64,000 nucleotides of DNA. It comes from Prevotella sp. Its GTDB lineage: Bacteria; Bacteroidota; Bacteroidia; Bacteroidales; Bacteroidaceae. Below, one piece after another: positions 1 through 64,000 of this stretch. Position 1 is the stretch's first letter, and each line of letters opens with the position of its first letter. The stretch covers positions 274,616 through 338,615 of the forward strand of contig JAGAON010000007.1 in NCBI GenBank assembly GCA_017623655.1. The letters run 5' to 3'. The position numbers and the translations under genes were made by a program. Under the pieces are notes generated by a model. The model saw only the letters and a list, made by a program, of their open reading frames with translations. It ran no database searches and had not been told where the DNA came from.

Positions 1-1474
1 AAAAGTTCTGCCCCATGTCTATGCGCCACAGGCGTGTGCCGTCCATCTTGTAGCAATCGAAGAACACATTTGACGTGGCACCGCTGCTTGCGGCGTCCTT
101 TTCGTTTGAAGGCGACCATTTAAGTATTATCTCATACTCTCCGTCGCCGTCCATGTCGCAGTATGAAGCATCGTTCGGGGTGTATGTGGCGCCATTGCCT
201 GACGGGTCAGTCGGCGCTCCGCCCTTCAATGGTATGTAGAAGGTCTGGTTGTCCCATGTCTTCTTGCTCACCTCCGTCTCTATGACATTGCCGCCGGCAT
301 CAATCACTTCCAGCTTGTAATAAGCCGTCGCCGTCGCTCCCTTGTCAAGGAAATTGGTCTTTCCGGAGATAAAGTTCCCGCTGTTGACCTTAATGTTCTG
401 CGCCGTGGCCGACGTGCCTCTCCACAGTCGGAAGCGCAGGTTACGGTCATCGTTGGCGCGCGCTCTCCACGATACGAGGTTGCCCGAAGACTGGTGAAGA
501 GCCATAAGTCCGCGCTTCAGCGGCACCGCCGCCGGCTTCACCGGCCTTGTTGAGACGGTGAATATGACGGAGAACTTCATCTTCTCCACGCCGTTCTGCA
601 TTACCGTCACCGTGGCCGTGTGGTCAGAGTAATCGACGCTTGCGGTGCATCCGGCAGTCATTCCGCCCGTGAGCAGCACGGAGAAGTCAGTCGGTTCGGC
701 CGACAGCTTGGTGGTGTAACGCACGGAACCGCCGTTTTTCAGTCCCTCCACCAGACTGAACAGCGACACTTTCTCCGCCGTTCCGCCGCTTGTCGTGGCA
801 AGGAAGGTGAAGTCTGACAGGTAATCCGCCACTGTCATCTCCTTGGAGTCCATCTCTCCCTCTATGCAGATGTTGCGCAGCGCCATGTCCTTTGTCGTGC
901 CTATGTCGGTGATGTAGAGCATCAGCAGGAAGGCCTTGCCCTCAACGTTGTAGTCGTTGACATAGAACTCATGGTGGCTGAAGCCCGTGCTGTTGCCCGA
1001 CATTATCTTGTTGCGCAGCGGGGTGACGCTCTCCAGCGTCTTCTCCGTGCCTCCGCTCTCTTTCACCCTTACTGTTATTCCGCCCTTGTCCGTGCCTACC
1101 TTGCAGGCGTCGAACGACACCTTGGTGGGCTTGAACTTGTGGCCTGCCGCCGGAGTGACGCCGAACGCCACGTTATGCCCGGAGGTAGCGGACGCCACCT
1201 GCGCCGACGGCCGGAGCGAGGTGAATGCCGGGGTGTATGTAACAGCCGTGTAACCGGCGTCGGCATTGCTTGCGGTAAGCGTACCGTTAGCCGTGAGAGA
1301 CGAGCCAAGGGCATAGCTGCCGCTGACCAGAGAGACGCCTGCGGCATCGCCGCTGACGGTTGCCGCGGCAAGGTTTGCCTTGTCACTGAACTCCCATGTC
1401 ACCTTCACGCTTTGCGCAAAGGCGGCAAGAACCGTGACGAACGCCACGATGGTGGAAAGTAGTCTTTTATTCAT
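1..1474 (-). CDS. rhamnogalacturonan lyase, PL11 (YesW-like), 3' end cut by window edge
   Basis: Open reading frame from an ATG at 1474 running off the left edge, so the C-terminal part of the enzyme is missing. It opens with a signal peptide (MNKRLLSTIVAFVTVLAAFA), so it is exported. About 340 residues of beta-rich N-terminal extension follow. Then comes the start of a PL11 catalytic region: a segment reading LVSWRARANDDRNLRFRLWR, the repeat-like DASYCDMDGDGEYEIILKW, and DCYKMDGTRLWRIDMGQN at the edge. PL11 enzymes cleave the rhamnose-galacturonate backbone of pectin rhamnogalacturonan I by beta-elimination, using calcium-bound propeller blades; DxDGDGxxE loops like the one seen here are typical. 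The neighbouring uxu genes fit use of the released uronic acid. The family call is firm from these motifs; substrate detail is inferred. Confidence 0.88.
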   Translation of the reverse strand, partial: MNKRLLSTIVAFVTVLAAFAQSVKVTWEFSDKANLAAATVSGDAAGVSLVSGSYALGSSLTANGTLTASNADAGYTAVTYTPAFTSLRPSAQVASATSGHNVAFGVTPAAGHKFKPTKVSFDACKVGTDKGGITVRVKESGGTEKTLESVTPLRNKIMSGNSTGFSHHEFYVNDYNVEGKAFLLMLYITDIGTTKDMALRNICIEGEMDSKEMTVADYLSDFTFLATTSGGTAEKVSLFSLVEGLKNGGSVRYTTKLSAEPTDFSVLLTGGMTAGCTASVDYSDHTATVTVMQNGVEKMKFSVIFTVSTRPVKPAAVPLKRGLMALHQSSGNLVSWRARANDDRNLRFRLWRGTSATAQNIKVNSGNFISGKTNFLDKGATATAYYKLEVIDAGGNVIETEVSKKTWDNQTFYIPLKGGAPTDPSGNGATYTPNDASYCDMDGDGEYEIILKWSPSNEKDAASSGATSNVFFDCYKMDGTRLWRIDMGQNF

Positions 1475-1549
1475 ATTCTTACGGTTAGTTAGTTATCTGT
1501 CGTTGTTTAGCGGTGGTTCTGAACACCTTAGGTTTATGATATTCCGTTG

Positions 1550-1580
1550 CAAAGATACGAATATTTTTTCTAAAAGCCAA
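1550..1580 (-). promoter_or_regulatory. putative Bacteroidota promoter for the PL11 gene
   Basis: On the minus strand TATCTTTG (1557-1550) matches the -7 box TAnnTTTG. It is preceded 19 nt upstream by TTGG (1580-1577) as a weak -33 element. The 5' UTR would be about 70 nt. Confidence 0.5.
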
Positions 1581-1680
1581 CATTCCGAGGGCAATTTCTC
1601 ACAAATAAGCCATTCCGCAGCGGCTTTTAACGCCGTGCATCACCGCCGCACGCCGTCATGCGGGTTATTAACGCCGCCGC

Positions 1681-1763
1681 AAAAGGGTGCTGATTACATT
1701 GTAAACAGGTGCTGATTACACGGTAATTTGGTGCTGATTGCAGTGTAATCAGCACCTGTTTGT
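1681..1763. repeat. GTGCTGATTAC hairpin array
   Basis: Three head-to-tail half-units GGTGCTGATTACnnnGTAA with a period of about 24 bp, closed by an inverted half-unit (GTAATCAGCACC), so the last two form a hairpin. The same family recurs in at least ten other gaps of this window. Confidence 0.85.
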
Positions 1764-1782
1764 TTTTAAGACACCGCACACG

Positions 1783-2078
1783 CTTGTAGAGACGATGTGC
1801 CACATCGTCTCAGTGCCGGTATATTTTAGCCACAGAAAAGACGAACGGCATTGAGACGATGAGGTTCATCGTCTCTACAAATTTCGCTCATATATCGGTT
1901 TGATATGCGATTCACAACAATGCAAAAGCCCTGAAAGGGCGGCAGAACAAAGCGCCTTTTGTTTTGGGAAACCGTGCACGCTTGTAGAGACGATGTACCA
2001 CATCGTCTCAGCACCGGTATATTTTAGCCACAGAAAAGACGAACGGCATTGAGACGATGAGGTTCATCGTCTCTACAA
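1783..2078. repeat. two paired GAGACGATG hairpin elements with a CCCTGAAAGGGC palindrome between
   Basis: Two copies of a composite unit of about 95 bp (about 1783-1876 and 1981-2078). Each has a hairpin TAGAGACGATGTG/CACATCGTCTC, a spacer containing GCACCGGTATAT, then a second hairpin GAGACGATGAGGTTCATCGT. Between the copies lies an arm of the CCCTGAAAGGGC family (around 1929-1942). No gene is seen here. Confidence 0.85.
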
Positions 2079-2098
2079 ATTTCGCCCATGTATCGTTC

Positions 2099-2357
2099 TT
2101 TCAGGGCTTTTCCTTATGTCTTTCCGTAATTTCGGACGCACCAAGGTGCGTCCCTACACCATCCGTTTGTAACGCTATTGGTGCATGAGATCATGTAGGG
2201 ACGCACCTTGGTGCGTCCGATTTCACGTGCCGGCGTGCCCGAAGCAAAAGGAAACGGGCAATGCCTGCCCCTCTCATGTAGAGACGATGAACCTCATCGT
2301 CTCAATAAACAGACGCTTGATAACGACGTGGAGACGATGTGGTACATCGTCTCTACA
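2099..2357. repeat. GGACGCACC palindrome pair and another GAGACGATG pair
   Basis: A half CCCTTTCAGGG site near 2099 is followed by two inverted copies of GGACGCACCTTGGTGCGTCC (around 2133-2155 and 2197-2219). Then come two GAGACGATG hairpins at 2276-2303 and 2331-2357. Near-identical 27-bp words (CTACAAAGGCnGGCGACA) lie at about 2354-2381 and 2418-2444. The apparent reading frames here are repeat translations. Confidence 0.8.
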
Positions 2358-2451
2358 AAGGCAGGCGACAGACAACCATATCCCGGAAAATGTGGATAAC
2401 CGTATGGTAAATCTTCCCTACAAAGGCGGGCGACAAACAACCACGGTGGCT

Positions 2452-2500
2452 GATATACAAAAAAGTTCCGCAAACCATTGGCTTGCGGAACCTGTATATC
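2452..2500 (-). terminator. intrinsic terminator after the uxu operon
   Basis: Read on the minus strand, GTTCCGCAA (2491-2483) pairs with TTGCGGAAC (2473-2465) and is followed directly by six T. An outer pair GATATACA/TGTATATC extends the structure. It lies 29 nt beyond the uxuA stop. Confidence 0.85.
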
Positions 2501-2528
2501 CATTACATAATACCGTACTGACACCCCC

Positions 2529-3791
2529 TTATCCGAAGAATCCGGGCTGTTTGTACTCTATCCCCAATTCCTTATCGACGGCGGCGATGATGCCCTGCAC
2601 CTGTGCCAGTCCGAACATACGGCCGAGGAAGGAATAACCGGCGTTGTAACCCTTGCTCTCATCGCCGAGCATGGTCATTCCGTGATCCACGCGCATGGGA
2701 AGTTTCTGCGTCGTAGGCTTGCGTGTGGTCATGCGGCGCTGCTCCTCCTTCTCGAAGATATGCGCCAGTTCCACGAGGTCGGCACGGCCTCCGAGGTGTG
2801 AAGCCTCGGTGAAGTCGCCGTTGGGGAAGATGTGGCAGGAGCGCAGATGCACGAAATGCGTGCGCTCATGGTATTTCTCCGCCAGCTTGGTGATGTCGTT
2901 ATGCCCGCCTGCCGAGAGCGAGCCTGCACAGAAGGTGAGGCCGTTATGCTCGTTGGGCACGGCGTCAAGGAAGTGCTGTATGTCCTCGTCGCAGTTCACG
3001 ATGCGCGGCAGTCCGAGTATCGGGAACGGCGGATCGTCCGGATGCACGCACATATCGATGTCGTACTCGTCGCATATCGGCATGATGGCTTCCAGCCATG
3101 TCTTCATGTTGTCCTGCAACTGTTCCTTCGTAACGCCGTCATACAGGGCGAGAAGCTGCCGGAACAGTTCCACGGGCTTGTCGTCTCCCTCCTTGAAGTT
3201 GCCGCTCACGAAGCCCTGCGTCTTTATCACTATCGTCTCCACGAGGTCGTGGTCATACTCCGGTGTGGCCTTCGCCTTTATCTCGCTTACCTCCGCGAGT
3301 ATGTCGCGGTGCCATTCCTTGTGCGCCTCGTTAAAGGCCTTCCACTGCTCTTCGGCGCCCTCGCGTTTAAGTATGTGTATGTCAAAATACGCGAACTCCG
3401 CCCAGTTGAAGTACAGGTTGCTCGTGCCGTTGGGGTTATCGTGCAGGAGGTCGGTGCGCGCCCAGTCCAGTACGGGCATGAAGTTGTAGCACACGCAGTG
3501 TATTCCCTCCTTGCCGAGGTTGGCGAGCGACTCCTTATATACCTCTATCTGCTGGTCACGGTCGGGGCCACCGTACTTGATGGTCTCGGTGACGGGCAGT
3601 GACTCCACCACCGACCACCGCATTCCGTATGACTCTATATACTCTTTCAGGTCACGTATCTTCTCGCGTGTCCATACTTCTCCGAGCGGGACGTCGTGCA
3701 ATGCGGTCACGATGCCCTCCACTCCTATCTGTTTCAGCATGGCAAGGGTAATCTTGTCGTTCTTGCCAAACCATCTCCATGTTCTTTCCAT
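2529..3791 (-). CDS. uxuA: mannonate dehydratase UxuA
   Basis: Full-length D-mannonate dehydratase (420 aa), which converts D-mannonate to 2-keto-3-deoxygluconate in the cytoplasm with a divalent metal, in hexuronate catabolism. It starts MERTWRWFGKNDKITLAML and has the family segments GVEGIVTALHDVPLGEVW, YGMRWSVVESLPV, CVHPDDPPFPILGLPRIV and CAGSLSAGGHND. It ends with the conserved MRVDHGMTM and GYSFLGRMFGLAQ. This is a TIM-barrel fold with His, Cys and Asp metal ligands. It is last in a minus-strand operon behind an SDR oxidoreductase (4342-5154) that would make D-mannonate from fructuronate; a small four-helix-bundle gene sits between them. It is followed by a strong terminator. Together with the pectin-degrading enzymes it implies uronic acid use as a carbon source. 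Confidence 0.97.
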   Translation of the reverse strand: MERTWRWFGKNDKITLAMLKQIGVEGIVTALHDVPLGEVWTREKIRDLKEYIESYGMRWSVVESLPVTETIKYGGPDRDQQIEVYKESLANLGKEGIHCVCYNFMPVLDWARTDLLHDNPNGTSNLYFNWAEFAYFDIHILKREGAEEQWKAFNEAHKEWHRDILAEVSEIKAKATPEYDHDLVETIVIKTQGFVSGNFKEGDDKPVELFRQLLALYDGVTKEQLQDNMKTWLEAIMPICDEYDIDMCVHPDDPPFPILGLPRIVNCDEDIQHFLDAVPNEHNGLTFCAGSLSAGGHNDITKLAEKYHERTHFVHLRSCHIFPNGDFTEASHLGGRADLVELAHIFEKEEQRRMTTRKPTTQKLPMRVDHGMTMLGDESKGYNAGYSFLGRMFGLAQVQGIIAAVDKELGIEYKQPGFFG

Positions 3792-3803
3792 AAAAACAAT
3801 TTT

Positions 3804-3836
3804 AGTTATAAGTTATGAGTTATTAATTATCAGTTA
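3804..3836. repeat. AT-rich repeat, left flank of four-helix-bundle gene
   Basis: Contains GTTATAAGTTATGAGTTATT. Its reverse complement shares ACTCATAACT and AACTTATAAC words with 4304-4336 on the other side of the small gene, so the gene is bracketed by imperfect inverted AT-rich repeats. A related word (GAGTTATAAGTTGTAAGTTA) occurs after argH at about 47586. Confidence 0.65.
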
Positions 3837-3899
3837 CGCCTTTATTTATACAGCCAGAAGGACAGGATTAGAGATAATTTACAAATCACAAGTTGACCG

Positions 3900-4277
3900 T
3901 TACATCTTGCGTTGCGCCTCTTCCCGTTCCTGTTTCCCTTTGCAAGATTTTATTATACTTGTCAATATTTTTGACAATTCTTCATGATCCGCCTTTATCG
4001 ACGAGAACTCTTCATCTGTCAGATAGCCTGTGCGCAACAATAGCCTCAGCCAATACAGCGTTTCCATGCACTCTTTTTGGGCAATAGCCAATTTGTTTAT
4101 GAAGTCTCTGTTACTTGAACCACACAACGCTTCGGCTATATTCGCCCCGATACTGGTGCCGGACCTTTTCAGTTGCAAGCTCATGTCGTATTCGTTTTTT
4201 GTTTTGAGATATTTCCAAAGGTTAACGATACGCACCGCAAAGTCCTCTGCCTTTTCGTATATTATGCTGTTACTCAC
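3900..4277 (-). CDS. four-helix-bundle protein, 23S rRNA intervening-sequence (S23/IVP) family
   Basis: A protein of about 125 aa with the family signature: SNSIIYEKAEDFAVRIVNLW near the start, then SLQLKRSGTSIGANIAEAL, then ECMETLYWLRLLLRTGYL. This all-helical fold is encoded by intervening sequences in some 23S rRNAs and by stand-alone genes in many Bacteroidota; its molecular role is unknown. No ATG is available: the frame opens with TTG at 4304 inside the flanking repeat, but GTG at 4277 (VSNSIIYEKAEDF) matches the usual family N-terminus and is chosen. It interrupts an otherwise obvious uxuB-uxuA pair and is flanked by AT-rich inverted repeats, as if inserted as a cassette. Confidence 0.85.
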   Translation of the reverse strand: MSNSIIYEKAEDFAVRIVNLWKYLKTKNEYDMSLQLKRSGTSIGANIAEALCGSSNRDFINKLAIAQKECMETLYWLRLLLRTGYLTDEEFSSIKADHEELSKILTSIIKSCKGKQEREEAQRKM

Positions 4278-4303
4278 TTGAAAGCGGTATTGATAAAGGT
4301 GCA

Positions 4304-4336
4304 AACTTATAACTCATAACTATCAATTAATAACTG
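4304..4336. repeat. AT-rich repeat, right flank of four-helix-bundle gene
   Basis: AACTTATAACTCATAACTAT and AATTAATAACT words, in inverted orientation to 3804-3836 (see that entry). Confidence 0.65.
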
Positions 4337-4341
4337 TCACA

Positions 4342-5154
4342 CTACATCGCCGTCACGTTAAATCCGCCGTCAACCACGGCCACCGTGCCGGTAACGAACT
4401 TGGCGGCGTCGGACATGAGGTAGTGGATTGTACCGCAAAGCTCTTCCGGCTCACCCATGCGCGAGAACGGTGTCTGGCGTATCACGGCCTCACCGCGGGC
4501 GGTGAACGAACCGTCAGGGTTGGTAAGGAGCGAGCGGTTCTGCTCTGTTATGAAGAAACCGGGGGCTATGGCGTTGACGCGTATGCCCTCGCCGAACTTG
4601 CGGGCGGCCTCCTGAGCCATCCAGCCTGTGAAGCTGTTGATGCCGGACTTGGCCGCACTGTAACCGCATACGCGTGTGATAGGACGGAAAGCGGACATTG
4701 ACGAGAAGTTGATGATGCTGCCCTTGCCCTGCTTCACCATCGGCTTGAGGAATATCTGCGTGGGTATCACCGTGCCGGTGAGGTTGAGGTTGAGCACTGT
4801 CTGGAACTGCTCCGGCGCAAGATCGAAGAATGTCTGGTCGGGAGAGATGGTCGCTCCGGGCATATTTCCGCCTGCGGCGTTGAGCAGGGTATCTACCTTT
4901 CCGTATTTGGAGACGATGTAGTCACACGCCTGCTGCATCTGCTCCACGTTCATGACGTCCATCTTCACGAACTCGCACTCGCCGCCTGCGGCCTGTATGT
5001 CGCTGACGATTTCCGCCCCGACGTTCTCCTTACGTCCGCCGATGATTACTTTCGCTCCTTCAAGGGCGAGATACTTTGCGATGCACCTGCCAAGGATTCC
5101 GGTGCCGCCGGTGACGACTACAACGTAGTCTTTGATGTCGAATAAGTTGTTCAT
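4342..5154 (-). CDS. SDR-family D-mannonate oxidoreductase (fructuronate reductase type)
   Basis: Classical short-chain dehydrogenase of 270 aa. It has the nucleotide-binding loop TGGTGILGR, NAAGG, the active-site YSAAK with an upstream Ser (INFSSMSAF), and a C-terminal TGTVAVVDGGFNVTAM. In Bacteroidota, SDR enzymes of this type next to uxuA act as D-mannonate oxidoreductase, reducing fructuronate to mannonate with NAD(P)H in the cytoplasm. That role is inferred from the uxuA neighbour 550 bp downstream in the same direction; gluconate 5-dehydrogenase is a common alternative label for close relatives. It is first gene of the operon, with a good promoter upstream. Confidence 0.88.
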   Translation of the reverse strand: MNNLFDIKDYVVVVTGGTGILGRCIAKYLALEGAKVIIGGRKENVGAEIVSDIQAAGGECEFVKMDVMNVEQMQQACDYIVSKYGKVDTLLNAAGGNMPGATISPDQTFFDLAPEQFQTVLNLNLTGTVIPTQIFLKPMVKQGKGSIINFSSMSAFRPITRVCGYSAAKSGINSFTGWMAQEAARKFGEGIRVNAIAPGFFITEQNRSLLTNPDGSFTARGEAVIRQTPFSRMGEPEELCGTIHYLMSDAAKFVTGTVAVVDGGFNVTAM

Positions 5155-5210
5155 AGTTTATTTTTGTTATTTGTTTGTTTAGTGGTTAGTATTGAACAAA
5201 ACCTTGAATG

Positions 5211-5241
5211 CAAAGGTAACAAAAAACTTCCGAAGGGCAAG
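5211..5241 (-). promoter_or_regulatory. promoter of the uxu operon
   Basis: Minus strand TACCTTTG (5218-5211) is a perfect -7 box. CTTG (5241-5238) lies 19 nt upstream as the -33 element. The leader to the SDR start is about 50 nt. Confidence 0.65.
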
Positions 5242-5324
5242 CGCCTGCGGAAGAAAATGTAATATATGCGGACATAATTGGTATATATGCACAAATAACA
5301 GTGAGGGGAGTATGGGGGAAACAT

Positions 5325-5355
5325 AAACGGCGAACCCCGTCGGGATTCGCCGTTT
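5325..5355 (-). terminator. terminator after the giant beta-helix gene
   Basis: AAACGGCGAA (5325-5334) pairs perfectly with TTCGCCGTTT (5346-5355), and the stem extends inward through CCC/GGG. It starts 10 nt past the stop codon. The following T-tract is short (TTTATGTTT). Confidence 0.7.
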
Positions 5356-5365
5356 ATTCAAACAT

Positions 5366-8300
5366 CTACCGTACTTTCAGCACCTTTCTCACTTTATCGC
5401 CGACTTCGATATACACACCGGTGCCGTAAGGCTTGCTTACCCTTACGCCCCCCGCGTTATACATACCCGTTTTGCGGCGACGCTGATCCGCTTCCATGCT
5501 TCCGCCGATGACAAGGGAGAAGCGGGAAGGGGAATCTGAGGGACTGACAGATGTAGTATAGTCACCTGACAGCAGATTGGTAACCGTACCGGACGCCTTG
5601 TCCTTGATGCACACATTAGCGTAAGCGGCGTACACTGTCTTGTCGGTGAGGGAGAAGGTGTATGCGGATTCGCCCTTTACCGCTACCGTCAGCGGTATCT
5701 CTGTACCGACAGGAGCATGGGACAGGAGTGACAGACCTACGCCGTCTGTGCCGCATACGGAAATCTGCGGCAGCGTATCGTTGAGCGAAGCAAACTTCAC
5801 TCCGTCCACACCGAAGCGGTAATCCAGACCATTTGCCGCACGGCCGCTTCCCGTTTCATCCGCGGTTTCATCCCCGTAAGGGAGGATTATGACCTCATCC
5901 GTGCCATATCCTTCCGCAGACATTGCAAGTGCCGGCATTCTGTATGCCACTGTTCCGGAAGTGTTATCGGCATAATACAGTTTGGAGAAACGCAGGTTCT
6001 CTGTCTTCCCGTCACCTATCACGGCCGTCTGCGTGAAGAAGGCGTCACCCGGAGAGAGTGTGGCAGAAGCGGTTTCGTCCCACTTCCATGAGTACTTCGT
6101 TTCATACTTGCCCTCAACATTCATGGTATAGAGCACATGAGGCACGAACATTGTCTCCCTGCCGTCATCGCCTGTCACACCTGTATCATATCCGCTAATC
6201 AGGTAAGGCACACCTTTCAGGTTCCAGCCCATGTTGTATTCGGAGGTGAACCGGAAAGAAGAGCCGCCGGCGTCAACGTCACTTTGGTCATGCTGCACCA
6301 GCGTAACAATCTTGTCCGCGGCGCCTTCCTGATAAGGATAAAGGCTGGAGGCATTGCCGAAAGACGTGAAACGCAGCACTTCTCCACCTGTATTGTCTCC
6401 CCTGTCCAGCAGGATACCGTCATTGGCGGCTATGACGCCATCCACGGCGAATGTCTCGTCCACAGGCTTCCAGCAAGGGGAATTGTCAGCCTTGTACTCA
6501 TAATTCCATCCGCTTCGTTCCCTGCCGTCATACCAATATTTCCCATAACCGTCGCCCGCAACCTCTTCCGCCATTGAGATTACCTTACCGTCTTCCTCTG
6601 CGTATGTGGTGCAGGTGATATGGTTGTCATCATTCTTCATGTCGAAAGGCATCGCCACCATGGCGTAACGGCCGGCCACCTTACGCTCGGCGGCCACATA
6701 CTGCAAGCGTATCTCATTGCCCTGGCCGTAGAGTGAGCCTCCCTCCATCGCCAACAGGTAACCGGGTCTCAGCGGGTTCTCCGCCGTGAAGTAAGGTGAC
6801 CCGATACCGGGGGCAAGTTCACACACGAGATTTCCCTTGTCCTGCAAATAGACCACAGAGCCTTCATGCGGGTAATGGTTTCCGGCGTATGAGCCTTCCT
6901 TCCTGTTTGCGAACAATGTCTCCGGTGTCATCGCTGCGGAAGAAAGCGACTCATAAGAGCCTGTTGACCACGTCTCGTAACATCCGAGGTCTATCTTGTT
7001 GCCCAACACACGGGGATTGCCCAGCAGGTCGCGGTCAACGGTAAAGTCAACATATTCCCGCAATGCGGCGTTTGACAGGAGCTGCTTTCCGGTAACGTCG
7101 TCATTGTTACTGCCTGTTCCTATATACCGTGCCTTCTCATGCAGCTGATACCACAGGTTCCTGTTGTCGCTATCGGGTACGTCACCGGCATGATAAGCCA
7201 CATCCGACGGACGGAAATACGGGGCGAAAGGCTTTACTCTGTCACCGTCCCTATATACTATATTATTTATGGAGCGGCTGTTATCCGGAGACAACAGGCT
7301 TTCCCAACTGCCGGTTTCTCCCGCAAGGGTGCAGTTCAACATATATCCGTCTGCCCCAAGATTTACATCTGCCTTGCCGTTGTCACGCACAAGGACGTTA
7401 TACAACAGGCCGGAATGGTTCTCTATCAGTTTCGCGTCACCCGTCACCTTATTATTATTAATGACCGAATTGACGAGAGCCACGGTGCTGTTCTGTCCTA
7501 ACGACACCACCGGTTCCGTTGTTTCGGCAGGCTCATTGCCGTCTCCACTGCCTATTTCCAGTCCGTCAAAGAGGCAGAAGTCCACATTGTCACCCGCTTT
7601 CACGCTTCCCACAACGGTATGTTCGCTCATGGCCATGCCTTCGCGGTCGGCTTTCATCAGGGTCAGGTACGCGTCTATGTTTTCGTTGGAGTAGGTAACG
7701 TTGGTCTCGCCCTCTTTCACTTCACCATCCACCTGTTTGATATAGGTAGGGTCGATGCTTCCGTATAGCGACACGCCATTCCTCATTATCAGCGCCTCGT
7801 CTGTATGTTTGTTTTCCAGTCCCTTTACAAAGACGTATGCCCTTCTTTCCGCTTCCGTCCCGCCATCACTGACATCGTAATATACGGAAGCGGCATCGAT
7901 GGCCGTCTGTATCTGTCCCTTGCCGTATGCGTTCTCCCATGATATGCCATTGCCAAGGATTGCCTTCTTGGGATCTACATAGAGCACGCGGTTCAGAGCC
8001 ACGACACACTCGTAGGCTCCACGTTCCAGACCGCTGCCGTAGAAGCGTGTGATGTCCGCCAAGTCCTTGTCTTGTCTTACCCTTTCAATGTTTGAATCCG
8101 CCGTATATGGGTACTCTCCCGTCAGGTTCTTTACCAGCTTTACATAAATATCTACATCGCCCTTGCTCAAAATCTTTGAACTCGGATTGACATGAAAGTC
8201 ACGCGGACTGACGGTAACCGTCAGGTCAGCGGCGGAAGTCCCGTCGGGCACTTCCATCGGGGCAAAGAAGTTCGGGCCGTTGATAACGTCTGTGTTATTG

Positions 8301-11300
8301 GCGGAGAGCGGGACATTGTTATAGTGTTCCCTGTTGAGATAAGACATCGCGTTGGAAGTCATCACCGGCTTGTCTTCCGTATTTGCCGCAAGCCCCGTGA
8401 CATCCGGGTTGGTCTCACTGCTTACGCCGCCCTTCAAGGCATTGCGCCAGAGTATGGAGTTGTGCAGTTCCGACACGTCATCACCGGTATTGGTGAACAC
8501 TATCGGGCTGTCGTTCAGCGCGAATGTGCAGTTCACCACCTTGGTGTTGTCGGCTATGAGCGCGTTACCCTTGTTGCTGTGGAAAAGGGAGTTGCAGATA
8601 AGCGCATTGCCGCCACCCTTGCCGATGGTGACGGAAGGCATGGACTCTTCTTCCGGCGAGCCGTTGTTGAAGAAAGAGCACTGCGACATGACAAACTTGT
8701 AGAGTTCCTTACCGTCTGTTCCCGCCTCACCGCTTATGTCATCATAGGTATATTCAACTTTCGTATTATAATCCTGAGCCGTCTTCTTTACCGCATAAGT
8801 TTTTTTCTTGGCGTCTGTATCTTTGTAATACACGGCCACACCGCCACCACTCAAGTCGTCATTGGCTTTCGTGTTGGAGATATTTAGTCCCTTAAACACC
8901 ACGGGCACCACATACTCTTGCAGTTCACGCTTGTCGTCCTTGCCGGAAAGACGCTGTCTCATGTCCTCTATCACGAAGACATGACCACGGTTCAGGTTTC
9001 CGCCCATGCGTTCGGACGCATAAATATAGACAGGGTTATTCTCTATATTCTCACGCCCTTCCAGCTCATTGCTGTACCCGCCGCGTATGGTCAGGGACTT
9101 CACGCCCTGCATACCACGTTCCGTTTCTGTCTTTTCGTCAGGAGGCGTAATGCCTGTCTGCAAGTTGGTGGTTACCGTGAAAGCAAGATTACCGTTGATG
9201 GTATATACAGGCTGGTATCTGCCTGCAAGCATACGTATCTCCTTGTCGTGACCGTTGCGCGAAGCGAGAAGAGTCTCTATGGCACGCTGCAAGTCGCTTG
9301 TCGCTGTCGCCCATGTCTTGCCGTCAGATATATTTCCTCCCGTCCTTTCTTTTTCCGTCACCCAAAGTATATCGGTGTGTCCCTCGGTATTCGGAGAAAG
9401 TTTCACGTGCTGATACTCATACACGCCGATGTCAATGAATGTCTGGTTGTGGGTGGGGTTAGGGTCTGTTGACACACGCAGGAAGGGTTTTGCTTCCGCA
9501 TCACTGTATGACATATACAGGTCGTCACCTATCGGTATCGCTGTCCTTTCCTCACTCAACTTTCCATAGTCGTATGAGGCGCTGTGATAGATACCGGCAC
9601 CCACGACATTGCATTGGTTGGCTTCATCCTCATACACGAACTTGGGATCCTCACCGCTCAAGTCCTGTTGCAGGTAAGTCCAGCCGTTATCGACGAGATT
9701 GTTGATACGCCCTATCATCCAGTCGGCGGAAACATAGAATCCGGACTTGCCCGCCTTGGGGGACGGTGAGATAAAGTTAGGGCCGTCGATGGCGTCATTG
9801 TCACTGTTGATTATGATGTTGTTGGTTACAGGGTTAAGGCCGTCAACAACATCAGGATTTGAAGTGCCGCCATCTATAAGATGCACATTGTCATCAGCGA
9901 GTTTTGTGTACTGCCCCTTCCAAAGATAAGGGATGTAAGTGCCATTGCCTGTAAATCTGTCGTCAGGGTTGTTGTCCTCCGGTGTGAGGATATAGCCTTT
10001 ATAGTCCTGCAAACGATAGTCAATGTCATTAGATGAATAGACAGGCTCATTGCCTTTGCCTTCCTCATAAGCACAGAACCATAAAGCCTCCGGGGAATCA
10101 GACATAGTGCCGCCTGCATCTATTGTGCCGTCTGCATTGTACTTCTTAAAGTTTATAACCTTGTCCATATCCTCATTTACAGACTCGTTTCCCCAGAAGA
10201 TGGAGTTTATCACCTTATGAAGGTTGTCTGCCTTGAGCTGTTCCTCGTCTCCCTTCGTGGCGGCGGTGAATCCCTTGTTAGGCTGATAGCAGTATATGGC
10301 CGGGTAGCCGTACGCCTTGTTGCGCACGAAGTTACAGTTGACGGCATGCAGCTTTGAATGCTCGCCCATGAGCAATGCTCCGCCCACACCGGACATATCG
10401 CCGGTGTTACCATTCTCCACCTCCGCCTCATTATTGGCAAAGAGACTGTTCACGATGATGGTTTCATAAGTGGCGTTGACGGCACCTCCGCGTCCTGCGT
10501 ATGATATTGTCACGTCATTGTCACCGTCCCTGAACGTGTCAGAGCCCACTTGCGCATAGTTCTGCGCGAAGTTGCAGGCAAAGACCTTCAACGCGCCATC
10601 GGTAAAGATTGCGCCGCCACGTCCGCCACTGTTATTCATGAAAGAACAGTTACGCACTTCCAGCGGTATGTTCCTGTAACCTACCGGACGCGCATCGAGT
10701 CCGCCTTCATTCACGAAACCATCATTAGTCCAGTTGCCCTCAACACATATCGCACCGCCTTTGTAATACGTATATTTACTGTTGACGGCACCTTCCACAT
10801 ACTTCAAGGCCATTCCGTCTTCAAGGTTTATGCCGTCAATGACAATCGGCACGCCCCTGTATTTCGGCATACGTCCTGTTCCCGCGCCATCTATTGTATA
10901 TGTATAAGTAGGGTCAGGCATACCACCTACACAACTTTCATCCGCAATACACGCCATCACGTGATACACGTTGTAGGAAGAGGTAGAGTTGATAACCTGT
11001 CCGGACAGTATGGTCTGAATCTCCATCTCCCATGGTTCGGCTATGTTGTTGTGATTGATGTCATGCAGCTTACGTCTTTTGATTATACTCTCTATATTCG
11101 CATGATCGATGACAACGGACATTCCGCTTTCCGCATCGGTAAACGTCGTAGTTGCAGTATTCTCCGCTATGCCCCCGACCGCAGGGACATTACCGTAATA
11201 CTTGCCGTCGTTCTCAACACTCACGCCACCCACAAGGGTCACTCCTTCCGGGACGAGGAAGGTACATCCGCGGCTGTTGATGTACTCTCCCTTGATGTTA

Positions 11301-14300
11301 CGCCTCGGATAGAATGTACCGCCGCCGAGCACAATCTCAAACGGTATGTTCTTGTTTATATATTCGCCCTTTTCATTTTTCTTCTTACGCGCACTCCTCA
11401 CATACTCAAGAGCGTCGCCCAGATAACGCATGGGGTATGCGAACGATGAACCCTCCTGACTGTAATAAGTGTTGTCGGTCTGGTTACGCATGACGTTCAC
11501 GGCGTCCATCGACACCTCATATTCATTCTTGGCGACAAAGATACGGGTCATCAGGTTGTTCTCGTCAATCTCCGGCAATACACGTCCCGGATATGCACGT
11601 GCACCTATATCGATGAACTCGTTATCATATCCTGTTCTATCTACTCCCGCAAGGTCCACCTTCAATAAGTCTTTGTTATTCTTGAGCAGGTTATTGTATT
11701 CGGAATATTCCATGCCGCTGCGCACAATAAGACTGTACTTCTCCAGCTTATAGAACTCATGGTCATTGTGCATCACCTTCACCGGCGTTCCGTCCGAAGC
11801 GATATAGTCATGGTTGTAACTCTCGTCATCAAAGCGCACGCCCTTGTTCATGTCCGTATTGACGGCGATATTGTTGATGCCCGGCTCGCGTGTAGTTTCC
11901 GTTGCGCAGAAAGAGACGGGATAGTCATTGATGCCGAGTTCCCTGTCACCGGCATCGGTAGGCATGGTCTCTCCCGCCACATTAGCCAACTCGCCGCTTG
12001 CGTTCTGCCAGAAGAGGGAACTGTTGGCACGCAGGTTGGTATAGAAATAGATGCCTCCACCGGCACGGCTTGCCGTATTGTAGATAACGTCCGACGTATA
12101 GATACGGGCATAGTTACCCGTTGCCTCCTCCGGTTCTTCCACATACACGCCGCCGCCATCGCCACCGGTGACGGCGTTATACTGTATGATTGAGCCGCTG
12201 ACAAGAGCGCCGGGCTTCAGGTATAGGCCGCCACCCATATCCGCCGCCGTGTTGTTCTGCACTATGCAGTTGCGGATATGCGCATAGCCTGTCACGATTG
12301 CCGCCCCGCCCACACGCGTCTCAGCCAGTTCTCCCGTACTCATCCGCTCACCGTCAGCCATTCCGTTCTCTATAAAAATACCGTCAAGCACCGCACGCTC
12401 CTGTATATTCGCAAGAGCATCTTCCACCAGTAATTCGCCATCGGCATCATACGTGTTGTCGGTGAACGTCACCACATTATACGCCTGCACATCCACATCG
12501 TCCTGCCGGAATATCCCGCTGAATGACGTGCGGTATTCAAGTATGTCCCTCGTCTTGAAATCCTCGCTGTAACCTCCCCACACTTCCACGCCATGCGGCA
12601 CTATGAGCGAGTACGTTCTCGGATTCTCCTCTTCGCCGGGCGATGTCACCGTGTTGGAACGTCTCGGACGATAAGTGAAGCCCTCATAACCGTTTACAGT
12701 ATTCCCGGCTACCGTCCTATCCTTCTTCGAGTCACCCGCCAGCTTTATCACTACCGTCCTCCTGCCGGCATCATCCTTATGTGCATAGACATACCGTCCT
12801 GCCGCGTCAAGAATCTTCTGCAACTTCCGCCAGCAGGCCGCATTCTCCGGAGAATCGGCGGAGGCGTTACCCGTACCGTGAGGAATGACATAGTAGAAAG
12901 CATATCCGTCAGTCTTCGTGTCAGGCATTATGTCCTTGGCACCGTTATACTCGTATGCACCAATATCCACGATACAGTCCTTCACACGGTCGGTATAGTC
13001 CATGTCGAAATCGGGCAATACTGCTCCTTCCATTTCTTCTCGACCGGCATTAACACAGACATTATTGCCCAAACGGTAATCATTCTTTGCGTTGGCCTCA
13101 GTCAACGACAATGCAAAAGGATGATAACTGTCCGCACTATAATCCTTGCCCAAATATAGAATATTACCATTTGCTGCCGTGTATGCGTTGGCTTCATTGT
13201 TAGAAGTTTCATAACTCGTACCCTGAAGATAACAGTTATAGAAGTTCACCTGTGTATCCCATCCCTGCTTTTTCAGAGGAGCAGAACTCCCACCTATTAC
13301 AATGGTATTGTAAACCGTCAAGCTTGCACTTGCACCGGATGCAGTCCATACATGTATAGCCGCGCCACCGGTATTATTCACTATTGTATTATTATAGAAT
13401 TTCGCAAATTCAAGGAACGCGCCGCATCCATAAGGGAAAGTAGTGCCGCTGTTGTCATTCTGTGAGATAACCGAATTATATATATGTCCGTCAATGGCAT
13501 AGATACCGGCTCCATACATCTCATATCCGTCGGTCATGTCATTATTGTAAATATAGCAGTTCTCTATTGTACCGCCATCACAATAGACACCTCCGCCTCT
13601 TCCTGTACCATAGCCTGCCATTTTGTTGTCCCTGACAACGCAGTTACTCAATGTTACATTCTCAAACAGGTTCACGCCCGCTCCGCCATTGCGTCCTCCT
13701 TTCACGCCTATTCTTCCATGCCTTATCGTAAAGCCGTCCCACCTTACGTTATCATATATTATATGGTCTCTCGGAACATCACTTCCGTCACCTTCGGTCG
13801 TCCGGCAGTCATCTTCTTTATGTGTCAATACCCTTGCGCCATCATCTGACGGTATCGAAGCCGCAGTCTGAAGAATTGTCTCATAATCGGAAACTTCATA
13901 ATTATCTCCTTCCTGTTGGGCTATACCATCTGTCAACAAAGGATGCCTTTCATTCATTCCCGGATTGCCCGTTGCAGGGAACGAGCCATATACGGAAACA
14001 TTGTTTTTCATCGTATATCCGCTGCTCCTCGTGTATGTTCCTGCCGCAACCCAAACCTGCACCAATGGTTTGGTCGTTTTGCTACGGGTAATCTTCACAT
14101 CCTTTGTCTTTCTTTTAGAGTTATCACTCCAATCCGTATATTCCCGTGACTCTTCTGTAACGGTTGTCTGCACGTATGACGCGTCTCCCATCATCGTCTG
14201 GTATGCCGCATCCACCGCATCCTGAACATCTCCCATTGCCTTAGCCCAGGAAGAACCGTCTCCTGTTCCTCCTTGCCTGACATAAACCACACGTCCGAAC

Positions 14301-17278
14301 GCCGGCTGGTACGTGTTCTCCAATGCGCCGATGTCGGCTGCGCCACCGTAGTCGCGTGTGGTGTTGCCGGTCAGGTCATACCCTTTCATGCCGTCGTCCG
14401 TCGCCGCGTTGACCATAGGGTTGGTGTTCGTGGGCATCCAGTCCGGGTCGCTGCCATACACGGTGACGTCACCGTCCATGTTCACGCCGATGTTGCTTGT
14501 GGCGTTTACGAAGTTCGGGTTCTCGTTGGTATATGTCGAATGGTATCTCAATATAGGGTCGGCAACATCGGTGAAGTCCGTCAGGCCTATATCCATCATG
14601 TTGTTGTTGCCCGTCAGCGTGCCGCCGTTCAATACGTTGAATGTACGCACACGCCCGTCGGCCTTGTCCGCCGTGGCGGTCAGGTCAGCCACTTTCAGGT
14701 TTGCATCCGCAGGCGCACTGTCAAAACCGATGTTCGCATGCAGCGCGGTATTCGTCATTGTTATCCCTGCATTGTTCATTGCCTGCACAGCATATCCCAC
14801 GTTTCCCCGGACAAGGCAGTGGTTGAGCTCCAGCCGCGTGTTCTCGCCCGACGCCGCCACGATGGCTGAATCGGCGGCAAGCACGGCGTTGTTATGGAAG
14901 ATGCAGTTCTCCACTTTCAGTTCCATCGTCCTGCCGGAATAGTTGCCCATATACAGCGCCGCACCCTGCGGGGCGGTACAGTTGGCCACGATGCAGTTGC
15001 GTATTATGTTGCCCGTCATGGCGGGAGTGGGTTTTCCCGTGCTCGGATAGGTCGGGGCATTCAGCACCGCTATTCCCGCCCCGCTCCTGAATCCCAACTC
15101 TTTCAACACCTCATTGGGCTGTGTGTTGGCGAAATACAGCTGGAATCCATCCACCACGGCGTGGCTCGTGCCATGTCCTATGACTATGATATGCGTACCG
15201 TTGTCCTTGTAGCTTCCGCCGGTTATGTTGGCGGTGATGCGTGTGGGATGGTTCTTCGGGTCGCGCCGTGATATGTCCGTGCCGGTGAGCGATTCGGGGA
15301 ATCCGCCGTAGAGGTGCACATTACTGGGTACTGTGATGGTTGATGCGCGGAGGTGTGACAGGTCTGCGTTGCCTGCCGTGGTGGTTGTTCCCTCCTTCAC
15401 CACTATCTGTATCGGCGAGTCCGGTGACGGTGCATCCGCCAGCCCGTTGACGTAGTACAGGGCATCGTTGATGTTGTAGAAGGGTGTTTCCCATGATGAG
15501 CCTACCTTTGTCTCGTCGGACGTGTCCAAGGACTTGCTTTTTTCCACCTTCGGATCCACGAAGACGGTGCGTACGGTCTTGCCGCTGTTCTCAAGGTCAG
15601 GCAGTTCCGCGGCGTTTGTGCCTTGTATGGGATAGGGCACCAGTGCACCTATTACACAGCGTGGGGCGAAAGCGTCGCCGCCGTAGTCGCAGCTTATGCG
15701 TCCATGATATATGTTGCCGTTGTCCGGGTAGTTGTCTATCTGTACCCCCTTGTGTCGCAGGTATGAGAAGAATCGCGGTGTCCAGTCAGACTTATCGTAT
15801 TCATAATCCATATTGTCATTCCCGTCTGACGCTATTACTCCTGCCGTGGAGGTGGGTTTCACGAACTCGGGATAAAATGAAGCCACAGCCGTGTTGGTGT
15901 TGTCATCGCTCAGGTAATATACGCCGTTGGTCTTCTTTATGGTTCCGCCCCAGTCTGAGTAGTTGCCGTGCGACAGCGCCACGTATGCTAAGGTGGTCTT
16001 GGTGGTGGCGGCGGATTCACGGTATGTGGCATACTGCACATTGTTGTTTGCCGCCACCTCGTTGCCCCAGATGACGCTGTTGACAACTAACGCTCCGCCG
16101 TCAACGTACAGTCCTCCGCTCCGTGCATAGCGGCGGTTGTTATATACCACGTTCACGCCCACGCACTTGTTTCTTGCTATCGTCACGTGGTTGAGCATAC
16201 CGCCGTTGCGCATATACACGCCTCCCGCCTCGGCGGTGGAGGTATTGTTGTTTATCACGGTGCCCACCACTGCCGTGGCGTAACGCCGCTTGTCGTCCTC
16301 CGGCACTTTGGAGTACAGCAGCGCCAGTCCTCCTCCGCCGCGGGCCACGTTGTTCTCTATGACGCAGTTGCGCACCATGCCGCCGTCATCCATGGCCACA
16401 CCGCCGCCGTAGCCGTCTGTCACGCCCACGCCGGCCGACTGGTTGCGGATGACGTAACACTGCTCCAGCAGTCCGCCGCCGTCCATATACACACCTCCTC
16501 CGCGCAGGGTCGAGGCGTTCTGGGTGATGAAGCAGTTGCGCACCTCGCTGCCGGCCACCATATAGACTCCTCCGCCGTAGCTGTTGTGGTAGGCGTGGCT
16601 GCCGTCGTTGGCGGCGGGTGTGATGCGGTTGGAGGATTGTCCGTCGCGTATGGTGAATCCGTCCAGTACGGCGGTCTCGCCGAGAGCCTTGGCGCGGTTG
16701 GTGGCATCGTCAAAGCCCGCGCTGGCGAACCACACCACATGATATGAGTTGCCGGTGAACGTCTCGGTGTACTGGTTTTTGCCGGAGTCCCATGTGAGGG
16801 GATTGCCGGTGGTGGAGGTGTGGTTGCCGCTCAGTATGGTCTCGTGTTTCAGCAACCATGTCTCGCCTTTTGCCGTGCCGACGGTGGAGCCGTTTGTCAA
16901 CACCCTGTCCCCGGGCTTGTCCTCGGGGGTGTCGGGGTTGAAGCCTCCATAGACGCTGATGCCGTCATACAGTATGAACGAGGTGTAGAGTGTACCGTCG
17001 CCGCCGGGTGTGGCGGTGGTGGGGGTGTATCTGCCGGCGGACACATAGACGTGTCCCTTGGTCAGGTTGTTCTCGTCCATATATTTCCTCAGGTCCTCTA
17101 TGGCATCCTGCAAGTTGTTCTTGGCCGTTGCCCACGACCTGCCGTCGTTGGTGTAGTTGCCTTTGGACTTGCTGACATAGCGCACGGGCACCTCTGCCGG
17201 TGTCTGCGCGGATGAAGTGACGGCAAAGAACAGCATTGCCATTATGATGTGTAAGCCCTGAAAGGGCAATAAGCGCAT
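5366..17278 (-). CDS. giant secreted seven-module beta-helix surface protein (choice-of-anchor Q type), about 3,970 aa
   Basis: A single uninterrupted frame. Seven repeated modules each open with a line like YVRQGGTGDGSSWAKA..DVQDAVDA, at about 17190, 15570, 14290, 12920, 11550, 9390 and 7990. They proceed through beta-helix rungs rich in GGGVY, GGAI and NC.(I/F)..N motifs, and close with DIGAYE-like signatures (DIGALE, DIGAYEY, DIGARAY, DIGVYEY, RGAYE, DLGCYE). After about 6960 a different C-terminal region ends in GMYNAGGVRVSKPYGTGVYI and a basic tail resembling the ends of other secreted Bacteroidales proteins. The frame is open back to 17446, but the extra residues translate REP palindromes and overlap the Y1 transposase. 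ATG 17278 gives a signal peptide (MRLLPFQGLHIIMAMLFFAV) and is preferred; ATG 17242 is possible. Location next to fimbrial genes suggests an adhesin, but function is unproven. Confidence 0.88.
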   Translation of the reverse strand: MRLLPFQGLHIIMAMLFFAVTSSAQTPAEVPVRYVSKSKGNYTNDGRSWATAKNNLQDAIEDLRKYMDENNLTKGHVYVSAGRYTPTTATPGGDGTLYTSFILYDGISVYGGFNPDTPEDKPGDRVLTNGSTVGTAKGETWLLKHETILSGNHTSTTGNPLTWDSGKNQYTETFTGNSYHVVWFASAGFDDATNRAKALGETAVLDGFTIRDGQSSNRITPAANDGSHAYHNSYGGGVYMVAGSEVRNCFITQNASTLRGGGVYMDGGGLLEQCYVIRNQSAGVGVTDGYGGGVAMDDGGMVRNCVIENNVARGGGGLALLYSKVPEDDKRRYATAVVGTVINNNTSTAEAGGVYMRNGGMLNHVTIARNKCVGVNVVYNNRRYARSGGLYVDGGALVVNSVIWGNEVAANNNVQYATYRESAATTKTTLAYVALSHGNYSDWGGTIKKTNGVYYLSDDNTNTAVASFYPEFVKPTSTAGVIASDGNDNMDYEYDKSDWTPRFFSYLRHKGVQIDNYPDNGNIYHGRISCDYGGDAFAPRCVIGALVPYPIQGTNAAELPDLENSGKTVRTVFVDPKVEKSKSLDTSDETKVGSSWETPFYNINDALYYVNGLADAPSPDSPIQIVVKEGTTTTAGNADLSHLRASTITVPSNVHLYGGFPESLTGTDISRRDPKNHPTRITANITGGSYKDNGTHIIVIGHGTSHAVVDGFQLYFANTQPNEVLKELGFRSGAGIAVLNAPTYPSTGKPTPAMTGNIIRNCIVANCTAPQGAALYMGNYSGRTMELKVENCIFHNNAVLAADSAIVAASGENTRLELNHCLVRGNVGYAVQAMNNAGITMTNTALHANIGFDSAPADANLKVADLTATADKADGRVRTFNVLNGGTLTGNNNMMDIGLTDFTDVADPILRYHSTYTNENPNFVNATSNIGVNMDGDVTVYGSDPDWMPTNTNPMVNAATDDGMKGYDLTGNTTRDYGGAADIGALENTYQPAFGRVVYVRQGGTGDGSSWAKAMGDVQDAVDAAYQTMMGDASYVQTTVTEESREYTDWSDNSKRKTKDVKITRSKTTKPLVQVWVAAGTYTRSSGYTMKNNVSVYGSFPATGNPGMNERHPLLTDGIAQQEGDNYEVSDYETILQTAASIPSDDGARVLTHKEDDCRTTEGDGSDVPRDHIIYDNVRWDGFTIRHGRIGVKGGRNGGAGVNLFENVTLSNCVVRDNKMAGYGTGRGGGVYCDGGTIENCYIYNNDMTDGYEMYGAGIYAIDGHIYNSVISQNDNSGTTFPYGCGAFLEFAKFYNNTIVNNTGGAAIHVWTASGASASLTVYNTIVIGGSSAPLKKQGWDTQVNFYNCYLQGTSYETSNNEANAYTAANGNILYLGKDYSADSYHPFALSLTEANAKNDYRLGNNVCVNAGREEMEGAVLPDFDMDYTDRVKDCIVDIGAYEYNGAKDIMPDTKTDGYAFYYVIPHGTGNASADSPENAACWRKLQKILDAAGRYVYAHKDDAGRRTVVIKLAGDSKKDRTVAGNTVNGYEGFTYRPRRSNTVTSPGEEENPRTYSLIVPHGVEVWGGYSEDFKTRDILEYRTSFSGIFRQDDVDVQAYNVVTFTDNTYDADGELLVEDALANIQERAVLDGIFIENGMADGERMSTGELAETRVGGAAIVTGYAHIRNCIVQNNTAADMGGGLYLKPGALVSGSIIQYNAVTGGDGGGVYVEEPEEATGNYARIYTSDVIYNTASRAGGGIYFYTNLRANSSLFWQNASGELANVAGETMPTDAGDRELGINDYPVSFCATETTREPGINNIAVNTDMNKGVRFDDESYNHDYIASDGTPVKVMHNDHEFYKLEKYSLIVRSGMEYSEYNNLLKNNKDLLKVDLAGVDRTGYDNEFIDIGARAYPGRVLPEIDENNLMTRIFVAKNEYEVSMDAVNVMRNQTDNTYYSQEGSSFAYPMRYLGDALEYVRSARKKKNEKGEYINKNIPFEIVLGGGTFYPRRNIKGEYINSRGCTFLVPEGVTLVGGVSVENDGKYYGNVPAVGGIAENTATTTFTDAESGMSVVIDHANIESIIKRRKLHDINHNNIAEPWEMEIQTILSGQVINSTSSYNVYHVMACIADESCVGGMPDPTYTYTIDGAGTGRMPKYRGVPIVIDGINLEDGMALKYVEGAVNSKYTYYKGGAICVEGNWTNDGFVNEGGLDARPVGYRNIPLEVRNCSFMNNSGGRGGAIFTDGALKVFACNFAQNYAQVGSDTFRDGDNDVTISYAGRGGAVNATYETIIVNSLFANNEAEVENGNTGDMSGVGGALLMGEHSKLHAVNCNFVRNKAYGYPAIYCYQPNKGFTAATKGDEEQLKADNLHKVINSIFWGNESVNEDMDKVINFKKYNADGTIDAGGTMSDSPEALWFCAYEEGKGNEPVYSSNDIDYRLQDYKGYILTPEDNNPDDRFTGNGTYIPYLWKGQYTKLADDNVHLIDGGTSNPDVVDGLNPVTNNIIINSDNDAIDGPNFISPSPKAGKSGFYVSADWMIGRINNLVDNGWTYLQQDLSGEDPKFVYEDEANQCNVVGAGIYHSASYDYGKLSEERTAIPIGDDLYMSYSDAEAKPFLRVSTDPNPTHNQTFIDIGVYEYQHVKLSPNTEGHTDILWVTEKERTGGNISDGKTWATATSDLQRAIETLLASRNGHDKEIRMLAGRYQPVYTINGNLAFTVTTNLQTGITPPDEKTETERGMQGVKSLTIRGGYSNELEGRENIENNPVYIYASERMGGNLNRGHVFVIEDMRQRLSGKDDKRELQEYVVPVVFKGLNISNTKANDDLSGGGVAVYYKDTDAKKKTYAVKKTAQDYNTKVEYTYDDISGEAGTDGKELYKFVMSQCSFFNNGSPEEESMPSVTIGKGGGNALICNSLFHSNKGNALIADNTKVVNCTFALNDSPIVFTNTGDDVSELHNSILWRNALKGGVSSETNPDVTGLAANTEDKPVMTSNAMSYLNREHYNNVPLSANNTDVINGPNFFAPMEVPDGTSAADLTVTVSPRDFHVNPSSKILSKGDVDIYVKLVKNLTGEYPYTADSNIERVRQDKDLADITRFYGSGLERGAYECVVALNRVLYVDPKKAILGNGISWENAYGKGQIQTAIDAASVYYDVSDGGTEAERRAYVFVKGLENKHTDEALIMRNGVSLYGSIDPTYIKQVDGEVKEGETNVTYSNENIDAYLTLMKADREGMAMSEHTVVGSVKAGDNVDFCLFDGLEIGSGDGNEPAETTEPVVSLGQNSTVALVNSVINNNKVTGDAKLIENHSGLLYNVLVRDNGKADVNLGADGYMLNCTLAGETGSWESLLSPDNSRSINNIVYRDGDRVKPFAPYFRPSDVAYHAGDVPDSDNRNLWYQLHEKARYIGTGSNNDDVTGKQLLSNAALREYVDFTVDRDLLGNPRVLGNKIDLGCYETWSTGSYESLSSAAMTPETLFANRKEGSYAGNHYPHEGSVVYLQDKGNLVCELAPGIGSPYFTAENPLRPGYLLAMEGGSLYGQGNEIRLQYVAAERKVAGRYAMVAMPFDMKNDDNHITCTTYAEEDGKVISMAEEVAGDGYGKYWYDGRERSGWNYEYKADNSPCWKPVDETFAVDGVIAANDGILLDRGDNTGGEVLRFTSFGNASSLYPYQEGAADKIVTLVQHDQSDVDAGGSSFRFTSEYNMGWNLKGVPYLISGYDTGVTGDDGRETMFVPHVLYTMNVEGKYETKYSWKWDETASATLSPGDAFFTQTAVIGDGKTENLRFSKLYYADNTSGTVAYRMPALAMSAEGYGTDEVIILPYGDETADETGSGRAANGLDYRFGVDGVKFASLNDTLPQISVCGTDGVGLSLLSHAPVGTEIPLTVAVKGESAYTFSLTDKTVYAAYANVCIKDKASGTVTNLLSGDYTTSVSPSDSPSRFSLVIGGSMEADQRRRKTGMYNAGGVRVSKPYGTGVYIEVGDKVRKVLKVR
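17249..17278. repeat. CCCTGAAAGGGC palindrome inside the start of the giant gene
   Basis: The palindrome TTGCCCTTTCAGGGC, read on the minus strand, encodes LLPFQG right after the preferred start codon. A further copy at 17321 lies just upstream. The element has therefore become part of, or displaced, the original N-terminus. Confidence 0.8.
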
Positions 17279-17320
17279 GACATGACTTACGGAAAGTGAT
17301 CTTATGCCGTTGATGCTTAC

Positions 17321-17994
17321 GCCCTGAAAGGGCAATGGGCACTTAGCCCGGGGCAACACCCCGGGGATAATACGCCGATATGGCAATCGCCCTGAAAGGG
17401 CAAAAGCGTTAATCAACAAACACATATTTCTCATCATATTCAACATCGTATAATTTCAAGAAGTCGATATATTCGTCTCTGAATGTGCGCTTCTCATGAT
17501 GCGCACGCTGATTCTTTATGTATTGTAATGTTTTGTCAACCACCGACCGGCTTACGGAGAATGCGCCGTAACCGCTCTGCCACTCAAATGTCCGGTAACA
17601 TGGGGCAATGTTTTTTATCCATCTGCTGCTATTGCGTTTCACCTCCTCCACCACATGGGACAAACTCTCGTTCTTTGAGAGCAGGAACAGTATGTGGACA
17701 TGATTGCCTATGCCGCCTACCTGTATCACATGACTTCCGGTCGTGTTTACCAGTTGGCCTATATATGAGTGCACACGTTCCAATTCCCCGTCACGGATTT
17801 CCGGACTTGTTGTTTTTATGTGGAATATCAGATGAATGTATATTTTACTTAATGACTGTGACATTTGTTTCTTTGTTCTCCGGGGTGTTGCCCCGGACTG
17901 TACGCTTTTGCCCTTTCAGGGCGATTAGTAATTTATCGCATTTCGTTTTCCCGGGGTGTTACCCCGGGCTAAGTGCCCATTGCCCTTTCAGGGC
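17321..17994. mobile_element. Y1 transposase gene bracketed by inverted REP palindromes (RAYT-like unit)
   Basis: Left arm 17321-17364 (GCCCTGAAAGGGCAATGGGC, then CTTAGCCCGGGGCAACACC) is the reverse complement of right arm 17950-17994 with one C/T difference. Inside these, a second pair CGCCCTGAAAGGGCAAAAGCG (about 17389-17409) and its inverse (about 17902-17922) closely embrace the transposase gene. Each arm itself consists of two hairpins. This is not a standard IS200 end structure; it matches the layout of REP-associated tyrosine transposases, where the gene is flanked by the palindromes it acts on. Confidence 0.8.
17409..17864 (-). CDS. tnpA: IS200/IS605-like Y1 (HUH) transposase, probable RAYT
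   Basis: 151 aa, the usual length of TnpA Y1 transposases. It starts MSQSLSKIYIHLIFHIKTTS, carries the HUH metal-binding motif in GNHVHILFLLSKN, continues with VVEEVKRNSSRWIKN and SGYGAFSVSRS, and has the catalytic tyrosine in YIKNQRAHHEKRTFRDEY. These enzymes cut and join single-stranded DNA at hairpins via a 5'-phosphotyrosine. No accessory TnpB is present. The gene looks intact. It is closely flanked by inverted copies of the CCCTGAAAGGGC / CCCGGGGTGTTACCCCGGG palindromes that are dispersed through the window. This supports a domesticated REP-processing role rather than a self-mobile IS, though the latter cannot be excluded. Confidence 0.93.
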   Translation of the reverse strand: MSQSLSKIYIHLIFHIKTTSPEIRDGELERVHSYIGQLVNTTGSHVIQVGGIGNHVHILFLLSKNESLSHVVEEVKRNSSRWIKNIAPCYRTFEWQSGYGAFSVSRSVVDKTLQYIKNQRAHHEKRTFRDEYIDFLKLYDVEYDEKYVFVD

Positions 17995-18012
17995 GAAGAC
18001 GTTTGTTGCATC

Positions 18013-18300
18013 AACGGACGGGTGAAACCGTTGCATTGCGAATCCATTGCGTTATCAACGGATGGGTGAAACCGTTGCATTGCGAATCCATTGCGTTATC
18101 AACGGACGGGTGAAACCGTTACATTGCGAATCCATTGCGTTATCAACGGACGGGTGAAACCGTTACATTGCGAATCCATTGCGTTATCAACGGATGGGTG
18201 AAACCGTTGCATTGCGAATCCATTGCGTTATCAACGGACGGGTGAAACCGTTACATTGCGAATCCATTGCGTTATCGGCGGACGGGTGAAACCGTTGCAC
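18013..18300. repeat. 44-bp tandem repeat, 6.5 copies
   Basis: Exact 44-bp period starting at 18013, 18057, 18101, 18145, 18189 and 18233, with a partial seventh copy from 18277. Each unit contains an inverted repeat AACGGACGGGTGAAACCGTT followed by two ATTGCG words. Copies differ only at two positions (GAC/GAT and GTTGC/GTTAC), so the array is recent or homogenised. No spacers, so not CRISPR. It lies directly after the RAYT right arm. Confidence 0.95.
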
Positions 18301-18310
18301 CGATGGCGGG

Positions 18311-18396
18311 CTGAAAGCCCAACCTGCTCTTAGCCCGGGGCAACACCCCGGGAAACAAGATGCCATTTGTTTGATGCCGCCCTGAAAGGGCAAAAG
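18311..18396. repeat. third copy of the RAYT-type REP module
   Basis: Holds CTTAGCCCGGGGCAACACC and CGCCCTGAAAGGGCAAAAGCG, the same two hairpins found around the transposase, separated by a short AT-rich spacer. GGGCTGAAAGCCC directly before is another small palindrome. Confidence 0.8.
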
Positions 18397-18480
18397 CGCT
18401 CATTGTCATGTCACGGCATCCTGCCGTGCAATCACCTCTGCGGCCGGGCTTTATCGTTTCCTTGACATTTACCCGCGCAA

Positions 18481-18543
18481 TCGGGTGCCGATTACCGTGC
18501 AATCAGGTGCTGATTACACTGTAAAAGGGTGCTGATTGCACCC
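18481..18543. repeat. GTGCTGATTAC half-unit array
   Basis: Three same-direction half-units (GGTGCCGATTAC, AGGTGCTGATTAC, GGGTGCTGATTGC). It lies 46 nt beyond the end of the fimbrial lipoprotein gene. Confidence 0.75.
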
Positions 18544-18588
18544 ATATCTCCTTACTCCTGATTTCCAACCGGTTACGTCCGCCTTTCT

Positions 18589-19935
18589 TCACGGCATTGC
18601 GGAGTAATCCGCCTCCTTGTTGAATTTCACCAACTTTCCCACGTTGTCTTTCGTGACATGTATGAAAGCTCTCACCCACGGTGTGAACACGGGACTGCCG
18701 TCTGACGTGGCAAGGTCCTCATCCTTTATCCTTATATAGGCGTGATGCCCCGCCGTGGCGTGGTCTTCCTGTCTCAGCAGCACCTTGTAGCCGGCGTCGG
18801 TGCTTTTGGGTGACGACGCGGTGGTGTAGTTGTTTACCAGCAGCCTGAGAGTGAGGAAATAGTCTCCGCTATTAGTGTATCTCTGCGGTATGGCGTATAT
18901 CACGCTGCGGCCGTTGTATTGCTGCCCCTTGCTGTCCTTGGGCATCACCTGACAGTAGTCTGTCCTCTCCTTATTTTCGTTGTCTATATGCGTTCCTCCT
19001 GTCGCCACCTCTTTGCCGTGGAGCGCCAAGCCGAAAGTGCCGGTTCCTGCCGTGAAGTTCATCGGCATGAACAGCGGACACCCGTCTTTCGGTATATTGC
19101 ACGCCTCGATATATGAGAAGAACACCTTGTCGCCCTCCTCCGAGCACATATTGTCCGAGTCGCCGTTATTGTCTTTGGCCACCTGCACCCATTCCTTCAC
19201 TCCCTGGCAGTCCTCGTCTATCTGCCACTGCACGTCGAACTTGGTGGCGGTGTGGTAAAGCACTATGTCAAGATGCGGCACATTGCCGGCGAAGTCCTCT
19301 ATCGTGCCGTAGTAGTCGCCGTTCTTGTTCTTGAGGTTGTAGGGGGTGGAATAGAGGTTCTTCATGTTGTTGCGCAGCTCGCCGTCGCAAGTGAAGGTGA
19401 CTTCTTCCGGTATTTTGTCGGCGGAAGTGACATTGGTGTTCAGACTATATGCCTCCAGATCCACGTTGCACGCCGCCACATACACCCGGCCTTTCTCACG
19501 CTCTCTCGGCACGAACAGTGACAGGTGGCCCTGATAGACATACAGTCCGTCGCGCGCCTCGGCGCTGAAATGGTCGTTTTCGTTGTCGGCCGACGTGCTG
19601 AGTTTCCACTCCTGCGGGTTTATGCCGAACTTTCTGTATGTGACCTCGGACGTGCCTTGGTTCTCGGTCACGAGAAAGAGGTATATGTATCGCGGCAGTT
19701 CAAACGTCTCGACGGTGCCGGGATCGCCCGGCACGGCGGCACGCGTGAGGCCGCCTTCCGCCGGTTCGCCGTTCATGCCGACATCCACCGGGGAGGAGAA
19801 GCCGTCGGACGGGATGGCGATGTTCACCGGCATCTCTATCATCTCCACCTCCTCCGGAGTGTCGTCATGACCGGAACACGCCGCCATCACCAACGCCATC
19901 GCCACGTATAATGTATATCGTATGTATGTAAACAT
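18589..19935 (-). CDS. fimbrial accessory lipoprotein (minor subunit candidate)
   Basis: 448 aa with a lipoprotein signal peptide ending in the lipobox VMAACSG (Cys about residue 20). The mature start is acidic. The body has fimbrillin-like features: FELPRYIYLFLVTENQG, an AACNVDL strand, and LYHTATKFDVQWQI. Bacteroidales fimbriae carry several lipoprotein subunits processed by an arginine protease before polymerisation; an Arg at GGLTRAAVPG could be such a site. It follows the FimB/Mfa2-like gene by about 140 bp in the same direction, so it is probably a minor or tip-associated subunit (FimC/D/E or Mfa3-5 role). Exact family is not recognised with certainty. Confidence 0.7.
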   Translation of the reverse strand: MFTYIRYTLYVAMALVMAACSGHDDTPEEVEMIEMPVNIAIPSDGFSSPVDVGMNGEPAEGGLTRAAVPGDPGTVETFELPRYIYLFLVTENQGTSEVTYRKFGINPQEWKLSTSADNENDHFSAEARDGLYVYQGHLSLFVPREREKGRVYVAACNVDLEAYSLNTNVTSADKIPEEVTFTCDGELRNNMKNLYSTPYNLKNKNGDYYGTIEDFAGNVPHLDIVLYHTATKFDVQWQIDEDCQGVKEWVQVAKDNNGDSDNMCSEEGDKVFFSYIEACNIPKDGCPLFMPMNFTAGTGTFGLALHGKEVATGGTHIDNENKERTDYCQVMPKDSKGQQYNGRSVIYAIPQRYTNSGDYFLTLRLLVNNYTTASSPKSTDAGYKVLLRQEDHATAGHHAYIRIKDEDLATSDGSPVFTPWVRAFIHVTKDNVGKLVKFNKEADYSAMP

Positions 19936-20047
19936 CGTTCTTTTTATGGAATTATCGGAAGTTAACGGGAGTTATGCTGAGTTATCGTCTTCATCGCGGC
20001 GTTTGTCGCTTTGCGGCGATTGCACGGCAGGGATGCCGTGCCTGCTC

Positions 20048-20077
20048 TCCTCCCCTCGGGGAGGACGGGAGGGGGCT
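20048..20077. repeat. GC-rich CTCCCCTCGGGGAG element
   Basis: TCCTCCCCTCGGGGAGGACG followed by GGAGGGGGC abuts and overlaps the stop codon of the FimB-like gene (20076-20078). It is the only copy of this family seen outside 33.8-46.3 kb. Confidence 0.8.
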
Positions 20078-21065
20078 ACAACTCCGGCTCATAAACGCCT
20101 CCCTGCTTCCAGTTCAGCGTGACGCTCACGCCCACGTCATTGGTCTGCGGAACGAGCGAGCCGTCATCTTTCATTCTCATCTTCACCACCTTCAGATGCG
20201 CGGGCAACAAGGGCTTTTCTATGGAGATGATGTTCTCCGTGACGCTCCCGTCGGCCACTGTCACGTAGGCTATGAAACGCCAGTATTCCGCCGTCGCCCT
20301 CGAAACAGGACGTTGGAACGACGGGAAGTTCACCGTATAGTGGCAGACGTGGTGTCCGCCGCTCATGCCGACCGGCACCGAGCGCACTATGGGGTTACGG
20401 TTATATGTGTATAAGCTGTCACGCACAACAAAGCTGTTGGCGAATCCGCTTGAGTATATTCTTATGTCTTGTATGCCTGCAACGCCCGCGGTATCTATCA
20501 CGAGGGCGGCGGCGGAGTTGGCCATATACAGGTCAACCTTGAATGTCTGGCTCTCCTCCTCGGTCACACGCATCGGCAGACGCGCGGAGAAAAGGCCTGT
20601 GGTGTGTGAGGCAACGGTATCACCGTCCGCCTGAAGCAGGCGGGAGTGCTGTGCCTTGTTGTCGTCAGAGACGCTGACATTGGCGGCGTCCGCAACGTTG
20701 GCTAACGCCAAGTGCATATATTCACGCACCGGCAGGTAGATGGTATAGGATGTCTGCGAGGCATCCATGATATGCGTTTCGTGCTTGGCACGGACGGAAT
20801 CGGTGCCGTAGAATGAAAGGCTTACATCGTGCGCCGTCTCCGTGAAGATGCCTGACAGGGCGGCTTTCAGAGCCTCCGCAACGTGCTGTTCCTCCGCTGA
20901 ATGCAGCTGGTCGTCCAGCTCGGCCTGTATGTTGGTGATAAGCCGGAGCCGGTAGTCTATCCTGTTGTCACGCCCGCAGTCGGACAGGTCCTCGTCTATT
21001 ACGGAACAAGACCACATAAGGAAAGGCAACGTCAATAACGACACGATGATTCTGTTCATTCTCAT
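20076..21065 (-). CDS. FimB/Mfa2 family fimbrial anchor protein
   Basis: About 329 aa. The start is at MRMNRIIVSLLTLPFLMWSC (ATG 21065; ATG 21059 is nearly equivalent; the longer frame to 21101 has no signal). The lipobox cysteine is followed by SVIDEDLSDCG, the hallmark of the FimB/Mfa2 family. These lipoproteins sit in the outer membrane, anchor the fimbrial shaft and limit its length. Later segments such as SYTIYLPVREYMHLALANV and RDSLYTYNRNPIVRSVPVGM fit the two-domain transthyretin-like fold. It is directly downstream of the Mfa1-like fimbrillin, the usual gene order. A 183-bp foldback lies between the two genes and may reduce expression relative to the major subunit. Confidence 0.9.
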   Translation of the reverse strand: MRMNRIIVSLLTLPFLMWSCSVIDEDLSDCGRDNRIDYRLRLITNIQAELDDQLHSAEEQHVAEALKAALSGIFTETAHDVSLSFYGTDSVRAKHETHIMDASQTSYTIYLPVREYMHLALANVADAANVSVSDDNKAQHSRLLQADGDTVASHTTGLFSARLPMRVTEEESQTFKVDLYMANSAAALVIDTAGVAGIQDIRIYSSGFANSFVVRDSLYTYNRNPIVRSVPVGMSGGHHVCHYTVNFPSFQRPVSRATAEYWRFIAYVTVADGSVTENIISIEKPLLPAHLKVVKMRMKDDGSLVPQTNDVGVSVTLNWKQGGVYEPEL

Positions 21066-21101
21066 TCTGATGGATGTTTTTCCTGATTGGTAGGGAAACA
21101 A

Positions 21102-21284
21102 GGGAGTGTGTCAAAAAGGAGTTAATGAAAGTCAACGGGAGTTAGTGCTGCGCTCAGGAGTTACCGGAAGTTAACGGACAAATGGTTTGCCCTGACATAC
21201 AGGCTATTGTCCGCTAACTCCTTACGGCGTAAGACGTATAACTCCCGTTAACTTCTGATAAATTCCATATTTTAACACACCCTC
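21102..21284. repeat. foldback between fimbrillin and anchor genes
   Basis: Left arm 21102-21144 (GGGAGTGTGTCAAAAAGGAG ... CAACGGGAGTTA) pairs imperfectly with right arm 21239-21284 (TAACTCCCGTTAACTTC ... AACACACCCTC). The interior again carries AGTTAACGGACAAATGG against ATTGTCCGCTAACTCC. The related word GGAAGTTAACGGGAGTTA also occurs upstream of the next gene (about 19956-19973). Confidence 0.75.
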
Positions 21285-21313
21285 TTGTGCAATATTCTTT
21301 ATCTTATGAACGT

Positions 21314-23236
21314 TTATTCTATCTCGACATTGAACATCAAGCCGCTCTGCCATTGGAGGTCAACGGAAAGACCAAGCTGGAGAAGTGTGGCGCGGAGGTC
21401 AGGAATTGTCACATACGCGTTCTTCAGACTGCTGATGGTGAAGTTGGCTTCCGTTGTGTAGTCTTGGATGAAGATACGCTTTCCGTCTGCCGTTCCGGCT
21501 GTTCCCGCCTTGACAGGATAACGGCCTTCGTATGAAGTGTTAAGTCCGTCCGTACCGTATGCAGGCCACTTGAATGCGCCCTCTGGCGTAAGGGAAGCGT
21601 TATCCAATTTCAGTTCGCCTATCAGATAAAACTTCTGGCCTTCTTTGATAATGCCTTGTTGACCGTAAAACTCTTTGTTAGTGTTTTTAAGTTCTATTAC
21701 AACCTTTACGTCTTCTTGGTTCACTGCATTCTTATAGTTGTCGAATACAAGTGTGTATATAGGCGCACTTATTGCGTTATATTCGGCTTTTGCTCCATTC
21801 ATCTCCTTGTCATACACTACATAGTCACGAACCTCTGCATCGTCTTTGACCATCTGCCAACCTACTTTCGACGGTTGTCCGCCAATAAGAATACCGGTAA
21901 CTTCAAACGGGTTGGTCACAGAGATGGACTGATTCTCTTCCGTAGGATAATAGGCTTTCTTATTGTCTTCCAGTGTGTTTGTCTTACACGTTATTGTAGT
22001 CTTCAATCCCGCAACACCGTAATTGATGTTGTTTTGCAGGGCGATAGAACGGGTTGTCGCCTTAACTGCGTCATACCAACCGTTGGCGGTTGACCAGCCA
22101 CCGGCGTAAGCATCCCAATCTCCTACTGTACTTGGCCACATTCCGTTTGCTATTTCATTGTCACTTGCACGTGCGGGAGTATTGTCGAAATATACAATCG
22201 GAAGAGGATAGGTAATCTTGGTGATGTCAATTATGTCATCACCACCTGCGCCAATGGCCGATGTATTCTTATAAGAGAAATTCGTACCGTCGTATGTCAG
22301 GATCTGAGTACCGTCCGGCAGCCCTTGCTCTATCGGGAAGTTATAGTATGCGGCTTGGCTGTTGGCAGTGTCATAAGACAGGACACCGTCCGTTACTTTT
22401 ATGGCGAACAGTGTGGTTTCACCCTGTTTCACTTCTTCAACAATGGCGTCCATGATAGCCTTCGCTTCGGCTTTTGTTGCATCAGTGGAGCCGGTATTGC
22501 TGTAAACCTCTCCTGCTTTGCCGTAAAGGTCCTGCACCTGTCTTAATATAGCGTCGGCGGAACCTGCGCGATGTGCATCAGTGAAGTCTTTGAGGAACTC
22601 GTCTTTCACAGCCACCAGCGTTCCGTTCGTAGCAGCCTTTAATGCCGTTACAATGTCATTAAGGTATTTTGTGAATGCCTCTTGCGGTGCGGCACACGGA
22701 TTACCTGTCAAGATTGGCTCTCCCGCAAATGTTATATTGACCAAATCTGTGATTGATGTAGCATTGTCAAACATTTTAATGGCGCCTGTCTGGAACTTGC
22801 TTGTCATGTCTGTACCCAAGCCGGCTCTTGTGGAATAGAACAAGAAGTCCGTTGTCCCTTCTTTAATCTCCACGTTGGAATAGATATGGCTGCTACGGGA
22901 AGTTGTTACATTGGTAGGGTCAGCAAGAGCGATGTCTGATGTCAAGGTGGTTGTTTCGCCTGTTCCTGTACCCGGTACTCCCGCCATCGTAAACAGGCGA
23001 ACGTTGGTCATCTCCAAGTAGTTACCAGCGTTCTGCGTATTCTCGTCGCTCATACGTGTGGTGTTTTTGTTTGCGCCTGCCACGTTAATGGCGAACTGGG
23101 TCTTAACGCTGACTCCGTCATACGTCGGGTTTACGGGAGCTTCCGCCGCTTCATCGGATGAAGAGCAGGCCACCATTCCGGTTGCGGCACAAAGTGCTAA
23201 TGCGCACTTTATTGCCTTGTCTTGAAACTTTTTCAT
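21314..23236 (-). CDS. Mfa1-like major fimbrillin lipoprotein
   Basis: 640 aa. Signal peptide with lipobox (ATGMVACSSSDEAAE), then KTQFAINVAGANKNTTRMSD, a typical fimbrillin N-terminal strand with an Arg suited to protease maturation, and LEMTNVRLFTMAG. A long middle domain includes KSAIYTL-type segments (NAISAPIYTLVFDNYKN) and GQKFYLIGELKLDN. The C-terminus SVDLQWQSGLMFNVEIE is the expected final strand. In this family the precursor lipoprotein is cut at the surface and polymerises by strand exchange into the shaft. It sits between the DUF3868 gene (43 nt upstream) and the FimB-like anchor. Longest subunit of the cluster, hence probable shaft protein. Confidence 0.88.
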   Translation of the reverse strand: MKKFQDKAIKCALALCAATGMVACSSSDEAAEAPVNPTYDGVSVKTQFAINVAGANKNTTRMSDENTQNAGNYLEMTNVRLFTMAGVPGTGTGETTTLTSDIALADPTNVTTSRSSHIYSNVEIKEGTTDFLFYSTRAGLGTDMTSKFQTGAIKMFDNATSITDLVNITFAGEPILTGNPCAAPQEAFTKYLNDIVTALKAATNGTLVAVKDEFLKDFTDAHRAGSADAILRQVQDLYGKAGEVYSNTGSTDATKAEAKAIMDAIVEEVKQGETTLFAIKVTDGVLSYDTANSQAAYYNFPIEQGLPDGTQILTYDGTNFSYKNTSAIGAGGDDIIDITKITYPLPIVYFDNTPARASDNEIANGMWPSTVGDWDAYAGGWSTANGWYDAVKATTRSIALQNNINYGVAGLKTTITCKTNTLEDNKKAYYPTEENQSISVTNPFEVTGILIGGQPSKVGWQMVKDDAEVRDYVVYDKEMNGAKAEYNAISAPIYTLVFDNYKNAVNQEDVKVVIELKNTNKEFYGQQGIIKEGQKFYLIGELKLDNASLTPEGAFKWPAYGTDGLNTSYEGRYPVKAGTAGTADGKRIFIQDYTTEANFTISSLKNAYVTIPDLRATLLQLGLSVDLQWQSGLMFNVEIE

Positions 23237-23279
23237 AATACTTATTGTTTTTAGAATTAATAATCCTTGTTATATCGGG

Positions 23280-24617
23280 TCATCTTGTCAGCTGCGTCAG
23301 GTTGTCCTTTGCCTGCTTGTCGCCGAGTTCCGCTCCGCGCCTGAAGCAGTTTAGGGCCTCTTCCTTGCGCCCTGTCATATACAGTGCCACGCCTTGCGCG
23401 TTGAGACTGCGTGTGTCGTGCCTTACGGGTTCAAGCGTATCGAGTGCCTCTTGGTACTTCTCGCGGCGCAGAAGTGCGGATGCCTTGTTGATGACTGCCG
23501 CCGCACTGTCGGGCACATAGTCATAGTATATGCGTATATAGCCGGAGTTTCGCTGGTCGCTGAGCACGTTGTCTTTCAGGTAGCGGTATGTCCTTCCCCC
23601 GTTGAGCCGCTTCATCTTGCGCTCCCTCACGTCGGGGTCGGGCTCGTTGTCGATGATGCCCAGAAGCAGGTCACGCCCTTCCATGTCAAGTTCTTCCACC
23701 TGCGACCGCAGTTCCGTCCATGCCTCCCCGCCGTTGCAGAGTTCAAACGCGGTGTCAGGCACGCTGACTCTTGACTGTATGTAGTTCCTCAGCGCAACGG
23801 CACGGTTCTGTCCCAAGAGGTTGTTGCGGGCCACAGAGCCTTCCGGAGAGGCAAGGCCGACAATCTGTATCACCTTTACGCTGGACGTGGTGTCGGCCAT
23901 AATCTGGCGCGTGATGCTGACAATGGTGTCGAGCGTGGCGGCATTCCCGCGGTAGTCATGGCGCAATGTCCACTTGTCAAGCGGGAAGAACACGTAGAGC
24001 GCGCCTTCCTCCTTGCGCAGAATGCGTGTGGAATTGTATGGCTTGTACTGTGATATGTGGCGCAAGACGGGGTTGTTGCGCTCAAGCAGTCCGGCCTTTC
24101 CGGTGTTGTCGGGCACGTCGGCAACGGAGGGAACAAACGGTATCGGGCAGCGGAAAGAGTCTCCGCACACGTATCTTGTCTCCAATATTTCGCAGCATCC
24201 CTCGCCCTCTATGCGTGTGCAGAGCGTGAGATTCCCGCCCTTTATCCACGGATATTCCGCCGCACTGACGGTGATTACCCTCCGCACCACGCTGTCTTCG
24301 CCCGCCTTTATGTACGGAGGCATGGGGGCTTCGGCATCACCGAGCACCGTCGCCCGCCTCAACTTCTTGGCGTTCAGCCGTCCCCTCACGGTGACGGGAG
24401 TGTCCGTCAGCGAGTCGTTGCCATGCCGGAAAACCGGCGTTACGGTGTATGAGTAATCGCTCTTGGGCTGCGGGAGACTGATTTCATAGCTCACCTCATA
24501 GGTGGCACCGCCATCTCTTGCGGCGGCACCGTCGCCTGTCAGGCGCACTCCGGTTACGGTCTGCGCCATTGCCAAGGGCGCTGCCAGCAGCAGCAAATAT
24601 GTTATATACCGTCTCAT
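23280..24617 (-). CDS. DUF3868 / OmpA-like / TPR protein of the fimbrial cluster
   Basis: 445 aa with a signal peptide (RRYITYLLLLAAPLAMAQ). The N-terminal beta domain (about 20-165) matches DUF3868-type proteins. A second domain (about 200-350) is OmpA-like: ALYVFFPLDKWTLRHDYRGN, VIQIVGLASPEGSVARNN with LGQNRAVALRNYI, the usual peptidoglycan-binding pattern. The C-terminus (about 370-440) has TPR helices (ALLRREKYQEALDTL, GRKEEALNCFRRGAELGD). DUF3575-DUF3868 pairs precede Mfa1-like fimbrial genes in many Bacteroidales, so a periplasmic or outer-membrane assembly role is inferred. It overlaps the upstream DUF3575 gene by ATGA. Confidence 0.85.
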   Translation of the reverse strand: MRRYITYLLLLAAPLAMAQTVTGVRLTGDGAAARDGGATYEVSYEISLPQPKSDYSYTVTPVFRHGNDSLTDTPVTVRGRLNAKKLRRATVLGDAEAPMPPYIKAGEDSVVRRVITVSAAEYPWIKGGNLTLCTRIEGEGCCEILETRYVCGDSFRCPIPFVPSVADVPDNTGKAGLLERNNPVLRHISQYKPYNSTRILRKEEGALYVFFPLDKWTLRHDYRGNAATLDTIVSITRQIMADTTSSVKVIQIVGLASPEGSVARNNLLGQNRAVALRNYIQSRVSVPDTAFELCNGGEAWTELRSQVEELDMEGRDLLLGIIDNEPDPDVRERKMKRLNGGRTYRYLKDNVLSDQRNSGYIRIYYDYVPDSAAAVINKASALLRREKYQEALDTLEPVRHDTRSLNAQGVALYMTGRKEEALNCFRRGAELGDKQAKDNLTQLTR

Positions 24618-25219
24618 TTCACATTATATATTATGTTAACACCTACCTTCGGCAGCACCACGAGGTGGTTTTCGTTGCCGATGAACATTCCGCAGTGGTG
24701 GTACTTGTATCTCTTTGACCATGCGTAGCCCACATCCGCTCCCGCTTCGGCTTCCAGACTCCAACGCGGGGACAATATCCATGAGTAGCCGTAGGATGCT
24801 CCCACCGCCACAAGGTCGCCCTGCCTGCGCTCCTTATCGACGCCCTTGAACAGCCCAAAGGGGAACTTCTTATTGCTGACGTTATAGTGTACGTATGCCA
24901 CGTTACAGCTGACAAAGTGTCCCGCAAAGGCTTCGCAGAACCAGTATCTCCACATCGGAGCCACCAACAAATGCCTCATTTTCTTGTTATCCCCATCATA
25001 CGAGAACTCGTCTTTCAACGGGAAGGGGTTGAAACCCAAGATAAGTCCGGCCGTCTGTCGTTGGCCTATCTTCACTTCCGCCTCCAGATTCGGCGTAAGA
25101 GTGGCGTCATAAAGCAGGTTATTCTTTATCACTATACTTTGCGAATATGCTTTCGAAGCCGCCAACGCCCCAATAAGAAGCATACAGAAGATTAATAATG
25201 TATGTCTTACCACTTTCAT
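24614..25219 (-). CDS. DUF3575 outer-membrane protein, first gene of the fimbrial operon
   Basis: 201 aa. Signal peptide, then SIVIKNNLLYDATLTPNLEA, the family signature, and alternating amphipathic strands (HLLVAPMWRYWFCEAFAGHF, FVSCNVAYVHYNV, SWILSPRWSLEAEAGADVGY). It ends with an aromatic-containing strand (VGVNIIYNVK), consistent with a small outer-membrane beta-barrel. Function is unknown, but it regularly heads DUF3575-DUF3868-fimbrillin clusters. It overlaps the next gene by four bases (ATGA), implying translational coupling. The upstream region contains a C12 homopolymer. Confidence 0.85.
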   Translation of the reverse strand: MKVVRHTLLIFCMLLIGALAASKAYSQSIVIKNNLLYDATLTPNLEAEVKIGQRQTAGLILGFNPFPLKDEFSYDGDNKKMRHLLVAPMWRYWFCEAFAGHFVSCNVAYVHYNVSNKKFPFGLFKGVDKERRQGDLVAVGASYGYSWILSPRWSLEAEAGADVGYAWSKRYKYHHCGMFIGNENHLVVLPKVGVNIIYNVK

Positions 25220-25500
25220 AATAATTTTATAATCAACGGTATGTTAGTATTACCTTTATCTTGTTATCTGATGTTCCACTACTCTTTCCATGTTTCCTAT
25301 GTTTTTATATCCTGACAACATAGTTCCTTACATTATTGATATATTTCCATATTTTCACTCCCTTTTTACAGAAATGATGTGCAAAATAAGTAAAAAAATC
25401 TCAACTTAACAAATAAATACAATAGTAATGTCTTCCCCCCCCCCCCGCATTTAACTAACATTAACGCTTCTGGGGGGGGATTAACAGTTCCGCAACACAT
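25220..25500 (-). promoter_or_regulatory. fimbrial operon leader with C12 tract and G8 tract
   Basis: AT-rich gap upstream of the fimbrial operon, with no gene seen. On the plus strand twelve C (25435-25446) and, 26 bases later, eight G (25473-25480) can pair with each other. The C-tract is about 215 bp before the first start codon. A clear TAnnTTTG box was not found, so promoter placement is unknown. Confidence 0.55.
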
Positions 25501-25561
25501 CAACACACAGAAACAAGTGCGTATGTGCTCCTGAAGCACTCATATAACATCCCTGTGTGAA

Positions 25562-25639
25562 AGGGTGCTGATTACCTTGTAAACAGGTGCCGATTACACA
25601 GTAAAAGGGTGCTGATTGCAATGCAATCAGCACCCTTTT
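25562..25639. terminator. GTGCTGATTAC array ending in a perfect 18-bp hairpin
   Basis: Two same-direction half-units (25562-25600) are followed by AAAAGGGTGCTGATTGCA (25603-25620) and its exact complement (25622-25639), flanked by A- and T-runs on both sides. This is a convincing bidirectional terminator between miaB and the fimbrial operon. Confidence 0.75.
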
Positions 25640-25660
25640 GTTTTAAGACACCGCACCCGC

Positions 25661-25820
25661 TTGTAGAGACGATGTAGTACATCGTCTCAGCACCGGTATA
25701 TGGTAACCATCGGAAAGGCAAACGGCATTGAGACGATGAGGTTCATCGTCTCTACAAATTTCGCCCATGTATCATTCTGTCAGATTATCTACAACAACAC
25801 AAAAGCCCTGAAAGGGCGCA
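25661..25820. repeat. paired GAGACGATG element and CCCTGAAAGGGC palindrome
   Basis: Composite at 25661-25757 with the same GCACCGGTATAT spacer seen elsewhere, then GCCCTGAAAGGGC at about 25805-25818, just before the end of miaB. Confidence 0.85.
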
Positions 25821-25825
25821 AAGGC

Positions 25826-27157
25826 TCACACTACCTCTCCGAAGAGCGTGGCCGAGGTGCTTCCCGTTATGCGCACCCTTACGGTGTCGCCTATGTAGTG
25901 GTCACCCTTGTCGAACACCACCATCTTGTTCTGCGAGGTGCGTCCGCAGAGCTGCTCACGGCTGCGCTTGCTGAAATTCTCCACCAGCACGTCAAACTCC
26001 TTGCCCTCGTCCATACGGTAGTTGGCGGCGGACAGTTCCGTCTGCAACTGTATCATCTCGTTCAGGCGGCGTATCTTCACCTCCTCCGGCACATCGTCCG
26101 GCAGGTGCTTTGAGGCGTATGTACCCGGCCGCTCGCTGTACTTGAACATGAACGCGCTTGCATATCCCACTTCCTTCATCAGCGACAGCGACATCCGGTG
26201 GTCCTCCTCCGTCTCCGAGTGGTAGCCCACGAAGATGTCGGTGGTTATGGCGCAGTCGGGAATGATGCGCCTTATGGCCTCCACACGCCCCATGTACCAC
26301 TCGCGGGTGTAGCGGCGGTTCATCAGTTGCAGTATCCTGTCCGAGCCGGACTGCACCGGCAGGTGTATGTGGCGGCACAGATTCGGATGGCGGGCAATGG
26401 TCTCCAGCGTCTCGTCGCTCATGTCCTTCGGGTGCGAGGTGGTGAACCTCACCCTCATCTGCGGCACTTCCTCGGCCACCATGCGCAGCAGTTCGGGGAA
26501 CGTCACGACGGCGTTTCCCTCTCCCGTCACGCACCGGTAGCTGTTCACATTCTGCCCGAGCAGCGTCACCTCCTTATAGTTTCTCTCCGCAAGGTCACGC
26601 ACCTCACGCAGTATGCTCTCCACATCCCGCGAGCGTTCCCTGCCCCTTGTGTATGGCACTATGCAGTAATGGCAGAAGTTGTTGCAGCCACGCATGATGC
26701 TGACGAACCCCGAAAGGCGCGCGCCATGGCTGCGCCGCGGCATCACGTCACGGTAAGTCTCGGTGGTGGAGAGGTCGGTGTCTATCGCCTTCTGCCCCAT
26801 CTCGCACTGGGCGATGAGGCCGGGCAGGGAGAGATAGGCGTCCGGTCCCGCCACGAGGTCGGCGTGATGCTTGTCCAGCAGCTCCCCCTTCACGCGCTCG
26901 GCCATGCAGCCTAATACGCCGATGATGCGCCGTCCGCACAGTCCGCGCTTCACGTTCTCGGCGTGAAGAGCCTCCAGACGGTGGAGAATCTTGTTCTCCG
27001 CATTCTCCCTTACGGAGCAGGTGTTGAGGAAAACGGCGTCCGCCGTGTCTATGTCATCACCGGGTTCGTAGCCCGCCATCTGCATGATTGCGGCCACAAC
27101 CTCCGAGTCCGCCACGTTCATCTGGCATCCGTATGTCTCTATAAACAGTTTCTTCAT
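25826..27157 (-). CDS. miaB: tRNA-2-methylthio-N6-dimethylallyladenosine synthase MiaB
   Basis: 443 aa, full length. Radical-SAM methylthiotransferase that thiomethylates i6A37 of tRNAs reading UNN codons. N-terminal UPF0004 domain with ETYGCQMNVADSE, NTCSVRENAE and GCMAE supplies three cluster cysteines. The radical-SAM core has CNNFCHYCIVPYTRGRERSR, with the CxxxCxxC motif. SEIRDLxxxGYKEVTLLGQNVNSY-like text (LAERNYKEVTLLGQNVNSY), HLPVQSGSD and MNRRYTREWY follow. The C-terminal TRAM domain (EGKEFDVLVENFSKRSREQL onward) binds tRNA. Its start codon overlaps the stop of the upstream phosphatase gene by four bases, so they are co-transcribed. Confidence 0.97.
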   Translation of the reverse strand: MKKLFIETYGCQMNVADSEVVAAIMQMAGYEPGDDIDTADAVFLNTCSVRENAENKILHRLEALHAENVKRGLCGRRIIGVLGCMAERVKGELLDKHHADLVAGPDAYLSLPGLIAQCEMGQKAIDTDLSTTETYRDVMPRRSHGARLSGFVSIMRGCNNFCHYCIVPYTRGRERSRDVESILREVRDLAERNYKEVTLLGQNVNSYRCVTGEGNAVVTFPELLRMVAEEVPQMRVRFTTSHPKDMSDETLETIARHPNLCRHIHLPVQSGSDRILQLMNRRYTREWYMGRVEAIRRIIPDCAITTDIFVGYHSETEEDHRMSLSLMKEVGYASAFMFKYSERPGTYASKHLPDDVPEEVKIRRLNEMIQLQTELSAANYRMDEGKEFDVLVENFSKRSREQLCGRTSQNKMVVFDKGDHYIGDTVRVRITGSTSATLFGEVV

Positions 27158-28455
27158 TCCTTGTAATCACTCAGTTTCTTCATATAATACTCCCTCACGT
27201 CCGCCCATTTGTAGTAAGGTCCGGTGACAGGGCTGAGGGATTGCGGCAGAGTGGCCTCCTCCTCGTTCAGCAACACCTTCACCAGCGGGTCGCGGTCGGC
27301 GGCATTGCGGCGGTAGAACACGAACTGCACGTTGCTTGCCATCATGAAAATCTTATAGTCGCGCCAGCCGTTTTTCTCTATGTCGGCAAGGTCACGGTAC
27401 TGCGTTCCGTAGCCGTTGAGGTCGAGAAGGCACACCAAGGGCAGCACGCACACCTCGTGGCCGTAGCGCAAGGTGGCGCCGGGCACGGGCAGGGCAAGTG
27501 CGGAATCCGCCTCTTCCACTATCTTTCTCAGCAGGTTGCGCTGCGAATAGACCTGCGTTCCGCCGTTGAGCGGCGAGGGGCCGAAAGTGATGTACCAGTT
27601 GGCATTGCGCACAAGCCAGATGTTGTAGAGCTCTTCAAAGGTGAAGAAGTCATACAGCGACAGGCTGTGCCGCAGCTCCGTGCTCTGCATATCGGAGCAG
27701 ATTTTCCATATCTCGTCCACATAGAACTGCTTGGGACGCTTCACGTTGTCCCGCCAGTAGTTCTCATCCTTGAAGATACGGTTCATGAACGGCACCCAGT
27801 CCAGGTGCTGTCTCTCGAACTCCATGTACGCTTTCTGCGCCTCGGAACCGTCCGGCATCTTCTGCGCCGACAGTTTTTTGTCGTCGAAATGGATGTATCT
27901 CATGTCGCCTTTCGAGGCGTCCAGCCTGAACGTGAGGTTGGGATTGCGGCTTTGCAGGGCCAGAAGGGCGTTGCTCATGGACAGTATGCAGCGCACCACC
28001 ACCGAGCTGTTGGCCTTGATGCAGGTGCTGCCGCCGAACACGGCGGGGAACCTGTCGTACATCCGCAAGGCTATGTCATGGTGCTGCTGCGCGCCGAGCA
28101 GCGTCAGTTCCTCTATGTGTCCCGCCGCGTCATCCTTCACTTTGCGCAGTATCTCCATCAGTTTCCGCCCCTTTTCCGTCAGCATCCCGGCGTCGTCAGC
28201 CGTCTTCAGCACGGAATACGGACGGGAATACGCCTTCTCGCCGATGAGGTAACGGGAGCCGTGGCGGCCGTAATGGCTGATATAGCACGCCTCGTAACCC
28301 TCTGGAGCCGCCGTAAGAGGCTTCTGCGGGGCGCGGTACGCCACGTAATTGTCGCCCGACAGGGTTATGTCGCGCCTGAAATCGTCCATCGCCGTCTGCG
28401 CGTTAAGGCACAGACTGCATAACAGGATGAGGAGGGAGGTAAGTTGTCTGGTCAT
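27154..28455 (-). CDS. secreted histidine acid phosphatase, MINPP/phytase-like
   Basis: About 433 aa with signal peptide MTRQLTSLLILLCSLCLNAQ. The catalytic RHGSR (His about residue 65) lies in YISHYGRHGSRYL. The proton-donor pair HE (His about 333) lies in LRYGHEVCVLPLV. This is the two-part signature of branch-2 histidine phosphatases. Bacteroidota relatives include inositol polyphosphate phosphatases (MINPP-like), which release phosphate from phytate; that substrate is inferred, not shown. The frame is open to 28563 but would overlap the antitoxin gene, so the ATG at 28455, which gives the signal peptide, is chosen. Stop overlaps the miaB start. Confidence 0.87.
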   Translation of the reverse strand: MTRQLTSLLILLCSLCLNAQTAMDDFRRDITLSGDNYVAYRAPQKPLTAAPEGYEACYISHYGRHGSRYLIGEKAYSRPYSVLKTADDAGMLTEKGRKLMEILRKVKDDAAGHIEELTLLGAQQHHDIALRMYDRFPAVFGGSTCIKANSSVVVRCILSMSNALLALQSRNPNLTFRLDASKGDMRYIHFDDKKLSAQKMPDGSEAQKAYMEFERQHLDWVPFMNRIFKDENYWRDNVKRPKQFYVDEIWKICSDMQSTELRHSLSLYDFFTFEELYNIWLVRNANWYITFGPSPLNGGTQVYSQRNLLRKIVEEADSALALPVPGATLRYGHEVCVLPLVCLLDLNGYGTQYRDLADIEKNGWRDYKIFMMASNVQFVFYRRNAADRDPLVKVLLNEEEATLPQSLSPVTGPYYKWADVREYYMKKLSDYKE

Positions 28456-28498
28456 GGATGTTAAGTTTATTGTATGGCAATGATATGGTGAATGTTTC

Positions 28499-28810
28499 TC
28501 AGGCCATTGCAACGTCAAGCCTGATGCCAAGCGCATTGCACACTTTTGAGAGCAAGGAGACACTGCCGCCGTTACCGTTTTCCAAGCGTGTGAGCTGTGA
28601 TCGGCGCACGCCTACACGCTCTGCAAGCTGGCTGGCGGTAATACATTGCGCCTCACGTTCCTTGCGCAGCTTTTCGCCAAGGCGGTATTCGTCAATCTTT
28701 GCCTTGGCTTCTTTCTCGAAAAGGGTACGCTCCGGTGTGCCCTCTTCTCCTATTTGCTCGTCCAATACCTCCTCAAAGGTGTAGAACTTCATATCTCCTA
28801 TCTTCTCCAT
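28499..28810 (-). CDS. higA: HigA-type XRE-family antitoxin
   Basis: 103 aa. The N-terminal half is acidic and probably toxin-binding. The C-terminal half is a Cro/C1 helix-turn-helix: ITASQLAERVGVRRSQLTRL, then ENGNGGSVSLLSKVCNALGI, ending RLDVAMA. It is preceded by the toxin gene with a 2-nt gap (toxin first, the HigBA order). It would neutralise the toxin and repress the shared promoter. Confidence 0.88.
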   Translation of the reverse strand: MEKIGDMKFYTFEEVLDEQIGEEGTPERTLFEKEAKAKIDEYRLGEKLRKEREAQCITASQLAERVGVRRSQLTRLENGNGGSVSLLSKVCNALGIRLDVAMA

Positions 28811-28812
28811 GG

Positions 28813-29151
28813 CTAATGTTTTTTCTTGTATTCAAAATATTTCCTCATTATAGCCTCAGCCTTGGCTATCTCTTTTTGTGGTGTCTTCTTGATGATGCCG
28901 TGGGTGGCAACCACGAGCGTATCGGTGTCAGTGTCCCAAAAGGCGAATAGCCGATATGCCATTTTGTTATACAGAGTCCGGAACTCCCAGATGTCTGTAT
29001 TGTCCAGTTTCTTGAACAGTTCCTTGTTCCTTTCTCCACCGGCAACCCTGTATATGTTGTGATATATCTTCCTTGAAGCCTGTTGCGGCAAGCCTTCAAC
29101 AAACTGCCTTGCTTCTTCTGACATTATCAGCCGGAACGTGCCTTTATCCAT
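28813..29151 (-). CDS. higB: HigB-type (RelE superfamily, Gp49-like) toxin
   Basis: 112 aa, basic C-terminus. Pattern typical of phage Gp49-like/HigB mRNA interferases: FRLIMSEEARQFVEGLPQQA, then LKKLxxTDIWEFRTLYNKMAYRLFAF (here KKLDNTDIWEFRTLYNKMAY), then DTLVVATHGIIKKTPQKE and IAKAEAIMRKYF. These toxins cut mRNA at the ribosome. First gene of the pair; the start ATG at 29151 is well placed after three promoter-like boxes. Looks intact. Confidence 0.87.
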   Translation of the reverse strand: MDKGTFRLIMSEEARQFVEGLPQQASRKIYHNIYRVAGGERNKELFKKLDNTDIWEFRTLYNKMAYRLFAFWDTDTDTLVVATHGIIKKTPQKEIAKAEAIMRKYFEYKKKH

Positions 29152-29159
29152 TTCACTTG

Positions 29160-29200
29160 CAAATGTACGGTTATTCTTTGTGCAAAAGTACGCAAAAGTA
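29160..29200 (-). promoter_or_regulatory. promoter/operator of the higBA pair
   Basis: Minus strand TACATTTG (29167-29160) fits the -7 box. Two further boxes TACTTTTG at 29190-29183 and 29200-29193 form a 10-bp tandem direct repeat (GCAAAAGTAC on the plus strand), a plausible HigA operator or alternative promoter. Confidence 0.55.
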
Positions 29201-29241
29201 TTGGAATGGCAAAATTATCCGTACAAAAAACACCCGCCACC

Positions 29242-29272
29242 TTGGCCATTCCGAAAAAAAACGTTACTTTTG
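29242..29272 (+). promoter_or_regulatory. promoter of the M15 peptidase gene
   Basis: TTGG (29242-29245), 19 nt, TACTTTTG (29265-29272). The ATG at 29280 is only seven bases after the -7 box, so the transcript should be leaderless or nearly so. Confidence 0.6.
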
Positions 29273-29279
29273 CAACGTT

Positions 29280-29963
29280 ATGATTCGACTTATATATACC
29301 TTATTATATATGCTCCTCACGCTGCCGTCCATGGCGCAGAAGGCCGGCGACGTGCTGCCCGAATGCCGCACGGAGGCCGAGGCGCGACAGCGTGCCGCAC
29401 GTTATTTCACCGGCGAAGAGATACCCGACGAGGTATTCCGGCGCATGAGGGGCAAGTCGTTTCCGGCTGGTTGCACCGTGAAACGCAGCGACCTGCGCTA
29501 CCTCTGTATGCTGCACCGCAACAGGGAGGGGCGCACACAGGTGGGGGAGATGGTCTGCAACAAGGCCATCGCCGGCGACCTGCTCCGCATTTTCCGCCGT
29601 TTGTATGAGGAGGGCTACCGCATCGAGCGCATGATGCTCATCGACGACTACGGCGCTGACGACGAACGGTCCATGGCGGCGAACAATACCTCATGCTTTA
29701 ACTTCCGCCTTGTCACCGGTTCCCGCACCCGTGTGTCGAAACACGGCATGGGCATGGCGGTAGATATAAACCCGCTTTACAACCCGTACGTCAAGGGGAA
29801 GGTCGTGAGACCGGCCGCCTCACGGCCATACGCACGCGACCGCGGCAAGGTGCCGATGGCCATACAGCGGGGCGACGTGTGCCACCGGCTTTTCACACGG
29901 CATGGCTTTTCATGGGGCGGAGCGTGGAGAAGCCTGAAAGACTACCAGCATTTCGAGAAGTGA
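29280..29963 (+). CDS. secreted M15-family (VanY/D,D-carboxypeptidase-like) metallopeptidase
   Basis: 227 aa with signal peptide MIRLIYTLLYMLLTLPSMAQ. The zinc site is seen in SKHGMGMAVDINPLYNPY (His and Asp ligands) and in the C-terminal DYQHFEK (His ligand), the standard M15 layout. RMMLIDDYGADDERSMAANN and CFNFRLVTGSRTRVSKHG match the D-Ala-D-Ala carboxypeptidase-like subfamily found across Bacteroidales. It probably trims peptidoglycan peptides in the periplasm. A longer frame to 29073 is open, but it lies in the higB gene and promoter; the ATG at 29280 follows the promoter directly. Confidence 0.88.
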   Translation: MIRLIYTLLYMLLTLPSMAQKAGDVLPECRTEAEARQRAARYFTGEEIPDEVFRRMRGKSFPAGCTVKRSDLRYLCMLHRNREGRTQVGEMVCNKAIAGDLLRIFRRLYEEGYRIERMMLIDDYGADDERSMAANNTSCFNFRLVTGSRTRVSKHGMGMAVDINPLYNPYVKGKVVRPAASRPYARDRGKVPMAIQRGDVCHRLFTRHGFSWGGAWRSLKDYQHFEK

Positions 29964-29981
29964 GAGAACAGCAACCGCCCT

Positions 29982-30008
29982 TGTAGGGACGCACCTTGGT
30001 GCGTCCGA
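29982..30008. repeat. GGACGCACC palindrome
   Basis: TAGGGACGCACCTTGGTGCG with the closing TCC, 19 nt after the M15 stop; single copy. Confidence 0.8.
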
Positions 30009-30032
30009 AATCACAGAATTTGCATAGAAAAA

Positions 30033-30345
30033 GCCCTGAAAGGGCGGAATAACACAGCACAGGGTGTAAACCCTGTGAATTGATTGCGTATGGAGAAAAA
30101 GGTATTGGCACCCCGAAGCCGGCAGGCGAGGAGCACTATGTGCGACGAGGGGTGAAGCGTCCGCATTCCGTTCACGACAATCCTTACCGTTTGCAGGGCA
30201 TTTACTGCTATCCGTTTTTGTTTTCACCCCTCGCTGCCCTGCGGGCATCTCGCCTGCCGGCTTCGGGGTGCCAATGGCATTTTATGGTCGCAATGTGTTA
30301 CACAGGGTTTACACCCTGTGCTGTGTTATTCCGCCCTTTCAGGGC
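30033..30345. repeat. 313-bp foldback element, copy 1
   Basis: The first 45 bases (GCCCTGAAAGGGCGGAATAA, CACAGCACAGGGTG, TAAACCCTGTG) are repeated exactly in inverse at the right end. A second identical block, CACCCCGAAGCCGGCAGGC followed by GAG, and GCGAGGGGTGAA form inner arms around a central core of about 60 bp containing CATTCCGTTCACGA. Within each arm, GCCCTGAAAGGGC and CACAGGGTGTAAACCCTGTG are hairpins themselves. No coding potential. Confidence 0.9.
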
Positions 30346-30380
30346 TGTGCTTTTACGCTCTATTAACTAACGTATTACAA

Positions 30381-30582
30381 ACGGGTGCTGATTACCTTGC
30401 GAAAGAGGCCTGATTACACTGCAATCAGCACCTGTTTACAGGGTAATCAGCACCCTTTTGCAAATCCACCGGTTATGACTTATGCGCCGTTATTGTAGAG
30501 ACGATGTACCACATCGTCTCCGCAACCGCACCGCGTTACATTATTTACTGATACGATGTGGTACATCGTCTCTACAATAACG
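30381..30582. repeat. GTGCTGATTAC array plus GAGACGATG pair
   Basis: 30381-30459: half-units in both directions (GGGTGCTGATTACC, CCTGATTACACTGCAATCAG, GGTAATCAGCACCC). 30492-30519 and 30553-30582: two GAGACGATGTACCACATCG-type hairpins in inverse orientation. No gene in this gap. Confidence 0.8.
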
Positions 30583-30663
30583 GCGGCAACACGTCTGAAA
30601 AAACGCTTTCCATCCTTTTCCCGTTGCCGACGGTGACGCACCGGAATCTTTCTTTTCCTTTTA

Positions 30664-30695
30664 TTTGGCGGTATGGAATTTATTGCATAACTTTG
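30664..30695 (+). promoter_or_regulatory. promoter of the esterase gene
   Basis: Perfect Bacteroidota promoter: TTTG (30664-30667), 20 nt, TAACTTTG (30688-30695). The leader to the ATG is about 30 nt. Confidence 0.8.
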
Positions 30696-30728
30696 CATAC
30701 AGAAAACCACTTACTAACTATAACTGAC

Positions 30729-32150
30729 ATGAAGAAAACCTTATCTCTCATCATTATCGCCGCGCTGGCACTGTCGGCGGCGGCACAGAGCACCGCGCGC
30801 AAATTCGTATTGAAAAACTCCGAAGACGGCAAGTCGGAGCTGACCGTATATCTCCCCACCCCCGAAGCGGCTTCACGGGCCAACGGAATGGCGGTGGTTG
30901 ACTGCCCCGGAGGCGGGTACAGCCACCTGTCCATGCAGAACGAGGGGCACGACTGGGCGGAGTTTTTCAACGCCAAGGGCATCGCATACGTGGTGTTGCA
31001 GTACCGTATGCCCCACGGTGACCGCAACATCCCGCTCTCTGACGCGTACAACGCCATGCGCACCGTGCGCGACTCCGCCGCCGTGTGGCACGTGAACCCG
31101 CGCGCCGTGGGCATCATGGGATTCTCGGCGGGCGGACATCTGGCGTCAAGCGTATCGACACACGCCCCCTATGAGGCACGCCCCGACTTCAGCATACTGT
31201 TCTATCCCGTGGTGTCGATGGTGGAGAGAGACACGCACAAAGGCTCGGTAAGGGGATTCTTGGGTGACAATTACGGCGACAAGGGGCTGCAACGGGAGTG
31301 GTCAAACTTCAATGCCGTGCGCCGGCACATAACTCCTCCCGCCATAATACTGCTGGCCAACGACGACCGTGCGGTGCCGCCGGTGACGAACGGAGTGGCG
31401 TATTACAGCGCCATGCGCCGTGCGGGAAACCTTTGCGAGATGCACATCTACCCCACAGGCGGCCACGGCTTCGGCTTCAAGGCGTCATACAAGTACCACG
31501 ACCGTATGCTGGCCGACCTCTCGCAGTGGCTTAAAGACGTGCCCCTGCCGGCCGAAAAGGACGTGAAGGTGGCGTGCATCGGAAACAGCATAACCGACGG
31601 CCACGGCATAGACATGGCCGGGAGCCTGTCCTATCCCGCCCTGTTGCGCAAGCGTCTCGGCAGGGGTTACGAGGTAAAGAACTTCGGAGTGAGCAGCAGG
31701 ACGATGTGCTCCGCCGGCGACAAGCCGTATATCCGGGAGCAGGCATGGCGTGACGCCAAGGCGTACAACCCCGACATAGTGGTCATCAAGCTCGGGACCA
31801 ACGACACGAAGCCGCAGAACCGCGACGTGGCAGTGCGTGACTTCGCGAAGGACTGTCAGGCGATGATAGACACATTGAAGGCTCTGCCGTCGAAGCCGAG
31901 GATTTATCTCTGCACGCCTATACCCGCGTTCAAGGACACATGGGGCATCAGCGACTCGGTGATAGTGAGCCTTGAGATTCCCGCCATACAGAAACTGGCG
32001 AAGAAAAACAAGTTGAAAGTGATAGACCTGCATACGCTTTTCGCCGATCAGGCGAAGAATATGCTCAACGACGGCATACACCCCAATGACAAGGGCGCCG
32101 CCCGTCTGGCGGAAATCGTGGCGGAGGCGTTGAAGGAAGAGAAGAAGTAA
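30729..32150 (+). CDS. two-domain secreted carbohydrate esterase (alpha/beta hydrolase + SGNH)
   Basis: About 473 aa with signal peptide MKKTLSLIIIAALALSAAAQ. The N-terminal alpha/beta-hydrolase (about 20-270) has VVDCPGGGYSHLS as oxyanion loop, nucleophile in MGFSAGGHLASS, an acid in LANDDRAVPP and His in YPTGGHGFG, as in acetylxylan esterase-like proteins. The C-terminal SGNH/GDSL-type domain (about 280-473) has block I VACIGNSITDG, block III KLGTNDTKP and block V DGIHPNDKGA. Both domains keep their catalytic residues. The likely job is removal of acetyl groups from plant polysaccharides in the periplasm or at the surface. The start is the ATG after a canonical promoter; upstream in-frame codons translate repeats. 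Confidence 0.88.
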   Translation: MKKTLSLIIIAALALSAAAQSTARKFVLKNSEDGKSELTVYLPTPEAASRANGMAVVDCPGGGYSHLSMQNEGHDWAEFFNAKGIAYVVLQYRMPHGDRNIPLSDAYNAMRTVRDSAAVWHVNPRAVGIMGFSAGGHLASSVSTHAPYEARPDFSILFYPVVSMVERDTHKGSVRGFLGDNYGDKGLQREWSNFNAVRRHITPPAIILLANDDRAVPPVTNGVAYYSAMRRAGNLCEMHIYPTGGHGFGFKASYKYHDRMLADLSQWLKDVPLPAEKDVKVACIGNSITDGHGIDMAGSLSYPALLRKRLGRGYEVKNFGVSSRTMCSAGDKPYIREQAWRDAKAYNPDIVVIKLGTNDTKPQNRDVAVRDFAKDCQAMIDTLKALPSKPRIYLCTPIPAFKDTWGISDSVIVSLEIPAIQKLAKKNKLKVIDLHTLFADQAKNMLNDGIHPNDKGAARLAEIVAEALKEEKK

Positions 32151-32190
32151 ACAAGGCAGGAACCGCCCCGAAAGGACGATATTTATACGA

Positions 32191-32290
32191 AATTTGTAGA
32201 GACGATGAGCCTCATCGTCTCAATGCCGTTTGCCTTTCCGGTGATTACCATATTCTGGTGCTGAGACGATGTGATACATCGTCTCTACAA
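32191..32290. repeat. paired GAGACGATG element
   Basis: TTTGTAGAGACGATGAGCCT hairpin, spacer of about 40 bp with TTTGCCTTTCCGGTGATTAC, then GAGACGATGTGATACATCG and TCTCTACAA. Inverted arrangement relative to the copy at 1783. Confidence 0.85.
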
Positions 32291-32339
32291 GCGGGTGCGA
32301 TGTCTTGAAACGAACATGTACCAATTATAAAGCAAGAAA

Positions 32340-32652
32340 GCCCTGAAAGGGCGACAGAACACAGCACAGGGTGTTAACCCTGTGAATTGATTGCGTATGA
32401 AGAAAAAGGTATCGGCACCCCGAAGCCGGCAGGCGAGGAGCACGGAGTGCGACGAGGGGTGATACATCCGCATTCCGTTCACGATGATTCTTGCCGCTTG
32501 CCGCACATTTACCGTTATTCGTTTTTGTTTTCACCCCTCGTCGCACTCCGTGCTCCTCGCCTACCGGCTTCGGGGTTCTAATAGTATTGTAGGGTCGCAA
32601 CGTGTTACACAGGGCTTACACCCTGTGCTGTATTATTCCGCCCTTTCAGGGC
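32340..32652. repeat. 313-bp foldback element, copy 2
   Basis: Same length and order as the element at 30033: GCCCTGAAAGGGCGACAGAA, CACAGGGTGTTAACCCTGTG, ATTGATTGCGTATG, CACCCCGAAGCCGGCAGGCG, CGACGAGGGGTGA, a core with CATTCCGTTCACGATGATTC, then the inverted arm. The core is shared with copy 1, so the two are recent relatives 2.3 kb apart, flanking the esterase gene. Confidence 0.9.
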
Positions 32653-32698
32653 TTTTGATTTGTTGTGAATTGCATATAAAACCGATACATGCGCGAAA

Positions 32699-32890
32699 TT
32701 TGTAGAGACGATGAACCTCATCGTCTCAATACCATTTGCCTTTCCGGCGATTACCATATTCTGGTGCTGAGACGATGTGGTACATCGTCTCTACAAGCGG
32801 GTGCAGGGGCTAAAAACAAACAGGTGCTGATTACAGTGTAATCAGCACCTAATCACACTGCAATCAGCACCTGTTTGCAAGGTAATCAGC
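32699..32890. repeat. paired GAGACGATG element and GTGCTGATTAC hairpins
   Basis: 32699-32797 is a close copy of the element at 32191. 32817-32890: CAGGTGCTGATTACAGTGTA paired with ATCAGCACCT, then two inverted half-units. It lies between the convergent esterase and xerD genes and may terminate both. Confidence 0.8.
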
Positions 32891-32918
32891 GGCAAATTAC
32901 CGGCATGACGGTTATCGG

Positions 32919-33872
32919 TCACTCCATGAGCCGCATATTTCTCGGATGGTGCTCCAGCACTTCACGGCGCAAGGTGGACATATCTATGTGGGTGTAAATC
33001 TGCGTGGTGCCTATCTTCTCGTGCCCCAGCATGGCCTGTATGGCACGCAGCGATGCGCCGCTTTCCAGCAGTGCGGTGGCGAAGGAATGGCGCAGCGTAT
33101 GGGGAGAGATGGTCTTTTTGATGCCCGCCTCCGCCGCAAGGCGTTTTATCATTATCAGTATCATGGTGCGGGTGAGATGCGCCCCACGGCGGTTGAGGAA
33201 CGCATAGTCCTCCTCGCCGGGCTTGATGTTCATCCGCCGGCGGTCGTCATACCACAGGTGCAGTTCCTTTATGGCGACGGGGGAGATGGGCACAAGGCGT
33301 TCCTTAGCCCCCTTGCCCGTCACCCTCACGAAGCCTTCCTCCTCGTATATCTGCGACAGGGGCAGCGTTACGAGCTCTGACACGCGCAGACCGCATGAGA
33401 AAAGCACCTCGATGATGGCGCGGTTGCGGTGTCCCTCCCACTTGGTGAGGTCTATTTTGTCTTTAAGCATATCGACCTCGGCGGTTGTAAGCACCTCCGG
33501 CAGGTGTTTGTCCTGTATCGGTGACTCCAACAATTCGGAGGGGTCTTGCTCCACATAGCCGTCGAGTTCAAGGAAATGGTAGAACGCCCTCACGCCGCAC
33601 AGAATCCGGGCGTGTGTGGATGACGCTATGCCGAGGTCGTGAAGGGAGGCGGAAAATGTCTCCAAGTCGCTGAGTTCAAGGTGCATGGGGCTTTTGTTCT
33701 CTTCCCCGCACCACGCCAACAGCCTGCCGACGTCGTGCATATAGGCTTCGAGCGTGTGGGGCGAAAGGCCGCGCAACAGGCGCAGGTGGCGGCGGAAGGC
33801 GGACAGAACTCCGCCCAGCCCCCCAGCAGCCCCTCCCCTCGTGGAGGGAGATGTATGTGGCATTGTGGACAT
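32919..33872 (-). CDS. xerD: tyrosine recombinase XerD/XerC
   Basis: 317 aa. N-terminal SAM-like domain (LSAFRRHLRLLRGLSPHTLE, AYMHDVGRLLAW). The catalytic domain has Arg in SCGLRVSELV, Lys in VTGKGAKERLVP, HxxR in SPHTLRHSFATALLESGASL, His in LGHEKIGTTQIYTHI and the nucleophilic Tyr in IYTHID. XerC/D resolves chromosome dimers at dif. Length and motifs fit the cellular recombinase rather than a phage integrase. The first about 20 residues (MSTMPHTSPSTRGGAAGGLG) are unlike XerD and translate the GC-rich intergenic repeat at 33829-33850. No start lies between them and the conserved domain, so the repeat appears to be translated. Confidence 0.92.
   Translation of the reverse strand: MSTMPHTSPSTRGGAAGGLGGVLSAFRRHLRLLRGLSPHTLEAYMHDVGRLLAWCGEENKSPMHLELSDLETFSASLHDLGIASSTHARILCGVRAFYHFLELDGYVEQDPSELLESPIQDKHLPEVLTTAEVDMLKDKIDLTKWEGHRNRAIIEVLFSCGLRVSELVTLPLSQIYEEEGFVRVTGKGAKERLVPISPVAIKELHLWYDDRRRMNIKPGEEDYAFLNRRGAHLTRTMILIMIKRLAAEAGIKKTISPHTLRHSFATALLESGASLRAIQAMLGHEKIGTTQIYTHIDMSTLRREVLEHHPRNMRLME
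33829..33850. repeat. GC-rich CCCCTCGTGGAGGG element inside the 5' end of xerD
   Basis: GCCCCTCCCCTCGTGGAGGG is a member of the CTCCCCGAGGGGAG family that punctuates 33.8-46.3 kb. Here it falls within the coding frame. Confidence 0.75.
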
Positions 33873-34003
33873 TTTTGTTTGTTACATTATCTTTATAGCG
33901 TACAGTTCATCGCCTTGCCCGCCCTCATCCACGGGCGGAGAAGGGCGGTAAAACACAAGGATGAGGGCTGAACACACTTACTTCTTGGCAGGAGCAGCAC
34001 TAT

Positions 34004-34606
34004 CTACTCCCTCCCCTCGGGGAGGGACGGGGAGGGGGCGGCAAGCTGTTGGATAAGCGGCAGCACCACTTTTTTCAGCACTTTCTCGTTCAAACGGTGC
34101 TCTCCCTCGAAGCGGATGCACTGCGGGTAGTGCTTATGGAAGAGGTCGTAGGTGTGGCATACGGGGTCGTTGATGCCGAAAAGGCCATAGACCTGCTCCC
34201 TGTCCTCGTCCGTAAGGTTCTTGAACTGCTGCCGTTCCACTTGGTTGTGGTGCTGTATTATGTCGCGGGTGATACGGAACGTCTTTTGGTTGTCCTTGCG
34301 TCCGTTGAAGAACTTGTGCTCGCCGGTTTTTAATACCTTGCTCATCGTTGACATATTGACGGCGGGGTTGACGCAGATGCGCCTGAAACCGTGCATCTGG
34401 TGGGCGTACATACCGCCCATGCTGGTTCCGAGTACCACGTCGGGCTGTTCCTCCTCGCACAGCCGGCGCAGGTAAGGCAGGGCTTCAAGAGGGTCAACGG
34501 GGATGTCGGGGGCTACCACCTCAGCCTCCGGCAACAGTTTACGCAGCAGTTCGACTGTGCCGCTCGCCCCGGAAGAACCGAAGCCATGGAAATAAACTAT
34601 CTTCAT
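34004..34606 (-). CDS. YqiA/UPF0227-like alpha/beta-fold esterase
   Basis: 200 aa, cytoplasmic. It opens MKIVYFHGFGSSGASGTVEL (oxyanion HGF). Nucleophile elbow in VVLGTSMGGMYAHQM (Ser), an acid in FGINDPVCHTYDLF and a His in RFEGEHRLNEKV. This matches the small YqiA/YcfP-type hydrolases, whose natural substrate is unknown. The last eleven residues (APSPSLPEGRE) are encoded by the GC-rich palindromic element at 34007-34039, which supplies the stop codon region. The start ATG at 34606 leaves an AT-rich leader. Confidence 0.85.
   Translation of the reverse strand: MKIVYFHGFGSSGASGTVELLRKLLPEAEVVAPDIPVDPLEALPYLRRLCEEEQPDVVLGTSMGGMYAHQMHGFRRICVNPAVNMSTMSKVLKTGEHKFFNGRKDNQKTFRITRDIIQHHNQVERQQFKNLTDEDREQVYGLFGINDPVCHTYDLFHKHYPQCIRFEGEHRLNEKVLKKVVLPLIQQLAAPSPSLPEGRE
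34007..34039. repeat. GC-rich CTCCCCTCGGGGAG element at the 3' end of the esterase gene
   Basis: CTCCCTCCCCTCGGGGAGGG followed by ACGGGGAGGGGGC; encodes the C-terminal PSPSLPEGRE. Confidence 0.85.
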
Positions 34607-34680
34607 CTTTGATTAATTTATAATTAATAATTTATAATGTATAATTATGGGATTGTGGTCTCACTATTGCTTGTTCGACG

Positions 34681-34991
34681 AACCCTGAAAGGGTGACAGA
34701 ACTCAGCCCGGGGTGCAAACCCCGGGTAAAAGCGGGCATTCGGCAAAACGTATTGGAACCCCGCAGCCGGCAGGCGAGGAGTGCGAAGCATGACGAGGGG
34801 TATAAAGTAAGGCAGAAGAAGAACCTTTTAAGACGTTCCGATACGCATTGCAAGCCGCAGGAACAGCATCCACCCCTCGGTGGCCAATAGCCACCTCGCC
34901 TACCGGCTGCGGGGTTCCAATACCATCTCCGGCCTCCATTCTTTACCCGGGGTTTGCACCCCGGGCTGAGTTCTGTCACCCTTTCAGGGTT
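34681..34991. repeat. 311-bp foldback element, copy 3 (sequence-divergent, structure conserved)
   Basis: Ends AACCCTGAAAGGGTGACAGA and its inverse. The second hairpin is CCCGGGGTGCAAACCCCGGG instead of CACAGGGTGTAAACCCTGTG, and the third block is AACCCCGCAGCCGGCAGGCG. The arms are still complementary over the full outer 50 bases. The core differs from copies 1 and 2. Paired changes relative to those copies preserve the hairpins. Confidence 0.88.
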
Positions 34992-35047
34992 CATTACGTA
35001 AAACATAAACAACGTTGTAGTGCCTTTGATTAATTAAAAGTTAAAAA

Positions 35048-35147
35048 TTAAGAATTAAAAATTGTGATTACTGATAACGGGTTTGCTGCCTTTCATTAAC
35101 CGATGGCATAAACATTCCGTGCAGTAATCACAATTTTTGATTCTTAA
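35048..35147. terminator. long AT-rich inverted repeat downstream of the pectate lyase gene
   Basis: 26-bp arms at 35048-35073 and 35122-35147 (TTAAGAATTAAAAATTGTGA / CAATTTTTGATTCTTAA) with one mismatch and a 48-bp loop. It starts 25 nt past the pectate lyase stop. Similar AT-rich words lie at 34611-34650. Confidence 0.6.
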
Positions 35148-35171
35148 CTCGTAATTCTTAATTCAACAAGT

Positions 35172-38100
35172 TTACTTGATGTACTTCTTGCTTTGCTTTA
35201 TAACATATCCGCGGTAAGCGTCGTTCACCCTCTGGCCGGCGACGTTGTAGATGGCGGAATTGCCGTTGCCGTCTTCCAAAGAAGCGTTGACACCCTTCTC
35301 GTCGATGCCTGTCGGGCCGCCGTAGTGATAGTCTATGTTGAGAATCACGCACTGCTGCTCGCCCGTGTTGGTGAATGTTATGACGTCCACATTAGGAAGG
35401 TCGAACGTAACGCAGTTCACCTTGCCCGCCGTAATGTCAAGTATCGTGGCGTCAGCCTCGGTGAATATCTTGCCGCACACTTCCTTCCAGTAGCTCGTGC
35501 GGTTCTGGGTGTTGGTGCCGACAACGCTCCATATCTCCAGCTTTGTGGCGCGGGCGTTCTCCGGAAGGTTCACGGTCACCTGCGCACCGTTGGATATTTT
35601 GATGTTGGTGCGTTGCGTTCCGTCAAACGTGTAGGTCATCTTTGAGCCCTTGTCCAGTGTCTTTTCCAGCTTCTCCGTATATACAATGCTGAATCCGAGG
35701 TTATTGTTCGTAATGCCGTTGGTCTCCTTGTTCTCCGCACCTACAAGCATATTGTTGATGCCACTGTCGTCGTATGACTTCGGAGTCATGTTACCGTAAG
35801 CGAGAGTAACCCTCATTGTCTCTCCGGCGGGCTCATCCGGGTCTTCCGGTTCGATTGGCTCGTCAGGCTTGATGTCACCGCCTTTCACACGCAGGATGCC
35901 CTTTGTATAGAGGTCTGTGGTGTCCCATGTCTGGCCCTCGGTGAGCACTTCGTCGCTGATTGACGCGAACTGACCCGTTATGCTGCCATTAGTTCCGAGC
36001 TTAAAGACCTGATATTCGGTGTCGGCATACGGCGCACGTGCCAGCCCGTCCTCACTAACCGTGATGTTAAGTACTGCCGTTTCGCCTATGGTAGCCGCCC
36101 CGTTGAGCGTGATGGTGTTGCACTTGGTGAGGCTTACGGGCATATTCACCGTGCTACCGTTGGACAATGTCAGCGTGGAAGAGAACACAAGACCCTTTCC
36201 GTTGACCAAAGTGTCACCGCCTTCTACCGTCGCGCCGTTGAACAACGTTACCTTTCCGGCTATCTTACCCATACCTTTCAGCGTGGCACCGCTCATTACT
36301 GTTACCGCGCCTGTGCCGCTATGAGTGCCGTTAACGATGAGAGTACCGCCTGCAACCTGCGTTGTTCCGCTGTAAGTATTAGCCCCGTTAAGTCTCCAAA
36401 TGCCTGTACCTACTTTCTTAATAGACACCGTTCCACTGTAAGAACTGTTCAGACTATAAGGCAGATTATTGATGATACCGTTGAAAGTCTCGTCGGTATT
36501 CGCGCCACCCACTTCCCATGAACACTTGAAGCCCTTGGTATTCTTACTTGAACCGATAAGATATGTACCGGCATCACCTGACAGTCCGCCGATGACATTG
36601 ACAGCATTGGTAGCCCATGCGGTCATATGCGTTTTGCCGGTCAAGGTAAACGGAACGTTAGGACTGTTCCATTGGCTCTGGTGACAGAATATAGTCTGTG
36701 AAGCAGTGCCCCTTGCTACAATGCGTCCATGGAAGTTCTCGAAACCAGAACCGTTGTCTATTTTGAAGCGAAGGTATGGAATAAGGAACTCAAGCGTACC
36801 GCTGCCTGTTACACTACTCTTGAGATAGCCGTGTGACGGAGCGTAGAATTTGGAGTAAGTTCCTTCATTTACCTGAATGGGGAATGAATATGTCTGATAA
36901 TCCTCGTTCTTATAAGCGAACTTTATCGCGCCTCCGTTGAATACAACAGGCTGTGTTGTGGCTCCGAACGCCTTGCATCCGTTCTCTATGTCGGTGAAAG
37001 ACAGCATGCCGTTTGTAAGCACTGTCGAGCCGTTGTACTTGAAGAAGTTTGCCGCATCGGGCACGACAAGAGTGCCCGCTCCGCTCAGTTCGAGGTCGCC
37101 TTCGCCCTCAAAGCTGCCGTTAACGGTGAGGGTCGTGTTGCTTTGGGCTATTTCGAGCGCCGTGTTGCGCATGAGTTTCGCACTGCGGTTGGTCGCTGCC
37201 GATGCGCCGGTGTAGCGGTATGTGCCACCGTCCATCACCCAGTTGGCCGGGAACTCCAATGACGCGCCGATGCCGGAAGGCTCTCCGCCGTTGGCGATGG
37301 TGTTGAATGTTATCACGCCGCCGTGCAGCACTGTCGCGCCCTTGTATGTGTTCAGCCCGTCAAGGAAAAGCGTGCCGCTGTTGCCTTTGTTGACGGATGC
37401 GTCGTCACCGCCTAACACTCCTTTAAGAACAAGAGCCCCCTTGCCATTCACTACGACCGCTCCCGGAGCAATATCTTCTTCTATTTTCACCATTTGGTCA
37501 GCGTCAGTATTGAGCAACACATTGTTGCCGTCAACGTAAGCCTTACCCTCTTTCCAGTCGGTAGTGGTTTTGTTCCACACTGTCTGCCAGTCGTTAAGGG
37601 TCACGTCAGGCGTGAACGAGTCTATGTCTATCATGCCCGCCTCTATCTGCCGGGTGGTGAAAGTGCCGGTGGCGTATTCTGATTTCTCCTCCACACCGTT
37701 GTTCTTGGCGAAGGCACAGACGCGCATTCTGTACTGCGTTGCCTGCTCCAGCCCGCTGACCTCGCATGAAGTGGTGTTGGCCGGGGTGCGTGCCACCTCT
37801 TTCCAAGAGCCATCTTCCTGCTCCACTTCTACCGCAAAGCCCTCTTCGGCGTATGTGTAGTCACGCCATTGCAGTGTCAGCGTGGATGTAGTGGCATTGG
37901 CAAGTGACAGCGTTATGGGTGCACGGAGGAAGAACTGGCGGTCGTCCGCCGTTATGGAGTTGATGTAGTTCTCGATGTTCAGATAGCCGTTTGCGGCGAG
38001 AACGGTAGCGTCAGCCTTGTTGGGGTCGGTGCCGTTGGCCTTCTCCCATGCGTCGGGCATACCGTCACCGTCGGTGTCCTGCACCTTGTTTCCTGCCCAC

Positions 38101-39218
38101 CAAGCCCATGTGTCGGGCGCGCCGATAGGCAGACTGGTCTCGTATGTTATGAGTTTCCCCTCCTTACCGTATGACATTACCTCGTCAATCATGTAGCAGT
38201 CAGACTGGTCACGGTATGGCAGTGACGCTCCCACGGTAGGTATGTTCAGCTCAAGCAGCTTGTCGCCGGGGTACAGGTCAAGCTCGGGATAGTCGTAAGG
38301 CTTATCCACACGGGTTGCGGCACTGTAATTGGTGACAAGGTATGGGTCGAATACACCGTCCATGTTGCTGTCCTGCCAGTTGTCGTCGCCGTAGCAGTTG
38401 AAGTTGGCGTTGGCGCCGCCAAAGCAGTTTCCGCCCTTTGCGGGGCCGTTGATGAAGAGGTTAGACTCGATGTTCACGTAGGAAGTGCCTTCCGAGTCGC
38501 CGCCCATTATGTAGCAACCGTTCTGCCAGTTGTACACGACGTTGTTGGCATACTGGTTTATTCCCTTGATTTTATTGTTTCGTGTGGAGTTGTCACAGTA
38601 GAAGTTACGGTAGAGGGTGATGTAGTCAGCCTGCATCAGTCCGCCCGCCGAGTGTGTGAGCAGTCCCTGACCGAAGATACAGTTCTGCAATGTTATGTTG
38701 CCAAGGTCGCCCTTTCCGTCGGGGTTGATGGAGAAAGTCTCGTCCAGTCCCCATGAGAAGGAGCAGTGGTCGAATATCATGTTGGTGCCGTTCGAGATGC
38801 CCGCGCAGTCCTTTCCGCTGTCACCCCCGTGGCCCATGCGCACCCTCAGGTAGCGGCAGATGATGTTGCTGGCGCCGGAGAAGGACACGCCGTTGCCATA
38901 GACCGTTACGCCCTCGCCCGGAGCTGTCTGCCCGGCGATGTAGAGGTTGCTCTTGAACACGATGCGGCTGCTGATCTTTATCACGCCGGAAACGTCGAAC
39001 ACGACGATACGGTTGGACTGGGACACCGCGTCACGCAGCGAGCCCGTGCCGCTGTCGTTAAGGTTTGTCACATGATACACTGTCGGAGCGCTCGATGCAC
39101 GGGCGCCTTTTGCAAAGCGTCCCCATCCGTATGCTCCGGGGAATGCGAGCTGGTCGGCGGCGGAAGTTGTGACGGCCACCATCAGCGCGGCAAAAATCAG
39201 AGTAATAATTTTCTTCAT
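35172..39218 (-). CDS. large secreted pectate lyase (PL1-like) with Fn3 and autotransporter-type beta-strand repeats
   Basis: 1,348 aa with signal peptide (MKKIITLIFAALMVAVTTSA). The catalytic right-handed beta-helix (about 25-420) has AFPGAYGWGRFAKGARASSA, VYHVTNLNDSGTGSLRDAVS, IIFDHCSFSWGLDETFS-like text, and NNVVYNWQNGCYIMGGDSEG, typical of Bacteroidota pectate lyases. A calcium-binding DTDGDGMPDAWEKANGTDPN follows. A fibronectin-III-like domain (about 435-525) precedes a long stretch of autotransporter-associated beta-strand repeats (about 540-1130; for example NGANTYSGTTQVAGGTLIVN). The final region ends with AIYNVAGQRVNDAYRGYVIK and a basic tail, similar to the giant protein and the LRR protein. 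It would cleave polygalacturonate outside the cell; long repeats may keep it on the surface. Confidence 0.9.
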   Translation of the reverse strand: MKKIITLIFAALMVAVTTSAADQLAFPGAYGWGRFAKGARASSAPTVYHVTNLNDSGTGSLRDAVSQSNRIVVFDVSGVIKISSRIVFKSNLYIAGQTAPGEGVTVYGNGVSFSGASNIICRYLRVRMGHGGDSGKDCAGISNGTNMIFDHCSFSWGLDETFSINPDGKGDLGNITLQNCIFGQGLLTHSAGGLMQADYITLYRNFYCDNSTRNNKIKGINQYANNVVYNWQNGCYIMGGDSEGTSYVNIESNLFINGPAKGGNCFGGANANFNCYGDDNWQDSNMDGVFDPYLVTNYSAATRVDKPYDYPELDLYPGDKLLELNIPTVGASLPYRDQSDCYMIDEVMSYGKEGKLITYETSLPIGAPDTWAWWAGNKVQDTDGDGMPDAWEKANGTDPNKADATVLAANGYLNIENYINSITADDRQFFLRAPITLSLANATTSTLTLQWRDYTYAEEGFAVEVEQEDGSWKEVARTPANTTSCEVSGLEQATQYRMRVCAFAKNNGVEEKSEYATGTFTTRQIEAGMIDIDSFTPDVTLNDWQTVWNKTTTDWKEGKAYVDGNNVLLNTDADQMVKIEEDIAPGAVVVNGKGALVLKGVLGGDDASVNKGNSGTLFLDGLNTYKGATVLHGGVITFNTIANGGEPSGIGASLEFPANWVMDGGTYRYTGASAATNRSAKLMRNTALEIAQSNTTLTVNGSFEGEGDLELSGAGTLVVPDAANFFKYNGSTVLTNGMLSFTDIENGCKAFGATTQPVVFNGGAIKFAYKNEDYQTYSFPIQVNEGTYSKFYAPSHGYLKSSVTGSGTLEFLIPYLRFKIDNGSGFENFHGRIVARGTASQTIFCHQSQWNSPNVPFTLTGKTHMTAWATNAVNVIGGLSGDAGTYLIGSSKNTKGFKCSWEVGGANTDETFNGIINNLPYSLNSSYSGTVSIKKVGTGIWRLNGANTYSGTTQVAGGTLIVNGTHSGTGAVTVMSGATLKGMGKIAGKVTLFNGATVEGGDTLVNGKGLVFSSTLTLSNGSTVNMPVSLTKCNTITLNGAATIGETAVLNITVSEDGLARAPYADTEYQVFKLGTNGSITGQFASISDEVLTEGQTWDTTDLYTKGILRVKGGDIKPDEPIEPEDPDEPAGETMRVTLAYGNMTPKSYDDSGINNMLVGAENKETNGITNNNLGFSIVYTEKLEKTLDKGSKMTYTFDGTQRTNIKISNGAQVTVNLPENARATKLEIWSVVGTNTQNRTSYWKEVCGKIFTEADATILDITAGKVNCVTFDLPNVDVITFTNTGEQQCVILNIDYHYGGPTGIDEKGVNASLEDGNGNSAIYNVAGQRVNDAYRGYVIKQSKKYIK

Positions 39219-39735
39219 AAGGATAATTAATCCGGTTAGTTATTTGATATAGTTAGTTTCGTGTTCTGAATCAAGCTGTTACGGACAGCGTTGCAAAAGG
39301 GCGCTGATTGCGTTGTAATCAGGTGCTGTTTACATGGTAATCTGGTGCTGATTACAACGTAAACAGGTGCTGATTGCGGGGCAACCGTCCGTAGGGATGC
39401 ACCGTGGTACGTCCGCATGACCGCATTTTCGTATATCCGGACGCACCAAGGTGCATCCCTACATCATCGCAGCCAATAACTCCCGCCGGTTTCGCCGGCA
39501 CGACATTGCATCGCCGGCGACTGCCGCGAAAAGCGCGAATCCTTACCCGCATTGCGCCGAGTACATATATTTCAATGTGCAAATTTAAGAATAATTACGC
39601 AAACACCAAAGGATTTCACACCTTTTTTATTATAAAACCTTATTTTTTTCGCTATGCAACGGCATTCTTGCAAAAGAATTATTACCTTTGCGCCGTATAT
39701 TGCGGATACCGGCATCCGCACCTGACAGACACGAC
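39219..39735. repeat. divergent gap with GTGCTGATTAC array and GGACGCACC pair
   Basis: 39297-39379: four half-units (GGCGCTGATTGC, AGGTGCTGTTTAC, TGGTGCTGATTAC, AGGTGCTGATTGC). 39391-39464: two inverted GGACGCACC-type palindromes, both with substitutions (TAGGGATGCACCGTGGTACG and GGACGCACCAAGGTGCATCC), so more decayed than other copies. No clear gene. Confidence 0.75.
39683..39690 (+). promoter_or_regulatory. -7 box upstream of rpoN
   Basis: TACCTTTG, 46 nt before the chosen ATG. No convincing -33 element at the expected distance. Confidence 0.5.
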
Positions 39736-41241
39736 ATGGCGCAAGAACTAATCCAGACACAGGAGCAGCAACTGGCACAACAGCAGCAGCAGCGTCTCAC
39801 GGCGCAGCAGGTTATGGTAGTGCGTATGCTCGAGATGCCGCTGGCACAGCTTGAACAAAACGTGCAGGCGGAGATGGACGAGAACCCTGCCTTGGAAGGA
39901 GAGGAACCGGATTTTACCGGGGACAGGACGGAAAGGGAGGCGGACGACAGTGACGGCGACGACGACTTCGAGGCGGAAGAGGAACGGAAAGAGAGAGAGG
40001 ACGAACTGGACAGCGCACTGGACAGCCTCGACCGGGACGACAGGATGGACTCGTCAAACTACGAAAGGGCGAACAACAACGACCCGGACGCCGACCAAGA
40101 GGAACGGATATACGGCAACACGGAGTCGTTCTACGACAGCCTGCGCGACCAGATGAGGGAACACACGCTGACCGAAAGGCAGGAGATGATAATGGAATAC
40201 CTCATCGGTTCGCTGGACGACGACGGCCTGCTGCGCAAGGAACTGTCCGCCGTGAGCGACGAGATAGCCATAAAGGAATACATGGACGTGAGCGAGGACG
40301 AGATAGAACACTGCCTCACCATACTGCAATCCTTCGACCCGGCGGGCATAGGGGCGCAGTCATTGCAGCAGTGCCTGCTCATACAGATATTCCGCAGGCA
40401 GCCGTCACACGTCACGTCACTGATGCACCGCGTGATAAACGAGTGCTACACGGACTTCGCCAAGAAGCGGTGGAAGAGGATAACGGAACGGCTCGGCCTC
40501 AGCGAATACACTGCGGAGGAGGTGTTTTCGGAGATACGCAAGCTGAACCCGAGGCCCGGCGCCGCGCTGGGAGAGACCATGGGACGCAACACGCAGCAGG
40601 TGACGCCGGACTTCGTGATAGACGTTGACGAGGACGGCAACATCTCCTTCACCCTCAACCGCGGCAAGATGCCGCAGCTGTACGTGTCGCGCGACTTCGA
40701 GAACATGATCGACGCATACCGCCAGAACCCGCAGTCGATGACACGGAGCGACAAGGAAGCCCTGCTGTACGCACAGCAGAAGGTGAGCCGCGCACGCTCA
40801 TACATCGAGGCGATACAGCAGAGGCAGAAGACGATGACCGACACCATGAGGAGCATCATAGCCCTGCAAAAGGCATACCTCACAAGCGGTGACGAGGCGG
40901 ACATGAAGCCAATGATACTGAAAGACGTGGCCGGACGGGCGGGAGTGGATATATCCACCGTCTCAAGGGTGTGCAGCTCAAAATACGCGGAGACGCCATG
41001 GGGCATCATACCGCTTAAAAAACTCTTCTCGGACGCCTACGACACCGGCAACGGGGAGGCCGTATCGACAAGGATAATAAAGAACGCCCTGCGCGAGCTT
41101 ATAAACAGCGAAGCAAACGGAAAGCCGCTGTCTGACATAAAACTGGCGGAGGAAATGAAGAAGATGGGCTACCCGATAGCCCGCCGCACGGTGGCGAAAT
41201 ACCGGGAACAGCTCGGCATCCCCCCCTCAAACCTCAGGTAA
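39736..41241 (+). CDS. rpoN: RNA polymerase sigma-54 factor RpoN
   Basis: About 501 aa. Region I is Gln/Leu-rich (LIQTQEQQLAQQQQQRLTAQ), which contacts enhancer-binding ATPases. It is followed by a strongly acidic region II (residues about 50-140), the core-binding domain (SYNPAGIGAQSL-like SFDPAGIGAQSLQQCLL, LNPRPGAALGE), and a helix-turn-helix (DVAGRAGVDISTVSRVCSSK). The C-terminal RpoN box ARRTVAKYREQLGIPPSNLR recognises the -24 element. ATG 39736 is preferred over 39688 because it gives the standard MAQELIQTQ start. The next gene begins 33 nt downstream. No enhancer-binding activator gene is visible in this window. Confidence 0.96.
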   Translation: MAQELIQTQEQQLAQQQQQRLTAQQVMVVRMLEMPLAQLEQNVQAEMDENPALEGEEPDFTGDRTEREADDSDGDDDFEAEEERKEREDELDSALDSLDRDDRMDSSNYERANNNDPDADQEERIYGNTESFYDSLRDQMREHTLTERQEMIMEYLIGSLDDDGLLRKELSAVSDEIAIKEYMDVSEDEIEHCLTILQSFDPAGIGAQSLQQCLLIQIFRRQPSHVTSLMHRVINECYTDFAKKRWKRITERLGLSEYTAEEVFSEIRKLNPRPGAALGETMGRNTQQVTPDFVIDVDEDGNISFTLNRGKMPQLYVSRDFENMIDAYRQNPQSMTRSDKEALLYAQQKVSRARSYIEAIQQRQKTMTDTMRSIIALQKAYLTSGDEADMKPMILKDVAGRAGVDISTVSRVCSSKYAETPWGIIPLKKLFSDAYDTGNGEAVSTRIIKNALRELINSEANGKPLSDIKLAEEMKKMGYPIARRTVAKYREQLGIPPSNLR

Positions 41242-41274
41242 GAAAACACAAAAAGGATAAAACAACGGACACCG

Positions 41275-41934
41275 ATGACGCAACACAGCCATGACATTGG
41301 CCGGAAAGCAGCCGACGGACAGCAACGGATGATACTGCTGATGGCACGCTACATCAGCATAATATTCACGCCATTCTACCTCCCGCTGATGGGACTGGCG
41401 GCGCTGTTCGCATTCACCTACCTCAGCATGATGCCCCTTGCATACAAGGTCTTCGTGATGCTGACGACCTACTGCTTCACCATCTTCCTGCCGACGACGC
41501 TCATCCACATCTACCGCCGCTACCAAGGCTGGTCGCTGCTGAAACTGTTTTCGCGGGAAGGGCGAATGATTCCCTACGTCATCTCCATCCTGTCCTACCT
41601 CGCCTGCTTCTATGTCATGAACGCAATGCACTTCCCCCACTTCATGAGCAGCATCGTGGTGGCGGCGATAGCGATACAGATTATCTGCGCACTGATAAAC
41701 CACCGCTGGAAAATCTCCACCCACACCGCCGCCATAGGGGGCACGACCGGCGCGGTGGTGGCATTCTCCCTCATCATAGGCTTCAACCCGCTGTGGTGGT
41801 TCTGCATACTCATCATACTGGCCGGAGTGGTCGGCACGGGGCGTATGCTGCTGCGCCTCCACTCCTTGGGCGAGATAGTCGGCGGCTACCTCGTGGGGCT
41901 TTTCGCCGGAGTGACAGCCGTAATGCTAAGCTGA
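41275..41934 (+). CDS. PAP2-superfamily-like membrane protein
   Basis: 219 aa with about six hydrophobic segments (FTPFYLPLMGLAALFAFTYL, VMLTTYCFTIFLPTTLIHIY, IPYVISILSYLACFY, SSIVVAAIAIQIICALI, GAVVAFSLIIGFNPLWWFCI, GEIVGGYLVGLFAGVTAVML). Two PAP2-like motifs remain: STHTAAIGG (SxxxH-like) and RMLLRLHSLGEIVGG (RxxxxxH-like). A lipid phosphatase role is possible, but the first PAP2 motif (KxxxxxxRP) is not seen, so activity is uncertain. It lies 33 nt after rpoN and is likely co-transcribed. Confidence 0.75.
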   Translation: MTQHSHDIGRKAADGQQRMILLMARYISIIFTPFYLPLMGLAALFAFTYLSMMPLAYKVFVMLTTYCFTIFLPTTLIHIYRRYQGWSLLKLFSREGRMIPYVISILSYLACFYVMNAMHFPHFMSSIVVAAIAIQIICALINHRWKISTHTAAIGGTTGAVVAFSLIIGFNPLWWFCILIILAGVVGTGRMLLRLHSLGEIVGGYLVGLFAGVTAVMLS

Positions 41935-41974
41935 GAATACGCAATCTTTTCACGACACCGGAATACCGGCATTG

Positions 41975-42290
41975 CAAAAGGGTGCCGATTACCTTGTGAA
42001 CAGGTGCTGATTACACTGCAATCAGGCCTCTTTTACACCGTAATCGGCACCCTTTTACAACACTATCCATATCTATTTGATAATCAATCTATAACATTTA
42101 GCGTATCGATTCGTGTCTTGTTGCGTGCGGAACGACCCGAGGAGGCTTATCGGCATCGAACCCCGAAGGGGTGACAGAGCACAGCACAGGGTGTAAACCC
42201 TGTGTAACGACAGGCAACCGCAAAAGGTGTCGGGAACCCCAAAGCCGGCAGGCGAGGCGGACACAGGCCGCCGAGGGGTGCCACATCACC
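41975..42290. repeat. GTGCTGATTAC array and one arm of the foldback family
   Basis: 41975-42059: AAAAGGGTGCCGATTAC at the left is mirrored by GTAATCGGCACCCTTTT at the right, with two inner half-units; probable terminator after the PAP2-like gene. 42158-42290: a single arm of the 313-bp element family (ACCCCGAAGGGGTGACAG, CACAGGGTGTAAACCCTGTG, AACCCCAAAGCCGGCAGGCG, CCGAGGGGTG). The first hairpin has changed to CCCCGAAGGGG with pairing kept. Confidence 0.8.
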
Positions 42291-42428
42291 ACGGGATGAC
42301 ACACGACACCCACCCAAACGCAGCGCAACATACCACGGATAACGAAAATAAAACTATTATCCGTAATATTAAAAATCGCCATGTGAGAAGTTTTTTACAG
42401 CCACCCCGCCACTTTTCCCGCATAAAAC

Positions 42429-42459
42429 TTGCTCTTTTCACTTATTTTTCTTAACTTTG
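42429..42459 (+). promoter_or_regulatory. promoter of the purE-ispG unit
   Basis: TAACTTTG (42452-42459) preceded 20 nt upstream by TTG (42429-42431). The leader to the purE ATG is about 32 nt. Confidence 0.65.
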
Positions 42460-42494
42460 CCAAGTTCAAGTAATCAATATTAAACCATCAGATA

Positions 42495-43001
42495 ATGACA
42501 CCCTTAGTAAGCATCATCATGGGCAGCACAAGCGATATGCCCGTAATGGAGAAAGCAATGCAGTTCCTGAACGAACAGGAAATACCCTTCGAAGTCAACG
42601 CACTGTCCGCGCACCGCACACCGGACGCGGTGGAAAGTTTCGCCCGCTCGGCGGAGGAACGCGGCATACGCGTCATCATAGCGGCGGCGGGAATGGCGGC
42701 GGCACTGCCCGGCGTCATCGCGGCGAGCACCGCACTGCCCGTCATCGGGGTACCCATCAAGGGTATGCTCGACGGACTTGACGCCATGCTCTCAATCATA
42801 CAGATGCCTCCCGGCATACCGGTGGCGACGGTAGGGGTCAACGGTGCCATGAACGCCGCCATCCTCGCGATGGAGATGCTGGCGCTGACCGACAAGGACA
42901 TAGCCGCAAGGCTGAAGACATACAAGGCCGGACTGGGCGCGAAGATAGAGAAAGCCAACAGGGAACTGGCCGGGGTGAAGTATGACTTCAAGTGCAACTA
43001 A
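42495..43001 (+). CDS. purE: 5-(carboxyamino)imidazole ribonucleotide mutase PurE
   Basis: 168 aa, class I PurE, catalysing N5-CAIR to CAIR in purine synthesis. Signature segments: VSIIMGSTSDMPVMEKAMQF, VNALSAHRTPDAVESFARSA, VIIAAAGMAAALPGVIAAST, PVIGVPIKGMLDGLDAMLSI and MPPGIPVATVGVNGAMNAAI. The catalytic His is in SAHRTP. Full length; the octameric fold is known for the family. ispG starts 14 nt downstream, so the two are likely co-transcribed. Confidence 0.97.
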   Translation: MTPLVSIIMGSTSDMPVMEKAMQFLNEQEIPFEVNALSAHRTPDAVESFARSAEERGIRVIIAAAGMAAALPGVIAASTALPVIGVPIKGMLDGLDAMLSIIQMPPGIPVATVGVNGAMNAAILAMEMLALTDKDIAARLKTYKAGLGAKIEKANRELAGVKYDFKCN

Positions 43002-43015
43002 CACCACACGACAGC

Positions 43016-44410
43016 ATGAACAGGAGGCAAACTACCACCACCCGTGTAGGCAATCTGACCATAGGCGGTGACAGCCCGATAAGGGTTCAGTCCATGACCA
43101 CCACCAACACCAACGACACCGGGGCGTGCGTGGCTCAGGCAAAACGCATCATCGACGCCGGGGGAGAGCTGGTAAGACTGACCACGCAGGGCAGGCGCGA
43201 GGCGGAAAACATGGCCAACATCTCCGCGGCATTGAAGGCGGAGGGGTACAATGCGCCGCTGGTGGCCGACGTACACTTCAACGCCAACGTGGCGGACATA
43301 GCCGCACTGCACTGCGAGAAGGTGCGCGTCAATCCGGGAAACTATGTCGATCCGGCGCGGACATTCAAGAAACTGGAATACACCGACAGCGAGTATGCCG
43401 ACGAACTGCGGAAAATCGAGGAGCGGTTCGTGCCTTTCCTTAATATATGCAAGGCACACGGCACGGCAATACGCATCGGCGTGAACCACGGTTCGCTGTC
43501 CGACCGCATCATGTCACGCTACGGCGACACGCCGGAAGGCATCGTGGAGTCGTGCATGGAGTTCCTCAGGATATGCCGCAGGGAGGCTTTCACCGACGTG
43601 GTGCTGTCCATCAAGGCCTCCAACACCGTGGTGATGGTGACGTCGGTAAGGCTGCTGGTGAAGGCCATGGAAGCCGAAGATATGCACTATCCGCTGCACC
43701 TCGGGGTGACCGAGGCCGGCGAGGGCGAGGACGGACGCATCAAGTCGGCCGTGGGCATAGGCGCACTGCTGACCGAAGGCATAGGCGACACCATACGCGT
43801 GTCGCTCTCCGAAGAGCCGGAACGCGAGATTCCCGTGGCGCGGAAGCTGGTGGAGTTCATACCGCAATGCGCCGCAATGCGTGAGAACGCACGCATAGAG
43901 AACGGCACACTGACACTGCATTTCAGCGAGACCGGCATGGAAGACCTGCAACTGAAAGCGGCCATGGCGGCGGGAGCGTTGCTCATTGACCGCAAGGCCA
44001 CCGGCCTCGTGATAGTCAATGACGGCTGCGGCACGGAGGAGGAGCTGCGCAGTCTGGCCGACTCAATACTGCAAGCGGCGCGCGTTCGCTTCACAAAGAC
44101 GGAGTACATATCATGTCCCGGCTGCGGCCGCACGCTCTATGACCTTCAAGGTACCATCGCCCGCATAAAGGCGGCGGTGAAGGAGGCTGCCGCGAGTGAC
44201 CCGCGTTTCGCCACGCTGAAGATAGGTATCATGGGCTGCATAGTCAACGGTCCGGGCGAGATGGCCGACGCTGACTACGGCTATGTGGGTGCGGGACCGG
44301 CGAAGATTTCCCTTTACAAGGGCAAGGTATGCGTGGAAAAGGCCATACCGGAAGCCGAGGCGGTCGATAGACTGCTGGCGTTTATAAAGAGGGACAGCCC
44401 CCAACACTAA
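43016..44410 (+). CDS. ispG: 4-hydroxy-3-methylbut-2-enyl diphosphate synthase IspG, shortened insert type
   Basis: About 464 aa. Iron-sulfur enzyme of the MEP isoprenoid pathway (MEcPP to HMBPP). N-terminal TIM barrel: VGNLTIGGDSPIRVQSMTTT, APLVADVHFNANVADIAAL, VRVNPGNYVDP, HPLHLGVTEAGEGEDGRIKS-like (YPLHLGVTEAGEGEDG). C-terminal [4Fe-4S] domain: EYISCPGCGRTLYDLQGTIA, and MGCIVNGPGEMADADYGYVG, giving Cys ligands plus Glu. Bacteroidales enzymes usually carry a large extra domain between the barrel and the cluster domain. Here only about 90 residues separate the barrel end (EEPEREIPVARKLVEFIP) from EYISCPGCG, although the terminal part of that domain (EDLQLKAAMAAGALLID) is kept. ATG 43016 is chosen; ATG 42992 would overlap purE. 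Confidence 0.93.
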   Translation: MNRRQTTTTRVGNLTIGGDSPIRVQSMTTTNTNDTGACVAQAKRIIDAGGELVRLTTQGRREAENMANISAALKAEGYNAPLVADVHFNANVADIAALHCEKVRVNPGNYVDPARTFKKLEYTDSEYADELRKIEERFVPFLNICKAHGTAIRIGVNHGSLSDRIMSRYGDTPEGIVESCMEFLRICRREAFTDVVLSIKASNTVVMVTSVRLLVKAMEAEDMHYPLHLGVTEAGEGEDGRIKSAVGIGALLTEGIGDTIRVSLSEEPEREIPVARKLVEFIPQCAAMRENARIENGTLTLHFSETGMEDLQLKAAMAAGALLIDRKATGLVIVNDGCGTEEELRSLADSILQAARVRFTKTEYISCPGCGRTLYDLQGTIARIKAAVKEAAASDPRFATLKIGIMGCIVNGPGEMADADYGYVGAGPAKISLYKGKVCVEKAIPEAEAVDRLLAFIKRDSPQH

Positions 44411-44825
44411 CCCCAACCGCCCCCTCCCCGTCCCTCCCCGAGGGGAGGGAGGAGAATGGTGAGGCAGGGTTGAAGCCGGCAAAAACAAGGATAAAATAAC
44501 TAATCCCTACTAAGCGATTTCCCCATATATCCTCCCTCCCCTCGGGGAGGGACGGGGAGGGGGCGGCAATCAGGTGCTGTTTATTGTGCAATCAGGTGCT
44601 AATCACCATGCAATCAGGTGCTGATTGCAAGGTAATCAGGTGCTGATTGCGGAGTCATCTCTCCGCCGTTGAAAATCAACCAATTACAAGCAACAGGACA
44701 AAAATCCGTAAAACTGTCATATAAAACAACGCATATAAATTTCAAGCAACACCCCTTATCCCCGGACACACATCACTCCCTCCCCCCGTGGAGGGACGGA
44801 GAGGGGGCCAATATTCTAAATTATT
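44411..44825. repeat. GC-rich element trio and GTGCTGATTAC array between ispG and pyrE
   Basis: GC-rich CTCCCCGAGGGGAG elements at 44420-44453, 44531-44564 (inverse) and 44776-44808. GTGCTGATTAC half-units at 44572-44652, four in the same direction with decaying stems (GGTGCTGTTTATTG, GGTGCTAATCAC, GGTGCTGATTGC twice). No gene; a pyrE promoter was not identified with confidence. Confidence 0.8.
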
Positions 44826-45458
44826 ATGAAAGTACAAGACGCATTCGCAGAAAAACTGCTCGCGGTCAAGGCTATAAAGTTACAGCCTAACGACCCCTTC
44901 ACATGGGCTTCCGGATGGAAGTCACCCATCTACACCGACAACCGCAAGACCCTCGCCTACCCCGAGCTGCGCTCTTTCGTGAAGCAGGAGCTGGTACACC
45001 TCATCCACACCGAGTTCCCCGAGGCCACGGCCGTGGCCGGAGTGGCTACGGGAGCGATAGCGCAAGGCGCGCTGGTGGCTGACGAACTGCTGCTGCCCTA
45101 CTGCTATGTACGCCCGAAACCCAAAGACCACGGCATGGGAAACCAGATAGAGGGCACCATACCGGAAGGCTCAAAGGTGGTGGTGGTGGAAGACCTCATA
45201 TCCACCGGCGGCTCATCCCTGAAAGCTGTCGATGCCCTGCGCAAGGCCGGTTTCGAGGTGGTCGGCATGGTGGCAAGCTACACCTACGGCTTCCCCGTGG
45301 CTCAGCAGGCGTTTGAGGAGGCGGGTGTGAAGCTCGTGACGCTCTCTGACTATGAGCACACCACGGCGATTGCCGCCAAGACGGGCTACATAAAGGAGGA
45401 GGACCTCGCCGTGTTGGCCGAGTGGCGCAAGTCTCCGGAGACGTGGAAGCAGGAATAG
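44826..45458 (+). CDS. pyrE: orotate phosphoribosyltransferase PyrE
   Basis: 210 aa. Converts orotate and PRPP to OMP in pyrimidine synthesis. FTWASGWKSPIYTDNRKTLA binds orotate. The flexible loop RPKPKDHGMGNQIEG carries the catalytic Lys and His. The PRPP loop is VVVVEDLISTGGSSLKAVDA. Length and order are standard. It starts 18 nt after a GC-rich palindromic element and is followed by another copy within a few bases of its stop. Confidence 0.96.
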   Translation: MKVQDAFAEKLLAVKAIKLQPNDPFTWASGWKSPIYTDNRKTLAYPELRSFVKQELVHLIHTEFPEATAVAGVATGAIAQGALVADELLLPYCYVRPKPKDHGMGNQIEGTIPEGSKVVVVEDLISTGGSSLKAVDALRKAGFEVVGMVASYTYGFPVAQQAFEEAGVKLVTLSDYEHTTAIAAKTGYIKEEDLAVLAEWRKSPETWKQE

Positions 45459-45460
45459 CA

Positions 45461-45594
45461 GCCCCCTCCCTGACCCTCCCCGAGGGGAGGGAAGGGATAC
45501 CTCCATAATATATATAGACGCTGAAAGTAAGAAAAATAACAAAAAACGCCCCCGCATATCCCACCCTCCCCCCGGGGAGGGACGGGGAGGGGGC
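45461..45594. repeat. two GC-rich elements between pyrE and the SRPBCC gene
   Basis: GCCCCCTCCCTGACCCTCCC with CGAGGGGAGGG (45461-45495), and its inverse CCACCCTCCCCCCGGGGAGG with GACGGGGAGGGGGC (45561-45594). The second ends one base before a TTG that could start the next gene. Confidence 0.85.
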
Positions 45595-45603
45595 TTGGAA
45601 GAA

Positions 45604-46068
45604 ATGGCCAAATACGAAAGCAAGATAAAGCATATTAACGCTCCGGTGGAAAGCGTTTACGCCACGCTGAGCAACCTTGAGAACCTACGCCCGATGCTGG
45701 AGAACGCGAGAAACAGCGAGGTGGTGAAAGAGAAGATAAGGGAAGCCGGACAGGACCCCGCACAGCTGGAGAAGCTGGACGAGGTGACGCTGACCCCCGA
45801 CCGCATATCGTTCCCCGCCCCGATGGTGGGAGAAGTGGCGCTGGCGGTGGTGGAGCGCGAGGAGAACAAGTGCATAAAGTTCCAGACGGAACAGTCGCCG
45901 GTGGAGGCAAACCTGTGGATTCAGGTGCTGCCGGTGACGGACACGACGTCAAAGATGCGCCTGACGCTGAAGGCAGACCTTAACCCTATGATCAAGATGA
46001 TGATAGGTTCAAAACTGGAAAAGGGGCTGGACCAGTTTGCGGATATGCTCGCCATGATACCGTATTAA
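45604..46068 (+). CDS. SRPBCC (START-like) domain protein
   Basis: 154 aa, no signal peptide. MAKYESKIKHINAPVESVYA, TLSNLENLRPMLENA, then a helix of about 30 residues (KEKIREAGQDPAQLEKLDEV) and strands up to MRLTLKADLNPMIKMMIGSK and the long C-terminal helix LEKGLDQFADMLAMIPY. This is the helix-grip pattern of SRPBCC proteins, which hold hydrophobic ligands; the ligand here is unknown. It is found near pyrE and argH in this genome. ATG 45604 is preferred over TTG 45595, which touches the repeat element. Confidence 0.85.
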   Translation: MAKYESKIKHINAPVESVYATLSNLENLRPMLENARNSEVVKEKIREAGQDPAQLEKLDEVTLTPDRISFPAPMVGEVALAVVEREENKCIKFQTEQSPVEANLWIQVLPVTDTTSKMRLTLKADLNPMIKMMIGSKLEKGLDQFADMLAMIPY

Positions 46069-46244
46069 CCCCCTTCCCGCCCCTCCCCGAGGGGAGGGAG
46101 AAGGCAGGCGGCAACCGTATCTGCCAATATCACATACCGAACAAACAACAATTTAACAACACGCCTTACACTGTTTATGCAACGGCAGTGGCATATCACT
46201 CCCCTCCCCCGGGAGGGGACGGGGGTGGGGCTAACCTTCAAGAC
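46069..46244. repeat. two GC-rich elements before argH
   Basis: 46069-46102 directly after the SRPBCC stop, and 46198-46231 (CTCCCCTCCCCCGGGAGGGG with ACGGGGGTGGGGC), 13 nt before the argH ATG. Between them is an AT-rich stretch in which I see no clear promoter box. Confidence 0.8.
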
Positions 46245-47582
46245 ATGAAACTCTGGGAAAAAAACTATTCCATCAACAAAGAGATAGAACGCTTCACGGT
46301 AGGACGTGACAGGGAAATGGACCTCTATCTCGCCAAGTATGACGTGCTGGGCTCAATGGCCCACATCACAATGCTTAACTCTATCGGCCTCATTGCCGAC
46401 GAAGAACTGACGCCGCTGCTAAGGGAACTGCGCAACATCTACGACGTATGCGAGCGCGGGGAGTTCGTGATAGAGGACGACATAGAGGACGTTCACTCGC
46501 AGGTGGAGCTGATGCTCACACGCGCTTTGGGCGACATGGGCAAGAAAATACACTCAGGACGCAGCCGGAACGACCAGGTTCTGGTCGATCTGAAGCTTTT
46601 TACACGAGCCGCACTGCGTGAGGTCGTCGATGAGACAAAGTCCCTTTTCGACGAGCTCATAGCCAAGTCGGAACAGTACAAGGCCGTGCTCATGCCCGGA
46701 TACACACACTTGCAGATAGCCATGCCGTCAAGTTTCGGACTGTGGTTCGGCGCATACGCCGAGTCACTGACCGACGATATGCTCTACTTGCAGGCCGCCT
46801 ACCGCATGACTAACCGCAACCCTCTCGGCTCGGCGGCAGGCTACGGCTCGTCATTCCCGCTGAACAGGCAGATGACAACGGACCTGCTTGGCTTCGACTC
46901 GATGGACTATAACGTGGTATATGCGCAGATGGGACGCGGCAAAATGGAGCGCAACGTGGCCTTCTCCATAGCCGGACTGGCCGGGACAATGGCCAAGCTG
47001 GCCTTCGACGCGTGCCTGTTCAACTCGCAGAACTTCCGCTTTGTCAGGCTGCCCAAGGAGTGTACGACCGGCTCAAGCATCATGCCTCACAAGAAAAACC
47101 CGGACGTTTTCGAGCTGATACGCGCCAAGTGCAACAAGCTTCAGGCACTGCCAACGCAGGTAACGCTGATACAGAACAACCTACCCTGCGGCTACTTCCG
47201 TGACCTCCAGATAATAAAGGAGGTGTTCCTGCCCGCCTTTGACGAGCTGAAAGACTGCCTGTCAATGTGCGCATACATCATAAACAAGATAGAAGTAGCC
47301 GACGACATACTCGACAACCCGATGTATGACGCCATCTTCTCGGTGGAGGAAGTGAACCGCCTTGCCGCCGACGGCATGCCGTTCCGTGACGCATACAAGA
47401 AGGTCGGGCTTGACATTGAAGCCGGAAAGTTCACACCCTGCAAGGACATACACCACACTCACGAGGGCTCGATAGGCAACCTGTGCAACGACCGCATACA
47501 GAAACTGATGCAGTCAATAATCGACGGCTTCAGCTTCCAAAAGGTGGAACAGGCGGAAAAGGCACTGCTAAACGTGAAATAG
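46245..47582 (+). CDS. argH: argininosuccinate lyase ArgH
   Basis: 445 aa. Last step of arginine synthesis, splitting argininosuccinate to arginine and fumarate. Motifs in order: DIEDVHSQVELMLT with catalytic His, GKKIHSGRSRNDQVLVDLKL, MPGYTHLQIAMPSSFG, NPLGSAAGYGSSFPLNR, and the fumarase-superfamily signature TGSSIMPHKKNPDVFE, whose Ser is catalytic. ATG 46245 gives the normal MKLWEKNYSINKEIERFT start; the frame is open upstream only through the GC-rich repeat. Confidence 0.97.
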   Translation: MKLWEKNYSINKEIERFTVGRDREMDLYLAKYDVLGSMAHITMLNSIGLIADEELTPLLRELRNIYDVCERGEFVIEDDIEDVHSQVELMLTRALGDMGKKIHSGRSRNDQVLVDLKLFTRAALREVVDETKSLFDELIAKSEQYKAVLMPGYTHLQIAMPSSFGLWFGAYAESLTDDMLYLQAAYRMTNRNPLGSAAGYGSSFPLNRQMTTDLLGFDSMDYNVVYAQMGRGKMERNVAFSIAGLAGTMAKLAFDACLFNSQNFRFVRLPKECTTGSSIMPHKKNPDVFELIRAKCNKLQALPTQVTLIQNNLPCGYFRDLQIIKEVFLPAFDELKDCLSMCAYIINKIEVADDILDNPMYDAIFSVEEVNRLAADGMPFRDAYKKVGLDIEAGKFTPCKDIHHTHEGSIGNLCNDRIQKLMQSIIDGFSFQKVEQAEKALLNVK

Positions 47583-47699
47583 CTTTGAGTTATAAGTTGT
47601 AAGTTACCGATTGTCAGCCCTGATTAACGGCAAGTGACCGGCAACCTGCAACCCCAACCCGATGACCAAGAACCCATAACCCACAACTGACAACTGACA

Positions 47700-48250
47700 T
47701 GAGACGCATAATCCCCCTGCTGCTGTCCCTGTTTCTCATGGCTTCCTGCCAAGAAGCGGAGGACGAATACGCCCGTAACGAGTGCCACTTCACATTCAAC
47801 TGCACCTATCACAACACGTCAAGGCTGCTGGATGCCGTCAACTCTTACGAGACTTACGCCATCGTTACCACCAAACCCATGACAGGAAAGACATACTCCG
47901 TGGTCACGTCCATATACGGGACGGACGACACGGAGGACAAGATCACGACCGACCTTGAGACGCAGCAGAGGCACGTCCTCGGCCTTTCAAACGGCCTTAT
48001 CATAGGGAAGTCGTCGATGGACCAGACGCTTTACGCCTTCGACCGCCAGTGTCCCAACTGTTTCGCCGCCTCAAACATGACCAACGCACCGCTGCAATGG
48101 GCGGGAAACAGCACCACAGTGAAGTGCGGCAAGTGCGGCCGCACATACAATCTGGCCAACAGGGGCGTGGTGGCAAGCGGAGAGGCAGGGCAGAGCCTCA
48201 TGCGATACCGCATCGGTTATGACGGCACCTACATCACGGTATATAACTGA
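47700..48250 (+). CDS. conserved Bacteroidales lipoprotein with two CxxC pairs
   Basis: 183 aa. Lipoprotein signal MRRIIPLLLSLFLMASCQEA. The middle holds a beta region. The C-terminal half has two metal-site-like knuckles, CPNCFAAS and VKCGKCGRTYNLANRGVVAS, spaced about 22 residues apart, then RYRIGYDGTYITVYN. Four cysteines in CPxC/CGxC pairs suggest a zinc ribbon or Rieske-like fold outside the cytoplasm, but histidine ligands for an iron cluster are not seen. I do not recognise a named family. AT-poor leader with no evident promoter. Confidence 0.75.
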
Positions 48251-48278
48251 CGATGGGGCGTATTGCCGCACCATTGCA

Positions 48279-48474
48279 GAGACTATGTACCACATCGTCT
48301 CAATAGATGATGCGGAGTTATGCGGTTGCGGAGACGATGTGGTACATCGTCTCTACGTCATTGGCGCACAGGTCACAACCGAGGGACTTGTAAAAGGGTG
48401 CCGATTACCTTGTAAAAGAGGCCTGATTGCAGTGTAATCAGCACCTGTTCACAAGGTAATCGGCACCATTTTGT
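48279..48474. repeat. GAGACGATG pair and GTGCTGATTAC array
   Basis: 48279-48302 (a decayed hairpin, GAGACTATG) and 48329-48355 (GAGACGATGTGGTACATCG). 48391-48474: AAAAGGGTGCCGATTACC mirrored by GGTAATCGGCACC, with an inner pair CCTGATTGCAGTGTAATCAG; probable terminator after the lipoprotein gene. Confidence 0.8.
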
Positions 48475-48527
48475 TTCGGAGGGCGGACAGTGTGCGGGAG
48501 AAAATGACGTTAAATAGTGCAAAAACG

Positions 48528-48559
48528 TTTGTTCATGTCGGGCTAAATGATTAACTTTG
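48528..48559 (+). promoter_or_regulatory. promoter of tRNA-Leu
   Basis: TTTG (48528-48531), 20 nt, TAACTTTG (48552-48559), 16 nt before the tRNA 5' end. Confidence 0.8.
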
Positions 48560-48575
48560 CAAACGCTTTACGGCT

Positions 48576-48661
48576 GCCGCAATGGTGGAATTGGTAGACA
48601 CGAGGGACTTAAAATCCCTTGACCCGAAACGGTCGTGCGGGTTCGAGTCCCGCTCGCGGCA
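48576..48661 (+). tRNA. tRNA-Leu (anticodon UAA)
   Basis: 86-nt class II tRNA. Acceptor 5' GCCGC, D-arm GGTGGAATTGGTAGACAC, anticodon stem-loop GGGACTTAAAATCCC with anticodon TAA, long variable arm GACCCGAAACGGTC, T-arm GCGGGTTCGAGTCCCGC. CCA is not encoded. Position 6:67 of the acceptor is an A-C mismatch. Confidence 0.95.
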
Positions 48662-48675
48662 CACTGCTCACGGTC

Positions 48676-48770
48676 TTAGGTTGTGGGTTTCAGGTTATGG
48701 ATTCCGGGAATCCGTAATGCGGAAACAACCTGAAACCAAAGGACAACCACCTAAAACCAAGTACAAGAAC
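48676..48770. repeat. foldback after tRNA-Leu
   Basis: GGTTGTGGGTTTCAGGTT pairs partly with AACCTGAAACCAAAGG, with GGATTCCGGGAATCC as the inner palindrome. Related GGTTGTGAGGTT/AACCTACAACC text occurs at 49845-49973. Confidence 0.6.
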
Positions 48771-48771
48771 A

Positions 48772-49815
48772 ATGAGAAACATCATTGACAGAGGAACAGT
48801 CATGGCAACATCCATTGCCATGACTGTTCTCGCTTTTGCGCTATCGGCCTGCTCAACGGACAAGGGACGGTTCAAAATCGACGCGAGGTTCCTCAACATG
48901 AACCAGGCGCAGTTCTACGTTTATTCGCCGGACGGGGTGACAAACGGCATCGACACCATAGCCGTGAGGGGCGGACGCTTCACCTACGGGAAAGACATCG
49001 CGCAGAGCGGGACCATCGTCCTTGTGTTCCCCAACTACGCCGTGATGCCGGTATTCGTGGAACCCGGGGCGAGCATATCCATCGACGCCGACGCCGCACA
49101 CCTGAAAAGCATGGAGATAACGGGCACGGACGACAACGAGCAGTTCACCGAATGGCGGAAAAACTGCGACAAGCTGTCGCCGGCGGAGATGCGGAAACAC
49201 GCGGAACTGTTCATCAACGACAACCCGAAGTCGGCCGTATCGCTGTGGCTCATAAGGCAATACTTCATACTGAGCGAGAAGCCTGACATCAGGAAGGCGC
49301 AGGCCATGCTGAAGAAAATGACGGACAGCATGACGCCGGAGGAAAAGACCGGCCCCACGGGACTGCTGGCTATGCGGATGAAAACGGAACTGGGGAGGCT
49401 GAAACCCGTAAGCGTGGGCGACCCTTTGCCGCGTTTCACGGCAAAGGATATAGACGGTCAGGCGGTGACAAACGGCGTGATGCTGAAAGGGACAACGGTC
49501 GTATGCGTATGGGCTTCATGGAATTACGAGAGCTGCAATATGCTCAGGCAGCTGGCGTCCAACCGCCAGTTTGCGGCCGACTCGGCCAAAATCGATCATG
49601 TGCTGACCGTCTGTCTCGACCCGGACATAAAGCAGTGCCGCAGGACTTTGAGGAACAACAACGCCGAAAAGCTGACTACGGTGTGCGACGGAATGATGTG
49701 GGACTCGCCCGTTGTGAAAGACCTCGGCATCACAACCGTACCGTATAACCTGAAAATAAAGGACGGAAAAGTCATCGGACGCTGCGTCCCGATAATGGAT
49801 TTGATTAAGAAATAA
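48772..49815 (+). CDS. thioredoxin-fold lipoprotein (DUF4369 + TlpA-like) lacking the CxxC
   Basis: 347 aa. Lipoprotein signal ending VLAFALSACSTDK. The N-terminal DUF4369-like beta domain (about 25-120, GVTNGIDTIAVRGGRFTYGK, PNYAVMPVFVEPGASISIDA) is followed by a helical linker and a C-terminal AhpC/TlpA-like domain (PVSVGDPLPRFTAKDIDGQA, TVVCVWASWNYESCNML, LGITTVPYNLKIKDGKVIGR). Bacteroidota proteins of this architecture normally read WASWCGPC; here it is WASWNYESC, leaving one cysteine, so ordinary disulfide exchange is unlikely. The cis-Pro (TTVPYN) is retained. Periplasm-facing location is inferred from the lipobox. Confidence 0.85.
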   Translation: MRNIIDRGTVMATSIAMTVLAFALSACSTDKGRFKIDARFLNMNQAQFYVYSPDGVTNGIDTIAVRGGRFTYGKDIAQSGTIVLVFPNYAVMPVFVEPGASISIDADAAHLKSMEITGTDDNEQFTEWRKNCDKLSPAEMRKHAELFINDNPKSAVSLWLIRQYFILSEKPDIRKAQAMLKKMTDSMTPEEKTGPTGLLAMRMKTELGRLKPVSVGDPLPRFTAKDIDGQAVTNGVMLKGTTVVCVWASWNYESCNMLRQLASNRQFAADSAKIDHVLTVCLDPDIKQCRRTLRNNNAEKLTTVCDGMMWDSPVVKDLGITTVPYNLKIKDGKVIGRCVPIMDLIKK

Positions 49816-49974
49816 GGCGTTTCACGCTTTGATTTGAGGTTGTGAGGTTATTGGTTTAAGGTCTTGAGGTTATTGGTTGGAGGTTGAAGGTCACATACCT
49901 TAAAACCTAAAACCAACGACCTCCCAACCAAAAACCTACAACCTCCTAACCTCCACCCTACAACCTCCCTAAAT
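49816..49974. repeat. GGTTGTGAGGTTATTGG foldback before the GH30 gene
   Basis: G/T-rich direct repeats (GAGGTTATTGGTTTAAGG, GAGGTTATTGGTTGGAGG) in 49845-49890 face A/C-rich repeats (AACCTAAAACCAACGACC, AACCTACAACCTCC) in 49899-49973. The arms are imperfectly complementary. The element reaches within two bases of the GH30 ATG. Confidence 0.7.
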
Positions 49975-51369
49975 ATGCGCACACTGTTACTGACACTGTT
50001 TGTATGCCTCGCCACGGCAACCGATGCCGCATCAGTCACCATTCACGACGACAAGCCTCAGCCACAGCAATGGGAGGGCTGGGGAGTGTCGCTCTGCTGG
50101 TGGGCGAATATGTGCGGCAGACAGAGCGAGGAGCACCTCGATTCGCTCATCGGCTGGCTTACATCGCCTGACGGACTGAACTACAACATCTTCCGGTATA
50201 ACATCGGCGGCGGCGACGACCCGCAGTGGCGGAACTGCGAACCGCACCACATGAGCAAGGGAAAGGGGCTCCGCGCCGAGATGGAGGGATTCCTCGACGG
50301 TGCCGACAGTGCCTATAACTGGGAACGGGACGAGGCGCAACAGCGCGTGACCACCATGATACACCGCCGCAGGAAAGACGCCATATTCGAGGCTTTCGCC
50401 AATTCCGCGCCGTGGTGGATGACGAAAAGCGGTTGCGTGGCGGGTCATAAGGACGCCTTGCAGGACAACCTCAGGGAGGATTGCTACACCGTCTTCGCAC
50501 GGTATCTTACCGATGTGTGCCTGTATTTCAAGGAAAAACACGGCATAACGTTCCGCACCCTTGAGCCGTTCAACGAGGGAATGACCGACTACTGGTACCG
50601 CTCCGGCTCGCAGGAGGGATGCCATTTCTCCCCAAAGGCGCAGGTGGAGTTCCTCAAGACGCTCTACCCCATGATGCGGGAAAGGGGGATGGAGACGGTG
50701 ATAGCGGCGTCTGACGAGACCGACGTGGCGCAGTCGGCGGAGAACTTCATGTATTATAAGCAGGCGGACGCGCTGAAATACATCGGCCAATGGAACACAC
50801 ACACCTACTCGGGCGGTGACAACGACCGCGCAAAACTGCGCCGGCTGACGGCGGAGAGCGGCATAAAGCTCTGGCAATCAGAGACCGGCGCAGGCGGAAA
50901 GGGGCTTCACGGCAACCTGATGATGGCGCAACGGCTCATCGATGACATACGCATTCTGCAACCGTCGGCATGGCTTGACTGGCAGTATGTGGAGGAAAAC
51001 TATGACCAATGGAGCCTCGTGGCGTGCGATGCGCAGTGGCGCACCTACCGAAGGCACAAGAACTACTACGTCCGTCAGCAGTTCAGCCGCTTCATTCCGG
51101 CCGGTTACCGCTGGCTGACGGTAGATAGCCGCAACGCCACGGCGGCCATAAGCCCCGACGGCAACAGCATGACGGTGGTGCTGCTGAACACGGAACGCAC
51201 GCCGGCGAGCGTCGCCCTGCGCACCGTGTCACCCTCATCGTGGACTATGGAAAGGGCGTTCCGCACAAGCCGCACGGAGGACTGCGCACCCATACAGGCA
51301 CCCGATGCGGCGGACACCGTGACACTTCCGCCCCTCAGCATAACAACAATAATACTGCAAAGGAAATAA
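49975..51369 (+). CDS. glycoside hydrolase family 30 (endo-beta-1,6-galactanase-like)
   Basis: 464 aa with signal peptide MRTLLLTLFVCLATATDAAS. The clan-A TIM barrel starts at WEGWGVSLCWWANMCG and has FRYNIGGGDDP, ANSAPWWMTKSG, the acid/base Glu201 in LEPFNEG and the nucleophile Glu303 in LWQSETGAGG. A C-terminal beta-sandwich (about 380-464) follows. This is the layout of GH30 enzymes acting on beta-1,6-galactan side chains of arabinogalactan and related glycans; the exact linkage is inferred. The stop codon overlaps the ATG of the following ABC ATPase gene (TAATG), so translation is coupled. Confidence 0.88.
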   Translation: MRTLLLTLFVCLATATDAASVTIHDDKPQPQQWEGWGVSLCWWANMCGRQSEEHLDSLIGWLTSPDGLNYNIFRYNIGGGDDPQWRNCEPHHMSKGKGLRAEMEGFLDGADSAYNWERDEAQQRVTTMIHRRRKDAIFEAFANSAPWWMTKSGCVAGHKDALQDNLREDCYTVFARYLTDVCLYFKEKHGITFRTLEPFNEGMTDYWYRSGSQEGCHFSPKAQVEFLKTLYPMMRERGMETVIAASDETDVAQSAENFMYYKQADALKYIGQWNTHTYSGGDNDRAKLRRLTAESGIKLWQSETGAGGKGLHGNLMMAQRLIDDIRILQPSAWLDWQYVEENYDQWSLVACDAQWRTYRRHKNYYVRQQFSRFIPAGYRWLTVDSRNATAAISPDGNSMTVVLLNTERTPASVALRTVSPSSWTMERAFRTSRTEDCAPIQAPDAADTVTLPPLSITTIILQRK

Positions 51370-52085
51370 TGCTCCACCTGAACGACCTCACGATAGGTTA
51401 CCGCAACAAGCCCGTCGCCACGCACCTTACGGCGCATCTCACGGCGGGCACGATGACATGCCTGATAGGCCGCAACGGCACCGGCAAGTCAACACTGCTG
51501 CGCACCATAGCAACCTTCCAGCCTCCGCTGGCGGGAAGCGTCACCCTTGACCTGCTGCAGCCCACGGACATCACCACGCTGACGCCGCGCATGAGGGCAC
51601 GGGCCATAGGAGTGGTGCTGACGGAACGCACCGCCATCGGCAACATGACGGTGAGGGAAATGGTCGCCATGGGCCGCTCGCCATACACAGGCTTTTGGGG
51701 AAGGCTGACAAGCAGCGACAGGGAGATTGTGGATGAAGCGTTGAGAATGACGGACATGGAGGCCTTCGCCGCCACGGACATGAACGCCCTCAGCGACGGC
51801 GAGCGGCAGAAGGTGATGATAGCCAAGGCACTGGCACAGCAGACACCGTTCATAATGCTTGACGAACCCACCGCATTCCTTGACTATCCGTCAAAGGTCG
51901 GCACCATGACCATGCTGCGCCGCCTGTGTCATGAGCAGGGCAAGACGGTGCTGCTCTCCACCCATGACCTCGACACCGCCCTCCGCCTGACCGACCGCAT
52001 CTGGCTGATGGACGGCGGACATATCACCGACGGAACGCCGGAGACATTGCGGGAGGAAATCGACTGTTTCATGTCACGGACATAA
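51369..52085 (+). CDS. ABC transporter ATP-binding protein, FecE/BtuD type
   Basis: 238 aa. Walker A GRNGTGKST, Q-loop region ERTAIGNMTVREMVAMGR, signature ALSDGERQKVMIAKALAQ, Walker B FIMLDEPTAFLDYP and switch His in LLSTHDLDTA. This subfamily powers uptake of siderophore iron, haem or cobalamin with two FecCD-type permeases. No permease or binding protein gene is present in the window; it is instead coupled to the GH30 gene by a one-base overlap. The frame is open further upstream but only inside GH30. Substrate unknown. Confidence 0.9.
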   Translation: MLHLNDLTIGYRNKPVATHLTAHLTAGTMTCLIGRNGTGKSTLLRTIATFQPPLAGSVTLDLLQPTDITTLTPRMRARAIGVVLTERTAIGNMTVREMVAMGRSPYTGFWGRLTSSDREIVDEALRMTDMEAFAATDMNALSDGERQKVMIAKALAQQTPFIMLDEPTAFLDYPSKVGTMTMLRRLCHEQGKTVLLSTHDLDTALRLTDRIWLMDGGHITDGTPETLREEIDCFMSRT

Positions 52086-52140
52086 AATCATGGGAACTGT
52101 GCCATCAATAAGACTACAAGCGGATGCGTCAACACAGCCG

Positions 52141-52200
52141 TAAGCCCTGAAAGGGCGGCATAATACAGGATAGGGTGTAAGCCCTATCAACACAGGCAGT
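52141..52200. repeat. short CCCTGAAAGGGC family fragment
   Basis: GCCCTGAAAGGGCGGCATAA followed by ATAGGGTGTAAGCCCTAT, a hairpin equivalent to CACAGGGTGTAAACCCTGTG with different paired bases. No third block is present. Confidence 0.75.
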
Positions 52201-52215
52201 TACGGAACGTAATAC

Positions 52216-52300
52216 AAACAGGTGCAGATTACATGGTAATCTGCACCTGTTTACTTGATAATCAGCACCCGTTCGCACTGCAATCGGCACCTGATTACTT
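52216..52300. terminator. perfect 17-bp hairpin between convergent ABC and GH31 genes
   Basis: AAACAGGTGCAGATTAC (52216-52232) and its exact complement (52236-52252) with an ATG loop, a GTGCTGATTAC-family unit. Further half-units run to 52300, touching the GH31 stop. Confidence 0.75.
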
Positions 52301-54683
52301 ACAACCTGACAGTCACTTTCTTGCCGCTATATGCCACGGACTTGCGTGTGCCGTCGGGCAAGCGGACGATGAAGGTGCGCTTCGACAGCATACCCTTGAA
52401 CGAACCGCGGCGCGGATACAGCGTCAGTGTGCGGCGACGGTCGCTCCATTTCATCTCTATCTCCGAATAACCGCCATGCAGGTAGTTGTAGTTGTCTCCC
52501 TCGTCCTCATACAAGGTGAAGGCGGCATCGGCGCCGGGATAGACGCGGAGCGTGATGTTGTCCCACGGTTTCTCGTCGCAATACTGCATATCCTGCCCCT
52601 CCGGCAGAATGCTGCCGGCCTTCACGAAGAGGGGGGAACGGCTTATCGGCGCGTCCGTCAGCAGTGTCTGCCCGCCATTGTGGCGCGTGTCTGTCCAGAA
52701 GTCGTACCAGTCCGCACCCTTAGGCAGATACACGCTGTACGTCTTCTGCTGCTTCCAGTCAACCACCGGCCAGCCGTTGGCATACTCGGCATTGTCACGT
52801 TTGTCCCAGCCTGAGTTCTCGTCTGTCTTCACTATCTTCTCCTTGGTGAACAGGGGGTCGAGCACCGGACACACGAGCAGGCTGCGGCCGAACATGAACT
52901 CGCGGCCGTTGTCCCATGTGTTCCTGTCGTCCTTGAAGTCCATAAAGAGCGCACGCATGAACGAGTCGCCGTTCTTGCTCACCTGCCGGCTGTGGCTGTA
53001 TATGTAAGGCAGCAGGCGGTAACGCATCTTCACGGCGTCGAGCAGCGCGTCATATACGGGTTCTCCGGGCTTGCCGTAGTAGTACAGCTCGCGGAATACC
53101 TCCGTGCCGTGGCTGCGCATCATGGGGCAGAAGAGGCCGAACTGCATCCACCGCACGTAGAGTTCCTGATACTGCGGATTGCGGGTGGCGCTGTTGTCGC
53201 CGTGCCTGCGGTTGTAGGCGTTGGCGAAGAAGCCGCCTATGTCGGTGTTGACATTGGGGTTTGCGCACAGGGTATGGTTCAGGCACAGCGGCACCTGGTT
53301 GCGCAGCGTCTGCCAAGAACTGCCCACATCGCCGCTCCACGTGTTGGCTCCATAGCGTTGCTGACCCGCAAAGAAGGAGCGCGTGAGTATGAACGGGCGC
53401 TTGAGTGAGTCGGCGGCACGCTGGTGCTGGTCAACGCCGCCCACGGTCATGAGTGAGTATGCGTTGCGCACGGAGCGCCAGCTGCCCATGGAGCACTTCT
53501 CGTCGAGGTCGGATTCCTTATAGTCGCAGTGGTCGGGATCGGTGGAGTCCATCCACCATCCGTCTATGCCCATCTTGTGAAGGCGTGAAAGGTTCTGCCA
53601 ATAGATGTCCCTCGCCTCCGGCGAATAGCAGTCATAGACACGCACACCGGACGGATAGTCCTTGCGTGGAGGCCACTGTGTGAGGCCTGACTCCGGCCAT
53701 GTGGAGAAGTGGAAGAGCAGGTTTTTGTCGTCAAGCTGGCGATAAGCCTTGGTCATCGGGCCGAAAGAGGACCATATACTGATGGAGATGCGGGCGTTGT
53801 TCTTGTGCACCTCGTCTATCATTGCCTGCGCATTGCCGAAGTCCGGGTTGATGAACTCCATGGCGTTCCATGTATAGTTGCTGCCCCAGTACTGCCAGTC
53901 CTGTATGATTCCGTCAAAGGGAATCTTCATGTCACGGTACTTCCTCACCACTTCGAGCAGCTCATTCTGCGACTTGTAACGCTCGCGGCTCTGGTGGAAG
54001 CCGTAAGTCCACAGCGGAAGCATGGGCACCTGTCCCGTAAGGTGGCGCATGGCGCGTATCACGCCGTCTGCATCGCCGCCGTACATGAAGTAATAATCTA
54101 CCATCTCTCCCACCTGGCTCTCCAGCTCCAAGGTCCTGTTGTCGTTGATGGTGGTAGGAGAATAGTTGTCCCAATACACGCCGTAGCCCTTTATACTCTG
54201 GAAGAAATGGGCGTAATCCTCAAGGTTTGACTGCTGCATCTTGCGGTGTTCCCCGCGCAGGTTCATCTTCCCGTTCTGCATCATGCCTATGCCGTATATC
54301 GGTTCTTCCTTGTCAAGGGCGAACGCCTGCCTTACCCTGTACCTGCCTTTGTCCACCCCTTCCGTGATGGGTGTGAAGGCATGACCGCCTTCCGACATAA
54401 GTTTCGTACCGCCGGCGGTGGCGAAGGAGACCGTCTGCGTGGCCTTGTCAACGGTCACCGCCAGTTCACGCGTCCGGTATGTCACGGTGTTTCCGTCGTC
54501 TTTCACCGCCACCGCCACTTTCTGCGGCACTGCCGTGACCACAAGACTCTGTTTGTTCACGTCATTGCCGCCTGCCGTCTTGGTGACGCGGACAATGGAG
54601 GGAGTAAAGAATTCCAGCTTCTGCGCAGTGACGTAAAGGGTACACGTCACTGCGAGGATGAGTGATGATAGTGTTCTTTTCAT
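52299..54683 (-). CDS. glycoside hydrolase family 31 (alpha-xylosidase/alpha-glucosidase type)
   Basis: 794 aa with signal peptide MKRTLSSLILAVTCTLYVTA. An N-terminal beta-sandwich precedes a TIM barrel from about residue 225: PLWTYGFHQSRERYKSQNEL, the nucleophile Asp379 in GWWMDSTDPD, acid/base Asp452 in WSGDVGSSW, and CPMMRSHGTEVFRELYYYG. C-terminal beta domains include LPKGADWYDFWTDTRHNGGQ and SPLFVKAGSILP. The sequence looks closest to Bacteroidota secreted GH31 enzymes annotated as alpha-xylosidases, but the specificity is inferred. It follows the GH43 gene by 25 nt in the same direction and is likely controlled by the SusR-like gene upstream. Confidence 0.92.
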   Translation of the reverse strand: MKRTLSSLILAVTCTLYVTAQKLEFFTPSIVRVTKTAGGNDVNKQSLVVTAVPQKVAVAVKDDGNTVTYRTRELAVTVDKATQTVSFATAGGTKLMSEGGHAFTPITEGVDKGRYRVRQAFALDKEEPIYGIGMMQNGKMNLRGEHRKMQQSNLEDYAHFFQSIKGYGVYWDNYSPTTINDNRTLELESQVGEMVDYYFMYGGDADGVIRAMRHLTGQVPMLPLWTYGFHQSRERYKSQNELLEVVRKYRDMKIPFDGIIQDWQYWGSNYTWNAMEFINPDFGNAQAMIDEVHKNNARISISIWSSFGPMTKAYRQLDDKNLLFHFSTWPESGLTQWPPRKDYPSGVRVYDCYSPEARDIYWQNLSRLHKMGIDGWWMDSTDPDHCDYKESDLDEKCSMGSWRSVRNAYSLMTVGGVDQHQRAADSLKRPFILTRSFFAGQQRYGANTWSGDVGSSWQTLRNQVPLCLNHTLCANPNVNTDIGGFFANAYNRRHGDNSATRNPQYQELYVRWMQFGLFCPMMRSHGTEVFRELYYYGKPGEPVYDALLDAVKMRYRLLPYIYSHSRQVSKNGDSFMRALFMDFKDDRNTWDNGREFMFGRSLLVCPVLDPLFTKEKIVKTDENSGWDKRDNAEYANGWPVVDWKQQKTYSVYLPKGADWYDFWTDTRHNGGQTLLTDAPISRSPLFVKAGSILPEGQDMQYCDEKPWDNITLRVYPGADAAFTLYEDEGDNYNYLHGGYSEIEMKWSDRRRTLTLYPRRGSFKGMLSKRTFIVRLPDGTRKSVAYSGKKVTVRL

Positions 54684-54708
54684 GTCCGTTATGTTTAGGA
54701 TAGTTGTC

Positions 54709-56076
54709 TTACTGCTTCTTCACCTGCCACCAGTCAAAGTTGAAGAGGTTTCTTTTCTGTTCGGACGTGCTCTCGAACATGAAATATACGTCATGCACCC
54801 CCTTGCACTTTGTCAGCCCTGTACGGAACGTCTCGTATTTGAACTTGGTGTTTGGCACGTCTATTATTCCGGCTATCCAACCGTCAGGAGCGTCAAGCCG
54901 CACCTTAATCCTTCCGCCATACAGCTGGGCTGAGCAACTGGCTTCAAGGACAGAGGCGCCGTCTCCGAAGTCAACGCCCTTGACAAGGATATACTCCCCG
55001 TCGTCAATGTCGGTCACGAAGAGCGTGGGATTCCACGGACCGGAGGGGTTCTGGCGTGTGGTCTTCAGGCCGTAGCCCCATGCCATGGTCTCGGCCTCCA
55101 CGCGGCGGTACGGGTTGAACGTCCCCACCTGCTCCAGTTTGCAGCCGAGGAAGTACGGCAGTTCCTTGATTGTGCCGTCACTGTTGTACTCCATCTCCGC
55201 GGCAGACACCGAACGCCGCTCGGCATGGCGGCCGGTCTCCATGCGGAAAATGTCATAGTTGAGCCCGAAACAGTATGACTTGCCCTTGTAGTCGATGATG
55301 CCCGGATGGTTTCCGCGTGTCTGCGGCGTGTGGTTCATTATGTGTCCCTTGTACTCCCACGGCCCTGTCGGCGAGTCGCTCATGGCATAGCCTATGCCTT
55401 CCGGGCAACAGGTGGAGGCAAAGGCGAGGTAGTATTTCTTCTCGCCCTTGGCGTTTTTCCTGCCCCAAAGCCACGGGCCTTCCTGATAGTCCTTTATCTT
55501 CGGAAGCCGCACGATGTCGCCCGAGTAGGAAATCATGTCCTCATTGAGCTTCACGTAATACACGTTCGGGTTGCCCCAGTACATATACGCCTGCCCGTCA
55601 TCGTCTATCCACACGGTGGGGTCGATGTCATCCCAGTGCTCCTTCTGCCATACGAGCGGCTTGCCCAGCGGGTCCTTGAAAGGGCCGAAGGGCGAGTCCG
55701 CCACAAGCACGCCTATGCCGTGGCCGTGGATCGGGCAGTACATATACCATTTCCCGTTGCGTTCCACAACCTGCTCCGCCCATGCGCCGTTGTCGCCCTT
55801 ATACCATTTGAAGTCCTTGAGCGACGCCACTGCGCCGTGGTCCTGCCAGTTTACCATGTCGGTGGAGGTGTAGAGCAGCCAGTCTTTCATCTTGAAGCCC
55901 TCGGCGTCATCCTCGTCGTGCGTGGTGTATAGATAGACAGTGTCGCCGTGTACATACGGCGCGGGGTCTGCCGTGTAGCTGGTCTGGATTATCGGCATAT
56001 TCAGTTCCTGCCGCTGTTGGGCAGTAGCCGCCGAACACATAACGGCAAAAAAGAGTGACAATGATGTTTTTTTCAT
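54709..56076 (-). CDS. glycoside hydrolase family 43 with C-terminal CBM6
   Basis: About 455 aa with signal peptide MKKTSLSLFFAVMCSAATAQ. The five-bladed propeller has the catalytic set Asp37 (SYTADPAPY), Asp152 (DDIDPTVWID) and Glu199 (YQEGPWLW). A CBM6-like beta-sandwich follows from about 330: RRVEAETMAWGYGLKTTRQN, VKGVDFGDGASVLEASCSAQ and GIIDVPNTKFKYETFRTGLT. GH43-CBM6 enzymes of this type remove arabinose or xylose from arabinoxylan and related glycans. ATG 56076 is chosen over 56100, as it gives the signal peptide. First gene of a GH43-GH31 operon. Confidence 0.93.
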   Translation of the reverse strand: MKKTSLSLFFAVMCSAATAQQRQELNMPIIQTSYTADPAPYVHGDTVYLYTTHDEDDAEGFKMKDWLLYTSTDMVNWQDHGAVASLKDFKWYKGDNGAWAEQVVERNGKWYMYCPIHGHGIGVLVADSPFGPFKDPLGKPLVWQKEHWDDIDPTVWIDDDGQAYMYWGNPNVYYVKLNEDMISYSGDIVRLPKIKDYQEGPWLWGRKNAKGEKKYYLAFASTCCPEGIGYAMSDSPTGPWEYKGHIMNHTPQTRGNHPGIIDYKGKSYCFGLNYDIFRMETGRHAERRSVSAAEMEYNSDGTIKELPYFLGCKLEQVGTFNPYRRVEAETMAWGYGLKTTRQNPSGPWNPTLFVTDIDDGEYILVKGVDFGDGASVLEASCSAQLYGGRIKVRLDAPDGWIAGIIDVPNTKFKYETFRTGLTKCKGVHDVYFMFESTSEQKRNLFNFDWWQVKKQ

Positions 56077-56138
56077 AATTTTTATATTAGGTTTTATCAA
56101 TATATTACAACTGACTGGTATTCAGCAACAACCGGATA

Positions 56139-56226
56139 CGGATGCAATCTGCGCCCGATTACCTCGCAATCTGCGCCTGATTACCGTGTAAACGGCACCT
56201 GATTGCCGTGCAAACAGCACCCTTTT
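56139..56226. repeat. GTGCTGATTAC-family half-units
   Basis: Decayed same-direction units (TCTGCGCCCGATTACC, TCTGCGCCTGATTACC, CGGCACCTGATTGCC) in the leader of the GH43 gene. Confidence 0.65.
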
Positions 56227-56267
56227 GCCCGGGACGCGGATACACCATGAGCCGTAAACTCCGGATG

Positions 56268-56275
56268 CAAAGTTA
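56268..56275 (-). promoter_or_regulatory. -7 box of the GH43-GH31 operon
   Basis: Minus strand TAACTTTG (56275-56268), giving a 5' leader of about 185 nt. No good -33 element at normal distance, consistent with activator dependence. Confidence 0.5.
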
Positions 56276-56297
56276 GCGTTTTTCCGCGGAAAAGGCG

Positions 56298-56372
56298 CGA
56301 CAATATTGTTGATGTATTGCGGTAAAAATGTTGAAAAGGCGTGGATAACAACATCTTATCCACGCCTTTTCA
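56298..56372. terminator. hairpin at the end of the SusR-like gene
   Basis: ATGTTGAAAAGGCGTGGATA (from 56328) faces TTATCCACGCCTTTTCAACA (to 56375), a perfect stem of about 20 bp with a short AACAACATC loop. It lies six bases from the stop codon of the regulator gene. Confidence 0.8.
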
Positions 56373-56381
56373 ACATTTGTG

Positions 56382-58400
56382 CTATCGCTTCATGTATTCT
56401 CCCGGCGTACACCGGTATTCTGCGACGAAGACCTTGCAGAAATAACTTGTCGAGGAGAAACCGGTGCGTGATGCCACTTCCGCCACGGTGTAGCGGCCGG
56501 AGGCGAGCAGTGCGGCGGCTTTCTGCATACGTATGCTGCGTATCAGCGCGCTCGGCGTCTTCTCCATCAGCGCCACCATCTTCTTGTACAGCCCCGTGCG
56601 CTCCATGCACATATCCCGGCTCAGCTGCTCCACGTTGTAGTTGCCGGAGCTGATGTTACGCTCCACAAGCTGTATGACACGGTGTATGAACTCGCTGTCG
56701 GCCTCGGGCAGGGCGTCACCGCACCCGTCGCCGCCGGCGGAGGACTCCTCCTCGGCACACTCCCGCGCACAGGCTTTCTCGTATTCGTTGCACCTCTCAA
56801 TGAGGCTCCGCACCTGCGCCAACAGCATCTCCTCCCTGTGTTGCCGCCTCATCTTGCGCCGGCCGTAAAGGCTCAGGAGGCCGGACACGCCGGCAATGAG
56901 CAGCAGCAGGGCCGCGGCGTATGCCACGTATGCCGCCGTGGTGCGCCACCAAGGGGGACGCACGGTGAGGCTTAAGGACAGGGTGTCACGCGAATCGCCG
57001 CATTCCGCCGCCACCAGCAGGCGGTAACCGCCCGGTTCCAGATTCTGGAAATGCAGCAGCAGACGGCCGTTGGCATCGACCATATAGTTGTCGGGAGTGG
57101 CGTCGTGCCATGCCTCTTCCCCCTCCTCGCTGCCCTGCCTGAGCAGTTTGTAACGGTAGGAGGTGGCGGAGGGCAGGACATAGTTCTGCGCCGAGATTTC
57201 GAAGGTGATGCTGTTTTCGCTGTATTCGAGGTCGTAGGCGCTGACGTATCCCTCGGATACGGGCAGGTGGCGGCCGCCTATCTTCTGCCGCTCGCCGGCT
57301 ATGCTCACGCCCGTGACCATGAGGTGCAGCGGACTGACGGTCCTTACGGCGGCCTGTTCCTTGCCGTCAGCGTCATAATCCTGTCCGCGCAGGGGGTGGG
57401 CATAGAACAGGCCGTCGTTGTAGCTGCCGAGCCATATACCGCCTTGCGTGTCGGCGTATATCCAGTTGAAGTGCCGGAAGCCGAACCACTTGCCCTGAAG
57501 GTTGAAGGTCTTGAAACATGATATGTCCCCGCTCTGGATGTCTATGCCATATACGCAGTCCGGGGTGGCCACGAAGACGTGACCGTCGGGGGTGACGGTA
57601 GCGCCGTGGAGGACGCACGAGGTGCGCAGCAGTTCCGTCCAGCTGCGCCGCCGGAGGTCGTAGGCCAGCACTATGCCCTTGTCTTTTCCGCTCTTGCATA
57701 CGCAGAGCCTGCCTCTTACCGGCTGCAAGACAAGGGTCTGAAGGTCGTAGGCGTTGTAGTCACTGCCTTTCAGGGGATTGTCGGAAAAGCGGAAGGCGAG
57801 TGACTTTTCGTCGTAGCACCTTACGCTGCCGGTGCTGAAAAAGAGATACATCAGCCCGTCAGCGGTATGTATGTCTTGCAGGTTTTCCCAGCTGCGGTCT
57901 ATCCTGATGCGGCGGCTTGTGTTGTCGAGGTTAACGAGGCTGCCGCCCGCCAGCACCCACATACGGCGGTGCCGGTCGCAGAAGAAGTCGCTCACCGTGT
58001 CCCTCACGCCATGCGACCTGAATATGCTGTCGAGAGGAACGATGTACCTTTCCGTCTTCAGGTCGAGGCATCTGCCCATGAACCAGCGCTTGAACCACAG
58101 GCGGTCGTGGTTGTCCTTATATACGGTATATGGGCTGTTGCAGTCGGACAGCCGCGTATGCAGGCTGTCGGAGGTGGGTATATGGCGGAAGCGCGAACCG
58201 TCGTAGATGTCAACAAAGCAGTGGGAGGTTATGATCATGCGGCCGTCTTCCGCCTGCGTAAGGTGCTGCACATGACCGTTAGCCAGCCCTCCGGCCATAT
58301 CGACCCGTGTGAACACAAGGCTGTCGAGCCTCCCGGTGGAGGCGAAGGAGAAGACGGCGGCAAGGCACAACGCCGCGAACAGCGCCGCAATCCTCGGCAC
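56382..58400 (-). CDS. SusR-like membrane-spanning AraC regulator (propeller + Y_Y_Y + TM + HTH, no kinase)
   Basis: About 672 aa. A signal-anchor segment (AALFAALCLAAVFSFAS) is followed by a two-component-propeller-like periplasmic domain (RVDMAGGLANGHVQHLTQAE, YTVYKDNHDRLWFKRW, IYADTQGGIWLGSYNDGLF), a Y_Y_Y-type domain (LEYSENSITFEISAQNYVLP), one strong TM helix (TAAYVAYAAALLLLIAGVSG), a coiled stretch, and a C-terminal AraC HTH (NYNVEQLSRDMCMERTGLYK, TVAEVASRTGFSSTSYFCKV). Hybrid two-component regulators have the same ends, but the histidine kinase, receiver and phosphate sites are absent, so the sensor acts on DNA directly, as in SusR. GTG 58400 gives a good signal sequence; the frame is open to 58517 but crosses the HU terminator and overlaps HU. 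Confidence 0.85.
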   Translation of the reverse strand: MPRIAALFAALCLAAVFSFASTGRLDSLVFTRVDMAGGLANGHVQHLTQAEDGRMIITSHCFVDIYDGSRFRHIPTSDSLHTRLSDCNSPYTVYKDNHDRLWFKRWFMGRCLDLKTERYIVPLDSIFRSHGVRDTVSDFFCDRHRRMWVLAGGSLVNLDNTSRRIRIDRSWENLQDIHTADGLMYLFFSTGSVRCYDEKSLAFRFSDNPLKGSDYNAYDLQTLVLQPVRGRLCVCKSGKDKGIVLAYDLRRRSWTELLRTSCVLHGATVTPDGHVFVATPDCVYGIDIQSGDISCFKTFNLQGKWFGFRHFNWIYADTQGGIWLGSYNDGLFYAHPLRGQDYDADGKEQAAVRTVSPLHLMVTGVSIAGERQKIGGRHLPVSEGYVSAYDLEYSENSITFEISAQNYVLPSATSYRYKLLRQGSEEGEEAWHDATPDNYMVDANGRLLLHFQNLEPGGYRLLVAAECGDSRDTLSLSLTVRPPWWRTTAAYVAYAAALLLLIAGVSGLLSLYGRRKMRRQHREEMLLAQVRSLIERCNEYEKACARECAEEESSAGGDGCGDALPEADSEFIHRVIQLVERNISSGNYNVEQLSRDMCMERTGLYKKMVALMEKTPSALIRSIRMQKAAALLASGRYTVAEVASRTGFSSTSYFCKVFVAEYRCTPGEYMKR

Positions 58401-58433
58401 TGCACGTTCCCCGCAACGGCAAAATGACAACAG

Positions 58434-58470
58434 GCCATCTCCACTATCCGATGAGAATAGCGGAGATGGC
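58434..58470 (-). terminator. terminator of the HU gene
   Basis: GCCATCTCCACTAT (58434-58447) pairs with ATAGCGGAGATGGC (58457-58470) with one G-T pair and a 9-nt loop. A T-rich stretch (TGTTGTCATTTT) follows on the minus strand. Confidence 0.75.
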
Positions 58471-58500
58471 TTGCTGTATGAGAAACTTTTTATTCCGATA

Positions 58501-58761
58501 TTAGATAAGTGAAGCACCGGCCTTGAACTTAGCCACCTTCTTGGCAGCTATCTCAATAGTTTCCTTTGTTCTTGGGTTGATGCCCTGACGAGCCGGACGC
58601 TCCGTTACGGAGAATGTGCCGAAACCGATGAGAGCTACTGAATCATTAGCCGCAAGAGCTTCCTTTATCGAGTCGAGCGTGGCCTCAAGAGCCTTCTTGC
58701 TATCTGCCTGAGAAAGACCGGCCTTCTCTGAGATCTTCTTTACCAAATCTGTCTTGTTCAT
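58501..58761 (-). CDS. hup: HU family DNA-binding protein
   Basis: 86 aa, typical HU length. MNKTDLVKKISEKAGLSQAD, KKALEATLDSIKEALAANDS, VALIGFGTFSVTERPARQGI, NPRTKETIEIAAKKVAKFKA. The beta-arm carries the DNA-kinking RQGINPRTKE with its proline. It compacts DNA and helps recombination and replication. It has its own strong promoter and terminator, so it is monocistronic. Confidence 0.97.
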   Translation of the reverse strand: MNKTDLVKKISEKAGLSQADSKKALEATLDSIKEALAANDSVALIGFGTFSVTERPARQGINPRTKETIEIAAKKVAKFKAGASLI

Positions 58762-58805
58762 TGTGTAATTGGTTTTTAATCGTTTATTAATAGTAGATTC
58801 TGCTG

Positions 58806-58836
58806 CAAAGTTAAAACTTTACTTTGATTAAACAAA
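58806..58836 (-). promoter_or_regulatory. HU promoter
   Basis: Minus strand TTTG (58836-58833), 19 nt, TAACTTTG (58813-58806): a full-consensus Bacteroidota promoter. The leader is about 40 nt. Confidence 0.85.
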
Positions 58837-58929
58837 CTTTTTCATTAAATATTTTATGAAAAACCTTAAAAAAAATGGCATTTAACTCTATTTTAGCACT
58901 ATGCGAACCGTTTTATCCCTCTTTTTTAG

Positions 58930-58937
58930 TACTTTTG
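58930..58937 (+). promoter_or_regulatory. -7 box of the rhomboid operon
   Basis: TACTTTTG, 48 nt before the rhomboid ATG at 58985. It excludes the longer frame that begins at 58901. Confidence 0.6.
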
Positions 58938-58984
58938 CATCCGATTATATCAGTAACACACAAAAACTACAAAGACAACGGATT

Positions 58985-59926
58985 ATGCGTAATATGCCGC
59001 CCATAACCAAGAACCTGCTCATCATCAACACCATCTGCTTTCTTGCGTTTCAGGTGTTGTCGGGCAGGGGAGTGAACCTCAACGACATCTTCGGCCTGCA
59101 CTACATACAGGCTGCCGACTTCCGAAGCTACCAGCTTGTGACGTATATGTTCATGCACGCAACGTTCATGCACCTGTTCTTCAATATGTTCGCGCTGTGG
59201 ATGTTCGGCGGAATCATAGAGAGGACCTTCGGCCAAAGGCGGTTCCTGCTGTTCTACTTCGTCTGCGGACTGGGTGCGGCCTTCTGTCAGGAACTGTCGC
59301 AGGCGGCGATGCTGTATTCGGTTATTGCGGAGCAGGGAGGCACGCTGGCGGATATGTTCAGCCTGTCGCAGGCTGACCGCCTGATGCTCAACAGCATGAC
59401 CACCGTAGGAGCTTCGGGCAGCATATACGGCATATTGCTCGCCTTCGGCGTCACATACCCCGAAGAACGGATGTTCATCTTCCCGCTGCCGGTGCCCGTA
59501 AAGGCCAAATGGTTCGTGTGCGGGTACGTGGTCATAGAGCTGTTTATGGCGCTGTCGCAGCGCGGCGACGGGGTGGCGCACGTGGCGCACCTCGGGGGAA
59601 TGCTCTTCGGCTACACGCTGATAAAGGCCTGGCGGAAGAGGAGCAGCTCGTTCAACGGATGGGACGGGTATGAGATAAAGGACAAGTCGCAGACCATTCT
59701 CGGACGCATACGCCGGTGGCTGCATCTGGACCGGGACAATGACGCCAACGAAGACCTGAACTACGGCAGGAGAAACTCGTCCGCAAAGAACAGCCGGGAA
59801 TGGGACTATAATGCTAAAAACAAAAAGGAAGAGGACGAGATAGACAAGATACTCGACAAGATACGGCGCTCCGGCTACCAGTCGCTGACCGACGAGGAGA
59901 AACAGAAACTATTTGACAGAAAGTGA
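58985..59926 (+). CDS. rhomboid-family intramembrane serine protease
   Basis: About 313 aa. Six or so TM segments: NLLIINTICFLAFQVLSG, LVTYMFMHATFMHLFFNMFA (HxxxHxxxN motif), LLFYFVCGLGAAFCQ, the active-site Ser in VGASGSIYGILLAFG, WFVCGYVVIELFMAL, and the catalytic His in VAHVAHLGGMLFGY. The hydrophilic C-terminal tail ends in a helical DKILDKIRRSGYQSLTDEEK, common in Bacteroidota rhomboids. It cleaves TM substrates; the target is unknown. It overlaps the next gene by GTGA. Confidence 0.93.
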   Translation: MRNMPPITKNLLIINTICFLAFQVLSGRGVNLNDIFGLHYIQAADFRSYQLVTYMFMHATFMHLFFNMFALWMFGGIIERTFGQRRFLLFYFVCGLGAAFCQELSQAAMLYSVIAEQGGTLADMFSLSQADRLMLNSMTTVGASGSIYGILLAFGVTYPEERMFIFPLPVPVKAKWFVCGYVVIELFMALSQRGDGVAHVAHLGGMLFGYTLIKAWRKRSSSFNGWDGYEIKDKSQTILGRIRRWLHLDRDNDANEDLNYGRRNSSAKNSREWDYNAKNKKEEDEIDKILDKIRRSGYQSLTDEEKQKLFDRK

Positions 59927-60996
59927 GAAAAATATTACTTGCGATACATATTCCCGTCGCCTTGGGACTGCTGGTGACCGGCTACGCACCATACCTTGAC
60001 CCGCGGACATACGGCATGACGGCCTTGGCAGGATATGCCTTCCCCGTTTTTCTCATGCTGTCGGTACTCTCGCTCGCCATGGCCACACTCACCTGCAAGA
60101 AGCACCTCATAATACCCGTGGCGGCACTGATAGCGGCGTACAAGCCCGTAACGCTGTATATACCCTATCACAGCACGCAAGAGGTGCCGGAAGGGGCGAT
60201 AACCGTGATGTCATACAACACCCACTCATGGGGGACAAGCGGCGACGGGACACACACAGCCGATGACGGGCAGACCGTGATAAGATACATAGCCGACAGC
60301 AATGCGGACATAGTGTGCCTGCAAGAGAGCTACATAGGTGGGACGGTGAAGCCTTACCTCGACAGCATACTGAACGCCGCATACGGGCATCATGACATGA
60401 TAAAAGGCTCCCAAGACGCGCAGGCTACCCTATACAGCCGCTTCCCGATCACGAGGAAACAAAGGATTGAGTATGAGTCGAAGGGCAACATCAGCGCTGC
60501 ATTCTGGCTCGACATAAACGGAAAAGAGGTGATCGTGATAAACAACCACCTCGAAACGACGGGACTGTCGATAGAGGAACGCAACAAGTTCTCGGACATG
60601 ATGCACGGAAAGAACGACACCATACACACCATATCAAGGACAATCTTCGGCAAACTGCTCGAGGCAACACGCATAAGGGTGCCGCAGGCGAAAGCAGTGG
60701 CGGCCTTCATCAGCGAACACCGCCACGACAACGGCGGAACGCCGATAATAGTATGCGGAGACTTCAACGACATACCGCACTCTTACGTATATAACACCAT
60801 CGCGAAGAACCTTACCGACTGTTACCGCAACACCGCCACAGGGCCAGGCTATTCCTTCTCACACTACGGCATGAGGGTGCGCATCGACAACGTGTTATGC
60901 ACCCCGGACATCACGCCCTACAACTTCAAGGTGGACCACTCCATAGCCATGTCCGACCATTATCCCATCATCGGACAGCTGTTGTTGCCGCAATAA
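59923..60996 (+). CDS. endonuclease/exonuclease/phosphatase (EEP) family membrane protein
   Basis: 357 aa, GTG start overlapping the rhomboid stop (GTGA). About three N-terminal hydrophobic segments (LLAIHIPVALGLLVTGYA, MTALAGYAFPVFLMLSVLSL, HLIIPVAALIAAY) anchor an EEP domain: VMSYNTHSWG, IVCLQES with metal-binding Glu, VIVINNHLETTGLS, IIVCGDFNDIPHSYVY, and C-terminal AMSDHYPIIG. The catalytic fold is that of DNase I-like phosphodiesterases; the substrate is unknown. Pairing with rhomboid is common in Bacteroidales. Confidence 0.9.
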   Translation: MRKILLAIHIPVALGLLVTGYAPYLDPRTYGMTALAGYAFPVFLMLSVLSLAMATLTCKKHLIIPVAALIAAYKPVTLYIPYHSTQEVPEGAITVMSYNTHSWGTSGDGTHTADDGQTVIRYIADSNADIVCLQESYIGGTVKPYLDSILNAAYGHHDMIKGSQDAQATLYSRFPITRKQRIEYESKGNISAAFWLDINGKEVIVINNHLETTGLSIEERNKFSDMMHGKNDTIHTISRTIFGKLLEATRIRVPQAKAVAAFISEHRHDNGGTPIIVCGDFNDIPHSYVYNTIAKNLTDCYRNTATGPGYSFSHYGMRVRIDNVLCTPDITPYNFKVDHSIAMSDHYPIIGQLLLPQ

Positions 60997-61062
60997 GGGC
61001 GGACGGGCATTATACTTTCCGCACAAACGCACTGTGATTCCCCGCCTTATTCCCGCCCTCAT

Positions 61063-61270
61063 TGTAGAGACGATGTACCACATCGTCTCAGTAACGCACG
61101 GAAGAAAGCAGGCACGGCATCCTTACAGCAACAGTCGTTTCCATGTTCCGTCGCACTTTTCATCGGTTGTCTGCCCGTAACTTCGGACGCACCAAGGTAC
61201 GTCCCTACACCATACGTTTGTTACGCTCTTGGTGCATGATGCCTTGTAGGGACGCACCTTGGTGCGTCCG
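61063..61270. repeat. GAGACGATG hairpin and GGACGCACC pair
   Basis: 61063-61090: TAGAGACGATGTACCACATC with GTCTCA. 61183-61207 and 61245-61270: inverted pair GGACGCACCAAGGTACGTCC and GGACGCACCTTGGTGCGTCC with the spacer CATACGTTTGTTACGCTCTT. The spacer is nearly the same as that at 2160-2190 (CATCCGTTTGTAACGCTATT), so the pair moves as a unit. Confidence 0.8.
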
Positions 61271-61404
61271 ATTTCGTTTGCTTACTCATCCGGAAATACG
61301 GCAGTTTGCAGTCATTGGGGCGTGATTATGTTGCATAACCGATGGTGATTGCTGTTTGTTTCAGCAGAATGTCGTACCTACCATTACGCTACAAAACAAA
61401 CAGG

Positions 61405-61950
61405 TGCAGATTACGCCGCCAAACAGCCCTGAAAGGGCGACACAACACAGTCCCTTTTGTTTTGGGACACCGCGCACGCTTGTAGAGACTATGTACTACA
61501 TCGTCTCAGCACCGGTATATGGTAATCGCCGGAAAGGCAAACGGTATTGAGACGATGAGGTTCATCGTCTCTACAAATTCCATCCATATATCGGTTTTAT
61601 ATGCCATTCACAACAACGCAAAAAGCCCTGAAAGGACGACACAACACGGCACCCTTTTGTTTTGGGACACCGCGCACGCTTGTAGAGACGATGTACCACA
61701 TCGTCTCAGCACCGGTATATAGTAATCAACGGAAAGCCAGACGGCATTGAGACGATGAGGTTCATCGTCTCTACAAATTTCGCCCATATATCGGTTTTAT
61801 ATGCAATTCACAACAACGCAAAAGCCCTGAAAGGGCGACATAACACAGCACAGGGTGTAAGCCCTGTGTATTGGCATATTGCGCGACAAGACGTATCGGC
61901 ACCCCAAAGCCGGCAGGCGAGGAGCACGCAGTGCGACGAGGGGTGAAACA
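61405..61950. repeat. cluster: CCCTGAAAGGGC palindromes, two paired GAGACGATG units, one foldback arm
   Basis: Palindromes at about 61428-61441 and 61625-61638 (the latter with a mismatch). Paired GAGACGATG units at 61478-61576 and 61678-61777 with the GCACCGGTATAT spacer. 61826-61947: a single arm of the 313-bp family (GCCCTGAAAGGGCGACATAA, CACAGGGTGTAAGCCCTGTG, CACCCCAAAGCCGGCAGGCG, CGACGAGGGGTGAAA). No real gene in 60997-62020. Confidence 0.85.
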
Positions 61951-62023
61951 AGGAAATAAGCTCCGCACCAAGAAATATCCATATTTTTAACACTTCTTGA
62001 CGGTGTTTTTCAAAAGTTATTTG

Positions 62024-62031
62024 TAACTTTG
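62024..62031 (+). promoter_or_regulatory. -7 box upstream of the structured leader / LRR gene
   Basis: TAACTTTG. If active, transcription starts near 62036 and the LRR protein mRNA would have a 5' leader of about 445 nt. Confidence 0.6.
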
Positions 62032-62298
62032 CACACGATACACCTAATTATCATAACGGCAGGAACACGCGTTCACTCCTGCAAGCCCGAGACGGCACAG
62101 ACAGAACGCGAAAGTCAAACTAAACAAACCACCAAACAAGAAAAAGACATAGACAAACAGAAACGCACAGGAGGATTGAGCCAAAGGCGACACATCATCC
62201 GTCAAATGAAAACCCAAAGAGGCACGGCCTCTCATCATTAACCCGGCGTTTCCGTTCTTAAAAACTTGATGAACATATAAAAATATTGAGCTTTTAGC

Positions 62299-62461
62299 TC
62301 TTGTTCTCTCTTTCAAGAATACCGCCAATATTCATTACTATGTGGGAACAAGCAGTTTTGAAAGTTCACGCCCGTAAGGCGTGGACTGTTCTGTGCTTGT
62401 TACATAGTAGGTCACTTGGCGGTAACCATTGAAAGAGACAAGCAAAGAATGGTTACACGCC
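62299..62461 (+). ncRNA. long rod-like structured RNA with an alternative terminator hairpin
   Basis: A nested set of complementary segments. Outer CTTGTTCTCTCTTTCAA (62300-62316) with TTGAAAGAGACAAG (about 62429-62442). ACCGCCAA (62321-62328) with TTGGCGGT (62416-62423). ACTATGT/AACAAGCA (62337-62354, bulged GGG) with TGCTTGTTACATAGT (62394-62408). Apical GTTCACGCC (62364-62372) with GGCGTGGAC (62378-62386) closed by CGTAA. The 3' arm can instead form GGCGGTAACCATT (62418-62430) with AATGGTTACACGCC (62448-62461), followed by a T-rich run. A 6S-like RNA or a cis-regulatory leader are both possible; no named family is claimed. Confidence 0.65.
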
Positions 62462-62482
62462 TTATTTATATCTTTTTATTTT
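62418..62482 (+). terminator. terminator/attenuator hairpin before the LRR gene
   Basis: GGCG+GTAACCATT pairs with AATGGTTAC+CGCC (one bulged base), loop of 17 nt, then TTATTTATATCTTTTTATTTT directly up to the ATG at 62483. It is mutually exclusive with the two outer helices of the rod. Confidence 0.6.
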
Positions 62483-63292
62483 ATGAAAAAACTTTTCTTA
62501 GCATCATTCTTCGCTCTGTTATCCCTCTGCGCCAACGCCTCCGACTTCGTGGTGGACGGCATACGCTACAAAATAACAGGTGACAACACCGTGGAAGTAA
62601 CAAGCAACAACGGGACATATACAGGTGACATTGTAATTCCTAATAAAGTAAGTTATGATTCCAAGGAGTACAGCGTGACAAGCATCGGATACGAAGCCTT
62701 TTACAAATGCAGCAGCCTGACAGCGATAAACATTCCCGAAGGCGTGACAAGAATCGACGCGTATGCCTTTTATGGCTGCAGCGGCCTGACAGCGATAAGC
62801 ATACCCAAAGGCGTGACAACAATCATGAATGGTACCTTTCAGCTTTGCAGCGGTCTGACAGCGATAAGCATACCAGAAGGCGTGACAGAAATAAAAACCA
62901 GCGCCTTTCAGGCTTGCAAGGGTCTGACAGCGATAAATATACCCAAAAGCGTGACAACAATCGAAAGACAAGCCTTTAAAGGATGCAGTTCTCTTGCCGA
63001 TATTTACTATTATGCTTCCAAACCCGCCTATATATACGACAATTCTTTCTCAGAAAACACATACAGCGGATGCACGCTCCATGTACCTTACGGAACAATG
63101 AATGCGTATAGAGCGTCTGCCCGTTGGAAGAAATTTGTTAACATCGTGGAGCTTGACCCGACTGGCGTTGAGACAGTATCAACGGACGGGAAATCCACAG
63201 CGGAACAGCGGATATATAATCTCGGCGGAGTGAGGATGGCAGCACCGCAGCGCGGCCTGAACATCATCAACGGAAAGAAGGTGGCGTATTAA
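62483..63292 (+). CDS. secreted BspA-type leucine-rich repeat protein
   Basis: 269 aa with signal peptide MKKLFLASFFALLSLCANAS. After a short strand region (FVVDGIRYKITGDNTVEVTS) come five LRR_5 (Treponema/BspA-type) repeats of 23 residues, with the core pattern AFxxCSxLTAIxIPEGVTxI. A sixth degenerate unit (CSSLADIYYYASKPAYI) and the usual FSENTYSGCTLHVPYGTMNA cap follow. The end EQRIYNLGGVRMAAPQRGLN plus IINGKKVAY is the short C-terminal tail shared by many secreted Bacteroidales proteins. The repeat DNA is nearly identical between units, so copy number may vary. The ATG at 62483 is preferred to 62429, which lies in the structured leader. Likely surface-exposed adhesion role. Confidence 0.92.
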   Translation: MKKLFLASFFALLSLCANASDFVVDGIRYKITGDNTVEVTSNNGTYTGDIVIPNKVSYDSKEYSVTSIGYEAFYKCSSLTAINIPEGVTRIDAYAFYGCSGLTAISIPKGVTTIMNGTFQLCSGLTAISIPEGVTEIKTSAFQACKGLTAINIPKSVTTIERQAFKGCSSLADIYYYASKPAYIYDNSFSENTYSGCTLHVPYGTMNAYRASARWKKFVNIVELDPTGVETVSTDGKSTAEQRIYNLGGVRMAAPQRGLNIINGKKVAY

Positions 63293-63324
63293 ACGAGCAA
63301 GACTGTAACGCCACAATATTATTA

Positions 63325-63372
63325 TACGACAAATTCCAAGTCAGTGAAAACCCTGACTTGGAATTTGTCGTA
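63325..63372 (+). terminator. perfect 20-bp stem terminator after the LRR gene
   Basis: TACGACAAATTCCAAGTCAG (63325-63344), loop of 8, exact complement (63353-63372). It lies 32 nt after the stop. It lacks a long T-run, so may act as an mRNA 3' stabiliser as well. Confidence 0.75.
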
Positions 63373-63439
63373 TGTATATACCCGCCGCATAGTGTCACTC
63401 ATATAGCTTCACACCACATTGACAACGCATTGAACCGCA

Positions 63440-63640
63440 ATGTAGGGACACACCTTGGTGCGTCCGAATAACCATTGTACATGTATTGGCGGCCTTGGTG
63501 CGCCCGCCAATACAATGCAATGCTTTTTTAGCATATCAAGAAAGGGCAATGGTTACAAATATAACCACCGCCCTTTTACCCATATATCACCGTTTCACCG
63601 CCGCATAATGTAGAGACGATGTACCACATCGTCTCAGTAA
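63440..63640. repeat. GGACGCACC pair, small hairpin and GAGACGATG hairpin
   Basis: 63442-63467 (TAGGGACACACCTTGGTGCG) and a modified partner TGTATTGGCGGCCTTGGTGC with GCCCGCCAATACA (63480-63512). AAAGGGCAATGGTT and AACCACCGCCCTTT form a stem at 63542-63577. A GAGACGATGTACCACATCG hairpin lies at 63610-63637. No gene seen between 63293 and the rRNA. Confidence 0.75.
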
Positions 63641-63703
63641 CATAACCGGACAACGCCGCCCTTGCTTCATCACTCCTTGACTTAACTAACGGGCTACCTT
63701 CCC

Positions 63704-63785
63704 CCGTAACAGCCCCGTAGGGGCGACATAACACTGCACAGGGTGTAAAGGTTTAGCTCGGCGTTAGCCAACCCTGCATATCTGG
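63704..63785. repeat. decayed arm of the foldback family
   Basis: AGCCCCGTAGGGGCGACATA then CACTGCACAGGGTGTAAA. The second hairpin is interrupted by GGTTTAGCTCGGCGTTAGCC before its partner AACCCTG, so this copy looks damaged by an insertion. Confidence 0.6.
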
Positions 63786-63833
63786 CATTGTGCGACAAAA
63801 TGTATCGGCACACGAAGCTTCCCCACGGGCACG

Positions 63834-63873
63834 AAAAAAGGCGTCCCGGAAGCATTCACGCTTCCGGGACGCC
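63834..63873 (-). terminator. rRNA operon terminator
   Basis: GGCGTCCCGGAAGC (63840-63853) pairs perfectly with GCTTCCGGGACGCC (63860-63873), 6-nt loop. On the minus strand it is followed by six T (complement of 63834-63839). It lies about 20 nt beyond the 5S 3' end. Confidence 0.95.
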
Positions 63874-63893
63874 CAACAAAATATATTCAAAAA

Positions 63894-64000
<107 letters not shown>

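Follow-up and report, generated by a model that had tools for sequence, protein, structure and literature searches.

The window, i.e. the whole stretch of 64 kb of DNA analysed here, harbours a gene for a short Y1 transposase enclosed by inverted hairpins, and palindromes of similar appearance recur far away from this gene. This raises the question whether gene and palindromes form one mobile system and, if so, of which type. The original prediction had proposed a REP/RAYT system, in a version of the Bacteroidales tied to 313-bp foldbacks.

The Y1 gene and its hairpin arms

The gene product contains a Y1_Tnp domain (PF01797, E 8.6e-21), and this is the only PF01797 match in the 60%-complete MAG to which the window belongs (G000; 1.93 Mb, 9 contigs). 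In an alignment of 18 members the residues H55, H57, Y115, Q119, H122 and H123 are invariant. The profile of this alignment found 8 distinct solved sequences, all of them named transposases (best 2xm3, 2e-18), and matched the ISHp608 transposase at 8.5e-15.

According to Quentin et al. 2018 (PMC6006769), TnpA-Y1 subclass 1.2 is characterised by Y---Q--HH, a WQ motif and a median length of 148 aa and is found mostly in Cyanobacteria and Bacteroidetes, class-2 TnpA-REP by Y---NP. Judged by its motifs and its length (Table 1), the putative window enzyme bears the signature of subclass 1.2, with which it shares Y---Q--HH, WQ, a size of about 150 aa and the occurrence in Bacteroidetes. Y---Q--HH, in a pattern admitting N for Q, was present in 157 of 160 distinct related genes; for this set, 194 profile matches were reduced to 170 distinct proteins, of which 8 weak and 2 short ones were excluded. 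The HUH motif reads NHVH in the window protein and DHVH, DHIH, DHLH, NHVH or NHIH among its relatives, the published pattern of the subclass being DH[IV]H.

Identity with a class-2 RAYT was rejected, as the Y motif is YIKNQ and not Y---NP and the foot of the hairpins is not GT[AG]G. What is supported of the predicted REP/RAYT system is a Y1 transposase with REP-like palindromes, judged from co-occurrence by genome and from flanking in several phyla (see below). The REP-associated model NF047646 was matched by 11 of the 18 alignment members and not by the window protein. An ordinary, recent IS200 copy, which the original prediction had named as the finding that would speak against it, was rejected because of the family score (44.7 bits with the NCBIfam IS200 model NF033573, below the cut-off of 55), the Y motif (YIKNQRAHH, not Y[IV]ENQ) and the copy number (a single copy found in the 60%-complete MAG).

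The inverted double-hairpin arms with one base difference and the inner inverted pair, both described originally, were found again. The arms (17320-17365 and 17950-17995) are 46 nt long, 98% complementary with one mismatch and 584 nt apart; the inner pair (17385-17409 and 17902-17926) comprises 25 nt with 100% complementarity. In each arm a linker joins the short hairpin (GCCCTGAAAGGGC) to the long one (Table 1).

Two further features lie next to the arms. A tandem array of seven 44-bp units (18010-18317) separates the right arm of the gene from the third arm copy. An open frame of 4026 aa (5366-17446, minus strand) has its first residues within the left arm region; translation probably begins more internally, close to the signal-like sequence MLFFAVTSSAQ.

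Table 1. Features of the Y1 locus and of the dispersed double hairpins in the window.
Feature	Position	Strand	Details
Extra outer short-hairpin copy	17255..17267	+	
Left arm	17321..17365	+	On the REP-polarity strand: short hairpin 17321-17333 with GAA loop, linker, foot TTAG 17343-17346, long hairpin 17347-17365
Inner short hairpin	17389..17401	+	Adjoins the stop codon
tnpA-Y1 gene	17409..17864	-	151 aa; HUH (NHVH), WQ, YIKNQRAHH
Inner long and short hairpins	17879..17922	-	Long 17879-17897, short 17910-17922; directly upstream of the start codon
Right arm (mirror image)	17950..17994	-	Long hairpin 17950-17968, foot 17969-17972, linker, short hairpin 17982-17994
Third arm copy	18311..18352	+	84-86% like the other two arms; past the 44-bp tandem array; RF01687 18.6 bits (match 18307-18352), below cut-off
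Foldback	30032..30346		Two RF01687 double hairpins, inverted, outward, 54.9 bits each; no foldback in sister genome G612
Foldback	32339..32653		RF01687 50.7 and 51.3 bits; left half only in G612
Foldback	34681..34991		RF01687 49.1 bits each; absent from G612
Half-element double hairpin	42159..42204	+ (Rfam strand minus)	RF01687 49.2 bits; plus is the REP-polarity strand
Single double hairpin	52143..52188	+ (Rfam strand minus)	RF01687 43.1 bits
Half-element double hairpin	61823..61868	+ (Rfam strand minus)	RF01687 52.0 bits; short hairpins at 61426 (exact) and 61626 (variant)

Dispersed copies in the window and its genome

The sequence GCCCTGAAAGGGC or its complement occurs in 15 exact copies within the window. 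A genome-wide count, as called for originally, gave 36 exact copies in the MAG and 0 for the reversed control, and chance palindromes were rejected on this basis. The repeat is not a new one: it is already catalogued as the 'RNA' Acido-Lenti-1 (RF01687; PMC2864571). An Rfam scan of the window at gathering threshold (37 bits for this family) yielded nine RF01687 matches of 43.1-54.9 bits, six of them the paired arms of three foldbacks and the other three solitary copies (42.2, 52.1 and 61.8 kb). In Rfam orientation, the two arms of every foldback are on opposite strands, minus for the left one and plus for the right one. The whole MAG contains at least 37 RF01687 matches.

The claim that the palindromes of the gene recur through the window was confirmed, with one correction concerning the long hairpin. 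Foldbacks of about 310 bp are present at 30, 32.3 and 34.7 kb, single or half copies at 42.16, 52.14 and 61.4-61.9 kb and a degraded copy at 63.7 kb, with a lone palindrome at 25.8 kb. Gene arms and dispersed copies have a common architecture and an identical short hairpin; the long hairpin is of the same build but of different sequence (CCCGGGG... in the gene arms vs CACAGGG... for the foldbacks at 30 and 32 kb), and the gene's own arms gave no RF01687 match at E up to 10. In REPINs, two inverted REP units form one miniature element. The foldbacks likewise consist of two inverted units, but they are about 310 bp long (the pairs of genome G154 mostly about 170-205 bp) and each of their arms is a double hairpin.

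Two other short repeats were noticed in the window. A second palindromic family comprises GAGACGATG (20 copies) and CATCGTCTC (22 copies), with about 0.24 copies of each expected in 64 kb; it is found e.g. at 1789-2345, 25666-25744, 30498-30564, 32199-32783, 61067-61763 and 63613, and several copies adjoin double hairpins. The third repeat, GGTGCTGATTAC, is present in 8 copies and in 4 copies of its complement (1686-1745, 18506, 25564, 30384-30443, 32823-32838, 39344, 42003 and 48434), several of them close to double hairpins.

The proposed comparison of empty sites succeeded to a limited extent. In the sister genome G612, a 50%-complete MAG whose five longest matching pieces are 81-89% identical at the nucleotide level, two of the three foldbacks are absent and the third is present by half (Table 1); the intergenic flanks are too diverged for insertion junctions to be placed to the base. 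The G612 spacer at the 30-kb site contains GGGCGGAATAAC, which also occurs in the window element where its short hairpin and linker meet, indicating that a decayed remnant rather than a virgin site may be present there. Copies with flanks were compared from G000 (20), G321 (19) and G154 (20). In G000 conservation breaks off close to the short hairpin, one or two bases past it; in many copies of G321 and G154 it extends further. In a similar pair of Acidobacteriota genomes (G323 and G365, contig C1), RF01687 clusters lie at seemingly corresponding places with unequal copy numbers and without clean insertions, which suggests local array growth besides dispersal.

Flanking and co-occurrence in other genomes

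A profile search of genome contigs yielded 582 loci, the best 80 of which were used. These are mostly from Bacteroidota; Acidobacteria, Verrucomicrobia, Planctomycetota and Ignavibacteria are also among their phylum labels. At these and further collected loci we counted RF01687 matches (E up to 1) pointing outward within 250 bp of the gene. Such matches flanked 5 of 17 loci of the window's family (both sides 4, at or over the cut-off 2; 17 of 28 Y1 loci, with the window's own locus counted as one without a match), 6 of 14 named loci (both sides 3, at or over the cut-off 2; 14 of the best 80), 9 of 20 loci in Acidobacteriota (both sides 4, at or over the cut-off 7; 20 of 30) and 12 of 20 in Verrucomicrobiota (both sides 5, at or over the cut-off 4; 20 of 30). 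In total, 32 of 71 loci were flanked, 16 on both sides; 15 of the 32 had at least one match at or over the cut-off, and at the other 17 all flanking matches were under it. The single Planctomycetota locus (L124) carries matches on both sides of 35.1 and 35.6 bits, just under 37. Twelve control loci, mainly Y1 genes of a different type, gave no RF01687 match; one of these controls (L053) is also part of the 160-gene set. The arrangement is not specific to the Bacteroidales as had been assumed. As the double hairpin frames the genes of one little-studied Y1 group in several phyla, the most plausible view is that of a mobile DNA repeat tied to this enzyme and not of an RNA.

A descriptor independent of Rfam (long hairpin, linker of 8-15 nt and short hairpin within 250 bp of the gene) detected an outward unit upstream of 82/160 genes, downstream of 81/156, on both sides of 51/156 and on either side of 108/156. 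Dinucleotide-shuffled flanks gave 0.6% and 1.1% per side. Inward-pointing double hairpins were found beside the gene as well (38/160 upstream, 41/156 downstream), which we attribute to short hairpins sitting on both sides of one long hairpin. Outward units at the 80 named loci reached about 3.1 per kb within 150 bp of the gene; beyond 600 bp, units of either orientation were at 0.03-0.14 per kb. In a tree of the 160 genes, calculated from few columns, the 112 flanked genes were clustered without forming one clade. Quentin et al. 2018 (PMC6006769) give REP as "no" for subclass 1.2 and describe it as generally lacking the typical terminal IS200 structures. The double-hairpin ends of 108 of 156 genes set our loci apart from this description, as do the relatives with such ends in records of Acidobacteria, Verrucomicrobia, Planctomycetota and Ignavibacteria.

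Gene and repeat also occur together when counted by genome (all p values from Fisher tests ignoring kinship). Among 199 Acidobacteriota genomes, where matches with E of 1e-20 or lower counted as the gene, 38 had both, 6 the gene only, 12 RF01687 only and 143 neither (p 5e-24), corresponding to RF01687 in 38/44 gene-bearing and 12/155 other genomes. For 194 Verrucomicrobiota genomes the numbers were 32, 6, 11 and 145 (p 2.6e-21; 32/38 vs 11/156); here the gene was cut at E 1e-23 instead of 1e-20, which excludes G470 (8.5e-22), and its inclusion would give 7 genomes with the gene only and 144 with neither. In 151 genomes of the window's family we counted 9, 13, 8 and 121 (p 7e-5), after three genomes (G024, G080 and G149) whose genes are not subclass 1.2 by motif had been moved to the gene-negative group (otherwise 9, 16, 8 and 118, p 2e-4). 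Of the 50 gene-bearing genomes from the best 80 of 582 loci, 34 contained RF01687, 24 of them over the cut-off. No RF01687 was detected in 14 control genomes. Genomes with only weaker Y1 matches contained it in 3 of 19 and 3 of 20 cases in two surveys, and it was not found in G440 (17 weaker matches) or G470 (13 weaker matches, best 8.5e-22).

The exceptions concern both directions. Gene-bearing genomes without RF01687 numbered 6 in Acidobacteriota, 6 in Verrucomicrobiota and 13 in the family. In the same-genus genomes sampled, the repeat was not equally abundant in relatives lacking the gene, the outcome that would have spoken against the original prediction: none of 8 such genomes without the gene had RF01687, and the gene-bearing same-genus genome G108 had none either. 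All these absences are soft, because many of the genomes are MAGs, the search filters were strict and the number of candidates scored was capped. Conversely, RF01687 was present without a detected subclass-1.2 gene in the 12 of 155 and 11 of 156 gene-negative genomes already mentioned and in 8 of 129 of the family. Of the 17 RF01687-positive family genomes, 12 contain a Y1 domain of some sort; none was detected in the other 5. G340 carries 30 RF01687 matches and G356 carries 15, in the latter with hits on a multi-megabase contig (C1), and no subclass-1.2 gene was detected in either. Such genomes may hold relics, be incomplete or have another driver; G340 and G356 are candidate relic populations.

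Based on the architecture, the outward flanking in several phyla, the co-occurrence with the gene and the presence or absence at two sites of the sister species, we consider it highly probable that TnpA-Y1 subclass-1.2 transposases run a REP-like system in which the RF01687 double hairpin serves, as DNA, as the end that is recognised. An ordinary insertion sequence of the IS200/IS605 family with MITE-like deletion derivatives, i.e. not a REP-type system, would be the next explanation, and we regard it as unlikely. It would account for the matches of the alignment profile to solved IS200/IS605-type transposases, for the kind of end common to gene and miniatures, and for the many genes of this kind in several genomes, e.g. 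16 matches in G274. Against it stand the low IS200 score and the deviating Y motif of the window protein, the ratio of repeats to gene of at least 37:1 in G000 and the ends themselves, which are inverted double hairpins. Furthermore, among the matches listed, multi-copy subclass-1.2 genes within one genome differ in E-value, unlike five weak-match genes of G287, whose E-value is identical. Old intergenic repeats with a function of their own, next to which a Y1 gene happened to land, are very unlikely: roles as terminators, supercoiling or nucleoid sites have been proposed for REPs elsewhere (PMC3733652) and gene-less copies exist, but neither the outward flanking in several phyla nor the co-occurrence by genome fits.

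Strand, foot and a possible mechanism

The collected loci and the window were subjected to a geometry-only scan in which CT after the long hairpin was imposed. It yielded 517 distinct elements; reversed sequences gave 108, so that about a fifth of the elements may be chance. The matches at 20022, 47965 and 59095 of the window are probably of this kind. On the Rfam-annotated strand the non-Watson-Crick stem pairs were A.C in 142, G.T in 55 and other in 181 cases (reversed control 33, 32 and 106), and A.C exceeded G.T in 78 loci, the reverse being true in 23. An RNA on this strand should favour G.U, and the complement is thus favoured overall. By group, the ratio of A.C to G.T was 59:7 for the named loci, 14:4 for the own genome, 19:5 for family and genus, 23:9 for Verrucomicrobiota and 3:1 for G154. 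Acidobacteriota showed no such bias (24 vs 29).

Read on the complement strand, the element has the order 5'-short hairpin, linker, NNAG, long hairpin-3', which is REP polarity. The most frequent feet of the 517 elements, with the final AG imposed by the scan, were TTAG (112), ATAG (107), ACAG (62), TCAG (47) and GTAG (28); the trinucleotide adjoining the long hairpin was TAG in 259, CAG in 157, AAG in 57 and GAG in 44, AG again being imposed. When the CT rule was omitted, 164 arms had C in 76% and T in 75% after the long hairpin. With DNA parameters, 433 elements folded better on the complement and 71 folded worse; with RNA parameters the numbers were 336 and 169.

The short-hairpin loop is GNA in 330 of the 517 elements, and the Rfam register of five pairs and a three-base loop fits a triloop better. 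UNCG loops are stable in RNA, and the complement of GNA is UNC on the annotated strand and thus near to them, which makes the triloop a supportive argument only. GNA triloops form very stable DNA minihairpins (PMC6479982). Wobble pairs (outside Acidobacteriota), foot and hairpin stability point to the strand opposite to the Rfam annotation.

Acido-Lenti-1 was rated a probable RNA by Weinberg et al. 2010 (PMC2864571), and Rfam keeps RF01687 as sRNA. A genuine small RNA or regulatory RNA hairpin, carried by or hitch-hiking with transposons, would be in agreement with this, with the fact that the hairpins fold as RNA too, with the copies in genomes without a detected gene and with the missing strand bias in Acidobacteriota. 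We consider it quite improbable, as the copies are arranged in inverted, outward-facing pairs, both in foldbacks and on the two sides of the gene, A.C exceeds G.U overall on the annotated strand and the complement folds better even under RNA parameters. Our results rather favour a DNA element, mainly on the other strand. Acido-Lenti-1 would then be no RNA family but the ssDNA substrate of a hitherto overlooked, phylum-spanning REP-like transposition system. The end of this element would comprise two hairpins, the short one frequently closed by a GNA triloop and the long one preceded by a foot ending in AG; it would work mainly on the strand opposite to Rfam and would have been spread by subclass-1.2 enzymes. 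We believe this wider reading to be probably correct.

TnpA-REP cleaves at CT, and its GTAG foot helps to choose the site (PMC8266576). The REPtrons of class-2 RAYT/TnpA-REP in E. coli and Stenotrophomonas (PMC8266576) resemble our system in the inverted hairpins which frame the Y1 gene and recur genome-wide, and in the tetranucleotide ending in AG directly 5' of the hairpin. They differ in the Y motif (Y---NP, here Y---Q--HH), in the foot (GT(A/G)G, here mostly N(T/C)AG) and in the unit, a REP being one hairpin and the unit here two with a linker of usually 12 nt. On our reading, the window contains one such unit, with the gene between inverted arms and the single arms and arm-to-arm foldbacks as non-autonomous copies. 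By analogy with TnpA-REP (PMC8266576), the enzyme may attach to the arm in its folded, single-stranded form, CT cleavage sites may be selected through the AG of the foot, and arm-bounded segments might then be joined or moved, whereby copies would spread.

A further comparison is offered by the TIRYT/TIRtrons (Di Nocera et al. 2013, PMC3733652). These tyrosine transposases carry inverted repeats at their termini; some of them are from Acidobacteria, and some are accompanied by repeat families. They share these traits with our system, but have other end sequences and belong mostly to subclass 2.1, to which 20 of 26 TIRYT proteins were assigned (PMC6006769). No link between Acido-Lenti-1 and a Y1 transposase was found in the available text of the Acido-Lenti-1/RF01687 literature (PMC2864571, PMC13298647, PMC10059132) or of the REP/RAYT literature (PMC6006769, PMC8266576, PMC3733652, PMC12306157); preprints were outside this search, subscription papers were few and an earlier publication is possible.

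If our interpretation is correct, a probable structured RNA of 2010 gains a concrete identity and a Y1 subclass its missing substrate, and REP-type biology with a new two-hairpin end would exist in Bacteroidota, Acidobacteriota and Verrucomicrobiota. It also predicts the strand and the dinucleotide cut by the enzyme. Annotation pipelines would have to drop ncRNA gene calls for RF01687 repeats, which have been annotated e.g. in Vibrio anguillarum (PMC10059132). Acido-Lenti-1, little understood as of 2026, was suggested as a possible regulator near Tannerella protease genes (PMC13298647); these copies may be remnants of mobile repeats.

A different RNA family was encountered at one of the collected loci (L042). 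Here, a match to the 6S-like Bacteroidales-1 RNA (2001-2171, 119.9 bits) was found about 1 kb away from the subclass-1.2 gene (613-1053), and the hairpins beside this gene differ from RF01687.
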